Source: Chlorobiaceae bacterium (GTDB taxonomy: Bacteria; Bacteroidota; Chlorobiia; Chlorobiales; Chlorobiaceae). From it: a stretch of DNA of 57,946 nt. This document shows positions 1 to 57,946 of this stretch, one piece after another. The position numbers and the translations under genes were made by a program. The notes under the pieces are model-generated. The model did no database searches and was not told the origin of the DNA. It saw only the letters and a list, made by a program, of their open reading frames with translations. Positions within the stretch are counted from its first letter, which is position 1, and each line of letters begins with the position of its first letter. The stretch is taken from NCBI GenBank assembly GCA_013335405.1, contig JAAXVR010000018.1, forward strand, positions 1-57,946, given 5' to 3'.

Positions 1-73
1 TCAGCACGGCTTCCTGGATTTCGGCTCCGTCGATGTACCCGCATCCCGAAAGAATGACGCCTATTTTTTTCAT
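1..73 (-). CDS. elbB: ElbB-like DJ-1/PfpI family protein, N-terminal fragment (cut by window edge)
   Basis: Only the first 24 codons are present; the gene continues beyond the left edge. The reverse strand from ATG at 73 reads MKKIGVILSGCGYIDG then AEIQEAVL, which I recognise as the start of ElbB (isoprenoid-biosynthesis-associated glyoxalase-like protein, class I glutamine amidotransferase/DJ-1 fold). In the family the Gly-rich strand SGCG and the acidic D-G-x-E-I segment open the Rossmann-like domain; the nucleophilic Cys lies further on and cannot be seen here. Glyoxalase activity is reported for relatives, but the physiological role is unsettled. The upstream region holds repeats rather than another gene. 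Confidence 0.75.
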   Translation of the reverse strand, partial: MKKIGVILSGCGYIDGAEIQEAVL

Positions 74-203
74 GATTGTGATTTTTTCTATGGATTGTCG
101 TTTCAGCCTGCCGGTGCAATTAAAAAAAGTTAACGTTTTTTCAGTTTCCACCTCCCACTTTCCAGCCACATAAAAAAACCGTCACGGAAACCCAAGTCAA
201 CGG

Positions 204-259
204 CTGGGGACTGGGGACTGGGGTCTGGGAACTGGGATTTGGGATTTGGGGTTTGGGAA
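204..259. repeat. G-rich tandem array with a 7-nt period
   Basis: Eight consecutive heptamers of the form CTGGGGA, CTGGGGT, CTGGGAA, TTGGGAT, TTGGGGT run without interruption, then the sequence switches to the C-rich complement (TTCCCACTTTCCAAACCCC). Further 7-nt tracts lie nearby: GAGCAAT three times at 387-407 and GGGGTCT/GGGGACT at 561-581. Every unit keeps a 7-base period although its bases differ. The G-runs could form G-quadruplexes. They resemble the heptameric short tandem repeats known from filamentous cyanobacteria; that comparison is from memory. Confidence 0.75.
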
Positions 260-326
260 TTCCCACTTTCCAAACCCCAGATCCTATAAAAGCCGTCCCG
301 GAAACCCGAATCAACGGGGGGGCATG

Positions 327-371
327 ACCCGGGGTTGCACCCCGCGCTACCGGTATGTCGCTCCTCCGGAG
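327..371. repeat. Double-stem palindromic repeat, family I, single copy
   Basis: Two short inverted repeats sit side by side: CCGGGG-TTGCA-CCCCG and GCTCC-TCC-GGAGC, joined by GCTACCGGTATGTC. The same arrangement recurs, in reverse complement, three times at 20734-20917 and once in this orientation at 51301-51346. The flanks also match 51193-51345: G-heptamers, a CCCACTTTCCA tract and an AAACCCGAATCA segment. The family is intergenic in all cases here. No transposase gene is visible in the window. Confidence 0.7.
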
Positions 372-454
372 CTTTAATTGGGGACTGAGCAATGAGCAAT
401 GAGCAATGAGTGGGGTCTGGGAAATGAATCCCGTAATTTATCTGATACCGGGCT

Positions 455-542
455 GTCATTCCGCAATGAAGAGTAGCGGAAAGAAGAATCCAAAGTTTTG
501 AAAAACAATAAGTTATGGATTCTTCGCTTTGCTCAGAATGAC
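455..542. repeat. Inverted-repeat element, family II
   Basis: A left arm beginning GTCATTCCGCAATGAAGAG and a right arm ending TTCGCTTTGCTCAGAATGAC are imperfect reverse complements, with both arms carrying the GAAGAATCC/GGATTCTTC core. The element could fold into a long hairpin. A related copy lies at 1571-1640. Reading through it in frame gives the phrase CHSEQSEESI, which turns up in many spurious database proteins, so the open frame on the minus strand over 130-594 is not a gene. Confidence 0.65.
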
Positions 543-596
543 AAAATCGGAGCTTTTTAAGGGGTCTGGGGACTGGGGACTGAGTCCTCAGCACTT

Positions 597-939
597 AAAA
601 AAATCCCGGATCCCCCCCTCCACCCATCGCTCTTCGCCTGAAAATCGGTGGCGGGATTTTTTTGAGAAATGAACGGTGCAGTTGAGCGTAAAATATGTAT
701 CTTGGGATATGGTGAAGATATTTAGTCCGCAGGTCTTGGATTTATCATCAGGCCCCCTCTTTTGCCCTGTTTCTCCTGATTAGTTTAGGGTTTTTACGCT
801 TTTGACATGGCTGTCCGTGTTTTCCTGCAGGCCTTTCCGCCTTCGGGAATGCTACGGAAATGTATTTTTATTATTTTGACTCTCTTGCATGCAGTTTCCG
901 GTCTTGTTTCACTGAAATTTAATTATCGGGCATATCATT
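597..939. other. Non-coding stretch upstream of the isochorismatase-family gene
   Basis: No supportable gene is seen here. At its left end an AAAAAAATCCCG/CGGGATTTTTTT pair (597-608 and 651-664) could form a stem with a loop of about 42 nt; this is a weak terminator candidate for a transcript arriving from either side. The remainder is A+T-richer than its surroundings and presumably holds the promoter of the gene at 940. I cannot point to convincing -35/-10 boxes. Confidence 0.4.
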
Positions 940-1482
940 ATGATCACTCCCAACCAGACGCTGTTCCTGATTATTGATGTGCAGGGAAAGCTGGCTCGTA
1001 CTGTTTTTCAGCCGGATGCCCTCGAAACCAGCATAAAAAAATTGATCAGGGCCTGTCAGGTCCTCGAGGTGCCGATACTGGTGACAGAGCAGTATCCGAA
1101 AGGGCTTGGCCGCACCATCGAGCCGATCATGGAGCTGCTCGGGGGAAGCGAGCCTGTTGAAAAACTTTCGTTCAGCTGCTGCGGTACCGATGATTTCATG
1201 AAAAAGTTGCGCTCCTTCAACCGTAACGATATTCTCATTGCCGGCATTGAAACGCATGTCTGTGTTTACCAGACAGCAGTCGAGCTTCTCGAGTTCGGTT
1301 ATAACGTCCATCTCCTTGTCGATGCGGTATCGTCGAGGACAGAGGAAAACAAGCTGCTCGGCATCCGCTGTATCGAACGGGCCGGGGCGTCGGTCACAAG
1401 CTCGGAAATGGCGATATTCGAGCTGCTTCGTGTCGCGGAAGGCGAACGGTTCAAGGCTATTTCGAAAATCGTCAAGGAGTGA
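940..1482 (+). CDS. Isochorismatase/cysteine hydrolase family protein
   Basis: The 180-residue product is full length for the small alpha/beta hydrolases of the isochorismatase superfamily (YcaC-like). The expected catalytic triad is visible: Asp13 in LIIDVQGK, Lys75 in PVEKLSF and Cys108 in AGIETHVCVYQTA, the last including the non-prolyl cis-peptide region before the nucleophile. Such enzymes hydrolyse amides, ureides or vinyl ethers; the substrate cannot be read from sequence. A true isochorismatase would be expected beside enterobactin or menaquinone genes, and none are here, so I leave the symbol blank. The gene stands alone between repeat-rich regions and is followed 35 bp later by a clear hairpin terminator. 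Confidence 0.88.
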   Translation: MITPNQTLFLIIDVQGKLARTVFQPDALETSIKKLIRACQVLEVPILVTEQYPKGLGRTIEPIMELLGGSEPVEKLSFSCCGTDDFMKKLRSFNRNDILIAGIETHVCVYQTAVELLEFGYNVHLLVDAVSSRTEENKLLGIRCIERAGASVTSSEMAIFELLRVAEGERFKAISKIVKE

Positions 1483-1517
1483 GATTCTTTTTCCCGTCAG
1501 GTTCGGACTTTTAACCC

Positions 1518-1553
1518 AAAAAAGCCGCCGGCTATAGCCAGGCGGTTTTTTTT
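1518..1553 (+). terminator. Rho-independent terminator after the isochorismatase-family gene
   Basis: An A-run leads into GCCGCC, an 11-nt loop, then GGCGG followed by eight T residues. The A-run on the left makes it plausible in both directions, but the only gene ending here is on the plus strand. Confidence 0.8.
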
Positions 1554-1570
1554 GCTTCATTTTCATTTCG

Positions 1571-1640
1571 TTCAGCATGACGAAAGGCGATGACATGCTG
1601 TTTTTTTTATGTCATTCTGAACGCAGTGAAGAATCCATTG
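1571..1640. repeat. Family II inverted-repeat element, second copy
   Basis: TTCAGCATGACGAAAGG on the left and GTCATTCTGAACGCAGTG with GAAGAATCC on the right repeat the arms of the 455-542 element, around a T-rich centre. It sits directly after the terminator of the preceding gene. The rest of the gap up to 1821 shows no gene; it ends in an A+T-rich segment that probably contains the promoter of the next gene. Confidence 0.5.
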
Positions 1641-1821
1641 CGGATTGACAGCCCTGTCGCATGGATTCCCTTGCGATTTATTGTTGCCGGAGTAATAAAC
1701 TGGAGGAGCTGTTTTGTCGTGTACCGGAGTTTATCCGATATCCGGCACAGGTATGCCGTATGCCGATCTTTCACTATCTTCACTGGATATTATTCTCGAA
1801 AGGGTTTATTAAAAATAATTA

Positions 1822-2568
1822 ATGCAAGGAAAACAAACGCCGCAGAGCGGCAAGGTGACGGTAGGCAGGCTCGAACTGCGACAGGACGAGGTGATACCCC
1901 TGCTTTCGCTCGGCAACCTCTGGGTGAAGGTGATCCGTGAGAAGGTGCTCGACAGGGAACTTGCCCGCGAAGAGTTCACAGAAGGCGACCTTCTCTCCCT
2001 GTACCGGAAGGAGCTTGCAAAGGAGCCGGATTACCTGCAGAGGATGGGCCGCCAGCTCGAGGCCCAGGGCGTGCCCGGGGAGCGGGTGATGTTCTACCTC
2101 GCCAGACCGGTTCTTGTTGCCCGCTTCAAGCAGCGGGCGTTCGCTCCTCATGTTGCAAGCCTGTTCCTCAAACAGAAACAGATGAAGGACAGCGTCGTAT
2201 TTTCGGTCATCCGCCACAGCGAGCGGGATGTTCTCGAAGAGCTTCTGCACCGCGTGCTTGCAGGGGAGTGTACGTTTGCCGATACCGCCGCAAGATATTC
2301 CGAAGGAAGCGAGTCGGTGACCGGCGGGATGATCGGTCCGGTTCCGCTGGGGCGCCTGAGCCCGCACCTGCAGAAAATCCTCGCTCCCATGCAGGATGGT
2401 GAAATGAGCGGACTGTTTCTGGTAAAGGAGACCTGGGGGCTGGTGCAGCTTCACCGGAAAATTTCAGCGGTGCTCGACGAAAAGATGGCGAAGGAGCTCA
2501 TAGAGGCTCAGTACAGGGAGTGGCTTGACAACGAGATGAAAAAATTTATCGATGCGCAGGGTTCATAG
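1822..2568 (+). CDS. Parvulin-type (PpiC/rotamase) peptidyl-prolyl isomerase, no signal peptide
   Basis: The 248-residue protein has an alpha-helical N-terminal half of about 120 residues (LLSLGNLWVKVI, FTEGDLLSLYRKE) and a C-terminal rotamase domain at about 125-225. The parvulin hallmarks are visible: FADTAARYSEG, then GGMIGPVPLGRLSPHLQ, then a GE-S-L segment. No signal sequence or lipobox is present, unlike SurA or PrsA, so it should act in the cytoplasm. The layout matches, from memory, parvulin proteins often encoded with type I secretion genes in cyanobacteria; no transporter lies nearby here. It converges with lpxK, with 27 bp between the two stops. The role is unknown. Confidence 0.8.
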   Translation: MQGKQTPQSGKVTVGRLELRQDEVIPLLSLGNLWVKVIREKVLDRELAREEFTEGDLLSLYRKELAKEPDYLQRMGRQLEAQGVPGERVMFYLARPVLVARFKQRAFAPHVASLFLKQKQMKDSVVFSVIRHSERDVLEELLHRVLAGECTFADTAARYSEGSESVTGGMIGPVPLGRLSPHLQKILAPMQDGEMSGLFLVKETWGLVQLHRKISAVLDEKMAKELIEAQYREWLDNEMKKFIDAQGS

Positions 2569-2595
2569 GGCAAGCGGATGCCCGGTCCGGGTGTT

Positions 2596-3666
2596 TCATT
2601 TCCTGCCCACGACTGTCCGCAGCATTTCCTGCAGTTTTTCCTTCCCTTCGAAAATATCGGTTTCTATTTTCAGATAGTAGCAGGGAAGCGCGGTGATGAT
2701 GCTGAGCAGTTCGGGACGCCCCAGCATGCGGAAGTAATCCTTTTCGGTGGTGATGAGGCTGAGCCCTTTCCCGGTGGCTTCGCTTCGAAGCGATTGCAGC
2801 CTTTTCTGGCTGTAGGGCTCGTGATCGCGGAAGAAATGATGAGATTCGACGTGCATGCCTTCCTTGCGCAGGCTTTCCAGGAAGCTTTCCGGAAAAGCGA
2901 TGCCTGCGAAGGCAAGCACCCTGAGCTCTTTGTGTGACGGTATTTCCGACGGCATGAAATCGCCTGAAACGCAGACAATTTCCCTGGTTCTGATACGTCC
3001 CTTCACGATGGGGCGTCCGGTTTTTTCCAGTTTCTTCAGGATAAGGCCGGTTTTTTCCTCATCGCCTTCGCCGATTTTGTTGAGCAGGATCAGGTCGGCC
3101 CTCGCGATGTTTTTCATGGGTTCCCTCATGCGCCCTTCAGGGATCATCCTGGCTTTCAGGACAGGTTCGGAGGCGTTGACCAGGGCGATATCGAGGTCGC
3201 GCGCTATCTGACGGTGCTGGAAGGCATCGTCGAGAATGATGACGCACGGGAGTCTTTTGGCGAAGTACCGGGTGATGAACGTTACGGCGTCTTTTCTTTT
3301 TTCGCTGACAACGACGATAGAGTCAGGGTTGTTCCAGGCAAGCATCGCGGTTTCGTCACCGGACTGGCTGCTGCTGAGAAGCACCCTCTGGCCGTCGGAA
3401 ACGAGCTGAACCCCTTTCGTTTCCCTGCGGTAACCCCTCGATACGATAGCCGGTTTACAGCCGATCGAGAGATAGTATTTGACGACCCAGTCCACAAGCG
3501 GGGTTTTCCCGGTGCCTCCTGCCGAAATGTTCCCGATGGATACAACAGGGATGGGAGATTTCCATTTCCTGATAATCTTCCGTTCGAAGAGCGTGTTGCG
3601 GACCTGAACGGTGGAACGGAACAGGAGCGCAAAGGGTTTGAGCAGAAAGGTGAGCGGTTCGGGCAT
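2596..3666 (-). CDS. lpxK: Tetraacyldisaccharide 4'-kinase LpxK
   Basis: This kinase phosphorylates the 4' position of the lipid A disaccharide at the inner-membrane surface, the sixth step of the Raetz pathway. Diagnostic features are the Walker A segment VSIGNISAGGTGKTPL, the SRGYRR motif, GDE-A-ML, and LDDAFQHRQ. An N-terminal amphipathic segment (FLLKPFALLFRS) is the usual membrane anchor. I choose ATG at 3666 (356 residues) because the family begins just ahead of that segment; the frame stays open to a TTG at 3732, which would add 22 residues of no family character. The other lipid A gene in the window, lpxC-fabZ, is 15 kb away, so the pathway is not clustered. Confidence 0.93.
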   Translation of the reverse strand: MPEPLTFLLKPFALLFRSTVQVRNTLFERKIIRKWKSPIPVVSIGNISAGGTGKTPLVDWVVKYYLSIGCKPAIVSRGYRRETKGVQLVSDGQRVLLSSSQSGDETAMLAWNNPDSIVVVSEKRKDAVTFITRYFAKRLPCVIILDDAFQHRQIARDLDIALVNASEPVLKARMIPEGRMREPMKNIARADLILLNKIGEGDEEKTGLILKKLEKTGRPIVKGRIRTREIVCVSGDFMPSEIPSHKELRVLAFAGIAFPESFLESLRKEGMHVESHHFFRDHEPYSQKRLQSLRSEATGKGLSLITTEKDYFRMLGRPELLSIITALPCYYLKIETDIFEGKEKLQEMLRTVVGRK

Positions 3667-4016
3667 GGTCAGGCTCGGAAGAAAAGTTTCTGGCAGGGCC
3701 GTGCGGCATTTTTCCCGAAATGCGGCGGGCAATCCCGGTCAGTTTCGGAGAGAACGGCTCTTCTTTCGAAAGGTCCGGCAGCAGGTGCTTCCGATCTGCT
3801 GCTATCGAGTCCGTTGAAAGCGGGGAGCGTCATAGGGGGTCCAGAATAATTGCCGATATCAGTACGTTCCGATTGACGGGAATTTTTATTTTAATTAATT
3901 ATTTATTTACTACGTGCTGCAGTATAATAGCATTCGTCCATTCTGGATATACGAAATGCAATGTAACAAACACAGCCGATAAATCACAGGGTGTAATACG
4001 GCGAAAGTTCGAAGCT
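3667..4016. other. Divergent intergenic region between lpxK and purD
   Basis: The 350 bp between the two divergent starts contains an A+T-rich block around 3880-3930 with TATAAT at 3923-3928, about 90 nt ahead of purD; no matching -35 box is evident at the usual distance. On the minus strand a 54-codon frame (3669-3833) ends two bases before the lpxK ATG, but it resembles nothing I know and is not called. No purine-type riboswitch fold is apparent. Confidence 0.4.
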
Positions 4017-5306
4017 ATGAAAGTTTTGATTATAGGGAGCGGAGCGCGCGAGCATGCAATGGCACTCGCGGTATCCGCAAGCCCTCTGGCAGACGAGGTT
4101 TTCGTCGCCCCCGGAAACGGGGGAACTGCAATGATGGGCGGCAACGTGAGCAATGTTCCGCTGAAATCGAGCGATCTGGAAGGGTTGCTGCATTTTGTGG
4201 AGAAAAGCGGGGTGGAGCTTACCGTTGTTGGTCCGGAGCATCCGCTCGAACTCGGGATCGTCGATCTTTTCCGCAGCGCGGGGAGGCATGTCGTCGGTCC
4301 TTCGAAGGCCGCAGCACGGCTCGAGTCAAGCAAGGCTTTCGCGAAGGAGTTCATGCAGCGCAATGCAATTCCGACGGCTGCCTACCACCATTTTACCGAT
4401 ATATCCTCAGCCGACGCCTACATTGAAAAAGCGCACTCTTCCGGTTCGTTTCCTCTGGTCATCAAGGCGAGCGGACTGTGCGCCGGTAAAGGTGTTTTCA
4501 TAGCCGGGGACCGGGAAGAGGCCCTTGCTGCGACCCGCGACCTCTTTGAAGAGCGTATTTTCGGCGATGCTGCCGACGAGGTCATTATCGAGCATTTCCT
4601 CAAGGGGGAGGAGGCGAGCGTCTTCCTTCTCACCGACGGAACGAACTACAGGCTTTTTCTTCCTGCACAGGACCACAAGCGCATAGGCGACGGCGATACC
4701 GGCAAGAATACCGGCGGGATGGGAGCTTATGCCCCTGCGCCGCTTGTCACGCCGGAAGTCATGCGTAAAGTCGAGGAGAGGATTATTCGTCCCACACTGT
4801 ACGGCATGGCCGAAGAGGGCAACAGGTATACGGGATTTCTCTACGTCGGCCTCATGATCGATAACGGGGAGCCATATGTGGTCGAATACAATGCCCGCCT
4901 CGGCGACCCGGAGACGCAGGTGGTGCTTCCCCTGCTGAACAGCGATTTCGTCGCGGCCCTTTCGGCCAGCTTCGACGGTTCGCTCCCGGAGGTACCTTTC
5001 GAGATGCACTCCGGCAAATCGGCCGCCACCGTGGTTATCGCTTCCGGCGGCTATCCTGATCATTATGAAACCGGCCTGCCGGTCACTGTCGGGGATGAAG
5101 TGGCTTCCATGCCGGAGTGCATGGTGTATCATGCCGGTACTTCGCTCGTGGACGGCAGGCTCGTTACGGCGGGCGGCCGGGTATTCTCGGTGACCGCTCT
5201 TGGCGAAACCCTTCCGGAGAGCATCGAACGGGCTTACAGGGCTGTCGGGAAAATAGTATTCGAAGGGGCTTACTGCCGAAAGGATATCGGCGCGAAAGCC
5301 CTGTAA
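4017..5306 (+). CDS. purD: Phosphoribosylamine--glycine ligase PurD
   Basis: GAR synthetase joins 5-phosphoribosylamine to glycine with ATP, the second step of purine synthesis. The 429-residue protein starts with MKVLIIGSGAREHA, the family's N-terminal dinucleotide-like loop, and carries an ATP-grasp core: LVIKASGLCAGKGV, EEFLKGEEASV-like EHFLKGEEASV, the DHKRIGDGDTGKNTGGMGAY loop and YNARLGDPETQ. The frame is open upstream to 3720, but those residues show no PurD character, so ATG at 4017 is the start. A JAMM peptidase gene follows 21 bp later and may share the transcript. Confidence 0.97.
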   Translation: MKVLIIGSGAREHAMALAVSASPLADEVFVAPGNGGTAMMGGNVSNVPLKSSDLEGLLHFVEKSGVELTVVGPEHPLELGIVDLFRSAGRHVVGPSKAAARLESSKAFAKEFMQRNAIPTAAYHHFTDISSADAYIEKAHSSGSFPLVIKASGLCAGKGVFIAGDREEALAATRDLFEERIFGDAADEVIIEHFLKGEEASVFLLTDGTNYRLFLPAQDHKRIGDGDTGKNTGGMGAYAPAPLVTPEVMRKVEERIIRPTLYGMAEEGNRYTGFLYVGLMIDNGEPYVVEYNARLGDPETQVVLPLLNSDFVAALSASFDGSLPEVPFEMHSGKSAATVVIASGGYPDHYETGLPVTVGDEVASMPECMVYHAGTSLVDGRLVTAGGRVFSVTALGETLPESIERAYRAVGKIVFEGAYCRKDIGAKAL

Positions 5307-5327
5307 TATTTTGAATGTCACTGCTCC

Positions 5328-5759
5328 ATGAAGTTATTCCGGCGGTCATTCGAAATCATACAGGAACAGGCATTCAGGGAGTTGCCCTACGAGTGCTGCG
5401 GGCTCCTTGCGGGCATCCGCAACATCGACCACAGAGGCAACGTCGAGAACATCGTCTACGAGGTCGCACCCTGCACGAACTGTCTCTATTACGGCAAGGA
5501 GCATGGTTTCGAGATTTCCTACAACGAGTACCTCGATATCGAGCGGGAAGCCGAGAGGATGGGCTACGTCATCGTGGGCTCCTACCATTCGCATATCAAC
5601 TCTCCTGCGGTACCTTCTCTGCATGATGTCGATTTCGCGAGATCGGGCCATTCGATGGTGATCATTTCCCTCATCAATTCACTGCCAAGGGAGGTGACTG
5701 CGTGGCTCATGCGTGATTCAGGCGGGTTTCACCAGGATCCGATAAAGGTGGTCGAGTAG
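5328..5759 (+). CDS. JAMM/MPN+ metalloprotease (Mov34/M67 family)
   Basis: This 143-residue single-domain protein contains a complete JAMM zinc site: Glu22 in YECCGLLAG, then His87-x-His89, Ser97 and Asp100 within GSYHSHINSPAVPSLHD, matching E-x(n)-H-S-H-x7-S-x2-D exactly. Bacterial members remove residues from the C-terminus of ubiquitin-like sulfur carriers (CysO, ThiS/MoaD types), exposing Gly-Gly for activation; that activity is inferred from the family. No sulfur carrier or E1-like gene is adjacent, so the partner must lie elsewhere. It follows purD closely and precedes carB by 87 bp. Confidence 0.88.
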   Translation: MKLFRRSFEIIQEQAFRELPYECCGLLAGIRNIDHRGNVENIVYEVAPCTNCLYYGKEHGFEISYNEYLDIEREAERMGYVIVGSYHSHINSPAVPSLHDVDFARSGHSMVIISLINSLPREVTAWLMRDSGGFHQDPIKVVE

Positions 5760-5846
5760 TTTGTCCCGCAGGGCCGGGAAACTCCATGAATATTTTGTAC
5801 ATTACGCAACAATGATGCCAATAACGTATTAAACCCGGGAAACAAC

Positions 5847-7334
5847 GTGCCAAAGCGGGAAGATATCAAGTCGATTTTAGTGATTGGGGCGGGTCCGATC
5901 GTCATCGGCCAGGCCTGCGAATTCGATTATTCCGGTACTCAGGCGTGCCGCGCCCTCAAGGAGGACGGGTATCGCGTTGTACTGGTGAACAGCAATCCGG
6001 CAACCATCATGACTGATATAGAACTGGCCGATGCCACCTATATCGAACCGATAACGCCGGAATATGTCAGGAAAATCATAGAGAAGGAGAAGCCGGATGC
6101 GCTCCTGCCTACCATGGGCGGGCAGACGGCGCTGAACACGGCGGTGAGCCTCGCCGAATCGGGCGTCCTCGAGCGCAACGGGGTCGAGCTTATCGGCGCG
6201 AAGCTCCGCGCCATCAGGAAAGCCGAGAACCGCGAGTTCTTCAGCGACGCCATGAAGAAAATCGGTCTCGATATGGCCAAGGGCTTTTTCGTGCGCAATG
6301 AAAAAGAGGCCCGTGACGCTCTCGAGGAAATCGGACTTCCTATCGTCATCCGTCCCTCATTCACGCTCGGCGGTACAGGCGGCGGTTTTGCCGAGACAAA
6401 ATCCGATTATTACGAGGCGGTCCGCAGGGGCCTGGCCGAAAGCCCGATAAGCGAAGTGCTTGTCGAGGAGTGCCTGATAGGGTGGAAGGAGTTCGAGCTC
6501 GAAGTTATCCGTGATCTTGCCGACAACGTGATCATCGTCTGTTCCATCGAAAACGTCGATCCGATGGGCGTGCATACCGGCGACAGCATCACCGTCGCTC
6601 CGGCGCAGACCCTGACGGACCGCCAGTACCAGGAGCTCAGGGACGCCTCCATCAGGATTATCCGGGAGATCGGCGTCGAGACAGGCGGCAGCAATATCCA
6701 GTTCGCCATCAACCCGCAGAACGGGCGAATCGTGGTTATCGAGATGAACCCCCGCGTTTCGCGAAGTTCGGCTCTCGCTTCGAAAGCCACCGGTTTCCCC
6801 ATCGCCAAGGTCGCAGCAAAGCTTGCCGTGGGGTACAGGCTGGACGAAATCCTCAACGATATCACCAGGAGCACCCCTGCCAGCTTCGAGCCGGCCATCG
6901 ACTATTGCGTCGTGAAAGTGCCTCGCTGGGATTTCGAGAAATTCAAGAATGTCGATGCAAGGCTCGGCGTGCAGATGAAGTCTGTCGGAGAAGTGATGGC
7001 TTTCGGCAGGAACTTCCGCGAAGCGCTCCAGAAGTCGCTGCGCGCGCTTGAAATCGGCCGTGCCGGTCTCGGCTGCGACGGCAAGGATATCATGAACGTG
7101 CTCGACATGACTCCCCAGCAGAAGAAATTCGCCAAGGAGGACATCCTCGACAAGATCAGGATACCGAAAGCAGACAGGATGTTCTACCTCCGCTATGCTT
7201 TCCAGGCTGGGGCGACGGTCGATGAAGTTTTCCATTCGACCGGTATCGATCCCTGGTTTCTCGACAATATACGACAGATCGTCGAATACGAAAGCGAGCT
7301 GAGGGAGCTCGCCGGCGCGGAAAGGGCGGTATGA
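5847..7334 (+). CDS. carB: Carbamoyl-phosphate synthase large chain, N-terminal half only
   Basis: The product aligns by eye with the first part of CarB from its opening residues, [18 protein letters not shown], through the carboxy-phosphate ATP-grasp domain ([44 protein letters not shown]) into the oligomerisation domain. It then stops at 495 residues, whereas a full CarB is about 1,070. The second ATP-grasp half and the allosteric domain are absent from the window. The end looks genuine rather than broken: the TGA overlaps the ATG of trpC in an ATGA. Split large chains are known in some archaea and Aquifex, so a separate C-terminal gene is expected elsewhere. The start is GTG; it aligns with residue 1 of E. 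coli CarB. Confidence 0.93.
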
Positions 7335-8098
7335 CCTATCTCAGCCGGATACTCGAAGAAAAACAGCGGGAAGTTCGGGAGCTGAAAAAAGGGAAGCCCC
7401 TGCAGCGTTATGAAGAACTTCGTCTCTCTCTCGGTCCTGCAAGGGATTTCAGGGGTGCCATTTCCGGAGGGAACGGCGCGTTACGTCTCATCGCCGAAGT
7501 CAAAAAGGCTTCGCCTTCCCGAGGGGTCATCGTTCAGGATTTCGATCCGGTAAGGATTGCCGGGAGGTACCTGGATCTTGGCGCCTCCGCTTTTTCGGTG
7601 CTGACCGACCGGATGTTTTTCCAGGGCTCGGACGACTATCTCGTCAACGTAAGGCAGGCCTGTCCGCTGCCGGTGCTCCGCAAGGATTTCATCGTGGACG
7701 AGGCACAGATTTTTCATTCGCGACTCATCGGAGCAGACGCAATCCTTCTCATCGTCGCCGCACTCCAGAGCATACAGCTTGCGGATTACCTTCAGATTGC
7801 TGCCGCCCTTGGCCTCCATGCACTCGTGGAAGTGCACGACCGTGGGGAACTCGATACGGCGATAGAGAGCGGCGCAGGCATCATCGGTGTGAACAACCGG
7901 GACCTGCGGGATTTCTCCGTCAGGCTTGAGACTTCCATTGCTCTTCGCCCCTTCATTCCTTCCGGTGTCGTCGCGGTTTCCGAAAGCGGCATGAAGACCC
8001 GGGCCGACATCGACCTCCTGAAAGAGGCCTCATTCGATGCGGTTCTTATCGGCGAAGGCCTTCACACGAGTCCCGAACTGCGGGATATCACCTGGTAA
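7331..8098 (+). CDS. trpC: Indole-3-glycerol phosphate synthase TrpC
   Basis: TrpC closes the indole ring in tryptophan synthesis by decarboxylating CdRP. The 255-residue TIM barrel shows the expected signatures: [13 protein letters not shown] (phosphate and catalytic Lys), [40 protein letters not shown] and VSESGM near the end, with IGEG for the phosphate. It is a stand-alone enzyme, not fused to TrpF. No other trp genes are nearby; instead its start overlaps the stop of carB by four bases, implying translational coupling. Its last 11 bases overlap the 3' end of rpe on the opposite strand. Confidence 0.96.
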
Positions 8099-8753
8099 TC
8101 GATTTTATTCCTGCTGCTGCAGCTGACGGATCGGATGCCCTGAAAAAAGCCGTTCCGGCAATCAGTGCGTCCGCACCGGCAGATACTACAGAGCCTGCGT
8201 TTTCTTCCGTTATACCGCCATCGACGGCAATGACCATGTCCGGGTTCATCTGCAGGCGCATGCTGTGGAGCTGCCGGATTTTATCGATCGACGAGGGGAT
8301 GAACTTCTGTCCTCCGAAACCGGGGTTCACCGACATGACGAGGACGAGATCGAGGTCGCAGAGGATCGCTTCGAGCACGGAGACAGGCGTTGCGGGGTTG
8401 ATCGAAACGCCGGCTTTGACACCGAAGCTTCTGATGAACTGAACGGTACGGTGCAGGTGGTTGCAGGCTTCCTGGTGCACCGTGATCTGGTGCGAGCCGG
8501 CCTTGACGAAATCTTCGATGTAGCGGTCAGGATCGGCAATCATCAGATGGGTGTCGATGATCATGTTCGTGCAGGATGCGATAGCCTGGACGATGAGAGG
8601 GCCGAACGTGATGTTCGGTACGAACGTGCCATCCATGACATCGCAGTGCATCCAGTCTGCGCCTGCCTTTTCGGCGATCTCGATCGATGAGGCAAGTCGG
8701 GTGAAATCGGCGGAAAGAATCGACGGGGCGAGAAGCGTGGATGTTGCCTGCAT
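8088..8753 (-). CDS. rpe: Ribulose-phosphate 3-epimerase
   Basis: This enzyme interconverts ribulose 5-phosphate and xylulose 5-phosphate. The 221-residue TIM barrel has the full set of family motifs: [12 protein letters not shown], the metal-binding [40 protein letters not shown] and the second metal Asp in VIAVDGGI. I use ATG at 8753; the frame is open to 8852, but the extra 33 residues are not family-like. The stop codon lies inside the end of trpC, giving an 11-bp tail-to-tail overlap. The Omp85 gene lies 76 bp upstream on the same strand. Confidence 0.96.
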
Positions 8754-8829
8754 GGTGGTGTCTGGTTGTATTGGTATGAACGTGCTCCGGGCCCGCCGGG
8801 CACGGGCAGTTCCCGAAGGCACTAAATAA

Positions 8830-11060
8830 TCAAAAAGCTTCGCCAATTCCAAAACTGAAGGTGAACTCCCCCGGCTTCCAGCGGTTGATCACCCAGGGAT
8901 CTGCTTCGGCGGGGTCATGCACCTTCCATGCGAAATCGAAACGGAACGGACCTACCGGAGAGCCCAGTCTCAATCCGACTCCCACGTCCCATGCGAAATC
9001 ATTCGTCAGGGATTTCAGGGTCAGACCGTAAGGACCGCTCCTGTCCCAGATGTTGCCCGTATCGGAGAAGAAGGTGATGCCTGATGGCTGGCCGAAGAGC
9101 TTGAAGAACTTCATCCTGTATTCGAGGTTGAGTTCGAGTTTGATATCGGCACCGAAATTCGAGGCGGCTTCGCTCGCGCAGCTTGCGGGTCCGAGGGTGT
9201 TGAAAAGCCATCCACGCATGCTGTTCGAGCCGCCGGCATAGAAGCGGCGTTCTTCGGGAGTCGATTGCGCTTTTCCCCAGGGACTCATGTAGCCGGCGAG
9301 AATTCTCCCGGCTATCTGTGTATCAGGTGTGAGATTTTTCGAGAGGCTTAACCCGGATTCGATTTTCATGTACTGCGAATAGGCCGTTCCGAAAATCTGC
9401 GGATCGCTTTCGGTGAATCCGTCGTAGGATTTCGTATCGGCATACTTGTCGAGAAGCCAGGGAAGGAGCCCGGCATGTTCGAGCAGGAGATCGAGGTTCA
9501 TGACTGTTTTTTCAGGCGCCACCTTCTGCCGGTTGGTGTAATTGTACCTGATGCGGAAGGTCTGGTTGATGCGGGTTTCGAGCAGGCTGTCTATGGCAGC
9601 CGCCACTCTTTCCGGCTTGTCGGGATCGATGCCGATGTTGCCCGCAAGCTCGCTTGTGAAGAGCTTCTTGAACCCTCTGATGGAATCCTGCTTGATCGAT
9701 TCGACCTCGAAAAAGTCGAAACTCATCCTGGAAGCATTTGTCAGTTTTGCGCTGTAGGAGCCCCTGAGCAGTGCGTTCCGGCTGGAAAGCAGCACAGGCT
9801 GTTTCATGCTCGAAAATTCTGCGGTCGCGGAATAGAAATTGCCTGGATGCTTCTTGACCGGCATGAGGAGCGTGCTTTTCAGCCGGAATTCGTAAGGGAT
9901 GATCCTGTCGTATTCATCCGGGGTGAGGCTTCCGAGCAGGCGGTCGCTGTAGCCAGCCTGTCTGCCGTACTCCACGGAGGTCTGGAGCTGTTCGGCGGCG
10001 CCGAAGAGGTTTTTGTTCTCGTATGCGAGCGAGCCTCCGTAAAAGAGCGCTCCATAGCGGTTGTCGAGGAGCAGTTTCGGTTCGAACTGATGTTTCGGTG
10101 CCGGTTCGAGGTGGAGGGTTGTACTGAGTTCTCCTGCCCTGACGGAATCGGGGTTGATGTAGATCGATGAAAACATGCCGGTTCCACCGAGGTTTTCGAC
10201 CGTTTTCCTTTCCAGGCTCTGGTTGGTAAGCTCTCCGGGCCTGAATCCGATGGCGGAGGTGATGAGAACGGGTGATACTTTTCCCCTGCCGAATATTTTT
10301 CCTTCGATCCTGTCCTTCGAAAATGTTTTTACACTATTCGAACTGTCGTTTTTAACGGGGTTGTGGACAACCACGTTTACCGGGCCGTACCTGACCTGAC
10401 CGGGCAGGTTTACCCTGAAAAGGACGCCGGCACTGGTTCCCGCAGTATCGATCCTGATACGGATGCTGTCCTGCTGGAAAAGCAGGTAGCCGTTATCCCT
10501 GAAAAACGAGACGCTCCTGTCGCGTTCTTCGATGAGCCGTTCGACGGAAAAGATGTTCTTTACGTTCAGTTTTCTCTGCCGGAGATAATTTTTCCTTACC
10601 GTTTCAGAGAGCGTCTCTATGCCTTCGTAGCGAAGCGAATCGATCCTTGAAGGCTTGTTTTCCCGGATGGTTATCTTCAGGTGGACTTTCCGGCCGTTCT
10701 CCTCTCTGACGATCGAGGTATCTATCTCGGCGGCGAAATATCCCTTGTAGGAATAGAGCTTTTTGATGAGGGCGATGTCTTTCTGGAAACTGTCCGAACT
10801 GAACGGCCTTGGTTTTGAGCCGAAGAGGCCGAGGCCGAGGAATGAGGTGGGCTCCGCGGTGTTTATGACCTGCAGGAGTTCATCGTCCTTGATGGCCTTG
10901 TTTCCCTTGATGGAAATTCTGCCGACAAACGGAACGCCGGGAAGGGCGTCCTGCTCTGCGGTAGCGATCAGAGCGCGGCAGAACAGGAAAAGCAGGAAAA
11001 CTGCGAAAATTAGGGAAGTTTTAACCCCGGAATGCCGGATTTTTTTTAAAAAAAAAACAT
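8830..11060 (-). CDS. Omp85/TamA-like outer-membrane assembly protein with an apparent frameshift in a T10-A8 run after the ATG
   Basis: The frame is open from just after a stop at 11083-11085 to 8830. It encodes POTRA-like repeats (GRISIKGNKAIKDDEL, RIDSLRYEGIETLSE) and then a C-terminal 16-strand Omp85 barrel ending in FSFGIGEAF. Barrel signs include RFYAGGSNSMRGW, the VRGY-type motif of strand beta-6. In that frame no ATG, GTG or TTG occurs until GTG at 10374, about 236 codons in. An ATG at 11058-11060 on the minus strand is followed by ten T and eight A residues and hits TAA after three Phe codons. One extra base in the run would give MFFF..KKIRHSGVKTSLIFAVFLLFLFC, a good signal peptide. 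Size (about 740 residues) suits TamA or a BamA relative. Slippage, frameshifting or a sequencing error are all possible. Confidence 0.8.
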
Positions 11061-11077
11061 ATGGGGCCGTCTTGCAG

Positions 11078-11305
11078 CTAGGTTAACAGTTCTTCGTCAC
11101 CGTATATGAAGTCTTCGTCGGTAGGATAGTCAGGCCAGATTTCCTCGATGCTTTCATACATTTCATCACTTTCGGGAAGGTCGTTGATGTTGTCGATCAC
11201 CTGCTGAGGCGCACCGGTGCGGTTTGCGTAATTGATCAGTTCATCTTTGGTGACCGGCCACGGAGCATCGGCAATATAACGGGCGAGATCTAAATTCCAG
11301 TACAT
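11078..11305 (-). CDS. Small acidic DUF2795-type protein
   Basis: The 75-residue product begins MYWNLDLARYIADAPWPVTK and has the DUF2795 pattern: a short helix, DELINYANRTGAPQQVI, then NDLPESDEMYESIEEIWPDYP. The C-terminal third is very acidic. Small proteins of this kind occur widely in bacteria and have no established function; a compact helical fold is likely. It sits 18 bp downstream of the M23 peptidase gene and 17 bp ahead of the ATG proposed for the Omp85 gene, so the three probably form one transcript. Confidence 0.8.
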   Translation of the reverse strand: MYWNLDLARYIADAPWPVTKDELINYANRTGAPQQVIDNINDLPESDEMYESIEEIWPDYPTDEDFIYGDEELLT

Positions 11306-11323
11306 ACTGCGTTTTTCTTTCGT

Positions 11324-12055
11324 TTAAGAGTTGTTGTCGGTTTTTTCCGGATCGTTCTTGTCAGTCATCATCTTCTCCGGTGAACCGTCGAAATAGGCAA
11401 CGGGATTGACGTGGACGCCGTTTTTCATCACTTCGTAATGAAGATGGGGTCCGGTGGACATTCCCGTGTTTCCCGACAGGGCAATGATGTCGCCGCGATG
11501 TATCCTCTGTCCTGCGCGCACAATCGCTTTCGAAAGGTGGGCATAGGTTGTCCTGAAGCCATAGCCGTGGGTGATGGTGACTTTCTGGCCGTAACCGCCT
11601 TCCCATCCCGCAAAGGAAACGACACCGTCGCCGGTTGCCAGCACTTTTGTTCCCGACGACACCGAAATATCGACACCCGCGTGGAACAGCGTGGTCCTGC
11701 GGATCGGATGCACCCTCATTCCGAACTCACTGGAAATGGGGCCGTTCAGAGGCCTGATGCTCGGTATGCTTTCGCTGAAGGGGGTGGGATTGGAAATATC
11801 GGCAAGTTCAATGCGTTCGGGGGTATGTGCGTTCTGGTTGTCTATCTGGAGGATCAGGTTTTCGATCATTTCCTCGGTTGTGGTCAGGAGGCCTTCAGCG
11901 GTTTTTTTCGCTACGGGCTCTTTTTCTCCGCATGCTGCAGGAGCCGGCTGGAACAGGAGTGCAAGGACGATGAGCAAGGGCGCGGCAAATCTGCAGGAAA
12001 TAATCCGACGCTGTGAATTTCCGCAATGAGGTGAGGGGGTTGCGATCAGGTTCAT
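11324..12055 (-). CDS. Secreted M23-family (LytM-type) peptidase
   Basis: The 243-residue precursor has a long signal region (residues about 20-42, PLLIVLALLFQPAPAA) with an AxA-type cleavage site and no proper lipobox before the Cys. A coiled segment (TEEMIENLILQIDN) separates it from the peptidase domain at about 105-220. Zinc and catalytic residues are visible in FHAGVDI (H-x3-D), TYAHLSK and GPHLHYEV (H-x-H), so the enzyme should be active. It would cut peptidoglycan cross-bridges in the periplasm. It heads a likely operon with the DUF2795 and Omp85 genes, suggesting an envelope-building context. Confidence 0.9.
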   Translation of the reverse strand: MNLIATPSPHCGNSQRRIISCRFAAPLLIVLALLFQPAPAACGEKEPVAKKTAEGLLTTTEEMIENLILQIDNQNAHTPERIELADISNPTPFSESIPSIRPLNGPISSEFGMRVHPIRRTTLFHAGVDISVSSGTKVLATGDGVVSFAGWEGGYGQKVTITHGYGFRTTYAHLSKAIVRAGQRIHRGDIIALSGNTGMSTGPHLHYEVMKNGVHVNPVAYFDGSPEKMMTDKNDPEKTDNNS

Positions 12056-12159
12056 AACTGATATGGTACGTTAACGTTGTCGGGATTGATTTCTCGTGAC
12101 AGTGCGTAGTAAACCATCATTAGCGAAAATATAAAAAACTTTTTCTTATATGGTAGCGA

Positions 12160-14994
12160 TTAGTGGGCTTCGAGCCAGTTTTTTCCGATACCGGTGTCGA
12201 CTTCCACCGGGACGTTCTGCAGTCCGCAGATTTCCGCCGCATCGATCATCGCCTTTCTCACGAGCTCTTCCAGGGCAAGTTTTTCCTGTTCGTCCGTTTC
12301 GAAAAGCAGCTCGTCGTGAACCTGAAGAAGCATGGAGGATTTCATGTCGAGTCCGTTCATCCGTTCCCGGCAGAGGTTCATCGCGCATTTGATGATATCG
12401 GCTGCGGTTCCCTGGATCGGGGTGTTCATTGCCGCCCGTTCTGCGGCGTTGCGGATGCCGGCATTCCGGCTGTTGAGGTCGGGCAGATACCTGCGCCTTC
12501 CGAGCAGGGTCGTGACATATCCGTTTTCTCTTCCGGTTTCGACGATATCCTGGAGGGAGCGGAAGAGACCGGGATATTTCGATTTGTAAGTCCTGATGAT
12601 CGTATCGGCTTCGGAGCGCGGGATGTTGAGCCTTCTGGAGAGGCCATACGGCATGATACCGTAGAGCACGCCGAAGTTCACCTCCTTGGCTTTGCGCCGC
12701 ATGTCGCCGGTAACTTCATCCGTGCCGAATATCACCTTTGCCGTTGCGGCGTGGATATCCTCGCGGTTCCGGAAGGCGTCGATGAGTTTGGGGTCTCCCG
12801 AAATTTCAGCTGCAATTCTGAGTTCTATCTGGGAGTAGTCTGCCGAAAGCAGCGATTTTTCAGGGGAGGACGGAATGAAAGCCCGGCGAATTTCCTTGCC
12901 GAGCGTTGTACGGATGGGTATGTTCTGCAGGTTTGGTCCGGATGAGGAGAGCCTGCCAGTGGCCGTCACATGCTGGTTGAACGAGGTGTGCACCCTTCCG
13001 GTCAGAGGATTGACCATCTGGGGCAGCGCGTCGATATAAGTGGTCTTGAGTTTCTGCAGGCTTCTGTACTCGAGCAGGTCGCTTGCCACCGGGTGCAGCG
13101 GTGCGAGCTCCTCGAGCACTTCGACGTTCGTCGAAAAACCGGTTTTCGTGGCTTTTTTCGCGGGCAGGCCAAGTACCTCGAAGAGAATATGCGCGAGCTG
13201 TTTCGGCGAGTCGATATTGAAGAGCGTTCCGGCCGAGCCGTAAATTTTTTCTTTCAGGAGCTCGAGATGCTTTTCCACGGTCACCGACGTCTTTGCGAGG
13301 TGCTCCTCATCGATCGAGATCCCTTCGAACTCCATGGCGGCCAGGACGGAAACGAGCGGGAACTCTATGTTTTCACACAGCCAGCGGAGTTTTTCCTCAC
13401 CTTCGAATTTTTCGCGGAAGACCTCTTCGAGCCTGAGGGCGATATCGGCATCCTGACAGGCATAGTCGCGCAGTTTCAGGGGATCGACCTCGAAGATGCC
13501 GATCTTCTGTTTGCCCGTGCCGACCAGTTCGTCGAAGGTTGTGGTCCTGTAGCCGAGATGACGTGCGGCAAGATCGTCGAGGTTGTGCCTTTGCTCCGGA
13601 TCGGACACGTAGCTTGCCAGCATGGTGTCGAAGCCTACCGGACCGAGATCGATCCCGTACTTTTTCAGGACGAGGATGTCGTATTTCAGGTTCTGTCCGC
13701 TTTTGGGAAGCTCGGGGTTTTCCAGTAACGGCCTGAGCCGTTCGAGGGTTTTGCGGGTATCGAGGGCCCCTTCGCCGAAATACAGGAAACAGGCTTTGCC
13801 TCGGACTGCGGAAATCGAAATGCCGGCAAGTTCTGCTTTGAAGGTATCGAGGCTGGTCGTTTCGGTATCGATTGCGAAACGCTTCGTGCTTTCGAGCGAA
13901 TGGATGAGCTTTTCGAGCCCCTCACCGGTGCTGACAAGGGTGTAGTCTGCCGGGATCTCTTCCCTGGCAGGCTGGTCCGGCTGAACGTCAGGGAGTGCCG
14001 ATCCTTCTGCGGGCTCGGGAGCTTTTTCCGATTCCTGAAGCTGTATTCCGGGGTAGAGTGCCCTGACCCTCGCGGCGATGCTCCTGAGCTCGAGCTTTTC
14101 GAGAAGCGGCATCAGTCTGCCGCTGTCCGGTTCCCCGCATTCAAGTTTTTCAAGGGGGAGGTCGATATCGATATCGGTGCGGATTTGCACCAGAGTTCTG
14201 ACAAGTTCCAGTTTCGGCAGGAAATCGGAGAGGCTTTGCCTGACTTTCGGCGAGACGTCGGCAAGGTTCCGGTAGATATTGTCGATCGAACCGAATTTAT
14301 GGAGCAGCGCCGAAGCGGTTTTGGGGCCGATGCCTTTCGCTCCCGGAATGTTGTCCGATGTGTCGCCGCAGAGCGTGAGGAGTTCTGTGAAGAGCTCCGG
14401 ACCGACACCGTAGATCTCTTCGATCTCCGTTCTGCCGAGAAGCTCGAGCTCGTTCTGGTTTTTGCCCGGCCTGAGTATCCTGGTGCCGTCGTGAACCAGC
14501 TGGGAAAGGTCTTTGTCAGGGGTGACGATATAGACGGTGCACTCCTGTTCGAATTTGCGGGATGCGGTGCCGATGAGATCGTCAGCTTCGAAACCGGGGT
14601 ACTTGATGAGCGGGATATCGAATGCCGCGAGCAGTTCGAAAACCGTTTCGAGCTGACAGATGAGGTCCTCGGGAGGCGCAGGGCGGTTTGCCTTGTAATC
14701 GGCGAAGAGGTCATGCCTGAAGGTTTTCTCCCTGCTGTCGAAAGCACAGGCGAGGTAGTGCGGTCTGTAGGTTTCGAGGATCTTCAGCAGTGCGCTGGCG
14801 AAGCCGTAAACCGCCCCGGTAGGCATGCCCGCCCTGTTTTTCATGCCTGCCCGCTGCAGGGCGAAAAACGCCCTGTAGACCAGCGCCATGCCGTCGAGCA
14901 GGAAGAGGTCCGGCTTTTGCTGCGGGGTTTGTCTCTCTTCGGCTGTTGCGCCGTCCTCTTCCGGAGGAAAGAAAGCGAGCTGGTTTTCGTTCAT
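12160..14994 (-). CDS. polA: DNA polymerase I
   Basis: All three classical domains are present in 944 residues. The 5'-3' nuclease (about 28-300) has LFLLDGMALVYRAFFAL, GFEADDLIG, VTPDKDLSQLV and GDTSDNIPGAKGIGPKTA. The 3'-5' proofreading domain (about 355-530) keeps its metal ligands in FAIDTETTSLD and the later CQDAD. The polymerase domain carries the A, B and C motifs: SADYSQIELRIAAE, REVNFGVLYG-like KAKEVNFGVLYG, and LLQVHDELLFE. The N-terminus has about 25 extra residues before the nuclease. Its ATG overlaps the stop of pheA by four bases. Confidence 0.97.
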   Translation of the reverse strand: MNENQLAFFPPEEDGATAEERQTPQQKPDLFLLDGMALVYRAFFALQRAGMKNRAGMPTGAVYGFASALLKILETYRPHYLACAFDSREKTFRHDLFADYKANRPAPPEDLICQLETVFELLAAFDIPLIKYPGFEADDLIGTASRKFEQECTVYIVTPDKDLSQLVHDGTRILRPGKNQNELELLGRTEIEEIYGVGPELFTELLTLCGDTSDNIPGAKGIGPKTASALLHKFGSIDNIYRNLADVSPKVRQSLSDFLPKLELVRTLVQIRTDIDIDLPLEKLECGEPDSGRLMPLLEKLELRSIAARVRALYPGIQLQESEKAPEPAEGSALPDVQPDQPAREEIPADYTLVSTGEGLEKLIHSLESTKRFAIDTETTSLDTFKAELAGISISAVRGKACFLYFGEGALDTRKTLERLRPLLENPELPKSGQNLKYDILVLKKYGIDLGPVGFDTMLASYVSDPEQRHNLDDLAARHLGYRTTTFDELVGTGKQKIGIFEVDPLKLRDYACQDADIALRLEEVFREKFEGEEKLRWLCENIEFPLVSVLAAMEFEGISIDEEHLAKTSVTVEKHLELLKEKIYGSAGTLFNIDSPKQLAHILFEVLGLPAKKATKTGFSTNVEVLEELAPLHPVASDLLEYRSLQKLKTTYIDALPQMVNPLTGRVHTSFNQHVTATGRLSSSGPNLQNIPIRTTLGKEIRRAFIPSSPEKSLLSADYSQIELRIAAEISGDPKLIDAFRNREDIHAATAKVIFGTDEVTGDMRRKAKEVNFGVLYGIMPYGLSRRLNIPRSEADTIIRTYKSKYPGLFRSLQDIVETGRENGYVTTLLGRRRYLPDLNSRNAGIRNAAERAAMNTPIQGTAADIIKCAMNLCRERMNGLDMKSSMLLQVHDELLFETDEQEKLALEELVRKAMIDAAEICGLQNVPVEVDTGIGKNWLEAH

Positions 14995-15833
14995 TTACCG
15001 ATCACTCCGTAACTTCCCAGGACTTTGACCATCGTGGCGAATTCCCGCAGATGTCCCAGTGCGTTCCGGATGTTTTCGTCGTCCTTGTGGCCGATGAAGT
15101 CTACGTAGAAAAGATATTCGAAGGCTTTTTTCCTGAACGGCCTCGATTCGATCTTCGTCAGGTCGATATCGCGCATGGCGAGCGTGGCGAGGGCCTTGAA
15201 CAGGGAGCCCGGCGTGTTCGGAAGCGTGAAGACCATGGAGGTCTTGCAGCGTGACGTATCCTGTTCAGCTTCCAGAGGGGGAGCGCAGGGCGGCACATTG
15301 CGGGTTATGCAGAAGAAGCGGGTAATGTTCCATTCCTCGTCGGCAAGGTTTTCCTGCAGGATTTCGAGGCCGTAAAGCTCTGCGGCCCGTTTCGATGCGA
15401 TGGCGAGGTGACGGGCATTGTTTGCGGCCGCTATCATTTTGGCGCTGCCTGCGGTGTCGTAGGCCGCTTCAGCCGTGAGCCACCGGTGGGTGGCGAAAAA
15501 ATTGCGGCACTGGGAGAGAGCCTGCGGGTGGGAGAGCACCTTTTCGGCTTTTTCCGTCGATGCGCCATGCAGGCCGAGAAGGCAGTGCTCCACTTTCACG
15601 AGGGTTTCCGCAACGATCGCGACCGGGTGCTGGAGGAGCAGGTCGTAATTCTGATGGATGCTCCCTCCAAGAGAATTTTCAATGGGAATGACGGCATAAT
15701 CGGCCTCGCGGCTTTCGACAGCGGCAAAAACCTCTTCGAACGAACCGAACGGCTTCGGTTCCCCGATCCTGAGAGCGGCTATTTCGCTGTAAGCCCCGGG
15801 CTCCCCCTGATAGGCTGTCAATACGTTTGTCAT
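14991..15833 (-). CDS. pheA: Prephenate dehydratase with C-terminal ACT domain
   Basis: PheA converts prephenate to phenylpyruvate in phenylalanine synthesis. The 280-residue protein has the catalytic domain at about 5-185 ([29 protein letters not shown], the substrate-binding NITRFF) and an ACT domain at about 198-275 ([16 protein letters not shown] and the Phe-binding ESRP motif). No chorismate mutase domain is fused. Feedback inhibition by phenylalanine through the ACT domain is expected from the family. Its stop overlaps the polA start as ATGA, an odd functional pairing. Confidence 0.96.
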
Positions 15834-15944
15834 TATTTCCTCTTGTTATTAACTTTACCTGTCAGATTTGATTTATTTAAAGAAAATAAATCTATTATCA
15901 TAGACGGGCTTTCGGGGCGTCACATTAATCAGCGGTTTTTCATC

Positions 15945-16697
15945 ATGTCAGGACATAGTAAATGGGCCACCATTAAAAGGAAAAAGGCGGCCACCGACCA
16001 GAAAAGGGGCAATCTGTTCACCAAACTGGTCAAGGAGATCACGATTGCAGCAAAAATGGGCGGCGGCGATCCGTCGGGCAATCCCCGGCTTCGCCTCGCC
16101 ATCGATACGGCGCGGTCGAATTCCATGCCCATGGACAACATCCAGCGGGCAATAAAGAAAGGTACCGGAGAACTCGACGGCGTCACGTACGACGAGATCA
16201 CCTACGAAGGGTACGGCCCGGCAGGCATAGCGCTGATCGTCGAAACCGCTACGGACAACCGCAACCGGACCGTTGCCGACATGCGCCACATCATGAGCCG
16301 CAACAACGGTTCTCTCGGCGAAAGCGGCAGCGTGAGCTGGATGTTCCAGCGCAAGGGGAGCGTGGACGTGCCGAAGGGCGCCGCAAGCGAGGAAGGGCTG
16401 ATGGAGCTTCTGCTGGATGCCGGTCTCGAGGACCTGGACAGTGACGACGAACACTACTTCACCGTGATCTGCGACGTCAGGGATCTCGAAAGCGTCAAAA
16501 AGAATCTCGAAAGCTCTGCAATCGCCTTCGAGAATGCCAGAATCGATTTCATACCGGAAAACTATATCGAGCTCGAAGCCGAAGATGCCCGGAAAGTCAT
16601 CAAGCTGATCGATGCCCTCGAGAGCAACGATGACGTTCAGGTTGTCTACAGCAACATGGAGATCAGCGAAAGCGCCATGAACAGCTTAAACGATTAG
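15945..16697 (+). CDS. YebC/TACO1-family protein
   Basis: The 250-residue protein begins [20 protein letters not shown], the family hallmark, and continues through [23 protein letters not shown], the [14 protein letters not shown] strand and [13 protein letters not shown]. Members have been described both as transcriptional regulators and as translation factors that relieve ribosome stalling; the long form seen here cannot be assigned to one role by eye. The frame is open far upstream (15408), but only because it lies opposite pheA. It is followed four bases later by ruvC, a common linkage. Confidence 0.95.
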
Positions 16698-16701
16698 GCC
16701 G

Positions 16702-17268
16702 ATGGTCGTGCTCGGGATCGATCCCGGAAGCCTGAACACCGGGTACGGTGTCGTCAGAAGCAGCGGCGGAGCGTTGACATCGCTTGCCTGCGGAGTCATA
16801 AGGCTTCAGCCGGTCCAGAGCCATGCGGAGCGCATCGGGCGGATCTACCGGGAACTCGACAAAATTATCGAGGCATACAGGCCGCAAAGGGCGGTGCTCG
16901 AAACGGTTTTTCTCTGCAGGAACGTGCAGTCGGCCCTCAAACTGGGCCAGGTCCGCGGGGCGGTGATCGCTCTTGCGATGAACAGGGGCCTCGAACTGCA
17001 CGAATATGCGCCACGTGAAGTAAAGCTTGCCATGACCGGCAGGGGTTCGGCGACAAAAGAGCAGGTATCGTTCATGGTAACAAGAATGCTGGGATTCGAA
17101 ACGCCTCCGGAACCCTATGATATCACCGATGCCCTCGGTATCGCCCTGTGCGATCTTTCGAGGGCGGGCAACCCGGATTCCCTTTCCCGGGCGGGGAACG
17201 GGGCTCGATCGGGAAAGGGCGGCTGGTCCAGCTTCGTTCGGGACTCTCCCCACATGGTCATCCGTTGA
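16702..17268 (+). CDS. ruvC: Holliday-junction resolvase RuvC
   Basis: RuvC cuts Holliday junctions symmetrically with RuvAB. In the 188-residue protein the four acidic active-site residues are visible at the expected spacing: Asp7 (LGIDPGS), Glu67 (VLETVFL), Asp140 and Asp143 ([10 protein letters not shown]). The C-terminal tail from about residue 153 is Ser/Arg/Gly-rich and looks unstructured. It follows yebC by four bases; ruvB is separate at 48441 and ruvA is not in the window. The next gene's frame is already open within its 3' end, but that gene starts later. Confidence 0.96.
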
Positions 17269-17344
17269 GGGAGAGCGCTTCCCTTCGGGAACACAGGATT
17301 GTTGTGCAATAGTTTTTCTGACTGAATTCTTAACAAGAACAGAC

Positions 17345-17899
17345 GTGGAAGGCCGTATAATCAATCTGCCGAATTTTCTCAGTTTCCTGAGGATACTGCT
17401 GATACCCTGGTTCCTCTATTTTTTCCATACGGGGCACCTTACCATTGCCATCGTCATCATGATCGTTGCCGTGCTGAGCGACTGGTTCGACGGCCGAGCC
17501 GCCAGATGGACCAACGATGTGTCGGAGATGGGTAAAATACTCGATCCCCTTGCAGACAAACTCTGCCTTGCAAGTGTTGCGGTTTATTTTTTCTGGGTGG
17601 GGCAGCTTCCGCTCTGGTTCGTAATTTTCGCAGTCTTCAGAGACGTTCTGATTTTTGCCGGCGCTGCATATGTCAGGATGAAGCACTCTGTCGTGACGAC
17701 CTCCCTCTGGCCAGGCAAATGGGCAGTAGGTTTCGTTTCGATGATGTTTATTGTCATGGTCTGGCCCATACCGCTCTTTACCCGTTACCCGGTCAAGGAA
17801 ATTTTCCTCTACCTTTCCACCATCACCCTGTTCTACTCTTTCCTGCTCTATTGCATGAGGTTCTGGAAAATCCACAAGGGAGAGGATTACAAGCCCTGA
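17345..17899 (+). CDS. pgsA: CDP-alcohol phosphatidyltransferase (probably PgsA)
   Basis: This integral membrane enzyme carries the complete CDP-alcohol signature D-G-x2-A-R-x8-G-x3-D-x3-D at residues 49-71 (Asp49, Gly50, Ala53, Arg54, Gly63, Asp67, Asp71), with Asp46 just before. Five or six hydrophobic helices span the 184 residues. NLPNFLSFLRILLIPW at the start is typical of phosphatidylglycerophosphate synthase, which makes PGP from CDP-diacylglycerol and glycerol 3-phosphate. Cardiolipin synthase of the same family is the alternative. No ATG precedes the conserved region, so GTG at 17345 is the likely start. Confidence 0.85.
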   Translation: MEGRIINLPNFLSFLRILLIPWFLYFFHTGHLTIAIVIMIVAVLSDWFDGRAARWTNDVSEMGKILDPLADKLCLASVAVYFFWVGQLPLWFVIFAVFRDVLIFAGAAYVRMKHSVVTTSLWPGKWAVGFVSMMFIVMVWPIPLFTRYPVKEIFLYLSTITLFYSFLLYCMRFWKIHKGEDYKP

Positions 17900-18000
17900 T
17901 CCACCGCACTACGTTTCTATTCGCATTATTTCATCAGGAAATCTTATCTGCTTTCATTTCAACCGGATGCCGGATTTATCCCCATCCGGATATTGATAAC

Positions 18001-18031
18001 TTTTCATGAACTCATCAGCAGTTCATGAAAA
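18001..18031. promoter_or_regulatory. Perfect 12-bp inverted repeat, 7-nt spacer
   Basis: TTTTCATGAACT and AGTTCATGAAAA are exact reverse complements separated by CATCAGC. It lies between the convergent pgsA and lpxC-fabZ genes, 102 bp past the former. The stem is only moderately G+C and no U-tract follows on either strand, so it is a poor terminator. It may be an operator or a weak bidirectional 3'-end hairpin. Confidence 0.45.
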
Positions 18032-18190
18032 AGTTGTATAACGTATTATAAAAAGGGAAGATACTCTGTTTAACAGAGTTTAATGGAAGGGGAGCCGAAA
18101 TGTTGACAACTTGTGGACAGGGATTTCGCAACCGTCCGGTCGCCGGTGTTTTGCCGGTCAGTGGACGATTGCGTGGTTGCCCATGGTTGC

Positions 18191-19594
18191 TCAGGAGGTT
18201 TTCGGTACCACCGTAGCCATGAGGGAGGCTTCACAGACCAGTTCTCCCCTGACATATGCTTTGGCGTCGAACTGGCAGACGCTCCTGCGTTTGTTGGTCA
18301 TCGTGGCTTCGATCACCAGCGTATCGCCGGGAAGTACAGGTTTGCGGAAACGGGCCTTGTCGATACCCATGAAAAGCACGACGCTGTCCCTGATATTGTC
18401 GTTGCCGTTCAGCATCATGATGCCGCCTGTCTGTGCCATCGCTTCAAGGATAAGCACTCCCGGCATGATGGGGTTTCCCGGAAAATGCCCCTGGAAAAAA
18501 GGCTCGTTCATGGTGACGTTCTTGATCGAGACGATCTTTTCGTCCAGTTTGAACTCCACGATCTTGTCGATCAGGAGGAAAGGGTAGCGGTGCGGGAGGA
18601 TGCTCTGTATCGCGTTGATGTCGAAGATTACCCCGGCCTTTTTTTCGTGCTGGTACTGTCTCGCGAGTTTGTTGCGGTCGGCGTATTTCTTCAGCTGCCT
18701 GACGAATTCCACGTTTGAGGCATGGCCGGGTCTTGCGGCAAGGACCATCGCTTTGACAGGCATGCCCAGGAGCGCAAGGTCGCCCAGAAGGTCGAGAAGT
18801 TTATGCCGGGCCGGCTCGTTCTTGAAGCGGAGTTTTCTGTTGTTGAGGATGCCGTTCTTGCCGAGCGTGAGATTTTCGCTCCCGATGCCGAGTTTTTCGC
18901 ACAGGGCACTGATTTCTCCCTGATCGAGGGATTTGTCTATGATAACGACTGCGTTTTCCAGGTCCCCGCCTTTGATGATTCCCTGGCTGGCGAGGTGCTC
19001 CACTTCACTGAGGAAGCAGAAGGTCCTCGATGGTGAAAATTCCTTTACGAAATCGTTCTGGAGGTCGAAAAGCCCCGAGTGCTGTGAGCCGAGGGCAGGA
19101 TTTTTGTAATCGACCATGACGGTCACCCTGAAGTTGTCGAGCGGAAGGGCGACAATATCAACCGAGTTCACCGCATCGTGGTATTCGATGGTTTCATCGA
19201 TGACAAGCCAGTTTTTCGGTTCGTCCTGTTCCGCGAACCCGACGCTCTGGAGTGCCTCGGCGAAGGGATGCGAGCTGCCGTCCATGACCGGTGGCTCGGG
19301 TCCGCTCAGCTCGATGCGGCAGTTGTCGATTTCCAGGCCGTAGAGTGCGGCAAGGACATGTTCGGTGGTATGGACCTTCACCTCGCCGAGGCCGATGTTC
19401 GTGCCTCTCAGGACATCAACGACATTGTCGATGAGTGCGGGAATTTCAGGGCTGTTTTCAATATCGGTTCTGACGAAACGGTACCCATAATTCGCAGGAG
19501 CAGGTTTGAAGGTAATGATGCATTCCTGTCCGGTATGAAGACCTTTTCCACGGAGAGAAACTTCATGTTTGAGTGTGCGCTGAAGAATGAGCAT
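18191..19594 (-). CDS. lpxC-fabZ: Bifunctional LpxC-FabZ: UDP-3-O-acyl-GlcNAc deacetylase / 3-hydroxyacyl-ACP dehydratase
   Basis: Residues 1 to about 310 are LpxC, the zinc deacetylase that commits to lipid A: the start LILQRTLKHEVSLRGKGLHTG, zinc ligand His79 in VHTTEHVLAAL, SGPEPPVMDGSS, and NEPARHKLLDLLGDL with the second His and the Asp. Residues about 322 to 467 are FabZ: ILPHRYPFLLIDKI and the active-site HFPGNPIMPGVLILEAMAQ with His370 and Glu384. Fusion of the two is characteristic of Bacteroidetes and Chlorobi and couples the branch point where hydroxyacyl-ACP goes either to lipid A or to fatty acids. The join is in frame with a short Lys/Gln-rich linker. The gene is monocistronic. 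Confidence 0.97.
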   Translation of the reverse strand: MLILQRTLKHEVSLRGKGLHTGQECIITFKPAPANYGYRFVRTDIENSPEIPALIDNVVDVLRGTNIGLGEVKVHTTEHVLAALYGLEIDNCRIELSGPEPPVMDGSSHPFAEALQSVGFAEQDEPKNWLVIDETIEYHDAVNSVDIVALPLDNFRVTVMVDYKNPALGSQHSGLFDLQNDFVKEFSPSRTFCFLSEVEHLASQGIIKGGDLENAVVIIDKSLDQGEISALCEKLGIGSENLTLGKNGILNNRKLRFKNEPARHKLLDLLGDLALLGMPVKAMVLAARPGHASNVEFVRQLKKYADRNKLARQYQHEKKAGVIFDINAIQSILPHRYPFLLIDKIVEFKLDEKIVSIKNVTMNEPFFQGHFPGNPIMPGVLILEAMAQTGGIMMLNGNDNIRDSVVLFMGIDKARFRKPVLPGDTLVIEATMTNKRRSVCQFDAKAYVRGELVCEASLMATVVPKTS

Positions 19595-19795
19595 AGTATG
19601 ATCGTTGCTCCTGCCCGGGCGGTCCGTGCGGGAAATGAATACAGTAACGGGATTAAAAATCGTACAAGATAAGAAAGAATGATTCTTCGTTCAAATATAG
19701 ATGAAAATCGTTGTGAATCGGTTGTATCCGGAGGCCATGCCTGATCCTGTTTTTCATGGCACCATCGGCTTTCGGCTCGCCTCTTCCTTCACCGT

Positions 19796-20593
19796 TCAGC
19801 CGAAATGGAGTGACGCTTTATCAAGGAGAAAGGGATGGGTCGTACCGTTTCCGGCGATAATGCTGCAGCGTTTGAAAACGTCGCTGTCTCCCGTGAAGTC
19901 CGTGACCGTTCCCCCGGCTTCCCTGATCAGCAGCACTCCAGCCGCGAAATCCCAGGGAAAAAGTCTGTATTCCCAGAAACCGTCAAAGCGCCCGCAGGCC
20001 GTATAGGCAAGGTCGATTGCCGCCGAACCCGCCCTCCGGATTCCGGCCGAATCATGAATGACCTCCCTGAGCATGCCGACGTAGGAATCGAGGTAGTGGT
20101 ATTCCCTGAAAGGCAGTCCTGTGCCGATGAGAAAACTTTCCCTGTCGCTTCTGTCTGAAACCCGGATTTTTTCACCGTTGAGTGCGGCGCCTCTCCCTTT
20201 TTCGGCGGTGAAGAGCTCTTGAAGCAATGGCTGGTAGACCACTCCGGCGAGGAGATCGCCGTTTTCCCCCTGAAGGGCGATGCTTACGGAAAACACCGGG
20301 AACGAATGGATGAAGTTCAGCGTACCGTCGAGGGGATCCACGATCCAGGTCCTGCCGGAAGAGCCCTTTACGATCGTGCCTTCTTCGCAGAACATGCTGT
20401 CCATGGGAAAGTTTTCAGAAACGGTTTTCACGATGGCGTCTTCGCAGGCCTTGTCTACCCCGGTCACGAAATCCTTGGACTCTTTTGCCCTGATTTCAAT
20501 GTCCCGGAGCTTGCCGAAGTATTCCAGCATGATTGCGCCTGCAGCCCTCGCTGCACTGATGGCGGTCTGCAGTTCAGGGCCTGCTGTTTCCAT
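19796..20593 (-). CDS. Inositol-monophosphatase family phosphatase
   Basis: The 265-residue protein shows the lithium-sensitive phosphatase signatures: the metal-binding Glu pair in FCEEGTIV, IVDPLDGTLNFIHSFP, and WDFAAGVLLIREAGG near the C-terminus. Substrates in the family include inositol phosphates, 3'-phosphoadenosine 5'-phosphate and fructose bisphosphate; size and motifs favour SuhB/IMPase type but do not decide it. ATG at 20593 gives the usual length. Another ATG at 20641 adds 16 residues. It is separated from lpxC-fabZ by 200 bp that hold no clear feature. Confidence 0.88.
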   Translation of the reverse strand: METAGPELQTAISAARAAGAIMLEYFGKLRDIEIRAKESKDFVTGVDKACEDAIVKTVSENFPMDSMFCEEGTIVKGSSGRTWIVDPLDGTLNFIHSFPVFSVSIALQGENGDLLAGVVYQPLLQELFTAEKGRGAALNGEKIRVSDRSDRESFLIGTGLPFREYHYLDSYVGMLREVIHDSAGIRRAGSAAIDLAYTACGRFDGFWEYRLFPWDFAAGVLLIREAGGTVTDFTGDSDVFKRCSIIAGNGTTHPFLLDKASLHFG

Positions 20594-20707
20594 GGTTTTC
20601 CAGGGGATGGTGATTGTCAATGTCGCCGGTAAATATAACATTTTGCGGGTAAGGGGGGGCAGAGGATTGTTTCCGTGAGGGGGAATTATCTGCGGTCCGG
20701 GGGGGTT

Positions 20708-20735
20708 GGGAAGTGGGAAGTGGGAAGTGGGAAGC
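20708..20735. repeat. GGGAAGT heptamer array
   Basis: GGGAAGT is repeated three times and followed by GGGAAG, again with a 7-nt period as at 204-259 and 51195-51229. It abuts the first unit of the palindromic array on its right and is preceded by a G-run at about 20653-20707. Confidence 0.7.
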
Positions 20736-20917
20736 CCCGGAGGGGCGGCATATCGGTAGCCAGGGGTGTCAGCCCCTGGATGGATGGGCAGAATAAATTA
20801 GGGTTTCACAGCCCCGTAGGGGCGACATGTTGGTAGCGCGGGGTGAAACCCCGGGTACAGGAGCATAATTATTGTATGGGTTACAGCTCCTTCAGGAGCG
20901 GCATACTGGAACTGGCG
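20734..20917. repeat. Tandem array of family I palindromic repeats, period about 76 bp
   Basis: Three units begin at 20734, 20811 and 20886, spaced 77 and 75 bp apart. Each opens with GCCCCGNAGGGGC (or the GCTCC..GGAGC variant), continues GRCAT..NGGTAG and, in the first two, a second stem such as CGGGGTGAAACCCCG. The third unit is truncated after the first stem. Between units lie A+T-rich spacers of about 30 bp. The array fills most of the gap between the phosphatase gene and tspO; no gene is present in that gap. Confidence 0.75.
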
Positions 20918-20968
20918 GCCTGGGATTTGGGAAGAAAGTGATCTGAATAACTGAGAAAATGAAAAAAA

Positions 20969-21436
20969 ATGAAAATCAATTACCTGAAACTTGCGGCGTG
21001 TATCGGCATCTGTTTTGTTTTTGCATTTGCGGGGAGCATGTTTACCCCCCTGCCCGGGTCGGAGTGGTACTACGAAATTCTCCGTAAACCCTCATGGAAC
21101 CCACCTGACTGGCTGTTTCCGCCGGCCTGGACCCTGCTTTTCCTCCTGATGGGCACAGCGCTTTACCTGGTTTCCGAAAAGGAAGGCGGGAAGATTGCTG
21201 CCTATGCGGTATTCGCAGTGCAACTGGTGCTGAACCTCGCATGGTCAGCGGTGTTTTTCGGCCTGCATTCGCCGGGCGGCGCGCTTGTCGTCATTGTCGT
21301 GCTCTGGCTGGCCATTCTCCTGACGATCGTGAAATTCAGGAAGGTCACACCGGTTGCAGGCTATCTCCTGATTCCCTATATCCTCTGGGTAAGTTTCGCC
21401 TCTTTCCTGAATTTCACGATCTGGCGCCTGAACTGA
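20969..21436 (+). CDS. tspO: TspO/MBR family membrane protein
   Basis: The 155-residue product has five predicted transmembrane helices and the family's tryptophan-rich signatures: KPSWNPPDWLFPPAWTLLF after helix 1, NLAWSAVFFG in helix 3-4, and PYILWVSFASFLNFTIW in helix 5. TspO proteins bind tetrapyrroles and cholesterol-like ligands and in phototrophs can affect export or light-linked turnover of porphyrins; a role with bacteriochlorophyll intermediates is plausible but inferred. It stands alone downstream of the repeat array. An alternative ATG at 20959 is in another frame. Confidence 0.93.
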   Translation: MKINYLKLAACIGICFVFAFAGSMFTPLPGSEWYYEILRKPSWNPPDWLFPPAWTLLFLLMGTALYLVSEKEGGKIAAYAVFAVQLVLNLAWSAVFFGLHSPGGALVVIVVLWLAILLTIVKFRKVTPVAGYLLIPYILWVSFASFLNFTIWRLN

Positions 21437-21520
21437 CGGGCGCCTCTGTCGATTATTTCTGCATACCAGGCCGGTTCCCCGTGCCTTCACGGGAACGGCT
21501 GTCCTGATTGAGCCTGCTTC

Positions 21521-21739
21521 TCAGACGGAAATCGGACGGCCGGGAAGCGCGAAATCGGCTGAAACCGTCGAGAGGATGTACCCGATCGATGTATTTGCGC
21601 CCAGTGGTGCGGTGGGTGTTCCGGTTTCACGAACCTCGAAACCGGTGGACTCCCGGGTTTCATCCCCGGTTATTTTCAGCCCTGCAGCCAGGGCGATGGC
21701 GCTGCAGAACAGCGCCGCTGTGATCGCTTTGTGTTTCAT
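21521..21739 (-). CDS. Small secreted protein of unknown function
   Basis: The 72-residue frame starts four bases after the stop of the DUF4405 gene and opens with a convincing signal peptide, MKHKAITAALFCSAIALAAG. The mature part is about 50 residues, Thr/Ser/Gly-rich, with no cysteine and no recognisable motif. Position and signal peptide argue that it is real and co-expressed with the membrane protein upstream. I do not recognise the family. Confidence 0.5.
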   Translation of the reverse strand: MKHKAITAALFCSAIALAAGLKITGDETRESTGFEVRETGTPTAPLGANTSIGYILSTVSADFALPGRPISV

Positions 21740-21743
21740 GGTA

Positions 21744-22232
21744 TCACTGGAAGATGACGGCGAGCACCGCCATTTCGTTTTTTCCGTTCGAAGCCGCTAT
21801 CTGTCGTATGGTCATGTTTCCGTCACTGACGGCGATGCCTTTCTGCTGGAGTTTTGCACTCATATCCGCACCGTTGCTTCCCGCCAGCTCAGCTACGGTT
21901 TCGAGTTTCGAAGAGATGATCGCCCTGGTCATCTTCATGCGGGGGTTCTGTTCCTGCTTTGTGGGCGTGAATACGGAGAAGAGTGTCACGATCACTCCGA
22001 TACCGATAATCGCGAGTGCGGGTTTTCTCGAGAAGTAGCCGGTGAACTGTTTCCAGTTGGCGATGGTATGGAGGATGACGCCTGCAACCATGGCCCAGCT
22101 CAGCCATTCATGAAATGGTTTTATGAGGCCTGTTTCGATCTTGAAGAACATCAGGATACCGGTTACGGCGAGGATGATGAATGATGAAGCTGCGAGAGGT
22201 GTTGCCCAGGATTTCAGATACGCCTTGTTCAT
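21744..22232 (-). CDS. DUF4405-type membrane protein, possible b-heme protein
   Basis: The 162-residue protein has three hydrophobic segments at about 10-30, 43-60 and 72-90. His41 (KPFHEWLSW) and His55 (GVILHTIANW) lie about one helix length apart, as in DUF4405/cytochrome b561-like proteins that can hold a heme. The remaining 70 residues are soluble, with a short helix-turn pattern (IRQIAASNGKNEMAVL). Function is unknown; a redox role in the membrane is inferred. It is followed by the small secreted protein gene, and both are transcribed away from acs. Confidence 0.75.
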   Translation of the reverse strand: MNKAYLKSWATPLAASSFIILAVTGILMFFKIETGLIKPFHEWLSWAMVAGVILHTIANWKQFTGYFSRKPALAIIGIGVIVTLFSVFTPTKQEQNPRMKMTRAIISSKLETVAELAGSNGADMSAKLQQKGIAVSDGNMTIRQIAASNGKNEMAVLAVIFQ

Positions 22233-22362
22233 TACGTTGTTGTCGCTTTGCGTGTTATTGTATGGTGAAAAAACATGTTGCTATTTGCCTTCATACCTGT
22301 TTCGACGTTGTTTGTCCCGGAATCTTTCGTGTGAATGTGAAGAAAACAGGAGGGAGGGGGAG

Positions 22363-22396
22363 AAAAAAGCAAAGCGCAGGGTTCCCTGCGCTTTGC
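22363..22396 (-). terminator. Rho-independent terminator after acs
   Basis: GCAAAGCGCAGG and CCTGCGCTTTGC form a perfect 12-bp stem with a GTTC loop. On the minus strand six T residues follow directly. It lies 33 bp beyond the acs stop. Confidence 0.9.
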
Positions 22397-22428
22397 GATG
22401 ATAGTATGGAGTTCCCTGCGTCAGGGTC

Positions 22429-24408
<1,980 letters not shown>

Positions 24409-24604
24409 TGATGTACCATGGTTTTTATGTTAAAAAAGAGAACGTGTGCCCCCTCGCGAGGTATGAGAAAAAAACGGGAAGATCCGGATGACAAGGAGAA
24501 TTCCATACCGGGACGGCGAGTTTGTAAAACTCGAGAATGTATTTTACATAAAAAATTTTACTTGTCAATAATCGTGACGGATCTGGATACTAACTTCTTC
24601 CTGT

Positions 24605-27043
24605 TCAGGCCATGTTTTCCCTGACGGCAAAATTGACGAGCTTGCCTTCTATGGCGATTTCACGAACGATCGTCATTCCTTCGAGGAATTTCGCGACCGA
24701 TTCCACCGCTTTCGCCCCGGCAATAAGCTCCTCTTTTTTCGTTCCTGCCGGTGCGGTGAATGTGCCGCGGAGTTTGCCGTTCACCTGTACGGCGATCGTC
24801 ACGATGCTGTCTTCGGCCAGTTCCGGACTGAAAACCGGGAAAGGATGCGTGCTGATTGACGACCTGTTGCCGATCGCTTCCCACAGTTCCTCGGCGATGT
24901 GCGGGGCGTAAGGGGCGAGCAGCAGGAGCAGCGTTTCGATGGCGGAACGGTTCCGGCATCCGGCTTTCTGAAGTTCGTTGACGAAAATCATCATTTCGGA
25001 AATGGCGGTGTTGAACTTCAGGTTTTCCGTGTCCTCACCCACCTTTTTTATCGTCTTGTGCATGCGTCGCAGAAGCACTTCCGGCAGCTCATCCCCGGCA
25101 GGCAGGAGCGGCTGGTCTCCGGTATCGCTGCCTTCCGGCCAGACCAGTTTCCAGACTTTCGTGAGGAAGCGGCTGACGCCTTCGATTCCGTTGGTGTTCC
25201 ATGGCTTGACCTGTTCGAGGGGGCCGAGGAACATTTCGTAAAGACGCATTGCGTCGGCGCCGTAACGCTGGAGGACGTGGTCGGCGGGAATGACGTTTCC
25301 GCGGGACTTCGACATTTTCTCGTTGTCCTCGCCGAGGATCATGCCCTGGTTGAAGAGCTTCCTGAAAGGTTCTTTCGAGCTCACGACTCCAATGTCGTAA
25401 AGCACCTTGTGCCAGAAACGCGAATAGAGCAGGTGCAGTACGGCGTGCTCTGCCCCGCCGATATAGAGGTCCACGTTCATCCAGTAGCGCTCTTTTTCGG
25501 GGTCGATCAATTTTTCGCCGTTGCGTGGATCGATGAACCGGAGATAGTACCAGCAGCTGCCCGCCCATTGGGGCATGGTGTTGGTTTCCCTGCGGAACTC
25601 CCCATGTCCGTCGTTCCCGTTGAGCCAATTCGGTATGTTGGCCAGAGGCGATTCACCTGTTACGGTCGGATGGTAGGCCTCGACCTCCGGAAGGAGGAGC
25701 GGAAGATCGGTTTCCGTGCCGAGCGACCCGTCGGCATAATGTTTGATGGGAATAGGTTCGCCCCAGTATCGCTGGCGGCTGAAAATCCAGTCCCTGAGCT
25801 TGTAGTTGACCTTGCGTGTTCCGACCTTTCTTGTTTCGAGCCATGTGGCCATGCGGTCGAACGATTCTTCGAAGCCAAGGCCGTCGAGCGACAGATCATC
25901 GTTCGATGAATTGACACAGACGCTCTCTTTTCCCTCGAAAACCGCTTCCTGCACGTCATGCGGACTTCTGATCACTTCGATGATCGGCAGGCCGAACTTC
26001 CTGGCGAATTCCCAGTCCCTGCCGTCATGGGCCGGTACCGACATGATGGCGCCCGTCCCGTAACTGGTCAGCACGAAATCCGATATCCAGACCGGCAGAG
26101 GCTGGTTCGTTGCCGGGTTGAGTGCGTACGATCCGGTGAAAACGCCCGTCTTCTCTTTCTGCAGGCCGGTGCGCTCCAGCTCGGTTTTCAGTTTGGCCTG
26201 CCGGATATAGTTTTTCACTTCCACGAGCTGAGGTGCCGTGGCCAGTTTTTCAGCAAGCGGATGCTCGGGAGAAATGACGAGGTAGGTCGCCCCGAAAAGG
26301 GTATCGGGCCGGGTCGTGTACACTTTGAGTTTCGTCTTGTGGCAACGGAGCTCGAAATCGATTTCGACGCCTTCAGACTTTCCGATCCAGTTGCGCTGCA
26401 TCATCTTGACGTTTTCAGGCCATTCGAGCTCGTCGAGATCGGCAAGCAGGCGTTCGGCGTATGCCGTGATTTTCAGCACCCACTGGCGGAGCGGCCTGCG
26501 GACCACGGTAAGGCCGTCTGCGATTTTCTCTTCAACCTCCTCGTTTGCGAGCACGGTCTTGAGTTCTTCACACCAGTTGACGTCGACATCCGACATGTAG
26601 GCGAGACCCATTTCGTACAGCTTCAGGAATATCCACTGGGTCCATTTGAAATACTCAGGGTCGGTCGTGTTGATCTCGCGCGACCAGTCGTAGGAAAAAC
26701 CCATCGCCCTGAGCGTATCCCTGAAGCTCCGGATGTTGTTTTCGGTGGTGAATCGCGGATGGGTGCCTGTCTTGATGGCAAACTGTTCCGCGGGGAGGCC
26801 GAATGCGTCCCAGCCCATGGGGTGCAGAACGTTGAATCCGCAACTCCTCCTGTAGCGCGCGACGATATCCGATGCCGTATAGCCTTCAAGATGTCCGACA
26901 TGGAGTCCCGAGCCGCTCGGGTAGGGAAACATGTCGAGTACGTAATATTTCGGTTTCTCCTGGCTTTCGGAGGATTTGAACGTTTCGTTCTTTTCCCAGA
27001 ATGCCTGCCATTTTTTCTCTATTGCTGAAAAATCGTATTTCAT
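24605..27043 (-). CDS. leuS: Leucyl-tRNA synthetase
   Basis: LeuRS charges tRNA-Leu. The 812-residue class I enzyme has the HIGH signature in PYPSGSGLHVGH, the CP1 editing domain (TTRPDTLFGATY and the GTGAIMSVPAHDGRDWEFA segment), the WAGSCWYYLR and WMNVDLYIGGAEHAVLHLLY regions, and KMSKS in NEKMSKSRGN. I take ATG at 27043, giving the usual MKYDFSAIEKKWQ start; a TTG at 27061 would add six residues. It lies between pnp and acs on the same strand but has its own flanking gaps. Confidence 0.97.
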   Translation of the reverse strand: MKYDFSAIEKKWQAFWEKNETFKSSESQEKPKYYVLDMFPYPSGSGLHVGHLEGYTASDIVARYRRSCGFNVLHPMGWDAFGLPAEQFAIKTGTHPRFTTENNIRSFRDTLRAMGFSYDWSREINTTDPEYFKWTQWIFLKLYEMGLAYMSDVDVNWCEELKTVLANEEVEEKIADGLTVVRRPLRQWVLKITAYAERLLADLDELEWPENVKMMQRNWIGKSEGVEIDFELRCHKTKLKVYTTRPDTLFGATYLVISPEHPLAEKLATAPQLVEVKNYIRQAKLKTELERTGLQKEKTGVFTGSYALNPATNQPLPVWISDFVLTSYGTGAIMSVPAHDGRDWEFARKFGLPIIEVIRSPHDVQEAVFEGKESVCVNSSNDDLSLDGLGFEESFDRMATWLETRKVGTRKVNYKLRDWIFSRQRYWGEPIPIKHYADGSLGTETDLPLLLPEVEAYHPTVTGESPLANIPNWLNGNDGHGEFRRETNTMPQWAGSCWYYLRFIDPRNGEKLIDPEKERYWMNVDLYIGGAEHAVLHLLYSRFWHKVLYDIGVVSSKEPFRKLFNQGMILGEDNEKMSKSRGNVIPADHVLQRYGADAMRLYEMFLGPLEQVKPWNTNGIEGVSRFLTKVWKLVWPEGSDTGDQPLLPAGDELPEVLLRRMHKTIKKVGEDTENLKFNTAISEMMIFVNELQKAGCRNRSAIETLLLLLAPYAPHIAEELWEAIGNRSSISTHPFPVFSPELAEDSIVTIAVQVNGKLRGTFTAPAGTKKEELIAGAKAVESVAKFLEGMTIVREIAIEGKLVNFAVRENMA

Positions 27044-27146
27044 GATGATCCTTTCTTGCAAAAAATCTTTACAGGCGAGGCCCCGCGAACGTGAAAAGGC
27101 GGGAGCGTTCAGCCTGGATGCCGGGGAATCCCCGTGCGGACGAAAT

Positions 27147-27185
27147 AAAAAAAGCAGCGCATGAATTCAACGCACTGCTTTTTTT
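27147..27185 (-). terminator. Hairpin terminator after pnp
   Basis: Seven A residues and GCAG pair with CTGC and seven T residues around a loop of about 17 nt that adds further partial pairing. The symmetry would allow it to work in both directions, but the gene ending here is pnp, 17 bp away on the minus strand. Confidence 0.8.
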
Positions 27186-27201
27186 GCCATTCGTTCCGTT
27201 T

Positions 27202-29397
27202 CTATGCTTCGGAGCCCTGCCCGGTCTCGGCAGCAGGCTCCTGTTCATTTTCCACCGCTTTCATCGAAAGAGCGAAACGGGTTTTCCCCGTCCTGGGGTC
27301 CTTGCGGACATCGATCAGCTTGACCCTGACCCTGTCGCCGATTTTAAGCTTGTCGCTGACTTTGGCGATCCGTTCCTTCGAGATTTCCGAAATATGCACC
27401 AGTCCGTCGGTCTTGGGGAGGAATTCCACGAACGCGCCGAGCTCGTCGCGGATGTCGCGGACCTTGCCGAGGTAGGTTGTGCCGATTTCGGGTTTTGCAA
27501 GAAGGGTCCTTATGGCATTGAGTGCGGCATGGGTGCCATCGTTGCTCGAGCAGGCGATGGTGACGGTGCCGTCATCCTCGATATTGATTTCGGCGCCCGT
27601 TTCCTCGGTGATGCTGCGGATGGTTTCGCCGCCCTTGCCGATGATGAGGCCGATCGCTTCGACCGGGATCTGGATGGTGGTCATCCTCGGAGCGAATTGG
27701 GCAAGCTCTTCGCGGGTTTCCGGGATGGCTTCCTCCATTTTGTCGAGAATGTGGAGGCGTCCCCTGCGGGCCTGCTCGAGGGCTGTTTCGAGGATATGGT
27801 AATCGAGGCCGTCGATCTTGATGTCCATCTGGCAGGCCGTGATGCCATCCCTTGTGCCGGTGACCTTGAAGTCCATGTCGCCGAGATGGTCCTCGTTACC
27901 GAGGATGTCGGAGAGCACGGCATAGGAGTGGTCTTCCTTGATGAGACCCATGGCGATGCCGGAAACCGGCTTGCGGATAGGGACGCCGCCGTCCATGAGC
28001 GCAAGGGTGCCGCCGCATACCGAAGCCATCGAGGACGAACCGTTCGATTCGAGGATGTCGGAGACGATGCGGATCGTGTAGGGAAATTCCTGGTCGGACG
28101 GCGCCACCATCCTGATGGCCCGCTCGGCAAGGTTGCCGTGGCCGATTTCGCGCCTGCCGGTGCTGCCGATCCTGCCGGTCTCGCCTACCGAGAAGGGCGG
28201 GAAGTTGTAGTGGAGCATGAAGCGCTTGTCGGCACTGTTCGTCAGGGTGTCGACCGACTGAGCGTCTTTTTTCGTTCCGAGGGTGATGGTGACCAGCGCC
28301 TGGGTTTCTCCCCTGGTGAACAGCGCAGAGCCGTGGGCCCTCGGTATGATGCCGAGATCGATGGTGATGGGACGGACTTCGTCGAGCTTTCTGCCGTCGA
28401 GCCTCTTCGAGTCATCGAGGATCATGTGGCGCATGACTTTCTTTTCGATGGCGTGGATCTGCTCTTCGATGATATGTTCGTTCAGGAAAAGCGATTTTGT
28501 GGGATCGGCGGTGATGTCGTCTGCGGTGATCTTCGCCTTGAAATGCTCAATGACCGACTGGACGGTTTCTTTGTAGATCGATGCGGTCCGGTCCGCTCTT
28601 TCCTCTTTTTTGAGCGGTGTGTAGGCGAGCTCCTTCAGGCGCGCTTCGCATGCCGCCCTGATCGTCTCGACGAGTTCTGCAGGGATCTGCAGCGGTGCGA
28701 ACGGACGCCGGGGCTTGCCGACTTCTGCCGCAAGTTCGGTCTGCAGGGCGCAGAGTCTGCGGATGGCGTCATGGCCGAACTTGATGGCTTCGACCATCTC
28801 GGCTTCGGAAATTTCCTTCATTTCGCCTTCGAGCATACAGATCGTATCGGCGGTACCGCCGATGCAGATATCGAGGTCGCTGCCGGCAAGCTCGTTCGTA
28901 TCGGGGTTGACGATGAAGCAGCCGTTGATCCTGCCGACCCTCACTTCGGACATCGGGTTCGGGAACGGTATGTCCGAGACCATGATGGCTGCCGATGCGG
29001 CAAGGCCGCCGAGGACGTCGGCATCGTTGATCTGGTCCGAAGAGATGACGGTGACGATAACCTGGGTTTCATAGTAGTAGCCGTCCGGGAAGAGAGGCCT
29101 CAGAGCACGGTCGATAAGTCTCGAAGAGAGGATTTCCTTTTCCGAAGGACGGGTTTCGCGTTTGAAGAAGCCGCCGGGAAACTTGCCTGCGGCTGAATAT
29201 TTTTCACGGTATTCGACCTGCAGCGGGAAGAAATCCTGGTTGGGGGGAGGCGCTTTTTTGTTCGAGACGACCGTGGCGATAACCATCGTGTCGCCGAGGC
29301 GGACAACGACGGCGCCGTCGGCCTGTTTTGCCATCCTGCCGGTCTCGATCGAGATTACTTTTCCCTGGCCAAGATCAATTTCTTTGTTGATAATCAT
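27202..29397 (-). CDS. pnp: Polyribonucleotide nucleotidyltransferase (PNPase)
   Basis: PNPase degrades RNA phosphorolytically from the 3' end. In 731 residues there are two RNase PH domains (the second with [14 protein letters not shown]-like [15 protein letters not shown] and [26 protein letters not shown]), a linking helical domain, a KH domain with [20 protein letters not shown] and a C-terminal S1 domain ([27 protein letters not shown]). The usual neighbour rpsO is not adjacent; a terminator follows. The 256-bp gap upstream to panC holds no gene. Confidence 0.97.
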
Positions 29398-29653
29398 GGA
29401 AATCCTTTGCTGTTAGTGATAAAAATAGTGGCTGCAGACCTTTTCCGGACCGCTTCGCCCGGTTTGCACAGAACTATGCAAAGCCTTCAAATTCAATGAC
29501 ATGCCTGTATGGCCAACCGCTCCTTCCTTCGCTTTTTCCCGGTTTCCTGCCTGGCAGGATGCTCACTCTGAACGAATACGCGTCAAATAAAAGTGAAACG
29601 TAATATAAAACAAAAAAGTATTGTAATGCCAATCCGAACCGGCATCCTTCATG

Positions 29654-30508
29654 TCAGCGGCAAAGGAATTTCGCATTGTCGAGGAGCCGGACCGAACCTG
29701 CCCTGACTGCCATGATCATGCGGTATTCCCTGCCTTGTTCCGCGTTATCTGCCGGTTCGAACGTCTCCTCGTCGACGAAGCTCACGTAATCGGGTATGAA
29801 GCCTTGCACCGACCGCACCATCGCATCCACTTCCGCAGCGATTGCCGAGAGGTCCCTGCGGTTGAGGGCGATGCACGTTCCGGCATGCTGAAGCCCCTGG
29901 CAGAGTATGGACGCATTGCTGCGCTCGCCGCTCGTGAGGTAGATATTGCGGGAACTGACCGCAAGACCGTTTTCCTCCCTCACGATCGGCGCCCCGACGA
30001 TCGTGACGTCGATGTTCAGGTCCGCGACGAGCCTGCGGATGATTGCGAGCTGCTGCGCATCCTTTTCGCCGAATACCGCGATATGCGGTTTCGTGATGTT
30101 CAATAACTTGGCGACGACGGTTGCGACACCGTTGAAATGGCCTTGCCTGAGGGCTCCTTCGAACTTGTCGGCGAGGGTTCCGCAGACAAGAGAGGTCTGG
30201 AAGGTTTCCGGATAGATGCCCGATGCTTCAGGTGCGAAGAGGTAGTCGACTCCGGCGGCTTTCGCCAGAGCGATATCCTGCTCGAACGGCCGGGGATAGC
30301 GGTGAAGGTCTTCGTTCGCCCCGAACTGCCTGGGGTTCACGAACAGGGTGAGGATAACGATTCCCGCGGTTTCCCGGGCGAGTCTGACGAGGCTCAGATG
30401 CCCTTCGTGCAGCGCCCCCATGGTCATGACGACCCCGATGAGCTGGCGGTTCAGGCGCAGTTTTTCGGAAATGGCCTGCATTTCCCTGGGCTCAGTGATG
30501 ATCTGCAT
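29654..30508 (-). CDS. panC: Pantoate--beta-alanine ligase
   Basis: PanC condenses pantoate and beta-alanine with ATP in the last step of pantothenate synthesis. The 284-residue protein shows [15 protein letters not shown] (HIGH-like), [18 protein letters not shown] (pantoate site), [15 protein letters not shown] and [11 protein letters not shown] choose ATG at 30508; the frame is open to 30625 without family residues. Its start overlaps the 3' end of rsmI by 17 bases, so the two are probably co-transcribed and translationally coupled. Confidence 0.96.
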
Positions 30509-31232
30509 GATGATGTTCCGGTTGGATTGCTTTTTTTCCGGCAGGGTGCAGGACGACCACGAATTCGCCCCTTGTCTTTCCTGCCGCAAGGTGTTCCCTG
30601 ATTTCTGCGATGGTGCCTGCGACATATTCCTCGTGGATTTTCGTCATTTCCCTCGCGATGAATACCTGGGCCTGCGGCAGTCGCTCCTCAATTTCGTCGA
30701 GGAGCTGCATGATCCTGAAGGGAGATTCGTAAAGGACAATGGATGACTGAAGCGAACAGAGAAAGTCGATGCGGCTCCTGCGCCCTTTTTTATGCGGCAG
30801 GAAGCCGGCGAAGAAGAAACTGCTGACGGGAAGGGGGCATGCCGAGAGCGCCGCAGTGAGGGCACTGGGGCCGGGAACGGGTATGACCGTCATGCCGCTT
30901 TCGCGGACAGCCTGCAGGATGGTGTAGCCCGGGTCGCTGATGACGGGGGTGCCCGCATCGGTTATGAGCGAAACGTCAGTACCCTCTTCGAGCAGCCCGA
31001 TGATCTGGCGGACGGCTTTCGGTTCGTTGAAGCTGTGGTAGCTGACAAGTCTTTTCTGCTGAATGTCGAGATGCCGGAGGAGAATCGATGCCCTTCGGGT
31101 ATCTTCGCATGCGATTGCCCCAGTTTCCCGAAGGGTTCTGATTGCTCTCAGGGTAATGTCTTCAAGGTTGCCGAGAGGCGTTGCAACGACAAAAAGCGTT
31201 CCGGTATGTGAATGTTCGTTCGGCAAAGGCAA
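30492..31232 (-). CDS. rsmI: 16S rRNA (cytidine1402-2'-O)-methyltransferase RsmI
   Basis: RsmI adds the 2'-O-methyl group on C1402 in the ribosomal P site. The 246-residue protein is a tetrapyrrole-methylase fold with [49 protein letters not shown] and the [10 protein letters not shown] loop. No ATG precedes the conserved start; TTG at 31232 (or TTG at 31226) is inferred. The C-terminal tail is His-rich ([10 protein letters not shown]). It leads the rsmI-panC pair. Confidence 0.93.
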
Positions 31233-31323
31233 AATGACAGACTTGAGCGACGGGTTTTGTATGGCAGATTCACGATGCTTTTAGTATAATAATAAAAATA
31301 CGATAAACAGCATTCAGGCAGCT

Positions 31324-32307
31324 ATGGGCGATCAGACACCGTTACTTTCGGTCCGGGATTTACGGGTGGAATTTTCACAGAAAAGGCAGGGAGGCCTCGG
31401 AAAGCCCCTTCCGATAAGGGTCGTCAACGGCGTAACCTTCGAGGTGATCAAGGGAGAGACGCTCGGTCTGGTCGGTGAGTCGGGATGCGGAAAGACCACG
31501 CTCGGCAGAGCCATTATCCGTCTCGGCAGCCCGAAGGTTTCCGGTTCGATCGCATTCGGGGGGAAGGAGATCACCACGCTCGGCCACCGCGCTTTCCGGA
31601 CTCTGCGCAAGGAGATGCAGATGATTTTCCAGGACCCCTACGGGTCGCTGAATCCGCGCCTGACGGTCACCGAGATGCTCGGCGAGGTTCTCTCTGTTCA
31701 CGGCATCGCACGCGGCAAGGCCGCCCGCAAGCGTATCGATGAACTGCTCGCGCTTGTAGGCCTCGGCAGGGAGTACAGCAACCGCTATCCCCACGAATTT
31801 TCAGGAGGGCAGCGCCAGAGGCTCGGTATCGCAAGGGCGCTCTCGGTGAATCCCGAATTCATCATCTGCGACGAGCCTGTTTCTGCGCTGGATGTCTCGA
31901 TCCAGTCCCAGATCATCAATCTGCTCAAGGATCTGCAGCGTGACCTGGGCCTCACCTATCTTTTCATCGCGCATGACCTTTCGGTCGTGGAGCATATTTC
32001 CCGGAGGGTGGCGGTGATGTACCTCGGGAAAATCGTGGAACTCGCCGACAGCGCCGATCTTTACGCAAGCCCGAAACATCCGTATACGAAAGCCCTCTTG
32101 TCGGCCATTCCCAATCCCGAGCCGGGCATGAAAAAAGAGAGGATCCTTCTGAACGGCGACCAGCCGGGGCCGCTCGATATTCCTCCCGGATGCAGTTTCC
32201 ATCCCCGTTGTCCATTCGCGTTCGCTGAGTGCAGCAGGCGGGTTCCGCTCCTGAAAGAGCTGGAAGGAACTGCAGGGCATCGGGTCAGCTGCCTGCTTTA
32301 TGAATAA
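31324..32307 (+). CDS. Oligopeptide/dipeptide ABC transporter ATP-binding protein (OppF/DppF type)
   Basis: The 327-residue ATPase has Walker A GESGCGKTT, signature FSGGQRQRLGIARAL, Walker B FIICDEPVSALDVS and the switch His in FIAHDLSVVEH. The C-terminal oligopeptide-transporter extension contains CSFHPRCPFAFAEC with three cysteines and another in VSCLLYE, the pattern that can hold an iron-sulfur centre in DppD/OppF-type subunits. It is a single ATPase next to sppA, with no permease beside it; a peptide-binding lipoprotein and an OppB-like permease occur 14 kb away at 45653-48403. These may form one transporter. Confidence 0.92.
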   Translation: MGDQTPLLSVRDLRVEFSQKRQGGLGKPLPIRVVNGVTFEVIKGETLGLVGESGCGKTTLGRAIIRLGSPKVSGSIAFGGKEITTLGHRAFRTLRKEMQMIFQDPYGSLNPRLTVTEMLGEVLSVHGIARGKAARKRIDELLALVGLGREYSNRYPHEFSGGQRQRLGIARALSVNPEFIICDEPVSALDVSIQSQIINLLKDLQRDLGLTYLFIAHDLSVVEHISRRVAVMYLGKIVELADSADLYASPKHPYTKALLSAIPNPEPGMKKERILLNGDQPGPLDIPPGCSFHPRCPFAFAECSRRVPLLKELEGTAGHRVSCLLYE

Positions 32308-34132
32308 CACCCCGGAAAACAGGAGATCGGATATGAGGAAAAACGGAAAGGGTCGCCCTCGTGCGGGCTGCCTTGCGACGATCGTTATTTCCATGGTTCT
32401 TGCCGTGGTGCTTGTTCTGCTTGTCCGTACGTCGCAGAGGCTGCCCGACCAGTTCGTGCTCAAGGTCCCTCTCGGGGGTTCCATCGATGAAATCAGCCGC
32501 GACACCGGCCTTCCCCCTTTCCTCGCTTCTCGCCCACCGCTTTCCATGCAGGACCTGCTGTTCATTTTCGATCATGCGGCATCCGACAATCGAGTCCGGG
32601 AGGTCCTGCTCGATGTTCACGGACTGAGGACAGGCGCAGCCAAAAATGCGGAACTCCGCGACGCTGTCGAAAGGCTTCGTGCCCGGGGCAAGAAGGTCAC
32701 GGCATTCCTGCGTTCCCCGGAGGACGGCGACTACCTGCTCGCCTCGGCCTGCGACCGGATCGTGCTTGAAAAGGGCGGGTTCCTTCTGCTTGACGGCCTC
32801 AAGGCCGAAATGCTTTTCTATGCCGGAACGCTTGGAAAGATCGGCGTGGGGTTCCAGGCCGCCCAGTGGAAAAAATACAAGAGCGGCATCGAGCCGTTCG
32901 TCAGGAACGGTCCGAGCGGGGAGTCTCTCGAGGAGGTGAATACCCTGCTTTCGGAAGCGTACGAAGATTACCTCTCGTATGTCTCGAAAAGGAGGAAGAT
33001 CAGTCGTGATTCTCTCGAGACGATCATCGACCGTGTAGCGCTGATGACCCCGGAAAAAGCCAGGGAACTCGGTCTCGTCGACGCCATATCCTCGTTCTGG
33101 AATCTCGAAAGGCAGCTGTCGGGAAAAAGCACGGGCAGTGAGCCTTCGGCAGGCGACAGGACCATTGTCGGTGCCGAACGCTACGCATCGGATTTCAGTT
33201 CGCCCATGAAACCCGATACCCGCGAAGGCATTGCCGTGGTGACGCTTTCAGGCACCATCGTCCGTTCATCGGGTGAAATGACGGAAGAGTTCGACAGGAA
33301 TGCCGATGTCGCCACTCTCAGGAGCTCGCTTGATATCGCGCTCGAGGAAACGTCGGTGAAATCGATAGTCCTGCGTATCGACAGCCCGGGCGGGGATGCT
33401 CTCGCCTCTTCCGAAATGCTTGAAATGCTCGATTCTGCGGCGGTCCGCAAACCGCTTGTGGTTTCGATGTCGGGCGTTGCGGCTTCAGGTGGATACATGG
33501 CGGCCCTGGCGGGAAAAACCATCTACGCCCAGCCCCTTACCGTCACCGGATCGATCGGTGTTTTTGCCCTCAAGCCGAACATTGGCGGACTGATGAAGAA
33601 CGCAGGCATTGAGCGCCATGTCATCACCAGAGGCAGGTTCGCCGATGCCAACACTCCTTTCAGGGCATTCGACCGGGAGTCGATGGAGAAATTCGTGGCG
33701 GCATCGGGTTTCATTTACGACGATTTTATCCGGAAAGTCGCCGTGTCGAGGAAGATGCGCATCGCCGAGGTCGATTCGGTTGCCGGCGGGCGGGTATGGA
33801 CGGGAAAGAGCGCGAAACAGGCTCGACTTGTCGACAGGACGGGCGGACTGTTCGATGCCCTGAAGGAAGCGCAGGCTCTCGGCGGCATCGACAGGGCAAA
33901 GACACCCCGCATTCTGCTTTATCCGGCCCGAAAAAACTGGATCGAATCCCTCCTGAAGCAGGACGGACAGGCTCTGTCCGGCATTCTCTCCGCGCTCCTG
34001 AAAAAAAAGCTCCTGCAGGAGGTTGTGCCGCAGGCGGAGTTCGGCTCTCTCGAAGGATTTTACCGGATGCTTCTCGAATCGCCGGGTGTGAAGGTGCTTG
34101 CGGTGATGCCGGGGGAGATCGTGATATATTAG
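32300..34132 (+). CDS. sppA: Signal peptide peptidase SppA, long (two-domain) form
   Basis: SppA is a membrane-bound Ser/Lys peptidase that clears cleaved signal peptides from the periplasmic side. The 610-residue protein has one N-terminal membrane helix (about residues 24-42) and two tandem S49 domains. In the 67-kDa type the general-base Lys sits in the first domain (QWKKYKSGIEPF here) and the nucleophile Ser in the second (SMSGVAASGGYMAALAG); both are visible. RIDSPGGDALASSE and TVTGSIGVFALKPN are also typical. The start overlaps the ABC ATPase gene by eight bases. Confidence 0.95.
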   Translation: MNNTPENRRSDMRKNGKGRPRAGCLATIVISMVLAVVLVLLVRTSQRLPDQFVLKVPLGGSIDEISRDTGLPPFLASRPPLSMQDLLFIFDHAASDNRVREVLLDVHGLRTGAAKNAELRDAVERLRARGKKVTAFLRSPEDGDYLLASACDRIVLEKGGFLLLDGLKAEMLFYAGTLGKIGVGFQAAQWKKYKSGIEPFVRNGPSGESLEEVNTLLSEAYEDYLSYVSKRRKISRDSLETIIDRVALMTPEKARELGLVDAISSFWNLERQLSGKSTGSEPSAGDRTIVGAERYASDFSSPMKPDTREGIAVVTLSGTIVRSSGEMTEEFDRNADVATLRSSLDIALEETSVKSIVLRIDSPGGDALASSEMLEMLDSAAVRKPLVVSMSGVAASGGYMAALAGKTIYAQPLTVTGSIGVFALKPNIGGLMKNAGIERHVITRGRFADANTPFRAFDRESMEKFVAASGFIYDDFIRKVAVSRKMRIAEVDSVAGGRVWTGKSAKQARLVDRTGGLFDALKEAQALGGIDRAKTPRILLYPARKNWIESLLKQDGQALSGILSALLKKKLLQEVVPQAEFGSLEGFYRMLLESPGVKVLAVMPGEIVIY

Positions 34133-34192
34133 GGGGGGCTTCTCACGACAATACATCGTGGTGCCCCGGGGAAGATGGAGGAAAGGGAAAGA

Positions 34193-34235
34193 TCAGAAAA
34201 GTCAGCTCCGGCAGTGCCGGAGCTGTCCTTTCTGA
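34193..34235. terminator. Bidirectional hairpin between sppA and the porin gene
   Basis: CAGCTCCGGCA and TGCCGGAGCTG form an 11-bp stem around a single central G. Outside it TCAGAAA and TTTCTGA extend the pairing with a small mismatched patch. It sits 60 bp after sppA and 10 bp before the porin stop on the other strand, so it can serve both convergent transcripts. Confidence 0.8.
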
Positions 34236-34245
34236 CTGAAGGCGG

Positions 34246-35637
34246 TCAGAATTTGTAGGTGACCGAGCTCTGCGCCCTCACGGCTTCGCTTCTCGGTGCT
34301 CCCATGTAATCCGTTATCCATTCGCCGAGCTGGAAACCGAGAATGAAGTTCGGCGTCACCTGGTTGATGACGTTCGCGAAGATGGTGCGGTTCATCGTTC
34401 TTGCTATTCCTGGTGATACAGGGTAGCCGGCGAGATCGTTGTCGTCAGGGTCATCGATTCCAGCTCCGATGCTGAACGTCGTCGAAGGGCTCGCGAAATA
34501 CTTCAGGGCAGCCCATCCGCCATGCGAACGGATATTCCAGATGTTGGTGATTTTGCCCGATACCTTACCTGTATTCACACCCTGTCCGATGCCTCCCCAG
34601 AACTCGTCGAGGTTCGAGCCCGTGAAGTATTCTCCTGCCAGGGTCAGCTGAGGGCTCATCGGCAGCGAAAGCTCAAGATTGCACGACCAGGTGTCGAGGG
34701 TCTTGTGAGTGTTGCCGGTGTCGGTATCCCACTGCTCCTGTCCGTAATGGCCCGACAGGGCGATGGTTGCCGGTTTGCTCTCCACGAGCACCGGCCCGCT
34801 CAGGGCGATGCGCCCCTGGATGGTCGGCATATCCGCATCCCTGCCTGGATCGGTCACGACAGTCGTGGTTGGTATTGTATTTTTTTCCCCGATCGTTCTC
34901 GATGCGGCGACGGCTACCTCGATGCGTCCCTTTTCGCCGGTCTTGAACCCCTTGGTGAGGCGGAGCTGAGGATGGCGGCCGCCGATATTGCCCGCTCCCC
35001 ACATGATTGCCGGATCGTCGGTGAAGGGGATCTGCGCGGCGACGAGATCCCAGGTCTGGCCTGCAACGATGCTGAAGTCCGAAGCGGGCCAGAACGCTTT
35101 CAGGTATGCGTGGCGCATCCTCGGATTCTGGTTGTTTTCGGTGCCGCCACCCGTGAAGTCGATTTCTATATTGCCGGAGATCTTCAGTTTCTCCGTGTCA
35201 GGGCCACCCAGATTGACGCCGAGCCTTGAAGCGCCTGCCGTGAGGTTCCATTCGCCGTCGTTGCGCCCCATACCCTGGGGCTGGGCCCAGAGGGCGATGT
35301 TTCCGGGATAGATCTGGCCGCTTTCCCAGATGGCGTCGAGGCGTGTGAACCCGTAAAGCTGCGCTTTGACGCCCGCTCCGAGCGAAACCGAGAGCGGCTC
35401 CTGTTTCGGCGCCGGTGCGGCAAGGGATGGAGCAGGTGTAACCGGAGCCTGTGCGTTGGCCGGTGCTGTTTCGGATTTCAGTTTCATCAATGCCTTGAGT
35501 TCGGCCAGTTCCTGTTCGAGGCGGGTGATGCGCATTTCGACGGATTCCGGCTGTTCAGCCGCAAACCCCGTTGCCGGTGCTGCCAGCAGCGAGCCTGCCA
35601 GCAGCAGGCCGTAGTGGAGTTTTTTTCCTGTTTTCAT
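34246..35637 (-). CDS. Outer-membrane porin with N-terminal coiled coil
   Basis: The 463-residue precursor has a cleavable signal peptide (LLLAGSLLAAPATGFAA), a short Leu-heptad coiled coil (MRITRLEQELAELKALM), an Ala/Pro-rich linker and then a beta-barrel of alternating hydrophobic strands ending in the C-terminal Phe of SSVTYKF. AQLYGFTRLDAIWESGQIYP resembles DcaP-like porins, whose periplasmic coiled coil trimerises the N-terminus. Substrate specificity cannot be read. ATG at 35637 is chosen because the signal peptide starts there; the frame is open to 35703. Confidence 0.82.
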   Translation of the reverse strand: MKTGKKLHYGLLLAGSLLAAPATGFAAEQPESVEMRITRLEQELAELKALMKLKSETAPANAQAPVTPAPSLAAPAPKQEPLSVSLGAGVKAQLYGFTRLDAIWESGQIYPGNIALWAQPQGMGRNDGEWNLTAGASRLGVNLGGPDTEKLKISGNIEIDFTGGGTENNQNPRMRHAYLKAFWPASDFSIVAGQTWDLVAAQIPFTDDPAIMWGAGNIGGRHPQLRLTKGFKTGEKGRIEVAVAASRTIGEKNTIPTTTVVTDPGRDADMPTIQGRIALSGPVLVESKPATIALSGHYGQEQWDTDTGNTHKTLDTWSCNLELSLPMSPQLTLAGEYFTGSNLDEFWGGIGQGVNTGKVSGKITNIWNIRSHGGWAALKYFASPSTTFSIGAGIDDPDDNDLAGYPVSPGIARTMNRTIFANVINQVTPNFILGFQLGEWITDYMGAPRSEAVRAQSSVTYKF

Positions 35638-35724
35638 GGAGAATTGCCTTCGAGGGCGGTACGGTTTTGGTTGTGTGTGTATGATCTCGCGAACGATGAA
35701 CAAAGAGTGAATATAGTATTTCTC

Positions 35725-37281
35725 TCAGAAGCTCCAGAAGTCGCGGTCGAGGTTGCGGTACTGGATGCCCTGGACCAGGTGTTTCATGAGGATGTGTTCC
35801 GATCCGTCGAGGTCGGCGATGGTACGGCTGACCTTGAGGATGCGGTCGTGCGCCCGTGCCGAGAGGTTCAGGCGGTTCATGGCGTCCATGAGTTTTTCTT
35901 CGCTCTCCTTGTCGAGCCTGCAGAAGGTCCTGATGAGGCGGGTGTTCATCTGCGCGTTGGTGTAGATTTTCGGGGACGGGACGGCAGCGAAGCGCTCGCT
36001 CTGGATCCTGCGCGCTCCGATTACCCGTTGCCGGATTATTTTCGAACTTTCCGCGGCGGATTGGGAAAAAAGCTCGAGGTTTTCGACTTTGGGCACGTCG
36101 ATGTGGATGTCGATGCGGTCGAGCAGGGGGCCGGATATTTTCGAAAGATACCGCTGTATCTGGGGCGGCGAGGCGGTGAGGTTTCCCTCGCTGTCCTTGA
36201 GTGCGCCCGCCGGGCTCGGGTTCATGGCGGCGACCAGCATGAAGCCTGCGGGATAGCGCGTGGTCATCGATATTCTCGAGACCGTGACTTCGCGGTCTTC
36301 GAGCGGCTGACGCAGGACTTCGAGGGCGTTTCGGGTGAATTCGGGCAGCTCGTCGAGGAAGAGGATGCCGTTGTGCGCGAGGCTCACCTCGCCGGGCCTC
36401 GCCGTTGCTCCGCCGCCGATAAGGGCAATGTTGCTCGTGGTGTGGTGCGGACTCCTGAAAGGGCGGGTGACCATGAGCGGCCTGTCTTTTTCGAGCAGGT
36501 TCGCCACGGAGTAGATTTTGGTGGTTTCGAGCGATTCATCGAACCCGAGGGGCGGGAGGATGCCGGGCAGGCTCTTTGCGAGCATGGTCTTTCCGCTGCC
36601 AGGCGGGCCGATCATGATGAGGTTGTGGCCACCGGCAGCGGCGATTTCGAGGGCGCGTTTGACCGCGGCCTGCCCTTTGATGTCGGCGAAATCGACCGGG
36701 TATTCCGGTTCGCAGTCGAACAGTTCCGCAACATTCACCGTCACCGGCGAAAGCGCGGCCGTTCCGGTGAGCAGCGCGACGGTTTCGTTAAGGCTCCCGA
36801 CGCCGTAGACCTGAACATCGGTTCCGGAAGCGGAGACGGCGACCGCCGCTTCCGGCGCGTTCGAAGCGGGTACGATGAGCCGTCCGATCCCTTCCTTTCC
36901 GGCCATGATGCCAACAGGGAGGGCACCGTTGATCCTTCTCACCGAGCCGTCGAGGGCGAGCTCTCCCATGACCAGCGTTCCTTCGAACCTGCCCGTCAGC
37001 AGCTGGAGCGAACCGAGCAGGCCTATGGCTATCGGCAGGTCGAACGCGGTTCCTTCCTTTTTGATGTCGGCGGGAGCGAGGTTCACCGTAATTTTTTTCG
37101 GCGGTACTTCGAATCCCGAGTTTTTGATGGCGGTCAGGATCCTTTCACGGCTTTCCCTGATGGCGTTGTCGGGGAGTCCGACCACCGTGAAGGATGGGAT
37201 GCCGCCGGAGACGTTGGTTTCGACGGCGACCTTCATGGCGTCGATACCGATGATGGCGGCGGCGTTGAGTCTTGTGAGCAT
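35725..37281 (-). CDS. comM: YifB/ComM-family Mg-chelatase-like AAA+ ATPase
   Basis: The 518-residue protein has an N-terminal Lon-like substrate domain (LNAAAIIGIDAMKVAVE, VGLPDNAIRESRERILTAI), the AAA+ core with Walker A GPPGSGKTMLA and Walker B LFLDELPEF, FRSPHHTTSN, and a C-terminal helical domain (NLSARAHDRILKVSRTIADL). ComM is a hexameric helicase that promotes branch migration during integration of transformed DNA. ATG at 37281 matches the family start; 57 further codons are open upstream. No competence pilus genes are nearby. Confidence 0.94.
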   Translation of the reverse strand: MLTRLNAAAIIGIDAMKVAVETNVSGGIPSFTVVGLPDNAIRESRERILTAIKNSGFEVPPKKITVNLAPADIKKEGTAFDLPIAIGLLGSLQLLTGRFEGTLVMGELALDGSVRRINGALPVGIMAGKEGIGRLIVPASNAPEAAVAVSASGTDVQVYGVGSLNETVALLTGTAALSPVTVNVAELFDCEPEYPVDFADIKGQAAVKRALEIAAAGGHNLIMIGPPGSGKTMLAKSLPGILPPLGFDESLETTKIYSVANLLEKDRPLMVTRPFRSPHHTTSNIALIGGGATARPGEVSLAHNGILFLDELPEFTRNALEVLRQPLEDREVTVSRISMTTRYPAGFMLVAAMNPSPAGALKDSEGNLTASPPQIQRYLSKISGPLLDRIDIHIDVPKVENLELFSQSAAESSKIIRQRVIGARRIQSERFAAVPSPKIYTNAQMNTRLIRTFCRLDKESEEKLMDAMNRLNLSARAHDRILKVSRTIADLDGSEHILMKHLVQGIQYRNLDRDFWSF

Positions 37282-37372
37282 GGCAGCGCGGGTAACGGTT
37301 TCCTTGAGATGCGATAATTGATAATTATACGCTAAAATTCCGTTACAACCACCAGGACAATGCGGTATTTTT

Positions 37373-40123
37373 CTATCCTGTCGTTCGCAAGGCTCCCGAG
37401 ATGGCGTTGACCGTGAGAAAAAGCTCCGGAAGCATGGCGTCGGCCCGTTCATTCATGCCGCGTGCAAGCAGATCTCGCCATTCCTTCAGGAGCGTTATCT
37501 GATGGAGGTGGAGCACGCCGAGCCCTTCCCGGCGCAGCGAGACGAAGCGCTGCACGCTCTGGCGCTGGTTTTCGAGGGATTCCGCAAAGAGCATGTCGAT
37601 GAAGGTTTTCGTCTTGAGGTATTCGGTTTCGATCATGCCGAGTATGCTCTCCCTGACAGGCACATCTGCGACAAGCGAAGCATAGATGCGCATGATTGCA
37701 GGGTCTGCGGCCGAAACGCTCGTGTCGGCATTGCTGATGACAGAGCGGAGCGGAGGCCAGGCAAAGCCATCACGGCGAAGTTCCTCGAACGCATCAGGAC
37801 GGGTTTCATGGAGGTATTCAAGGGCCGACCCTGTGCCATACCAGCCTGAAAGGGCGAAACGCGCCTGGTTCCAGCTGAAGACCCAGGGGATTGCCCTCAG
37901 GTCTTCGAGGGTTGATTTCCCGCTTCGCCGGGAAGGGCGGGAGCCGATCCTCGTGGATTCGATGATGTCGATGGGTGTGGCCTCGCGGAAAAAATCAAGG
38001 AACCCTTCCGCTTCCACAAGCGTGCGGTATGCCCGGTTGCTTTTCTCCGAAAGAAGGTCCATCAGCGGCTGCAGCGGTTGTGGCTTTTTCGACGAGTGTT
38101 TCTGACGGATCGCGATGCCTGCGACGCCTGCCATGAAAAGTTCGAGGTTGTAGACAGCGCTGATGCGGTTCGCGTATTTCTGGGCGATGGTTTCCCCCTG
38201 CTCGGTGAAGGAGATTCCGGCATTGAATGAACCGAAAGGCTGCGCCTTGACGAAACGGTGTGTCGGGCCGGCGCCCCGGCTGATGCTGCCTCCCCGTCCG
38301 TGGAAGAAAAGAAGGTCGGCAGCGGAGGAGTCGCCCGCTTCGAGCATGGCTTCCTGAGCGCGGTAGAGCGTCCAGGCGCTGGTAAAGATCCCTCCGTCCT
38401 TGTTGCTGTCGCTGTAGCCGATCATCACTTTCTGTACCTTTCGCGCACTCCCTGTTTTTTTCATCATGTAATCGAGGCTTCGCGAGGTGACCGGATGCCG
38501 GAGGAACTCGCCGAGGATTGCCGGGCTTCTTTCAAGATCGCCGATCGTCTCGAAGAGAGGGACCACGGGAAGCATGCAGACGGCACCGGCTTCGGTTTCG
38601 AGCATCAGGCCGACCTCGCGTGCGAAAAGGTAGACCGTGAGAAGGTCCGAAACCTCCCTTGTCATGCTGACGATGAGGGATCCGATGCCTTCATGGCCGA
38701 AGTGTTTGCCGTGCTCGAGGATGACCCTGAAACAGGCGAGGACCGCCTCGGCTTCCGGACCGGCAGTCATGTCGGGATGGGTGAACGGTCTTGGCGACTC
38801 AAGTTCGAGGTCGATGAACGCCCTTTTTTCCGCTTCCCCCCATTCGAGGAATCCGATACCGTCGAGACCGGCCGCCGTCATGAGCTGGGAGAGCGCAAGT
38901 TCGTGGAAGCGGCTGTTCTGGCGGATGTCGAGTTTTCCGAGGTGGAAGCCGAACGTCTGCACGATCCGGTAGACAGGGGCGACTTCGAGTTTCGCGATCT
39001 GTTCCGCTCCGACCGAACAAAGGGAGTCGTGGAGCAGTATCAGGTCTTCGAGGAGTTCCCCGGATCCCGTATAGCGGAAGTTCTCGCCGGAGAAGGAGTG
39101 TTCGGAGGGAAGCGCGGCAATGACAAGGTTCAGGAACTGCCGCCAGGGTTCATGAGGGTTCCGCGAGAGAGCCCGGCGGCCTTTTTCTCCAAGCTTGTCC
39201 GCAAGGTGCTCCGTGCGTTGTACAAGGGGTATGCAGGGAGCCTGCAGGCGTTCGGACAGGCTGAGTCTCGATGCGAGTTCCCTGAGCCGGCCCTGGACGA
39301 GGTCCATCGCATGCTTTCGCATGTCGGCAAGCGTCTCTTCGGTGACCCGGGCGTTGACGAGCGGGTGACCGTCCCGGTCCCCCCCGACCCAGCTTCCGAA
39401 ACTGATGCGCGGGTAGCTGCGGGGTCCCGGAAGATTCCTGCAGTCAAACCCGATTTCCATCCATGCCTGAAGCAGGCGGTTGTCGAGCATCGGCAGGACT
39501 TCAGGAAATATATTTCGGAGGTAGTGGACGACATTGCGGCGTTCGGCGGAAACTTCGGGTTTGTCGAACAGGATCTCCCCGGTGCGCCAGAGCCTTTCGA
39601 TGACCCCTTTCATATTCGACTTGATATCCTGCTGCTCCTGCGGGGTCCACATCCTGTTTTCCCGTTTTACGAGGAGCAGGTAGAGTTCCCGGTGCAGCTC
39701 GAGCACGGTTTTGCGTTTCGCCTCGGTCGGATGTGCGGTCAGCACTGCTTCGACGGATATCGAGGGAAGCATGGCAGCGATGGTTTCTTCGGCTATGCCG
39801 AGTTCACCAAGGCGTTTCAGGGTCCTGCCCCACAAGCCGTTCAGGTGCGGCAGCCCTTTTTCGGCTTCGAGGGCGCGACGGTTCTGTGCGGCTGAATTCT
39901 CTTCGGCCATGTTGAGGAGCTGGAAGAAAATGCAGAAGGCCTGGATAGCCCGTTCGGCGGAAGGATACTCATGGAGCGGCATCGCCGAACCGTTCAGCGG
40001 GAGGTGGCAGGCAAGTTCATGTTCGCCGAGATCATGGAGAACTTCCCGGAAGCACTGGAGCAGAAAAGCGAAATCACGGTCAGTTTTTTCGAAGTCGACG
40101 CTGCTGATCGTCGTGGTTATCAT
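37373..40123 (-). CDS. ppc: Phosphoenolpyruvate carboxylase
   Basis: PEPC fixes bicarbonate onto PEP to give oxaloacetate, an anaplerotic entry to the reductive TCA cycle. The 916-residue protein carries the catalytic His in VLTAHPTEAKRKT, the glycine-rich SFGSWVGGDRDGHP, MIGYSDSNKDGGIFTSAW with the catalytic Lys, and FFHGRGGSISRGAGPTH. The C-terminus ends NAISGALRTTG in place of the usual ..GMRNTG, with the final Gly kept as needed for activity. It lies 91 bp upstream of comM on the same strand and diverges from pscC. Confidence 0.97.
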   Translation of the reverse strand: MITTTISSVDFEKTDRDFAFLLQCFREVLHDLGEHELACHLPLNGSAMPLHEYPSAERAIQAFCIFFQLLNMAEENSAAQNRRALEAEKGLPHLNGLWGRTLKRLGELGIAEETIAAMLPSISVEAVLTAHPTEAKRKTVLELHRELYLLLVKRENRMWTPQEQQDIKSNMKGVIERLWRTGEILFDKPEVSAERRNVVHYLRNIFPEVLPMLDNRLLQAWMEIGFDCRNLPGPRSYPRISFGSWVGGDRDGHPLVNARVTEETLADMRKHAMDLVQGRLRELASRLSLSERLQAPCIPLVQRTEHLADKLGEKGRRALSRNPHEPWRQFLNLVIAALPSEHSFSGENFRYTGSGELLEDLILLHDSLCSVGAEQIAKLEVAPVYRIVQTFGFHLGKLDIRQNSRFHELALSQLMTAAGLDGIGFLEWGEAEKRAFIDLELESPRPFTHPDMTAGPEAEAVLACFRVILEHGKHFGHEGIGSLIVSMTREVSDLLTVYLFAREVGLMLETEAGAVCMLPVVPLFETIGDLERSPAILGEFLRHPVTSRSLDYMMKKTGSARKVQKVMIGYSDSNKDGGIFTSAWTLYRAQEAMLEAGDSSAADLLFFHGRGGSISRGAGPTHRFVKAQPFGSFNAGISFTEQGETIAQKYANRISAVYNLELFMAGVAGIAIRQKHSSKKPQPLQPLMDLLSEKSNRAYRTLVEAEGFLDFFREATPIDIIESTRIGSRPSRRSGKSTLEDLRAIPWVFSWNQARFALSGWYGTGSALEYLHETRPDAFEELRRDGFAWPPLRSVISNADTSVSAADPAIMRIYASLVADVPVRESILGMIETEYLKTKTFIDMLFAESLENQRQSVQRFVSLRREGLGVLHLHQITLLKEWRDLLARGMNERADAMLPELFLTVNAISGALRTTG

Positions 40124-40314
40124 ATGGGGATCGATTTCCGCAGTTGAAGGGAGCTTCTCTGCAGTATTCGAAAAAAACCGTTGAATTACAAGGAGTAACG
40201 GTACGATCCGATCGGGGAGCGGAGCCCTGTTTCGCTTTGGAATACGTTTTTTTAAACGCGGGCTTTTTAAGCTTTCTGTTTGCCGCCTTTACTAATTATG
40301 CTTATCTTGACTTA

Positions 40315-40320
40315 TATAAT
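40315..40320 (+). promoter_or_regulatory. Possible -10 box (TATAAT) of pscC
   Basis: TATAAT stands 37 bp before the pscC ATG in the 234-bp gap shared with divergent ppc. No good -35 element is found at 16-18 bp spacing, so this is tentative. Confidence 0.3.
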
Positions 40321-40357
40321 TTCGGGTAAGCCACTAACACCTAATTCATTACCTGTC

Positions 40358-40999
40358 ATGGACAACAAATCAAATGTTAAGCTCATCGCATTGGCAATTT
40401 GCGGGGCTGCTTTAATGGGAGGCGCGTTTTACGGGTTGTCATTCCTAACCGGGTACCAGGTGCCGGCACCGAATATTTCGGCAGACTGGACGCCGGTAAG
40501 TTCCTTCATCGGATGGTTTCTCCTGATATTCTGCGCATCCCTCATCATCAGGACGCTGGGCAGAATGTCTTCCAGGATCAGCGACAAGTGGTTCCTGAGC
40601 TTCCCGCTCGGTGCCCTCGGTATCGTGCTTCTCATGTTCATCGTCCTCTGGCTCAGGCCGTCGGGCATCCTCCTGTCGACCACCGGCCGCACCACGACCA
40701 TGGACGGCAACTATATCCGTTCGGTTGAAGAACTCACCGCTTTCCTGTCGAAACCTGCAGAGAGCAACAATGTTCCGAAAGCACCGGAAGGTTTCGATTT
40801 CGCCGCCGCAAAATCCCTTGCCGACGGACGCTGCAACAAGTGCCATACACTCGGTTCGGTCGAAGATGCGCTCAGGACGAAGTTCAAGAAAACCGGAAAA
40901 GTCGATATCGTGGTGAATCGCATGCAGGGCTATCCCGGCTCGGGCATCACTCCTGATGAGGCGAAAAACATCATGATCTACCTGAACGAGAAGTTCTGA
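40358..40999 (+). CDS. pscC: Photosynthetic reaction centre cytochrome c-551 (PscC, cytochrome cz)
   Basis: The 213-residue protein has three hydrophobic helices (about residues 8-30, 48-66 and 82-100) followed by a soluble C-terminal domain with one heme c site, Cys159-Asn-Lys-Cys162-His163, and a likely axial Met189 in NRMQGYPG. This layout is that of PscC, the cytochrome bound to the P840 homodimeric type I reaction centre of green sulfur bacteria, which carries electrons from menaquinol:cytochrome c reductase to P840. It is the strongest taxonomic marker in the window. The ATG at 40358 fits; an upstream TTG at 40280 lacks support. The gene is monocistronic and ends at a strong hairpin. 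Confidence 0.93.
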   Translation: MDNKSNVKLIALAICGAALMGGAFYGLSFLTGYQVPAPNISADWTPVSSFIGWFLLIFCASLIIRTLGRMSSRISDKWFLSFPLGALGIVLLMFIVLWLRPSGILLSTTGRTTTMDGNYIRSVEELTAFLSKPAESNNVPKAPEGFDFAAAKSLADGRCNKCHTLGSVEDALRTKFKKTGKVDIVVNRMQGYPGSGITPDEAKNIMIYLNEKF

Positions 41000-41027
41000 C
41001 AGGAACATCAGGCAAGCCATACAATTC

Positions 41028-41063
41028 AACGAAAAAACCCCGGACATCCGGGGCTTTTTCGTT
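41028..41063. terminator. Bidirectional terminator between pscC and queF
   Basis: AACGAAAAA and CCCCGG pair with CCGGGG and TTTTTCGTT around a short ACAT-like loop, giving a long stem with A-run and T-run on opposite sides. It serves both convergent genes. Confidence 0.9.
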
Positions 41064-41073
41064 ACGGGATGTT

Positions 41074-41421
41074 TCATGATGCCCTGTAGTCCACGGAGAC
41101 GGTCTCAGTGATGCCGCCCCTCGCCTTCCACTCCGTTATCACCGTCATCGACCTCGGTTCGAGGAGCCCGGCAAGGTCGTCGAGGATCCTGTTGGTGATA
41201 TTTTCGTAAAAGATGCCTGCATTGCGGAATTCGAGGAAATAGTATTTCAGCGATTTCAGCTCGATGCACTTTTTGTCGGGGACATACCTGACGGTGATGG
41301 TGCCGAAGTCCGGCAGGCCCGTTATCGGACAGACAGAGGTGAATTCGGGATTGACGATCTCTATCGTATACTCCCTTCCGGGATAACTGTTTTCGAATAC
41401 TTCGAGGATTTCTTTTTTCAT
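41074..41421 (-). CDS. queF: NADPH-dependent 7-cyano-7-deazaguanine reductase QueF
   Basis: QueF reduces preQ0 to preQ1 in queuosine synthesis; it belongs to the tunnelling-fold family. This 115-residue short form has the nucleophile Cys31 in FTSVCPITGLPDFGTI, Asp38, and the substrate-binding ELKSLKYYFLEFRN. In NAGIFYENITNRIL a Tyr72 occupies the place where Bacillus QueF has its catalytic His; the following Glu73 is kept. Whether that is usual for this lineage I cannot check. No preQ1 riboswitch is apparent upstream, and no other que genes are adjacent. Confidence 0.93.
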   Translation of the reverse strand: MKKEILEVFENSYPGREYTIEIVNPEFTSVCPITGLPDFGTITVRYVPDKKCIELKSLKYYFLEFRNAGIFYENITNRILDDLAGLLEPRSMTVITEWKARGGITETVSVDYRAS

Positions 41422-41620
41422 GGCCGAGCAGTTGGGATTATATTTGATTCTGGTTCAAAGAACGGTTTTGCCGGTGTAAGAGTTCAGGATCTGCTTTGAG
41501 GCAAAAATAGAAATCCGGAACGATTTTCCGTCAGATCTGTTTTTTTTTATCTCCGGGAAGGGGGGATGGATAGCAGTGCTATGCTCTCCTGAACCGAAAA
41601 CAGGAATAAATAGCGTTACA

Positions 41621-42331
41621 ATGATTTCAGCCGGAGAGAATACCATTCCGGAGCTTCTGCAGCTCCGCCGGGAACTGGCCGCCGAATACGACCTTGACGA
41701 GCGCCGGTTTGCGATCGGAGGCCGGAATTTCAGCATACTCAGCGTTCAGGACAGTTACGCACTGCTTGACAGGATCGATCCCGAGGAGTTCGTCAAGGAC
41801 GAGCAGATGCCTTACTGGGCCGAAATATGGCCTTCAGCCATCGCGCTTTCCTCCTGGTTGACCGATCAATTGACGATGGAAGGAAAACGCACGATTGAAA
41901 TCGGCTCGGGTGTCGGTCTCGTATCGGTCGTTGCCGCATCGTGCGGAGCAAGCGTGCTCGCAACCGACTATTCCGGCGAAGCCCTCCGGTTCGTGCGTTA
42001 CAACGCGATGAAAAACGGTGTTTCCCTCGGGTGCGCCCGGCTGGACTGGCGCAATGTACAGTGCAGCGAAAGGTTCGATTTCCTTTTTGCCGCAGATGTC
42101 CTCTATGAGAGGCTTAACCTCCTGCCGATCGCCAACGCGATCGACAAGCTGCTCAAGCCGGGCGGGAAGGCCTTTATTGCCGATCCGCGCCGGAGCATGG
42201 CAGAACAGTTTCTCGGCATCGTTTCTGAAAACGGTTTCAGGGTTACCTCCATAAGCACGAAATCCGAGGGCGGTTCACAACCGGTGCCGGTCAACATCCA
42301 TATGCTCGAAAGGAAAGCGGAGTGCCGGTGA
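41621..42331 (+). CDS. Class I SAM-dependent methyltransferase (METTL21/lysine methyltransferase-like)
   Basis: The 236-residue protein has a short N-terminal region (RRFAIGGRNFSILSVQD, MPYWAEIWPSAIALSSWL) and a Rossmann SAM-binding core: EIGSGVGLVSVVAA (motif I), VLATDYSGEALRFVRYNA (motif II) and FLFAADVLYE. The WAEIWPSA segment is typical of the Methyltransf_16 group, which includes protein lysine methyltransferases and nicotinamide methyltransferase. The target is unknown. It begins the long plus-strand gene cluster and its stop overlaps the next gene by ten bases. Confidence 0.82.
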   Translation: MISAGENTIPELLQLRRELAAEYDLDERRFAIGGRNFSILSVQDSYALLDRIDPEEFVKDEQMPYWAEIWPSAIALSSWLTDQLTMEGKRTIEIGSGVGLVSVVAASCGASVLATDYSGEALRFVRYNAMKNGVSLGCARLDWRNVQCSERFDFLFAADVLYERLNLLPIANAIDKLLKPGGKAFIADPRRSMAEQFLGIVSENGFRVTSISTKSEGGSQPVPVNIHMLERKAECR

Positions 42332-43182
42332 AGAAGAAGAAAAAGGAGCTTTCCCTGAGCTGGAAGCATCATGCCGGCAGGAATATGGTTGTCTGGCAGA
42401 TCATGTTCACCGGTTCGGGAACGCTTGTTGCGCAGAAAAGGGATGCGGAACGACGTCAGGCGTTCTTTTTCTCCCTCGATCCGGGAACCGGAACGTCGCT
42501 GACCGAGGGTTTCCAGCCACAGTATTCCGAAGGAGGCGGCCCTGCGGGAGAAGGGTGGTTCACCGGTCTGGAAAGCACCTCGGAAAAACTCGTCTACTGC
42601 CATGCCTACCAGCAGAACAGTCCCGAACATCTCGGTATCTGGGCGTTCGAGGCCGACAGCGCCACTCTTGCATGGCTCCGGACGGACCTCGTTTTTTCGG
42701 CGAATCTCGATTCCGCCCTCCTTGTGTACAGGCCGTCCGTGTTTGCCGGTTTTCCCGAACGCCATTTCATGCTTCTCGATCCGCTGTCCGGCGTTACGCT
42801 TCGCGAGCTTGGCGAAGAAAACCCTGAAACCATGGAGCTTCGCAGGAACGCGATACCGGAGGAGGAACGGCAGCAGCTTGTTCTTCCCGAGTTTGCCGGC
42901 AACGGGGCATTGCTCCCGGAACTCCCGGGAACAACGCTCCCTGCATACGCCATGACCGAATATATCATGGCCGGCAGGGTGACGGTCATCGCCCTTCATG
43001 AACAGGGAGGTGCCCGGGGCGGCTGGAAATCCTCACTGCGGGTATATACGGACGATCTCGTCTACGAAGACTGCATGCAGCGCAATGCAGAGGCTCCCGT
43101 TCAGAACAATTTTCTGATCAGAGGCCATAAATTGTATTACATTAAGGAGAAAGAGGAACTTGTCTCTGTAGGGCTTTCATGA
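42322..43182 (+). CDS. Hypothetical protein resembling DUF4905
   Basis: The 286-residue product starts at GTG (a second GTG follows two codons later) with a Lys-rich run, then a mostly beta-type sequence with repeated W/F-rich strands ([31 protein letters not shown]-like [30 protein letters not shown]). It lacks a signal peptide, cysteine clusters or a catalytic motif. I associate it with DUF4905, a family restricted to Bacteroidetes/Chlorobi, from memory. It overlaps the methyltransferase by ten bases and its stop overlaps the xerD ATG (ATGA), so all three are probably one operon. Confidence 0.6.
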
Positions 43183-44189
43183 AGCAACCAATGCCACATT
43201 CCGGAGAGCACTCCTTTTCCGAAGCGCCTCTTCCGGTTCTCGATTTTCTCGGTACGCTCAGGAGCAGGCGGAACCTTTCAGGGCATACCATTGCCGCTTA
43301 CCGGACAGATCTCCTCCAGTTCCACGTTTTTCTCGCTTCACATTACGGACTCGATACCCTCGAGGGATTCGACTACGCTTCACTGAGTTCTTCCGAAATA
43401 AGGCTTTTCATGGCCGCCATGCTGAAGACGGGCAGAGGAGCACGTTCGATTGCGCGGAAAATCTCCGCACTGCGCACGTTTTTCCGTTATCTGCAGGAGC
43501 AGGGGGTGCAGGCGGGCCCTGTGCTTTCCGGGATCCTCCTGCCGAGGTATGCGACGAAGATTCCCGGTTTTCTTACGGAAAAGCAGGCTGAAAAACTTTT
43601 CACCGAAGTCATCCCTTCCGGAATTGCCGGTTCCGGACGCAAGGGGGCAAATGCCGAAGAGAGGCTTTTCGAAAGCGAGCGCGACAGAAGTATTCTGGAA
43701 CTTCTTTACGGGAGCGGTCTCCGGGTTTCGGAGCTTACAGGGCTCACGACCGGGGATATCGATCTTGACGCCGGCTTTGTGAAGCTGACCGGTAAAGGCA
43801 GCAAACAGCGCATTGTGCCGATCGGAAAACAGGCCATCCAGGCACTTAAAAAATATTTTGAAGTCCGTCGAAACTTCTTTAGAATAGACAGGAAGGGGGA
43901 TGAGGGAGCATTGTCCTTTGCATTCGTAACCAGGAAGGGGAAAAAGCTTTATCCCATGTTCGTCCAGAGAGTGACCCGCAAGTACCTCGTATCGGTCACG
44001 GAACAGAAAAAGAAAAACCCGCATCTCCTGCGCCACAGTTTTGCCACACATCTCCTGAACAGCGGAGCCGATATCCGGAGCGTCAGCGAAATGCTGGGGC
44101 ACACTAATCTTTCCACGACGGAAATATATACCCATGTTACCTTTGAGCGCCTGAGGGATGTATACCGCAAAGCCCATCCCACGGCATGA
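43179..44189 (+). CDS. xerD: Tyrosine recombinase XerC/XerD
   Basis: The 336-residue protein has an N-terminal SAM-like core-binding domain (about 18-110) and a catalytic domain with the six key positions visible: Arg in [13 protein letters not shown], Lys in LTGKGSKQR, His-x-x-Arg in [10 protein letters not shown], His in LGHTNLST and the nucleophile Tyr in EIYTHV. These enzymes resolve chromosome dimers at dif. XerC and XerD cannot be told apart by eye. It contains about 25 residues more than E. coli XerD between the core-binding and catalytic domains. No dif-like site was recognised nearby, and the housekeeping context argues against an integrase of a mobile element. Confidence 0.88.
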
Positions 44190-44270
44190 ACTCTTTTGAA
44201 GGCTCCCTGGTTCATGATACATGGAGCATTGTTCCTTCTTTACGTTCACCTTATTTTCAATGGAGGCATT

Positions 44271-44591
44271 ATGACAAAAACAACCGTCAGCGATGCGGTC
44301 AATGTCAAGATTACGTTACGCCATTCGAACAACCACAACAACATCGAAGAGTATGCCCGGAACGCGGTCCAGAGCCTTTTGAAATATTTCCCGGGGATAA
44401 TGAACTGCCATGTGATTCTTGACCATCAGAAGAACGATTTCGAAAAAAACAAGATTGCCGAAATTACCGTGCATGTTCCGCAGAAAGATTTCGTTGCGAA
44501 GGAAGCGGGCGTGGCCTACGAACCTGCCATCGACAGCTGTGTCGAAGCACTTGGCAAACAGCTCCAGAAATACAAGGATAAAATGCAGTAA
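44271..44591 (+). CDS. hpf: Short ribosome hibernation promoting factor (HPF/YfiA type)
   Basis: The 106-residue protein has the beta-alpha-beta-beta-beta-alpha pattern of the HPF/RaiA domain: VNVKITLRHSNNHNNIEEYARNAV, then ILDHQKNDFEKNKIAEITVHVP, ending in a Lys-rich helix. Such factors bind the 30S decoding site and park ribosomes in stationary phase. It lacks the C-terminal dimerisation domain of long HPF. A good ribosome-binding site, GGAGG, lies four bases before ATG at 44271. A G+C-rich hairpin separates it from hprK, as the HPF-HprK pairing is often seen in bacteria. Confidence 0.88.
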   Translation: MTKTTVSDAVNVKITLRHSNNHNNIEEYARNAVQSLLKYFPGIMNCHVILDHQKNDFEKNKIAEITVHVPQKDFVAKEAGVAYEPAIDSCVEALGKQLQKYKDKMQ

Positions 44592-44605
44592 CTTCAACTG
44601 TTCAT

Positions 44606-44645
44606 CCACCGCGCCGTTTTGCTGAAAAGGCGCGGTGGTTTCCTT
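44606..44645 (+). terminator. Hairpin between hpf and hprK
   Basis: CCACCGCGCC and GGCGCGGTGG form a perfect 10-bp stem with a 13-nt loop, followed by TTTCCTT. The T-tract is weak, so it may only attenuate read-through or protect the hpf transcript's 3' end rather than stop transcription. Confidence 0.6.
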
Positions 44646-44664
44646 CACTCCGATTGTCGAAGCC

Positions 44665-45660
44665 ATGAACCTCGAACAGAAGGGACTGAAAAAGCGATCG
44701 ATAACGGTCGCATATTTTTTTGATAAAATCTGCAGGAAACACGATATCAAATTGCGACGGCTCAACAACGTGGACGAGCAGAAGCGCAGGATTTTCGAAC
44801 GTGACCTGCACCGCCCGGGGCTTGCCCTTGCCGGTTTCACGAACCTGTTCACGTATAAACGGGTCCAGATCCTCGGCAATACGGAAACCCGGTTCCTGAA
44901 CCATCTCGACGACCTGGACCGGAGGCGCAAATTTGAAAACCTGGTGCGCTTCAAGATGCCGTGTATCATTCTCACCAGCAACAACAAGCTGCCCGACAAG
45001 CTTCTTGAGATGGCGACAGAGGCGGGCATACCGGTATATGCCACCCGGCATTCATCGACGAAAACCATCTATCTCGTTACGGATTTCCTTGACGATCAGT
45101 TTTCCCTGTACCAGCAATACCATGGATCCATGGTCGATGTGTACGGTGTCGGCGTGCTGATTACCGGCAAGAGCGGACTCGGAAAATCAGAAATTGCGCT
45201 TGACCTCATCGAAAGGGGCCACGGGCTCGTGGCGGACGATGCGGTCGTCATCCACCGGAAAGGGGAGTTCATGACGCTCACGGCAAGGAGGAACGAGATC
45301 GTCGATCATTTCATGGAGATCCGGGGACTTGGCGTTGTCGATGTGAAAGCGAATTTCGGCATCCGTGCCATCCGTGATATCAAGGATGTCCAGGTTGTCG
45401 TGGAGCTTCTCGAATGGAACAATGAAATGGCATACGAGCGGCTCGGACTCGATACGAAATTCATAAAAATTCTCGGCGTCGATGTTCCTCTTGTGCAATT
45501 GCCTATATTTCCCGGGAAAAACATCACCGTCATCATCGAGGTTGTAGCTCTCAACTTCCTCCTGAAGCGGTATTCGAACTATGTGGCTGCCGAAGCGCTT
45601 ACCGAAAGGATAAAAAACGTGATAGAAAATGAGCGATCCCCGGGAGAGTTCCATGATTGA
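44665..45660 (+). CDS. hprK: HPr kinase/phosphorylase
   Basis: HprK phosphorylates or dephosphorylates HPr on Ser46 in carbon control. The 331-residue protein has the N-terminal MurF-like domain and the C-terminal kinase domain with P-loop GKSGLGKSEIALDL, the following GHGLVADDAVVI and the signature EIRGLGVVDVKANFG. It starts at ATG 44665; a GTG at 44635 lies inside the preceding hairpin. No HPr or PTS enzyme gene is in the window, so its substrate here is not evident. It overlaps the peptide-binding lipoprotein gene by eight bases. Confidence 0.94.
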   Translation: MNLEQKGLKKRSITVAYFFDKICRKHDIKLRRLNNVDEQKRRIFERDLHRPGLALAGFTNLFTYKRVQILGNTETRFLNHLDDLDRRRKFENLVRFKMPCIILTSNNKLPDKLLEMATEAGIPVYATRHSSTKTIYLVTDFLDDQFSLYQQYHGSMVDVYGVGVLITGKSGLGKSEIALDLIERGHGLVADDAVVIHRKGEFMTLTARRNEIVDHFMEIRGLGVVDVKANFGIRAIRDIKDVQVVVELLEWNNEMAYERLGLDTKFIKILGVDVPLVQLPIFPGKNITVIIEVVALNFLLKRYSNYVAAEALTERIKNVIENERSPGEFHD

Positions 45661-47431
45661 CAGAGTCATCCGTCTGAAGGCCCTCTGCCTCTTGCTCGTC
45701 GTGACCTCGTTTTTTCTCTCTTCATGCGGCGGGGGGAAGGGCAGGGAAGGCGGGAAAAGCCGGTCGGCAATGGATTCAACCCTTGTCATCGCGATGCTGG
45801 GAGATGCGGATTACCTGAATCCGGTGCTTGCCTCCACCGTCACGTCGAGCGAGATCGTCGGGCTTATCTATCCTGCTCTCGTGCAGGCAGAGTTCGATAC
45901 CACGACCGGTATGCTGAACTATCTCTCTCTCGAAAAGAAACTGAGGGAGTCGCCGCCGGGTCAGTTGAAGAAATCGCCGAAAGGCGCTCTTGCCAGGCGG
46001 TGGTTCATGTCCGCGGACAACAGGTCGATAACCTACATTCTCAGGAACGATGCGTTCTGGAACGACGGCAAACCGATAGTCGCTCACGATTTCAAGTTTT
46101 CCTACACGCTCTACGGCAGCCCGATAATCGCGAGCACAAGACAGCAGTTCCTCGCCGAGCTGGTCGGAGCCGACAAGGGCCGCGTCGATTTCGACAAAGC
46201 CATCGAGACACCGGACGACACGACGCTTGTCTTCAGGTTCTTCAAACCGGTGCCTGAGCACCTGGCTCTTTACCATACGTCGCTCACGCCGGTGCCGGAA
46301 CACCTCTGGAAAAACGTGAAACCCGAGGATTTCAGGCACGCTCCTCTCAACCAGCATCCTGTCGGGGCAGGCCCCTACAAGCTCCGTTCATGGCGGCAGC
46401 AGGAGGAGCTTCAGATTGTGTCCAACCGCACGTCCAACCTTCCGAAGCCGGGCAATATCGCGGCTATCTCCTACAGAATCGTGCCTGACTATACGGTTCG
46501 GGTGGCTCAGCTGCAGACGGGAGACGCCGATGTGGTCGAAAATGTGAAACCCGAGGATTTCACCGCTCTCATGAAGGCCAATCCGCAGCTCGAGGTGAAA
46601 ACCGTCGGGTTGAGGGCATACGATTACGTGGGGTGGTCGAACATCGATCAGGAGGCTTACCGTAAAAGCGGGATCATCAGGCCCCATCCATTGTTCGGTT
46701 CGCCGAGGGTGAGGATCGCCCTCACGAAGGCGATTGACCGCCAGTCGATTATCGACGGCTATCTCAAGCAGTACGGGGTCATCTGCAGCACCGATATTTC
46801 TCCGTCCCTGAAGTGGGCATACGACAGCCGGATAGCGCCGGTCGACTACGATCCCGAAGCTGCTTCCGCGCTGCTGAAGCAGGAGGGATGGGTTCCCGGT
46901 CCGGACGGTATCCTGCAGAAGAACGGCAGAAAATTCAGTTTCGTACTCTATACCAATGCCGGCAATGCGAGAAGAAACTATGCGAGCGTGATCATCCAGC
47001 AGAACCTTCGCTCTGTAGGCATCGACTGCAGGCTCGAAGTCCAGGAGTCCAACGTTTTTTTCGAAAACCTCCAGTCGAAAAAGTATGATGCATGGATGGC
47101 CGGATGGGCGATTGGTCTGGAAATAGACCCGCTCGACGTGTGGGGTTCGGACCTGAAGAAAAGTCCCTTCAATTTCACCGGTTACCGGAACCCGAGGATC
47201 GACGAGCTGTGCGAACTCGCGAAACAGAAAATGAACTCTATGGACGCAAGGCCTTACTGGCTCGAGTACCAGCAGATCCTTTACCGTGACCAGCCGGTCA
47301 CGTTCCTCTACTGGATGAGGGAAACGCATGGTTTCAGCAGGCGGATCGAGGGTGAGGTGCTGAATATTTCCGGGGCGTTCTACAACGTCGATGACTGGAA
47401 CCTGCGCCCGTCACCACATACTGTTCGATAG
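45653..47431 (+). CDS. Peptide-binding lipoprotein (SBP_bac_5 family)
   Basis: The 592-residue protein begins with a lipoprotein signal peptide: MIDRVIRLKALCLLLVV then lipobox LSSC with lipidated Cys25. It is followed by family-5 solute-binding sequence: LVIAMLGDADYLNPVLAS, SYTLYGSPI, HPVGAGPYKLRSW, VRIALTKAIDRQSIID and IDELCELAKQ. Family members bring peptides, nickel or other solutes to Dpp/Opp-type importers in the periplasm. ATG at 45653 has GGGAGAG a few bases upstream; an in-frame ATG-like start at 45629 would overlap hprK more deeply. It is followed six bases later by a permease gene. Confidence 0.92.
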   Translation: MIDRVIRLKALCLLLVVTSFFLSSCGGGKGREGGKSRSAMDSTLVIAMLGDADYLNPVLASTVTSSEIVGLIYPALVQAEFDTTTGMLNYLSLEKKLRESPPGQLKKSPKGALARRWFMSADNRSITYILRNDAFWNDGKPIVAHDFKFSYTLYGSPIIASTRQQFLAELVGADKGRVDFDKAIETPDDTTLVFRFFKPVPEHLALYHTSLTPVPEHLWKNVKPEDFRHAPLNQHPVGAGPYKLRSWRQQEELQIVSNRTSNLPKPGNIAAISYRIVPDYTVRVAQLQTGDADVVENVKPEDFTALMKANPQLEVKTVGLRAYDYVGWSNIDQEAYRKSGIIRPHPLFGSPRVRIALTKAIDRQSIIDGYLKQYGVICSTDISPSLKWAYDSRIAPVDYDPEAASALLKQEGWVPGPDGILQKNGRKFSFVLYTNAGNARRNYASVIIQQNLRSVGIDCRLEVQESNVFFENLQSKKYDAWMAGWAIGLEIDPLDVWGSDLKKSPFNFTGYRNPRIDELCELAKQKMNSMDARPYWLEYQQILYRDQPVTFLYWMRETHGFSRRIEGEVLNISGAFYNVDDWNLRPSPHTVR

Positions 47432-47437
47432 CGTGTC

Positions 47438-48403
47438 ATGCTGACTTATATTCTCAAGCGCCTTCTCATTGCTGTCCCCCTGATTTTCGGGGTGCTTACC
47501 CTGACGTTTTTCATTATCAGGCTTGCTCCCGGCGATCCGGCCGCATTTTTTATCCAGCCGGGCATCAGCCCCAACGTCGCCGAGCAGATCAGGGAGCAGT
47601 ACGGCCTGAACGATCCGCTTCCCGTGCAGTATGTAAAGTGGCTTGCAAGTGTCCTGCATGGTGATTTCGGCAGGAGTTTCAGCCGGGCCCAGCAACCGGT
47701 CATCGAAGTGATCGCTTCGGCACTTCCCGTTACCGTGACCATAGCGCTGCTGACCCTTGTCGCCAATTTTGTTTTCGGCATCCTGATCGGCATCATATCC
47801 GCGGTCCGGCAGAACACTTTTCTCGACAGGTTCCTGACGATTTCGGCACTGTTTTTCTATTCGATGCCGGAATTCTGGTTCGCGCTCATGATGATCATCC
47901 TGTTCGCCCTTAAATTTCCGTTTTTTCCCGCTTCGGGCCTCAATGAAATCGGCGCCGAAAGCCTGGACTTTCTCGGCTTCACCCTTGACAGGATCTGGCA
48001 TCTCGTGCTGCCTGTGACCGTACTGAGCATCAACGGCGCTGCGGGAATCGCCCGTTATGTCCGGGGGAGCATGCTCGAAGTCATCAGGCAGGATTATATC
48101 AGGACAGCCAGGGCAAAGGGGCTTCCCGAGAATATCGTGATATTCAGGCATGCCCTTCGCAATGCCATGCTGCCGGTTATCACCCTCATAGGCAGTTCGC
48201 TGCCTTTCATTTTCAGCGGAGCGCTTTTCATCGAAGTGATTTTTGCCTTTCCGGGAATGGGACGCGTGACAGTCGAAGCCATTTTCGCAAGGGATTACCC
48301 CCTGATCATCGCCAATACGTTCATATCCGGCTCACTGATCGTACTGGGAAACCTCGTTGCCGATATCCTCTATGCCGTCGTCGATCCCAGGATCAAGCTG
48401 TGA
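47438..48403 (+). CDS. Oligopeptide ABC transporter permease (OppB/DppB type)
   Basis: The 321-residue membrane protein has six predicted helices, the N-terminal LKRLLIAVPLIFGVLTLTFF typical of DppB/OppB, RLAPGDPAAFF and the coupling-helix EAA loop DYIRTARAKGLPENIVIFRHALRNAMLPV. It should pair with an OppC-like second permease, which is not next to it: ruvB follows. The lipoprotein gene upstream is co-transcribed. The only ATPase of matching type in the window is at 31324. Confidence 0.93.
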   Translation: MLTYILKRLLIAVPLIFGVLTLTFFIIRLAPGDPAAFFIQPGISPNVAEQIREQYGLNDPLPVQYVKWLASVLHGDFGRSFSRAQQPVIEVIASALPVTVTIALLTLVANFVFGILIGIISAVRQNTFLDRFLTISALFFYSMPEFWFALMMIILFALKFPFFPASGLNEIGAESLDFLGFTLDRIWHLVLPVTVLSINGAAGIARYVRGSMLEVIRQDYIRTARAKGLPENIVIFRHALRNAMLPVITLIGSSLPFIFSGALFIEVIFAFPGMGRVTVEAIFARDYPLIIANTFISGSLIVLGNLVADILYAVVDPRIKL

Positions 48404-48440
48404 CCGGTCTGTGCGCCGCTAAACCTGAAATGTATTTTCC

Positions 48441-49478
48441 TTGCGAACAGAATTACTCAATACTCCGCCCGACGCCACCGAAACAAAGATCGAGGAACAG
48501 CTGCGGCCGTTCCGTATGCATGATTTCGCCGGACAGCAGCGACTGACCGACAACCTGAAGGTGTTCATTTCAGCAGCGAAGATGCGCGGGGAAGCTCTCG
48601 ACCATGTCCTGCTTTCCGGGCCGCCCGGGCTTGGAAAAACGACACTGGCCTACATCATAGCTTCGGAGATGGAGAGCGGCATCAAGGCTACTTCGGGCCC
48701 CCTGCTCGACAAGGCGGGAAACCTCGCCGGACTTCTGACCGGTCTCAAGAAAGGGGATGTTCTTTTTATCGACGAGATACACCGTATGCCTCCCGCAGTC
48801 GAGGAGTACCTCTATTCGGCAATGGAAGATTTCCGCATCGACATCATGCTCGACAGCGGTCCTTCGGCAAGGGCGGTCCAGCTTCGTATCGAGCCGTTCA
48901 CCCTTGTGGGGGCAACGACACGTGCCGGTCTGCTGACCTCTCCCCTGAGGGCCAGGTTCGGCATCAACAGCAGGTTCGACTACTATGATCCGGTGCTTCT
49001 TGAAAAGATCGTGAGGAGAGCATCCGGGATCCTCGGGATCGGTATCGAAATCGATGCCGCCGCCGAGATTGCCGGAAGGTCGAGAGGTACGCCGCGTATC
49101 GCCAACAGACTGCTCAGGCGGGCGAGGGATTTCGCCCAGGTTGAAGGCGAACAGGTGATCAGCCGGGCTATTGCCCTGAAAACCCTTGAATGTCTTGAAA
49201 TAGACGAGGAAGGGTTGGACGACATGGACAAGAAAATCATGGAAACCATCGTCAACAAGTTCGACGGGGGCCCTGTCGGTATAGCATCCCTTGCGGTTTC
49301 GGTCGGTGAGGAACAGGATACCATCGAAGAGGTGTATGAGCCTTACCTGATACAGGCCGGTTATCTTGCCAGGACGCCTCGAGGCCGTGTCGCCACCCGG
49401 CAGGGTTTCAGCCGGTTTTCAAGCGGCGCGGTGCCCGGAAAAGAATATACCCTGTTCGATGAACCTCCAGTCCAGTGA
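48441..49478 (+). CDS. ruvB: Holliday-junction branch-migration ATPase RuvB
   Basis: The 345-residue AAA+ helicase shows LRPFRMHDFAGQ, Walker A LLSGPPGLGKTTLA, Walker B VLFIDEIHR, sensor GATTRAGLLTSPLRARFG, and the C-terminal winged helix (EPYLIQAGYLARTPRGRVAT). The start is TTG at 48441 because the first in-frame ATG would fall inside the conserved region. It is 37 bp after the permease gene and overlaps or abuts the TPR gene. ruvC is 31 kb away, and ruvA is not in the window. Confidence 0.97.
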   Translation: MRTELLNTPPDATETKIEEQLRPFRMHDFAGQQRLTDNLKVFISAAKMRGEALDHVLLSGPPGLGKTTLAYIIASEMESGIKATSGPLLDKAGNLAGLLTGLKKGDVLFIDEIHRMPPAVEEYLYSAMEDFRIDIMLDSGPSARAVQLRIEPFTLVGATTRAGLLTSPLRARFGINSRFDYYDPVLLEKIVRRASGILGIGIEIDAAAEIAGRSRGTPRIANRLLRRARDFAQVEGEQVISRAIALKTLECLEIDEEGLDDMDKKIMETIVNKFDGGPVGIASLAVSVGEEQDTIEEVYEPYLIQAGYLARTPRGRVATRQGFSRFSSGAVPGKEYTLFDEPPVQ

Positions 49479-49503
49479 AAATTTACCGTTGCGGCATTCA
49501 TCC

Positions 49504-51192
49504 ATGCCTGCGCTTTCGGGGAAGCCGGTAATCCTGACGATCCTTCAGCTCTGGCTTTTTCTTTTTTTGCCGGTAACCGCATGCGCTGCATCGGCGGACA
49601 CGCTGTCAACGAATGGAGAATCGTTCAGGAACAGGTTTGTTGCCGGATCTTTCGAAAGTATCAAGGGTAATTTCCGTGCTGCTGCCAGGACCTATCAGAA
49701 GCTTCTCGAAGAAGAGCCTTCCAATGCGGCACTGAATTATGCGCTCTCAAAAGCCTTTGCTGGTATCGGCGAAGCGGATTCGGCAAGGATCTATGCGGAA
49801 AAAAGCGTTCAGCTCGATCCTTCAAACAAATTTTACATCGGTTTTCTTGCGGCCCTTTCGCATCAGATGAACGATTTCGCAAGAGCTGCCGTCCTGTTCC
49901 GTCAGCTTGCCGATCTCGATCCCGGCAGCACGGATGCGCTTGCCATGCTCGCCCTTGAATACCTTGCTGCAGACGATCCGGAAAAAGCACTTGGCGTTTT
50001 CCAGGAAATCCTCAGGACAGATCCCAATAACGAAGGTGCAAGAGCCCAGGTCCTGCTCATGCAGATACAGCTCAGCCATTACCATGAAGCTATTGGTACC
50101 TTGTCCGGTTTCATTGCGAAGGGGGACGGCCGGGACAAGCTTCGCCTCACCCTTGGTGAACTCTACAGCCGGACACGCCAGTACGACCTTGCCTATTCGA
50201 CACTCAACGCACTTGTGCTGGAGCATCCGGAGTTCCTTCCGGCCTGGCTTTCCGTGTTCGAGGTTTCAGTGCAGTCATCGAGGCAGGAGGTGTTCAGGGA
50301 GGACCTGGCCCGTTTTTACGGAAGGAAGGAGATTTCCATGAAACACAAGATCGAGCTTTCGAACGTATTTCTCGTCCGTTCATTCAAGGATACCCTCTAC
50401 ACAGCTCCTGCCGCTTTCATGATCTCTGAAATGCAGCGGCTGTTCCCGAATAACGGCGAAGTGTTCCTGCTCGCCGGAAAGGCGGAAATGCAGAAAAAAC
50501 ATCCAGTCGAGGCAGAACGGTTATTGCGTAAGGCAGTTGTGCTCGATCCCTCGAATGTCGATATTCGCGAGGAGCTCGTCAGTTCCCTGATGATGCAGAA
50601 AAACCATACTGCTGCGCGCAAGGAGCTTTTCAGGGCTTTCAAACGGCTGCCGGCGATGAACCGTCGCCTCAAGGTGCTGGAAGGTGAGCTTCTCTACCGT
50701 TCGGGAGAGCTGCGTAAATCGGCACTGCTTCTTGAAAAAACACTGCGCTGGCATGAGGTTCTCCGCGAGAAGTGGCTTTTTCTCCAGGCGGCCGGAACCC
50801 TCGCTTTCTGTTACGATCAGCTTGGAGAGCCCAGGAGGAGCATCAGGCTGTATGAAAGAATACTCGAGGTCGATCCGGGCAACGTCCTCATGATGAACAA
50901 CCTCGCCTATATTCTTGCGCTCGAGGGAAAGGAGCTCGAAAAGGCACGGGAACTCGCCCTGAAGGTGACACGTTCGGAGCCGGCAAACGCAGGCTTCCTT
51001 GATACGCTCGGCTGGATTTATTTCAGGCTCGGGGAATATGCGAAGGCTAAAGAGATACTTGAAAAAGCCGCAGGACTTGACCCGAACGAGCCGGAAATTC
51101 TCGAGCATCTCGGCTCGGCTTATGAAAAGCTTGGCAATGCCGAAACAGCAAAGGAATTGATGGATCGGGCAAGGAAGCTGAGGAGAGGGTAG
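49504..51192 (+). CDS. Secreted/periplasmic tetratricopeptide-repeat protein
   Basis: The protein starts with a signal sequence (ILTILQLWLFLFLPVTACAASA) and then consists almost entirely of TPR-like helix pairs in about 562 residues. Clear repeats include NFRAAARTYQKLLEEEPSN, AVLFRQLADLDPGSTDALAML, SIRLYERILEVDPGNVLMMNNLAY and AKEILEKAAGLDPNEPEILEHLG. Such solenoids scaffold envelope complexes; no catalytic domain is seen. I take ATG at 49504 because it sits directly before the signal peptide; ATG at 49459 would overlap ruvB by 20 bases. It closes the plus-strand cluster. Confidence 0.85.
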   Translation: MPALSGKPVILTILQLWLFLFLPVTACAASADTLSTNGESFRNRFVAGSFESIKGNFRAAARTYQKLLEEEPSNAALNYALSKAFAGIGEADSARIYAEKSVQLDPSNKFYIGFLAALSHQMNDFARAAVLFRQLADLDPGSTDALAMLALEYLAADDPEKALGVFQEILRTDPNNEGARAQVLLMQIQLSHYHEAIGTLSGFIAKGDGRDKLRLTLGELYSRTRQYDLAYSTLNALVLEHPEFLPAWLSVFEVSVQSSRQEVFREDLARFYGRKEISMKHKIELSNVFLVRSFKDTLYTAPAAFMISEMQRLFPNNGEVFLLAGKAEMQKKHPVEAERLLRKAVVLDPSNVDIREELVSSLMMQKNHTAARKELFRAFKRLPAMNRRLKVLEGELLYRSGELRKSALLLEKTLRWHEVLREKWLFLQAAGTLAFCYDQLGEPRRSIRLYERILEVDPGNVLMMNNLAYILALEGKELEKARELALKVTRSEPANAGFLDTLGWIYFRLGEYAKAKEILEKAAGLDPNEPEILEHLGSAYEKLGNAETAKELMDRARKLRRG

Positions 51193-51194
51193 TG

Positions 51195-51229
51195 GGGGTC
51201 TGGGGTCTGGGGTGGTAGTGGGGACTGGG
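51195..51229. repeat. G-rich heptamer array after the TPR gene
   Basis: GGGGTCT twice, GGGGTGG, then after a 4-nt slip GGGGACT and GGG, again in 7-nt steps. Together with the CCCACTCTCCA tract that follows it reproduces the order seen at 204-275. Confidence 0.7.
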
Positions 51230-51300
51230 CCCAAATCCCACTCTCCAGATCACAGAACAGACTCCTGCGGGGCTGAAACCCGAATCATCGGGGTGGCCTG

Positions 51301-51346
51301 ACCCGGGGTTTTACCCCGGGCTACCGATATGTCGCCCCTACGGGAC
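51301..51346. repeat. Double-stem palindromic repeat, family I
   Basis: CCGGGG-TTTTA-CCCCGG and GTCGCCCCTACGGGAC flank GCTACCGATAT. It matches 327-371 in the same orientation and the array at 20734-20917 in reverse. The preceding AAACCCGAATCATCGGGGTGG also matches the flank of the first copy. It lies between the TPR gene and the nifJ terminator, with no gene in the gap. Confidence 0.75.
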
Positions 51347-51419
51347 CGGGCACCTTCCGCGTAACACATAGCACCTGACATCCCACACCCCACAAACCCC
51401 TCAGTCCTGAGTCATCTAC

Positions 51420-51457
51420 AAGAGAAAGGCCGCCTTTTTCGGGGCGGCCTTTCTCTT
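51420..51457 (-). terminator. Rho-independent terminator after nifJ
   Basis: AAGAGAAAGGCCGCC and GGCGGCCTTTCTCTT form a perfect 15-bp stem with an 8-nt loop, 20 bp past the nifJ stop. Its symmetry would also allow termination from the plus side. Confidence 0.85.
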
Positions 51458-51477
51458 GTTAGGGTATAAATCTCCTG

Positions 51478-54400
51478 TCACTTCAGTTCGTCGAACGTCC
51501 GGGCTGCGAGGTATTCGTAATGGGCCCAGCGCGCGTCGACCTCTTTCTGGATAGCCTTGAAGTAATCCTCGGCAAGTGCAGGATGGCTTTTTTTCAGCAT
51601 CCTGAAACGGTTTTCCATATTGAGGAACTGCGCAATCGGGATTTTCGGCTTCTTCGAGTCGAGGATAAGCGGGTTTTTGCCTTCCTTCAGCCTTTCCGGA
51701 TTGTAGCGGTAGAGGATCCAGTGGCCTGAATCGACGGCAGCTTTCTGGTTATCAAGTGCGGTCGACATGTTGATGCCGTGGGCGATACAGTGCGAATAGG
51801 CGATGATGATCGACGGCCCGTTATAGGCTTCCGCTTCGAGGAAGGCTTTCAGGGTCTGCTCGTCGCGTGCGCCGAAAGCGACTGACGCAACGTAGGCATT
51901 GCCGTAGCTCATGGAGATCATGCCGAGGTCTTTTTTCGTGGCGGTCCTGCCGGCCATCGCGAATTTTGCAACGGCGGCTTTCGGTGTCGCTTTCGATGCC
52001 TGTCCGCCGGTGTTCGAATACACTTCGGTGTCGAGCACGAGCAGGTTGACGTTCTTGTCGCTTGCCGTGATGTGATCGACGCCACCATAGCCGATGTCAT
52101 AGGCCCATCCGTCGCCGCCGACGCCCCAGACGCTCTTGCGCACAAGCATGTCGGCAACCGACAGCAGGTTTCTCGAATCGGGAGTGTCCAGCTGGCGGAG
52201 TTTGTCTTTCAGGATGGAGACCCTTTTGCGCTGCTCGAAGATTTCCGGCTCAGAGGTTTCCCGGGCTTCGAGGATCTCTTTGCTGAGCGTGTCGCTGATC
52301 TCTGAGGACATCCTTTTCAGGAGCTCGCTGGCAAACTCGCGCTGTTTGTCGATGGATACCCTGAACCCGAGCGCAAACTCGGCGGTGTCCTCGAAGAGCG
52401 AGTTCGACCATGTCGGGCCGCGGCCATCGCTATTGGTGGTGTAGGGCGTCGTCGGGAGGTTGCCTCCGTAAATGGAGGAGCATCCCGTGGCGTTGCCGAT
52501 GACGAGACGATCGCCGAAGAGCTGGGTCAGCATCTTGATGTAGGGAGTTTCGCCGCAGCCTGAGCATGCGCCGGAAAACTCGAACAGCGGGACCTGGAGC
52601 TGCTGCTCCTTGATCAGTTTCGTGTTGATCTTCGTGCGGTCGTAGTCGGGAATATTGAGGAAGTAGTTCCAGTTGTCTTTCTCGGTCTCGCGCAGCGGAC
52701 TCTGCAGGCTCATGTTCAGTGCCTTCCTGTCCGGGTTGTTCTTGTCCCTCGACGGGCAGACATGTGCACAGAGTTCGCAGCCGGTGCAGTCTTCCGGTGC
52801 AATCTGGATCGTGTATTTCATGCCTTCCCAGCTGCTGCCTTTCGCCGGGATGGATTTGAAGGTGCGCGGTGCGTTGCCAAGGTATTTCGGATCATAAACC
52901 TTTGCGCGGATGGTCGCGTGCGGGCAGACCAGGGTACATTTTGCACACTGGATGCAGATGTCGGACTCCCAGACCGGTATGTTTTCCGCCAGGTTGCGTT
53001 TCTCGAATTTCGCGGTGCCGGTGGGGTAGGTACCGTCGGCAGGGAAATCGCTGACCGGAATGTTGTCGCCTTCGCCGGCAATGACTCTCGCGAGCACATT
53101 GCAGACAAAATCGGAAGCTTCGCCGACGATGCAGGCGCGCATCTCTTTCTTGCTGTTTGCGACAGCACCGAGGGGCACCTGGTGAAGGTTGGAAAGGGTG
53201 TTGTCGACAGCCTGGATGTTCTGGTTGACAACCTCGTCGCCTTTCTTGCCGTAGGTTTCACTGATCGCCAGCTTGATTTTCTCGATCGCTTCCTCACGCG
53301 GCAGCACGCCGGAAATGGCGAAGAAGCAAGCCTGCATGATGGTGTTGATACGCTGGCCCATGCCGCTCGCCTGGGCGACTTTCAGCGCGTCGATGGTGTA
53401 AAGCTTCGCTTCCTTGCTGAGCAGGTGTTCCTGAACGTTCCTGGGCAGCTTCTTCCAGAGCTCTTCCGGAGCGTAATGAGAGTTGAGGAGCAGGGTGCCG
53501 CCCTTCTTGAGGTTTTTCACAAGGTCGACCATATCGAGGAATGTCCAGTGGTGGCAGCCGATGAACTGCGCTTCGCTGATAAGATAGGTCGAGCGGATCT
53601 GGTGCGGCCCGAAACGAAGGTGCGACGTCGTGATCGAACCCGCTTTTTTCGAATCGTACACGAAATAACCCTGGGCGTAATTGTCGGTGTACTCGCCGAT
53701 GATCTTGATGGTGTTCTTGTTCGCGCCCACCGTTCCATCAGATCCGAGGCCATAGAAAAGGGCGCGGAAGATTTCGTCCGGTTCGATGGAGAAGGTGTGG
53801 TCGTATTCGATGCTCGTGCCGGTCACATCGTCAATGATCCCGACGGTGAAGTGGTTTTTCGGCTTTTCTGCCGCCATGTTCTCGAAAACGCCCTTGATCA
53901 TCGCAGGGGTGAACTCTTTGGAAGAAAGGCCGTACCTGCCTCCGGTGATGGAAGGCATGGCGTTGATCAGGCCGTTCTGGAGTCCTTCAAGAAACGCGTT
54001 GACCGTGTCGAGGTAAAGCGGTTCGCCGGCGCTTCCGGGCTCCTTGAGCCTGTCGAGCACGGAAACCGATTTGACGGTTTTCGGGAAAGCTTCCACGAAG
54101 CGTGTTATATCGAACGGGCGGAAGAGGCGGGCATTGATGACGCCGACTTTTTCGCCCTGCCTGTTGAGGTACTCGACGGTTTCACGGACCGCTTCGACGC
54201 CGGAGCCCATGAGCACGATCACCCGCTCCGCGTCAGGCGCACCGTAATACTGGTAGAGCTTGTAGTGGCGTCCGGTGAGTTGTCCGAATTTTTCCATGAC
54301 CTTCTCGGTGATGTCCGGGCAGGCATTGTAATAACTGTTGACGGTTTCCCTTCCCTGGAAATAGACATCCGGGTTCTGCGAGGTTCCGCGAAGGACCGGT

Positions 54401-55038
54401 GCGTCGGGGGTCATGCGGCGGTTGCGGTGAGCGATGACGAGTTCGTCGGTGATCAGTGCCCTGATGACCTCGTCGGCAATGACCTCTATTTTTGATACTT
54501 CGTGCGATGTTCTGAAGCCGTCGAAGAAATGAAGGAACGGGATCCTTGATTCGAGCGTCGCCGCTGCAGAAATCAGTGCCATGTCCATGACTTCCTGCAC
54601 CGAAGCCGAAGCAAGGAGTGCGAAGCCGGTACCGCGGACCGACATGACGTCGCCGTGATCACCGAAGATGGAGAGCGCCTGGGCTGCAAGCGAACGGGCT
54701 GATACGTGGATGACGCACGGGCTCAGTTCTCCGGCGATCTTGTACATGTTCGGAATCATGAGCAGGAGGCCCTGAGCAGCGGTGAAGGTCGTGGTGAGGG
54801 CGCCGGTCTGTAATGAGCCGTGAACGGCAGCGGCTGCACCAGCCTCGCTCTGCAGTTCGTCCACCCTGGGTATGGTGCCCCAGAGGTTGGTTTTTCCAAC
54901 TGCAGCCCACGCATCGGAATATTCGCCCATGGGCGAAGCCGGTGTGATGGGATAGATACAGATAACTTCACTGGTTCTGTAGGAGACATGAGCGAGGGCT
55001 TCATTTCCTTCCATTGTCTTGTACGTCGTACGGCTCAT
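51478..55038 (-). CDS. nifJ: Pyruvate:ferredoxin (flavodoxin) oxidoreductase, single-chain
   Basis: PFOR interconverts pyruvate with acetyl-CoA and CO2 using ferredoxin. In green sulfur bacteria it mainly runs as pyruvate synthase in the reductive TCA cycle. The 1,186-residue chain has the domain order of the fused enzyme: the N-terminal pyrimidine-binding domain (ICIYPITPASPMGEYSD), the gamma-type domain, a ferredoxin insert with CIQCAKCTLVCPHA and CTGCELCAHVCPS for two 4Fe-4S clusters, then the TPP domain with CSGCGETPY, NATGCSSIYGG, GGDGWAYDIGYGG and a further Cys in YSHCIAHG near the C-terminus. It is monocistronic with its own terminator and diverges from rlmB. Confidence 0.97.
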   Translation of the reverse strand: MSRTTYKTMEGNEALAHVSYRTSEVICIYPITPASPMGEYSDAWAAVGKTNLWGTIPRVDELQSEAGAAAAVHGSLQTGALTTTFTAAQGLLLMIPNMYKIAGELSPCVIHVSARSLAAQALSIFGDHGDVMSVRGTGFALLASASVQEVMDMALISAAATLESRIPFLHFFDGFRTSHEVSKIEVIADEVIRALITDELVIAHRNRRMTPDAPVLRGTSQNPDVYFQGRETVNSYYNACPDITEKVMEKFGQLTGRHYKLYQYYGAPDAERVIVLMGSGVEAVRETVEYLNRQGEKVGVINARLFRPFDITRFVEAFPKTVKSVSVLDRLKEPGSAGEPLYLDTVNAFLEGLQNGLINAMPSITGGRYGLSSKEFTPAMIKGVFENMAAEKPKNHFTVGIIDDVTGTSIEYDHTFSIEPDEIFRALFYGLGSDGTVGANKNTIKIIGEYTDNYAQGYFVYDSKKAGSITTSHLRFGPHQIRSTYLISEAQFIGCHHWTFLDMVDLVKNLKKGGTLLLNSHYAPEELWKKLPRNVQEHLLSKEAKLYTIDALKVAQASGMGQRINTIMQACFFAISGVLPREEAIEKIKLAISETYGKKGDEVVNQNIQAVDNTLSNLHQVPLGAVANSKKEMRACIVGEASDFVCNVLARVIAGEGDNIPVSDFPADGTYPTGTAKFEKRNLAENIPVWESDICIQCAKCTLVCPHATIRAKVYDPKYLGNAPRTFKSIPAKGSSWEGMKYTIQIAPEDCTGCELCAHVCPSRDKNNPDRKALNMSLQSPLRETEKDNWNYFLNIPDYDRTKINTKLIKEQQLQVPLFEFSGACSGCGETPYIKMLTQLFGDRLVIGNATGCSSIYGGNLPTTPYTTNSDGRGPTWSNSLFEDTAEFALGFRVSIDKQREFASELLKRMSSEISDTLSKEILEARETSEPEIFEQRKRVSILKDKLRQLDTPDSRNLLSVADMLVRKSVWGVGGDGWAYDIGYGGVDHITASDKNVNLLVLDTEVYSNTGGQASKATPKAAVAKFAMAGRTATKKDLGMISMSYGNAYVASVAFGARDEQTLKAFLEAEAYNGPSIIIAYSHCIAHGINMSTALDNQKAAVDSGHWILYRYNPERLKEGKNPLILDSKKPKIPIAQFLNMENRFRMLKKSHPALAEDYFKAIQKEVDARWAHYEYLAARTFDELK

Positions 55039-55262
55039 ATTCGCAGTCGCTGGATTTGTATTGATTGAAAAAAAGACCCGTTGCCGGCCACTGAAAATGA
55101 TTAAAACCGCGAAGCGGCCTCAATAGTTACTTCGCAGGAAATATTTTTTTCAAGCTGGAGCGATTTCAAAGATATTAAAAAAATCGGTTTTTGATAAATG
55201 TTAATTAAATTCGGCTTTTTGGGCGCATTGACTCTCTTTCGCGGTGTTTTCAGGGAGGAGGT

Positions 55263-55334
55263 ATGGTTCAGGCGGCCGTTACGATAAATTTTCACGATAC
55301 ATGGAGAAAGGGAGAGCAATGGCCGGTGAAGTGA
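55263..55334 (+). CDS. Possible 23-codon leader frame overlapping the rlmB start
   Basis: GGAGGAGGT stands immediately before ATG at 55263, the strongest Shine-Dalgarno-like sequence I noticed in the window. The frame reads MVQAAVTINFHDTWRKGEQW and three more residues, then TGA at 55332-55334, 16 bases inside rlmB in another frame. This could be a leader peptide that couples ribosomes to rlmB, or chance. No product is claimed. Confidence 0.3.
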   Translation: MVQAAVTINFHDTWRKGEQWPVK

Positions 55335-56065
55335 CCGAAAACATAGTGTACGGCAGGAACGCCATCATCGAGCTTCTCCAGAACAAGCCGGAAAGCGTCG
55401 AGAAGATCTATTTCCAGTTCAATACCTCCCATCCGAAGCTCAAGGAGATTGTCATCTCCGCCAGGCGACAGGGGATCGCGAGCGGCAAGGCACGACTCGA
55501 GAAACTGTCGCAGATCGCCGGGACCGCCAAGCACCAGGGTGTCTGCGCAATCATCAGCCCTGTCACCTATTACCGGCTCGAAGAGGTGCTTTCCGCTCCA
55601 AGGAACAGCTCTCCGCTCATCGTCGTGCTGCCCGGACTTGACGATCCGCACAATGTCGGGGCTGTCATACGGACTGCGGAAGCCGTTGCCGCAGATGCTG
55701 TCGTGCTTGTCGAAGGCAAAGGCGCACCTCTCGGAGCGGTTGTCCACAAGGCTTCTGCCGGGGCGATCGCCCACATGAGGATCTGCAAGGTGAAAAGCCT
55801 CGTGCGGGCGCTGGAATTCCTTCGCGAGCATCATATCCTCGTTGTGGCCGCCGATATGGATGCCGAGGAAAATTATACCGATATCGACCTCAGGCGGCCG
55901 ACGGCAATCCTCCTGGGAAAGGAGGGAAGCGGCCTCGGTCCCGAAGTGCTCGGATGCTGCGACCATGTCGTACGACTGCCGATGGCCGGGTGCGTCGAAT
56001 CCCTGAATGTCAGCGTGACTGCCGGCGTCATCCTCTACGAAGCCATGCGCCAGCGGCTTGCCTGA
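55319..56065 (+). CDS. rlmB: TrmH-family rRNA 2'-O-methyltransferase (RlmB type)
   Basis: RlmB methylates the 2'-O of G2251 in 23S rRNA. The 248-residue SPOUT protein has a small N-terminal substrate domain (VYGRNAIIELLQN) and the knotted catalytic domain: GLDDPHNVGAVIRTAEA (motif 1), LLGKEGSGLGPEVL (motif 2) and MAGCVESLNVSVTAGVILYEA (motif 3). ATG at 55319 has GGGAGAGC just before it and matches the family start; ATG at 55301 and GTG at 55244 are further upstream in frame. A short leader frame with a strong ribosome-binding site overlaps its start. Confidence 0.93.
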   Translation: MAGEVTENIVYGRNAIIELLQNKPESVEKIYFQFNTSHPKLKEIVISARRQGIASGKARLEKLSQIAGTAKHQGVCAIISPVTYYRLEEVLSAPRNSSPLIVVLPGLDDPHNVGAVIRTAEAVAADAVVLVEGKGAPLGAVVHKASAGAIAHMRICKVKSLVRALEFLREHHILVVAADMDAEENYTDIDLRRPTAILLGKEGSGLGPEVLGCCDHVVRLPMAGCVESLNVSVTAGVILYEAMRQRLA

Positions 56066-56198
56066 TCGTCCGCTCCAGCCATCCTTTTCGACGATTTCTC
56101 TCCGTTGCCGGTTTCACCACTTTGAAAAAAGTATTACCTTGTTTTTCCATAAAGCGGCACAGGGCGCTCCTTCTCCATCAACTCACTTTTTTTCAGCC

Positions 56199-56582
56199 AT
56201 GCTTATACCTGAAGACCTTCGCTATACCAAGGACCATGAATGGATCAAGCTGCTCGAGGACGGCATCACCGCCCTTGTCGGCATCACCGATTTTGCCCAG
56301 CACGAGCTCGGCGACATCGTTTTCGTTGAGTTGAAAGCGGCCGGAACCAAAGTCAGGGAGCACGAAGTGTTCGGCACTGTCGAAGCCGTGAAAACCGTGG
56401 CGGATCTCTTTGCCCCTGCCGCAGGGGAGATTATGGAAGTGAACCTCCAGCTCGACAACGCGGAAATCGTCAACCAGGACCCGTACACGAACGGCTGGCT
56501 CGTCAAGCTGAAAATCGACAATCCGGCATCGCTTTCTTCTCTGCTCGACGCAGCGGCATATCGGCAGCTGACCGGTGAGTGA
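56199..56582 (+). CDS. gcvH: Glycine cleavage system H protein
   Basis: GcvH carries the aminomethyl group on lipoyl-Lys between the P and T proteins. The 127-residue protein has the family's beta-sandwich: RYTKDHEWIKL, VGITDFAQHELGDIVFVEL, the lipoylation site Lys65 in FGTVEAVKTVADL and NGWLVKLKI. ATG at 56199 is the normal start. It is 37 bp before gcvPA, so the two form an operon; gcvT and gcvPB are not in the window. Confidence 0.97.
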   Translation: MLIPEDLRYTKDHEWIKLLEDGITALVGITDFAQHELGDIVFVELKAAGTKVREHEVFGTVEAVKTVADLFAPAAGEIMEVNLQLDNAEIVNQDPYTNGWLVKLKIDNPASLSSLLDAAAYRQLTGE

Positions 56583-56619
56583 ACCTGTTTACCATCCACC
56601 AACAACCATTTGACCTGCA

Positions 56620-57946
56620 ATGCCATTCATCGTCAATACCGCAGCGGAAAGAGAGGAGATGCTCCGGGCTGTCGGCGCCGCTTCTTTCGAGGATCTTCTG
56701 AAGGATATTCCCGAAGAGATCCGCCTGGAAAAGCCGCTCGATCTTTTTCCGGCACTCGATGAGACAAGGGTGAAGAAGCTCCTCGAAGGTCTCGCCTCTT
56801 CGAACGGCAGCAGTGCCGATCATGTCAGTTTCCTCGGAGCCGGGGCCTACGACCATTTCATTCCCGCAGCGGTCGGTACCATCACCTCCCGCAGCGAGTT
56901 CTACACGGCATACACTCCCTACCAGGCGGAGATTTCACAGGGGACCCTCCAGGCGATTTACGAATACCAGAGCCTCATCTGCCGCCTCTACGGGATGGAT
57001 GTCGCAAACGCATCGATGTACGATGGTGCGACCGCGCTTGCCGAAGCGGTTCTCATGGCCATGAACGCTACCGGCCGGCATCAGGTGGTGATAGCGGGGA
57101 AACTTCACCCGAACAGCATCGCCGTACTGAAAACCTATCTTGAAGCAGCAGGCCAGGAAGCGATCGTACAGAATGCGATCGAAGACGGAATCGGCAGCGT
57201 CACTTCGCTCAGGGAGCTTGCCGGGGAGAGCACGGCGGCTGTCGTTGTCCAGCAGCCGAACTTCTACGGCTGCCTCGAGGATGTCCGCAATATCGCCTCG
57301 ATCGCCCATGAAAAGGGAGCATTGTTCATCGTTTCGGCAGACCCCCTCTCCCTTGGTCTCCTCGAGGCCCCGGGGAGCTACGGTGCCGATATCGCGGTTG
57401 GCGAAGGACAGCCTCTCGGAACTCCCCAGAGCTTCGGAGGCCCTTACCTCGGTATTTTTGCCGTGAAGAAGGAGTTTGTCCGGAAGATACCCGGTCGCCT
57501 TGTCGGCATGACGAAAGACAGGGAGGGCAAAGAGGGTTTCATCCTTACCCTGCAGACCCGCGAACAGCATATACGCCGCGAAAAGGCGACGTCTAACATC
57601 TGCAGCAACGAGGCGCTGAATGCGCTGGCGGCAGCGGTTTACCTCTCGCTGCTCGGCAGGGAAGGCCTCCGGGAGGTCGCCGCGCAATCGGCGCAGAAAG
57701 CCGCATACCTTTGCCGGAACATCGCAGCCATTCCAGGGTTTTCGCTGAAATTCAGCAAGCCTTTTTTCAGGGAGTTCGTTGTCGAGACCCCGATACCGGC
57801 CGAAACGCTCATCTCCCGGATGCTTGAAAAGAAGGTTTTCGCCGGTTACGATCTTTCACCGCACGGCGAAAACGGGTTGCTCATAGCCGTTACCGAAAAG
57901 CGCACGAAAGAGGAGATGGACGCATTTGCATCATCCCTGGCCGCTC
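56620..57946 (+). CDS. gcvPA: Glycine dehydrogenase (decarboxylating) subunit 1, cut at the window edge
   Basis: The frame is open from ATG at 56620 to the right edge, giving 442 residues with no stop; subunit 1 is usually about 445, so almost the whole gene is present. It starts [20 protein letters not shown] and contains [61 protein letters not shown] and [18 protein letters not shown]. These identify the N-terminal half of a split P protein, which pairs with subunit 2 (the PLP-Lys half) to decarboxylate glycine. Because of the split, a gcvPB gene is expected elsewhere. Confidence 0.95.

Follow-up and report, generated by a model that had tools for sequence, protein, structure and literature searches.

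A gene for an outer-membrane assembly protein of the Chlorobiaceae, here called tamL, likely carries a programmed transcriptional slippage site directly after its start codon. Judging from orthologous gene starts across the family, the protein is probably made only from slipped transcripts. If so, a family-wide gene has been produced solely via polymerase slippage since the origin of the Chlorobiaceae. This would constitute an unusually old and simple slippage expression gate, with natural controls (relatives that lack the run) and a built-in comparison (dnaX), and cultured green sulfur bacteria and E. coli reporters would allow a direct test.

A start codon one nucleotide out of frame

The locus lies in a contig of 57,946 nucleotides from Chlorobiaceae bacterium (GenBank assembly GCA_013335405.1, contig JAAXVR010000018.1), hereafter the window. 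The relevant features, all on the minus strand, are as follows.

11078-11305, minus: upstream gene encoding a 75-amino-acid DUF2795 protein; its stop codon lies 20 nt 5' of the run
11060-11058, minus: pre-run ATG start codon, directly 5' of the T-run
11057-11048, minus: T10 run, the proposed slippage site; T9-T11 is kept in 47 family members
11047-11040, minus: A8 run (T10 A8, then TCCGG), outside the conserved feature
11046-11060, minus: zero-frame mini-ORF, Met-Phe-Phe-Phe-stop (ATG TTT TTT TTT TAA)
8830-11082, minus: tamL/tamA-like Omp85 open frame of 750 codons, with signal peptide, POTRA and Omp85 barrel; tamL coding presumably runs from the T-run onward
8088-8753, minus: ribulose-phosphate 3-epimerase-like gene directly 3' of tamL, from the open reading frame list and identified by eye

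The Omp85 frame is open down to 8830, as in the initial annotation, but its upper limit is 11082 rather than 11083. The stretch of about 236 codons reported to lack ATG, GTG and TTG proved to be exactly that long, the first such codon in the window's open reading frame list being GTG 10374. An ordinary gene caller would therefore return a truncated product of 514 amino acids that begins there, devoid of signal peptide and POTRA, and if the slippage reading holds, databases probably carry the TamL-like protein in this form or as a pseudogene. Directly 5' of the ATG at 11060-11058 the minus strand reads ...GACGGCCCCAT. Re-reading the sequence agreed with the earlier description of this ATG, which precedes T10 and A8 and, in the zero frame, meets a TAA stop at 11046 after three Phe codons. 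One added T or A places ATG 11060 in the Omp85 frame, joining it to the signal peptide and POTRA region as had been proposed, and a POTRA match is indeed present in that frame. T10A8 occurs once in the window, where shuffles expect 0, and separate T or A runs of at least 10 number only 13 in the 2.47-Mb genome.

Pfam places the POTRA domain (PF07244) at residues 52-141 and the Omp85 barrel (PF01103) at residues 568-750. Among all family models the best match is the NCBIfam model for TamL (NF052279; 298.8 bits, E 9e-89); this score is under the model's cut-off of 400 bits, and we therefore call the protein TamA/TamL-like. The same genome encodes a TamB partner (one PF04357 match, on contig C29) and two further Omp85 matches. 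TamL, the Omp85 protein of the TAM complex, is reported to be a lipoprotein in Bacteroidota and Chlorobi; by eye, the N-termini of the Chlorobiaceae TamL-like proteins contain no lipobox Cys and resemble ordinary signal peptides.

The T-run and the frame break recur across the family

We compared orthologous 5' ends, using tblastn against the conserved portion of the protein to fix each frame. A tamL-like protein was found in 60 of 61 Chlorobiaceae genomes and then, in a larger set, in 85 of 86, the sole genome without one being 84% complete. A T-run stands at the tamL start in 47 of the 85, spanning both genera and protein identities of about 51-79% and including five single-contig genomes (for example, T10 at 1578821-1578830 of G014). 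Run lengths are narrowly distributed (T9, n = 4; T10, n = 39; T11, n = 4), and the run is kept while the columns flanking it are about 50% identical. The T-run is absent from members of three further families in the order.

The start codon abuts the run in 40 of the 47 (ATG, 23; GTG, 16; TTG, 1), and the remaining seven have an ATG 6-18 nt 5' of the run that is open into it; every one of the 47 thus has a canonical start whose frame stays open into the run. This pre-run start is out of frame in 46, so that the out-of-frame start seen in the window recurs when related Chlorobiaceae are compared, a comparison that the initial annotation had called for. The only in-frame case is a T11 in an 80%-complete MAG (L089). 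Modulo 3, the change needed is +1 in 34 genomes, -1/+2 in 12 and none in one, and its direction flips between close relatives (L068 versus L069, L071 versus L078). The zero-frame peptide is four residues long in 30 of the 47.

Conservation does not extend to the whole T10-A8 tract on which attention had first centered. The T-run is conserved family-wide, but A8 is shared only with one near relative (L016), the other (L079) has C A7 and the remaining genomes differ; we therefore rejected A8 as part of the signal. In the relatives the stop codon of the DUF2795 gene lies 14-24 nt 5' of the run. This spacing suggests co-transcription with tamL, and we infer that an elongating polymerase probably crosses the run within an operon.

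The arrangement is otherwise sporadic. We checked 17 non-tamL sites in the family at which RTG is followed by T10; few precede a long frame, and no conservation was seen among them. At L181 (G061:C46) and L183 (G035:C65), RTG-T10 precedes a frame of about 290 codons that would require +1; each occurs in a single genome, and conservation was not seen.

The frame beyond the run is selected

Across about 300 codons, pairs with the run have a dN/dS of 0.05-0.25 and pairs without it 0.13-0.16; purifying selection acts on the reading frame in both groups. When read in the Omp85 frame, the 12 codons after the run have a mean net charge of +2.7 and no stop in any of the 47 genomes. Of the other two frames, one has a charge of 0.6 and contains stops in 30 of the 47, and the other has a charge of 0.1 and contains stops in 6. 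The charged n-region of the Omp85 frame precedes a hydrophobic stretch and an A-x-A-like end, the layout of a predicted signal peptide whose positive end lies just 3' of the run. Reduced synonymous change after the run was considered as a further signature and rejected: run-less genes show it equally, as an ordinary 5'-end effect.

Relatives that lack the run have ordinary starts

The run is absent from 38 of the 85 genomes, and 37 of these have an in-frame GTG or TTG start. A clade of 30 uses TTG (TTG GCA AAA GC and variants), L033 and L101 use GTG, and L039, L042, L050, L093 and L098 read GTG TTT TTT ATA, GTG TTT TCA or similar. The exception, L077, lacks a clear in-frame start and has a T7 a short distance 3' of the upstream gene. 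The run was lost in at least four lineages, and the tamL protein tree implies 5 changes of run presence and 10 of run state. Three of four independent phylogenetic contrasts agree with an association between run and out-of-frame start, and none opposes it; because such contrasts are few, the association is strong in pattern and not in formal significance.

Proposed slippage at transcription and its alternatives

In the mechanism we favor, translation would initiate at the ATG or GTG that precedes the run, and mRNAs with the templated number of U residues would terminate after a few residues (in the window, Met-Phe-Phe-Phe-stop). RNA polymerase slipping on T9-T11 would add or omit one U in a minority of the mRNAs, and in these the start codon would be connected with the signal peptide and all that follows it. 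The frame in the DNA would thereby fix the gene at reduced output. The comparison of 85 members supports the earlier suggestion that the protein may be made only by slippage, with no conserved role for its A8 part. That the slip takes place at transcription, its efficiency and selection for low or regulated output are inferred.

Transcriptional slippage is expected at an A/T homopolymer of roughly nine or more at a frame junction, and T9-T11 occupies that junction in 47 genomes; it is likewise expected at a conserved frame break with a selected frame beyond it, as seen here in 46 of 47 (dN/dS 0.05-0.25). The threshold for slippage on A/T runs is roughly 9 nt in many bacteria (PMC1088944), which fits runs that are either 9-11 long or gone. 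The need for +1 in some lineages and -1/+2 in others is what a polymerase slipping in both directions would produce. Slippage by the polymerase fits the run lengths, the tolerance of either direction and the absence of any RNA structure specific to the run. The literature searched, mostly without subscription journals, contained no earlier report of slippage at the tamL start run.

The main rival is ribosomal frameshifting, in which the ribosome would slip -1 (or +1 at TTT-TRR) on the Phe codons of the U-run just after initiation. U-runs are slippery for ribosomes; in T10 genomes of the +1 class a -1 slip on UUU UUU yields the correct frame, and in nine T10 genomes a +1 slip at the TTT before the stop codon would suffice. 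We nevertheless consider this explanation unlikely. Programmed -1 frameshifting is characterized by one direction, a slippery heptamer and, usually, a stimulatory downstream structure or upstream Shine-Dalgarno sequence, whereas here the needed direction changes between close relatives (L068/L069, L071/L078) with the design unchanged, and runs are at least 9 long or absent where a heptamer would do. A Shine-Dalgarno sequence does exist 5' of the run, but it is spaced for the start codon.

Nor did RNA folding set the run-bearing genes apart. The 65 nt after the run have a mean folding z of -1.7 relative to dinucleotide shuffles, compared with -1.2 in run-less genes; codon-aware z values are -0.88 with the run, -0.78 where it is missing and close to 0 in the window's clade. 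A downstream stimulatory hairpin was therefore rejected, since run-less genes fold alike and the excess is small after allowing for the encoded protein. A stem-loop does recur about 12-60 nt after the T-run (for example, in L024, L044, L087 and L089), with sequences that differ among relatives. It is built from codons of the n-region and h-region in run-bearing and run-less genes alike, and the encoded protein explains it mostly, though not fully.

Alternatively, translation could start elsewhere, at a downstream in-frame ATG, GTG or TTG or at a non-canonical codon, leaving the run as a leader element. In 21 of the 47 genomes, most of them Chlorobaculum-like (g2) or in the L049-L057 clade, an ATG that could serve without slippage lies in frame 1-20 codons 3' of the run. 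An in-frame GTG overlaps the upstream stop in L062, and L018 has one at a distance. Yet in 11 of the 47, the window's genome and ten others, the 40 codons that follow the run contain no canonical start (the window lacks one for 236 codons), and no shared near-cognate codon was seen. Shine-Dalgarno pairing averages -4.2 kcal/mol at the pre-run start, compared with -1.7 for background and a poor -1.3 for the best downstream in-frame start, and the pre-run start is open into the run in every case. The window's own pre-run ATG has weak pairing (-2.3), which counts against the slippage reading; even so, we regard initiation elsewhere as improbable.

Phase variation, the toggling of the gene by changes in DNA run length, had also been raised. 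Homopolymers this long do mutate, and run length varies by species (9-11). In a phase-variable gene, however, both on and off lengths should be common, and only one of the 47 genomes is in frame; the other 46 would be "off" despite purifying selection on the frame and retention of the gene in nearly all genomes. The dnaX run of the same family makes the contrast plain. An A9-A10 run is present in dnaX in all 30 family genomes examined, of which 21 are split, ending in the short gamma frame, and 9 are open and run into tau. Phase variation of tamL therefore appears very improbable. The remaining possibility, that the run reflects an error of sequencing or assembly or that the gene is decaying, merits next to no weight even though homopolymers are error-prone and the window's genome is a 62-contig draft, because the run and its out-of-frame state recur in independent assemblies, five of them single-contig, T10 is flanked by other sequence in the two nearest relatives, L016 and L079, and the frame is intact (dN/dS 0.05-0.25).

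Returning to slippage by the polymerase, the difference between dnaX (about one-third open) and tamL (1 of 47 in frame) suggests selection for the out-of-frame state as such, presumably to hold TamL at a low level, although about ten changes of run state are no proof. TamL has proved essential in two species of Bacteroidota (PMC12045153). For Flavobacterium johnsoniae, in which it is essential, the authors infer strict control at the protein level (PMC12045153), so that a requirement to limit its dosage is plausible. We tentatively propose, as one possibility, a start-codon slippage gate ancestral to the Chlorobiaceae that limits an outer-membrane assembly protein and may tune its output, for instance to UTP level or polymerase speed, unlike dnaX, in which both frames are tolerated.

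Comparison with known systems

The geometry of the tamL start has an engineered parallel. In pRSET-TriEX and lambda TriplEx, a dT run adjoining the start codon allows a downstream gene to be translated in all frames, and with dT14 all three frames were obtained at about equal level (PMC5855593). Those constructs differ in being engineered, in their dT14 and in their T7-promoter plasmid.

Among natural systems, slippage on A/T runs sets or restores the production of secretion components in Shigella (spa13, spa33, mxiE) and Citrobacter (tssM) (PMC5009743, PMC4256274). Unlike in tamL, these runs are intragenic (in spa13, after 58 codons), and a first product of considerable size is made. The Shigella and Citrobacter cases also have a narrow range, compared with a whole family for tamL. 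In insect endosymbionts, ancient homopolymer frameshifts have reportedly been kept by selection in functional genes (Wernegreen et al. 2010, cited in PMC3711429), as is proposed for tamL. Endosymbiont genomes are reduced and AT-rich and such runs are common in them, whereas runs of 10 are rare here (13 in 2.47 Mb).

A further comparison is with dnaX, for which transcriptional realignment is known from Thermus thermophilus and predicted for Chlorobi and others (PMC3711429). In the window's own genome, dnaX is split at an A10 outside the window (G000:C34:59481-59490, L007); 26 nt past the start of the run the gamma frame terminates, and the tau frame continues in another frame and matches the same family model beyond the run. 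Both genes, present in these same Chlorobiaceae genomes, have an A/T run of 9-10 on which a slip shifts the frame, and both keep the run while the encoded frame may vary. In dnaX the run lies late in the gene and the unslipped and slipped products are both functional; in tamL it is found at the very beginning of the gene, and translation without a slip gives just a few residues in most genomes. The frame varies in dnaX (21 split, 9 open) and is nearly always out in tamL (46 of 47).
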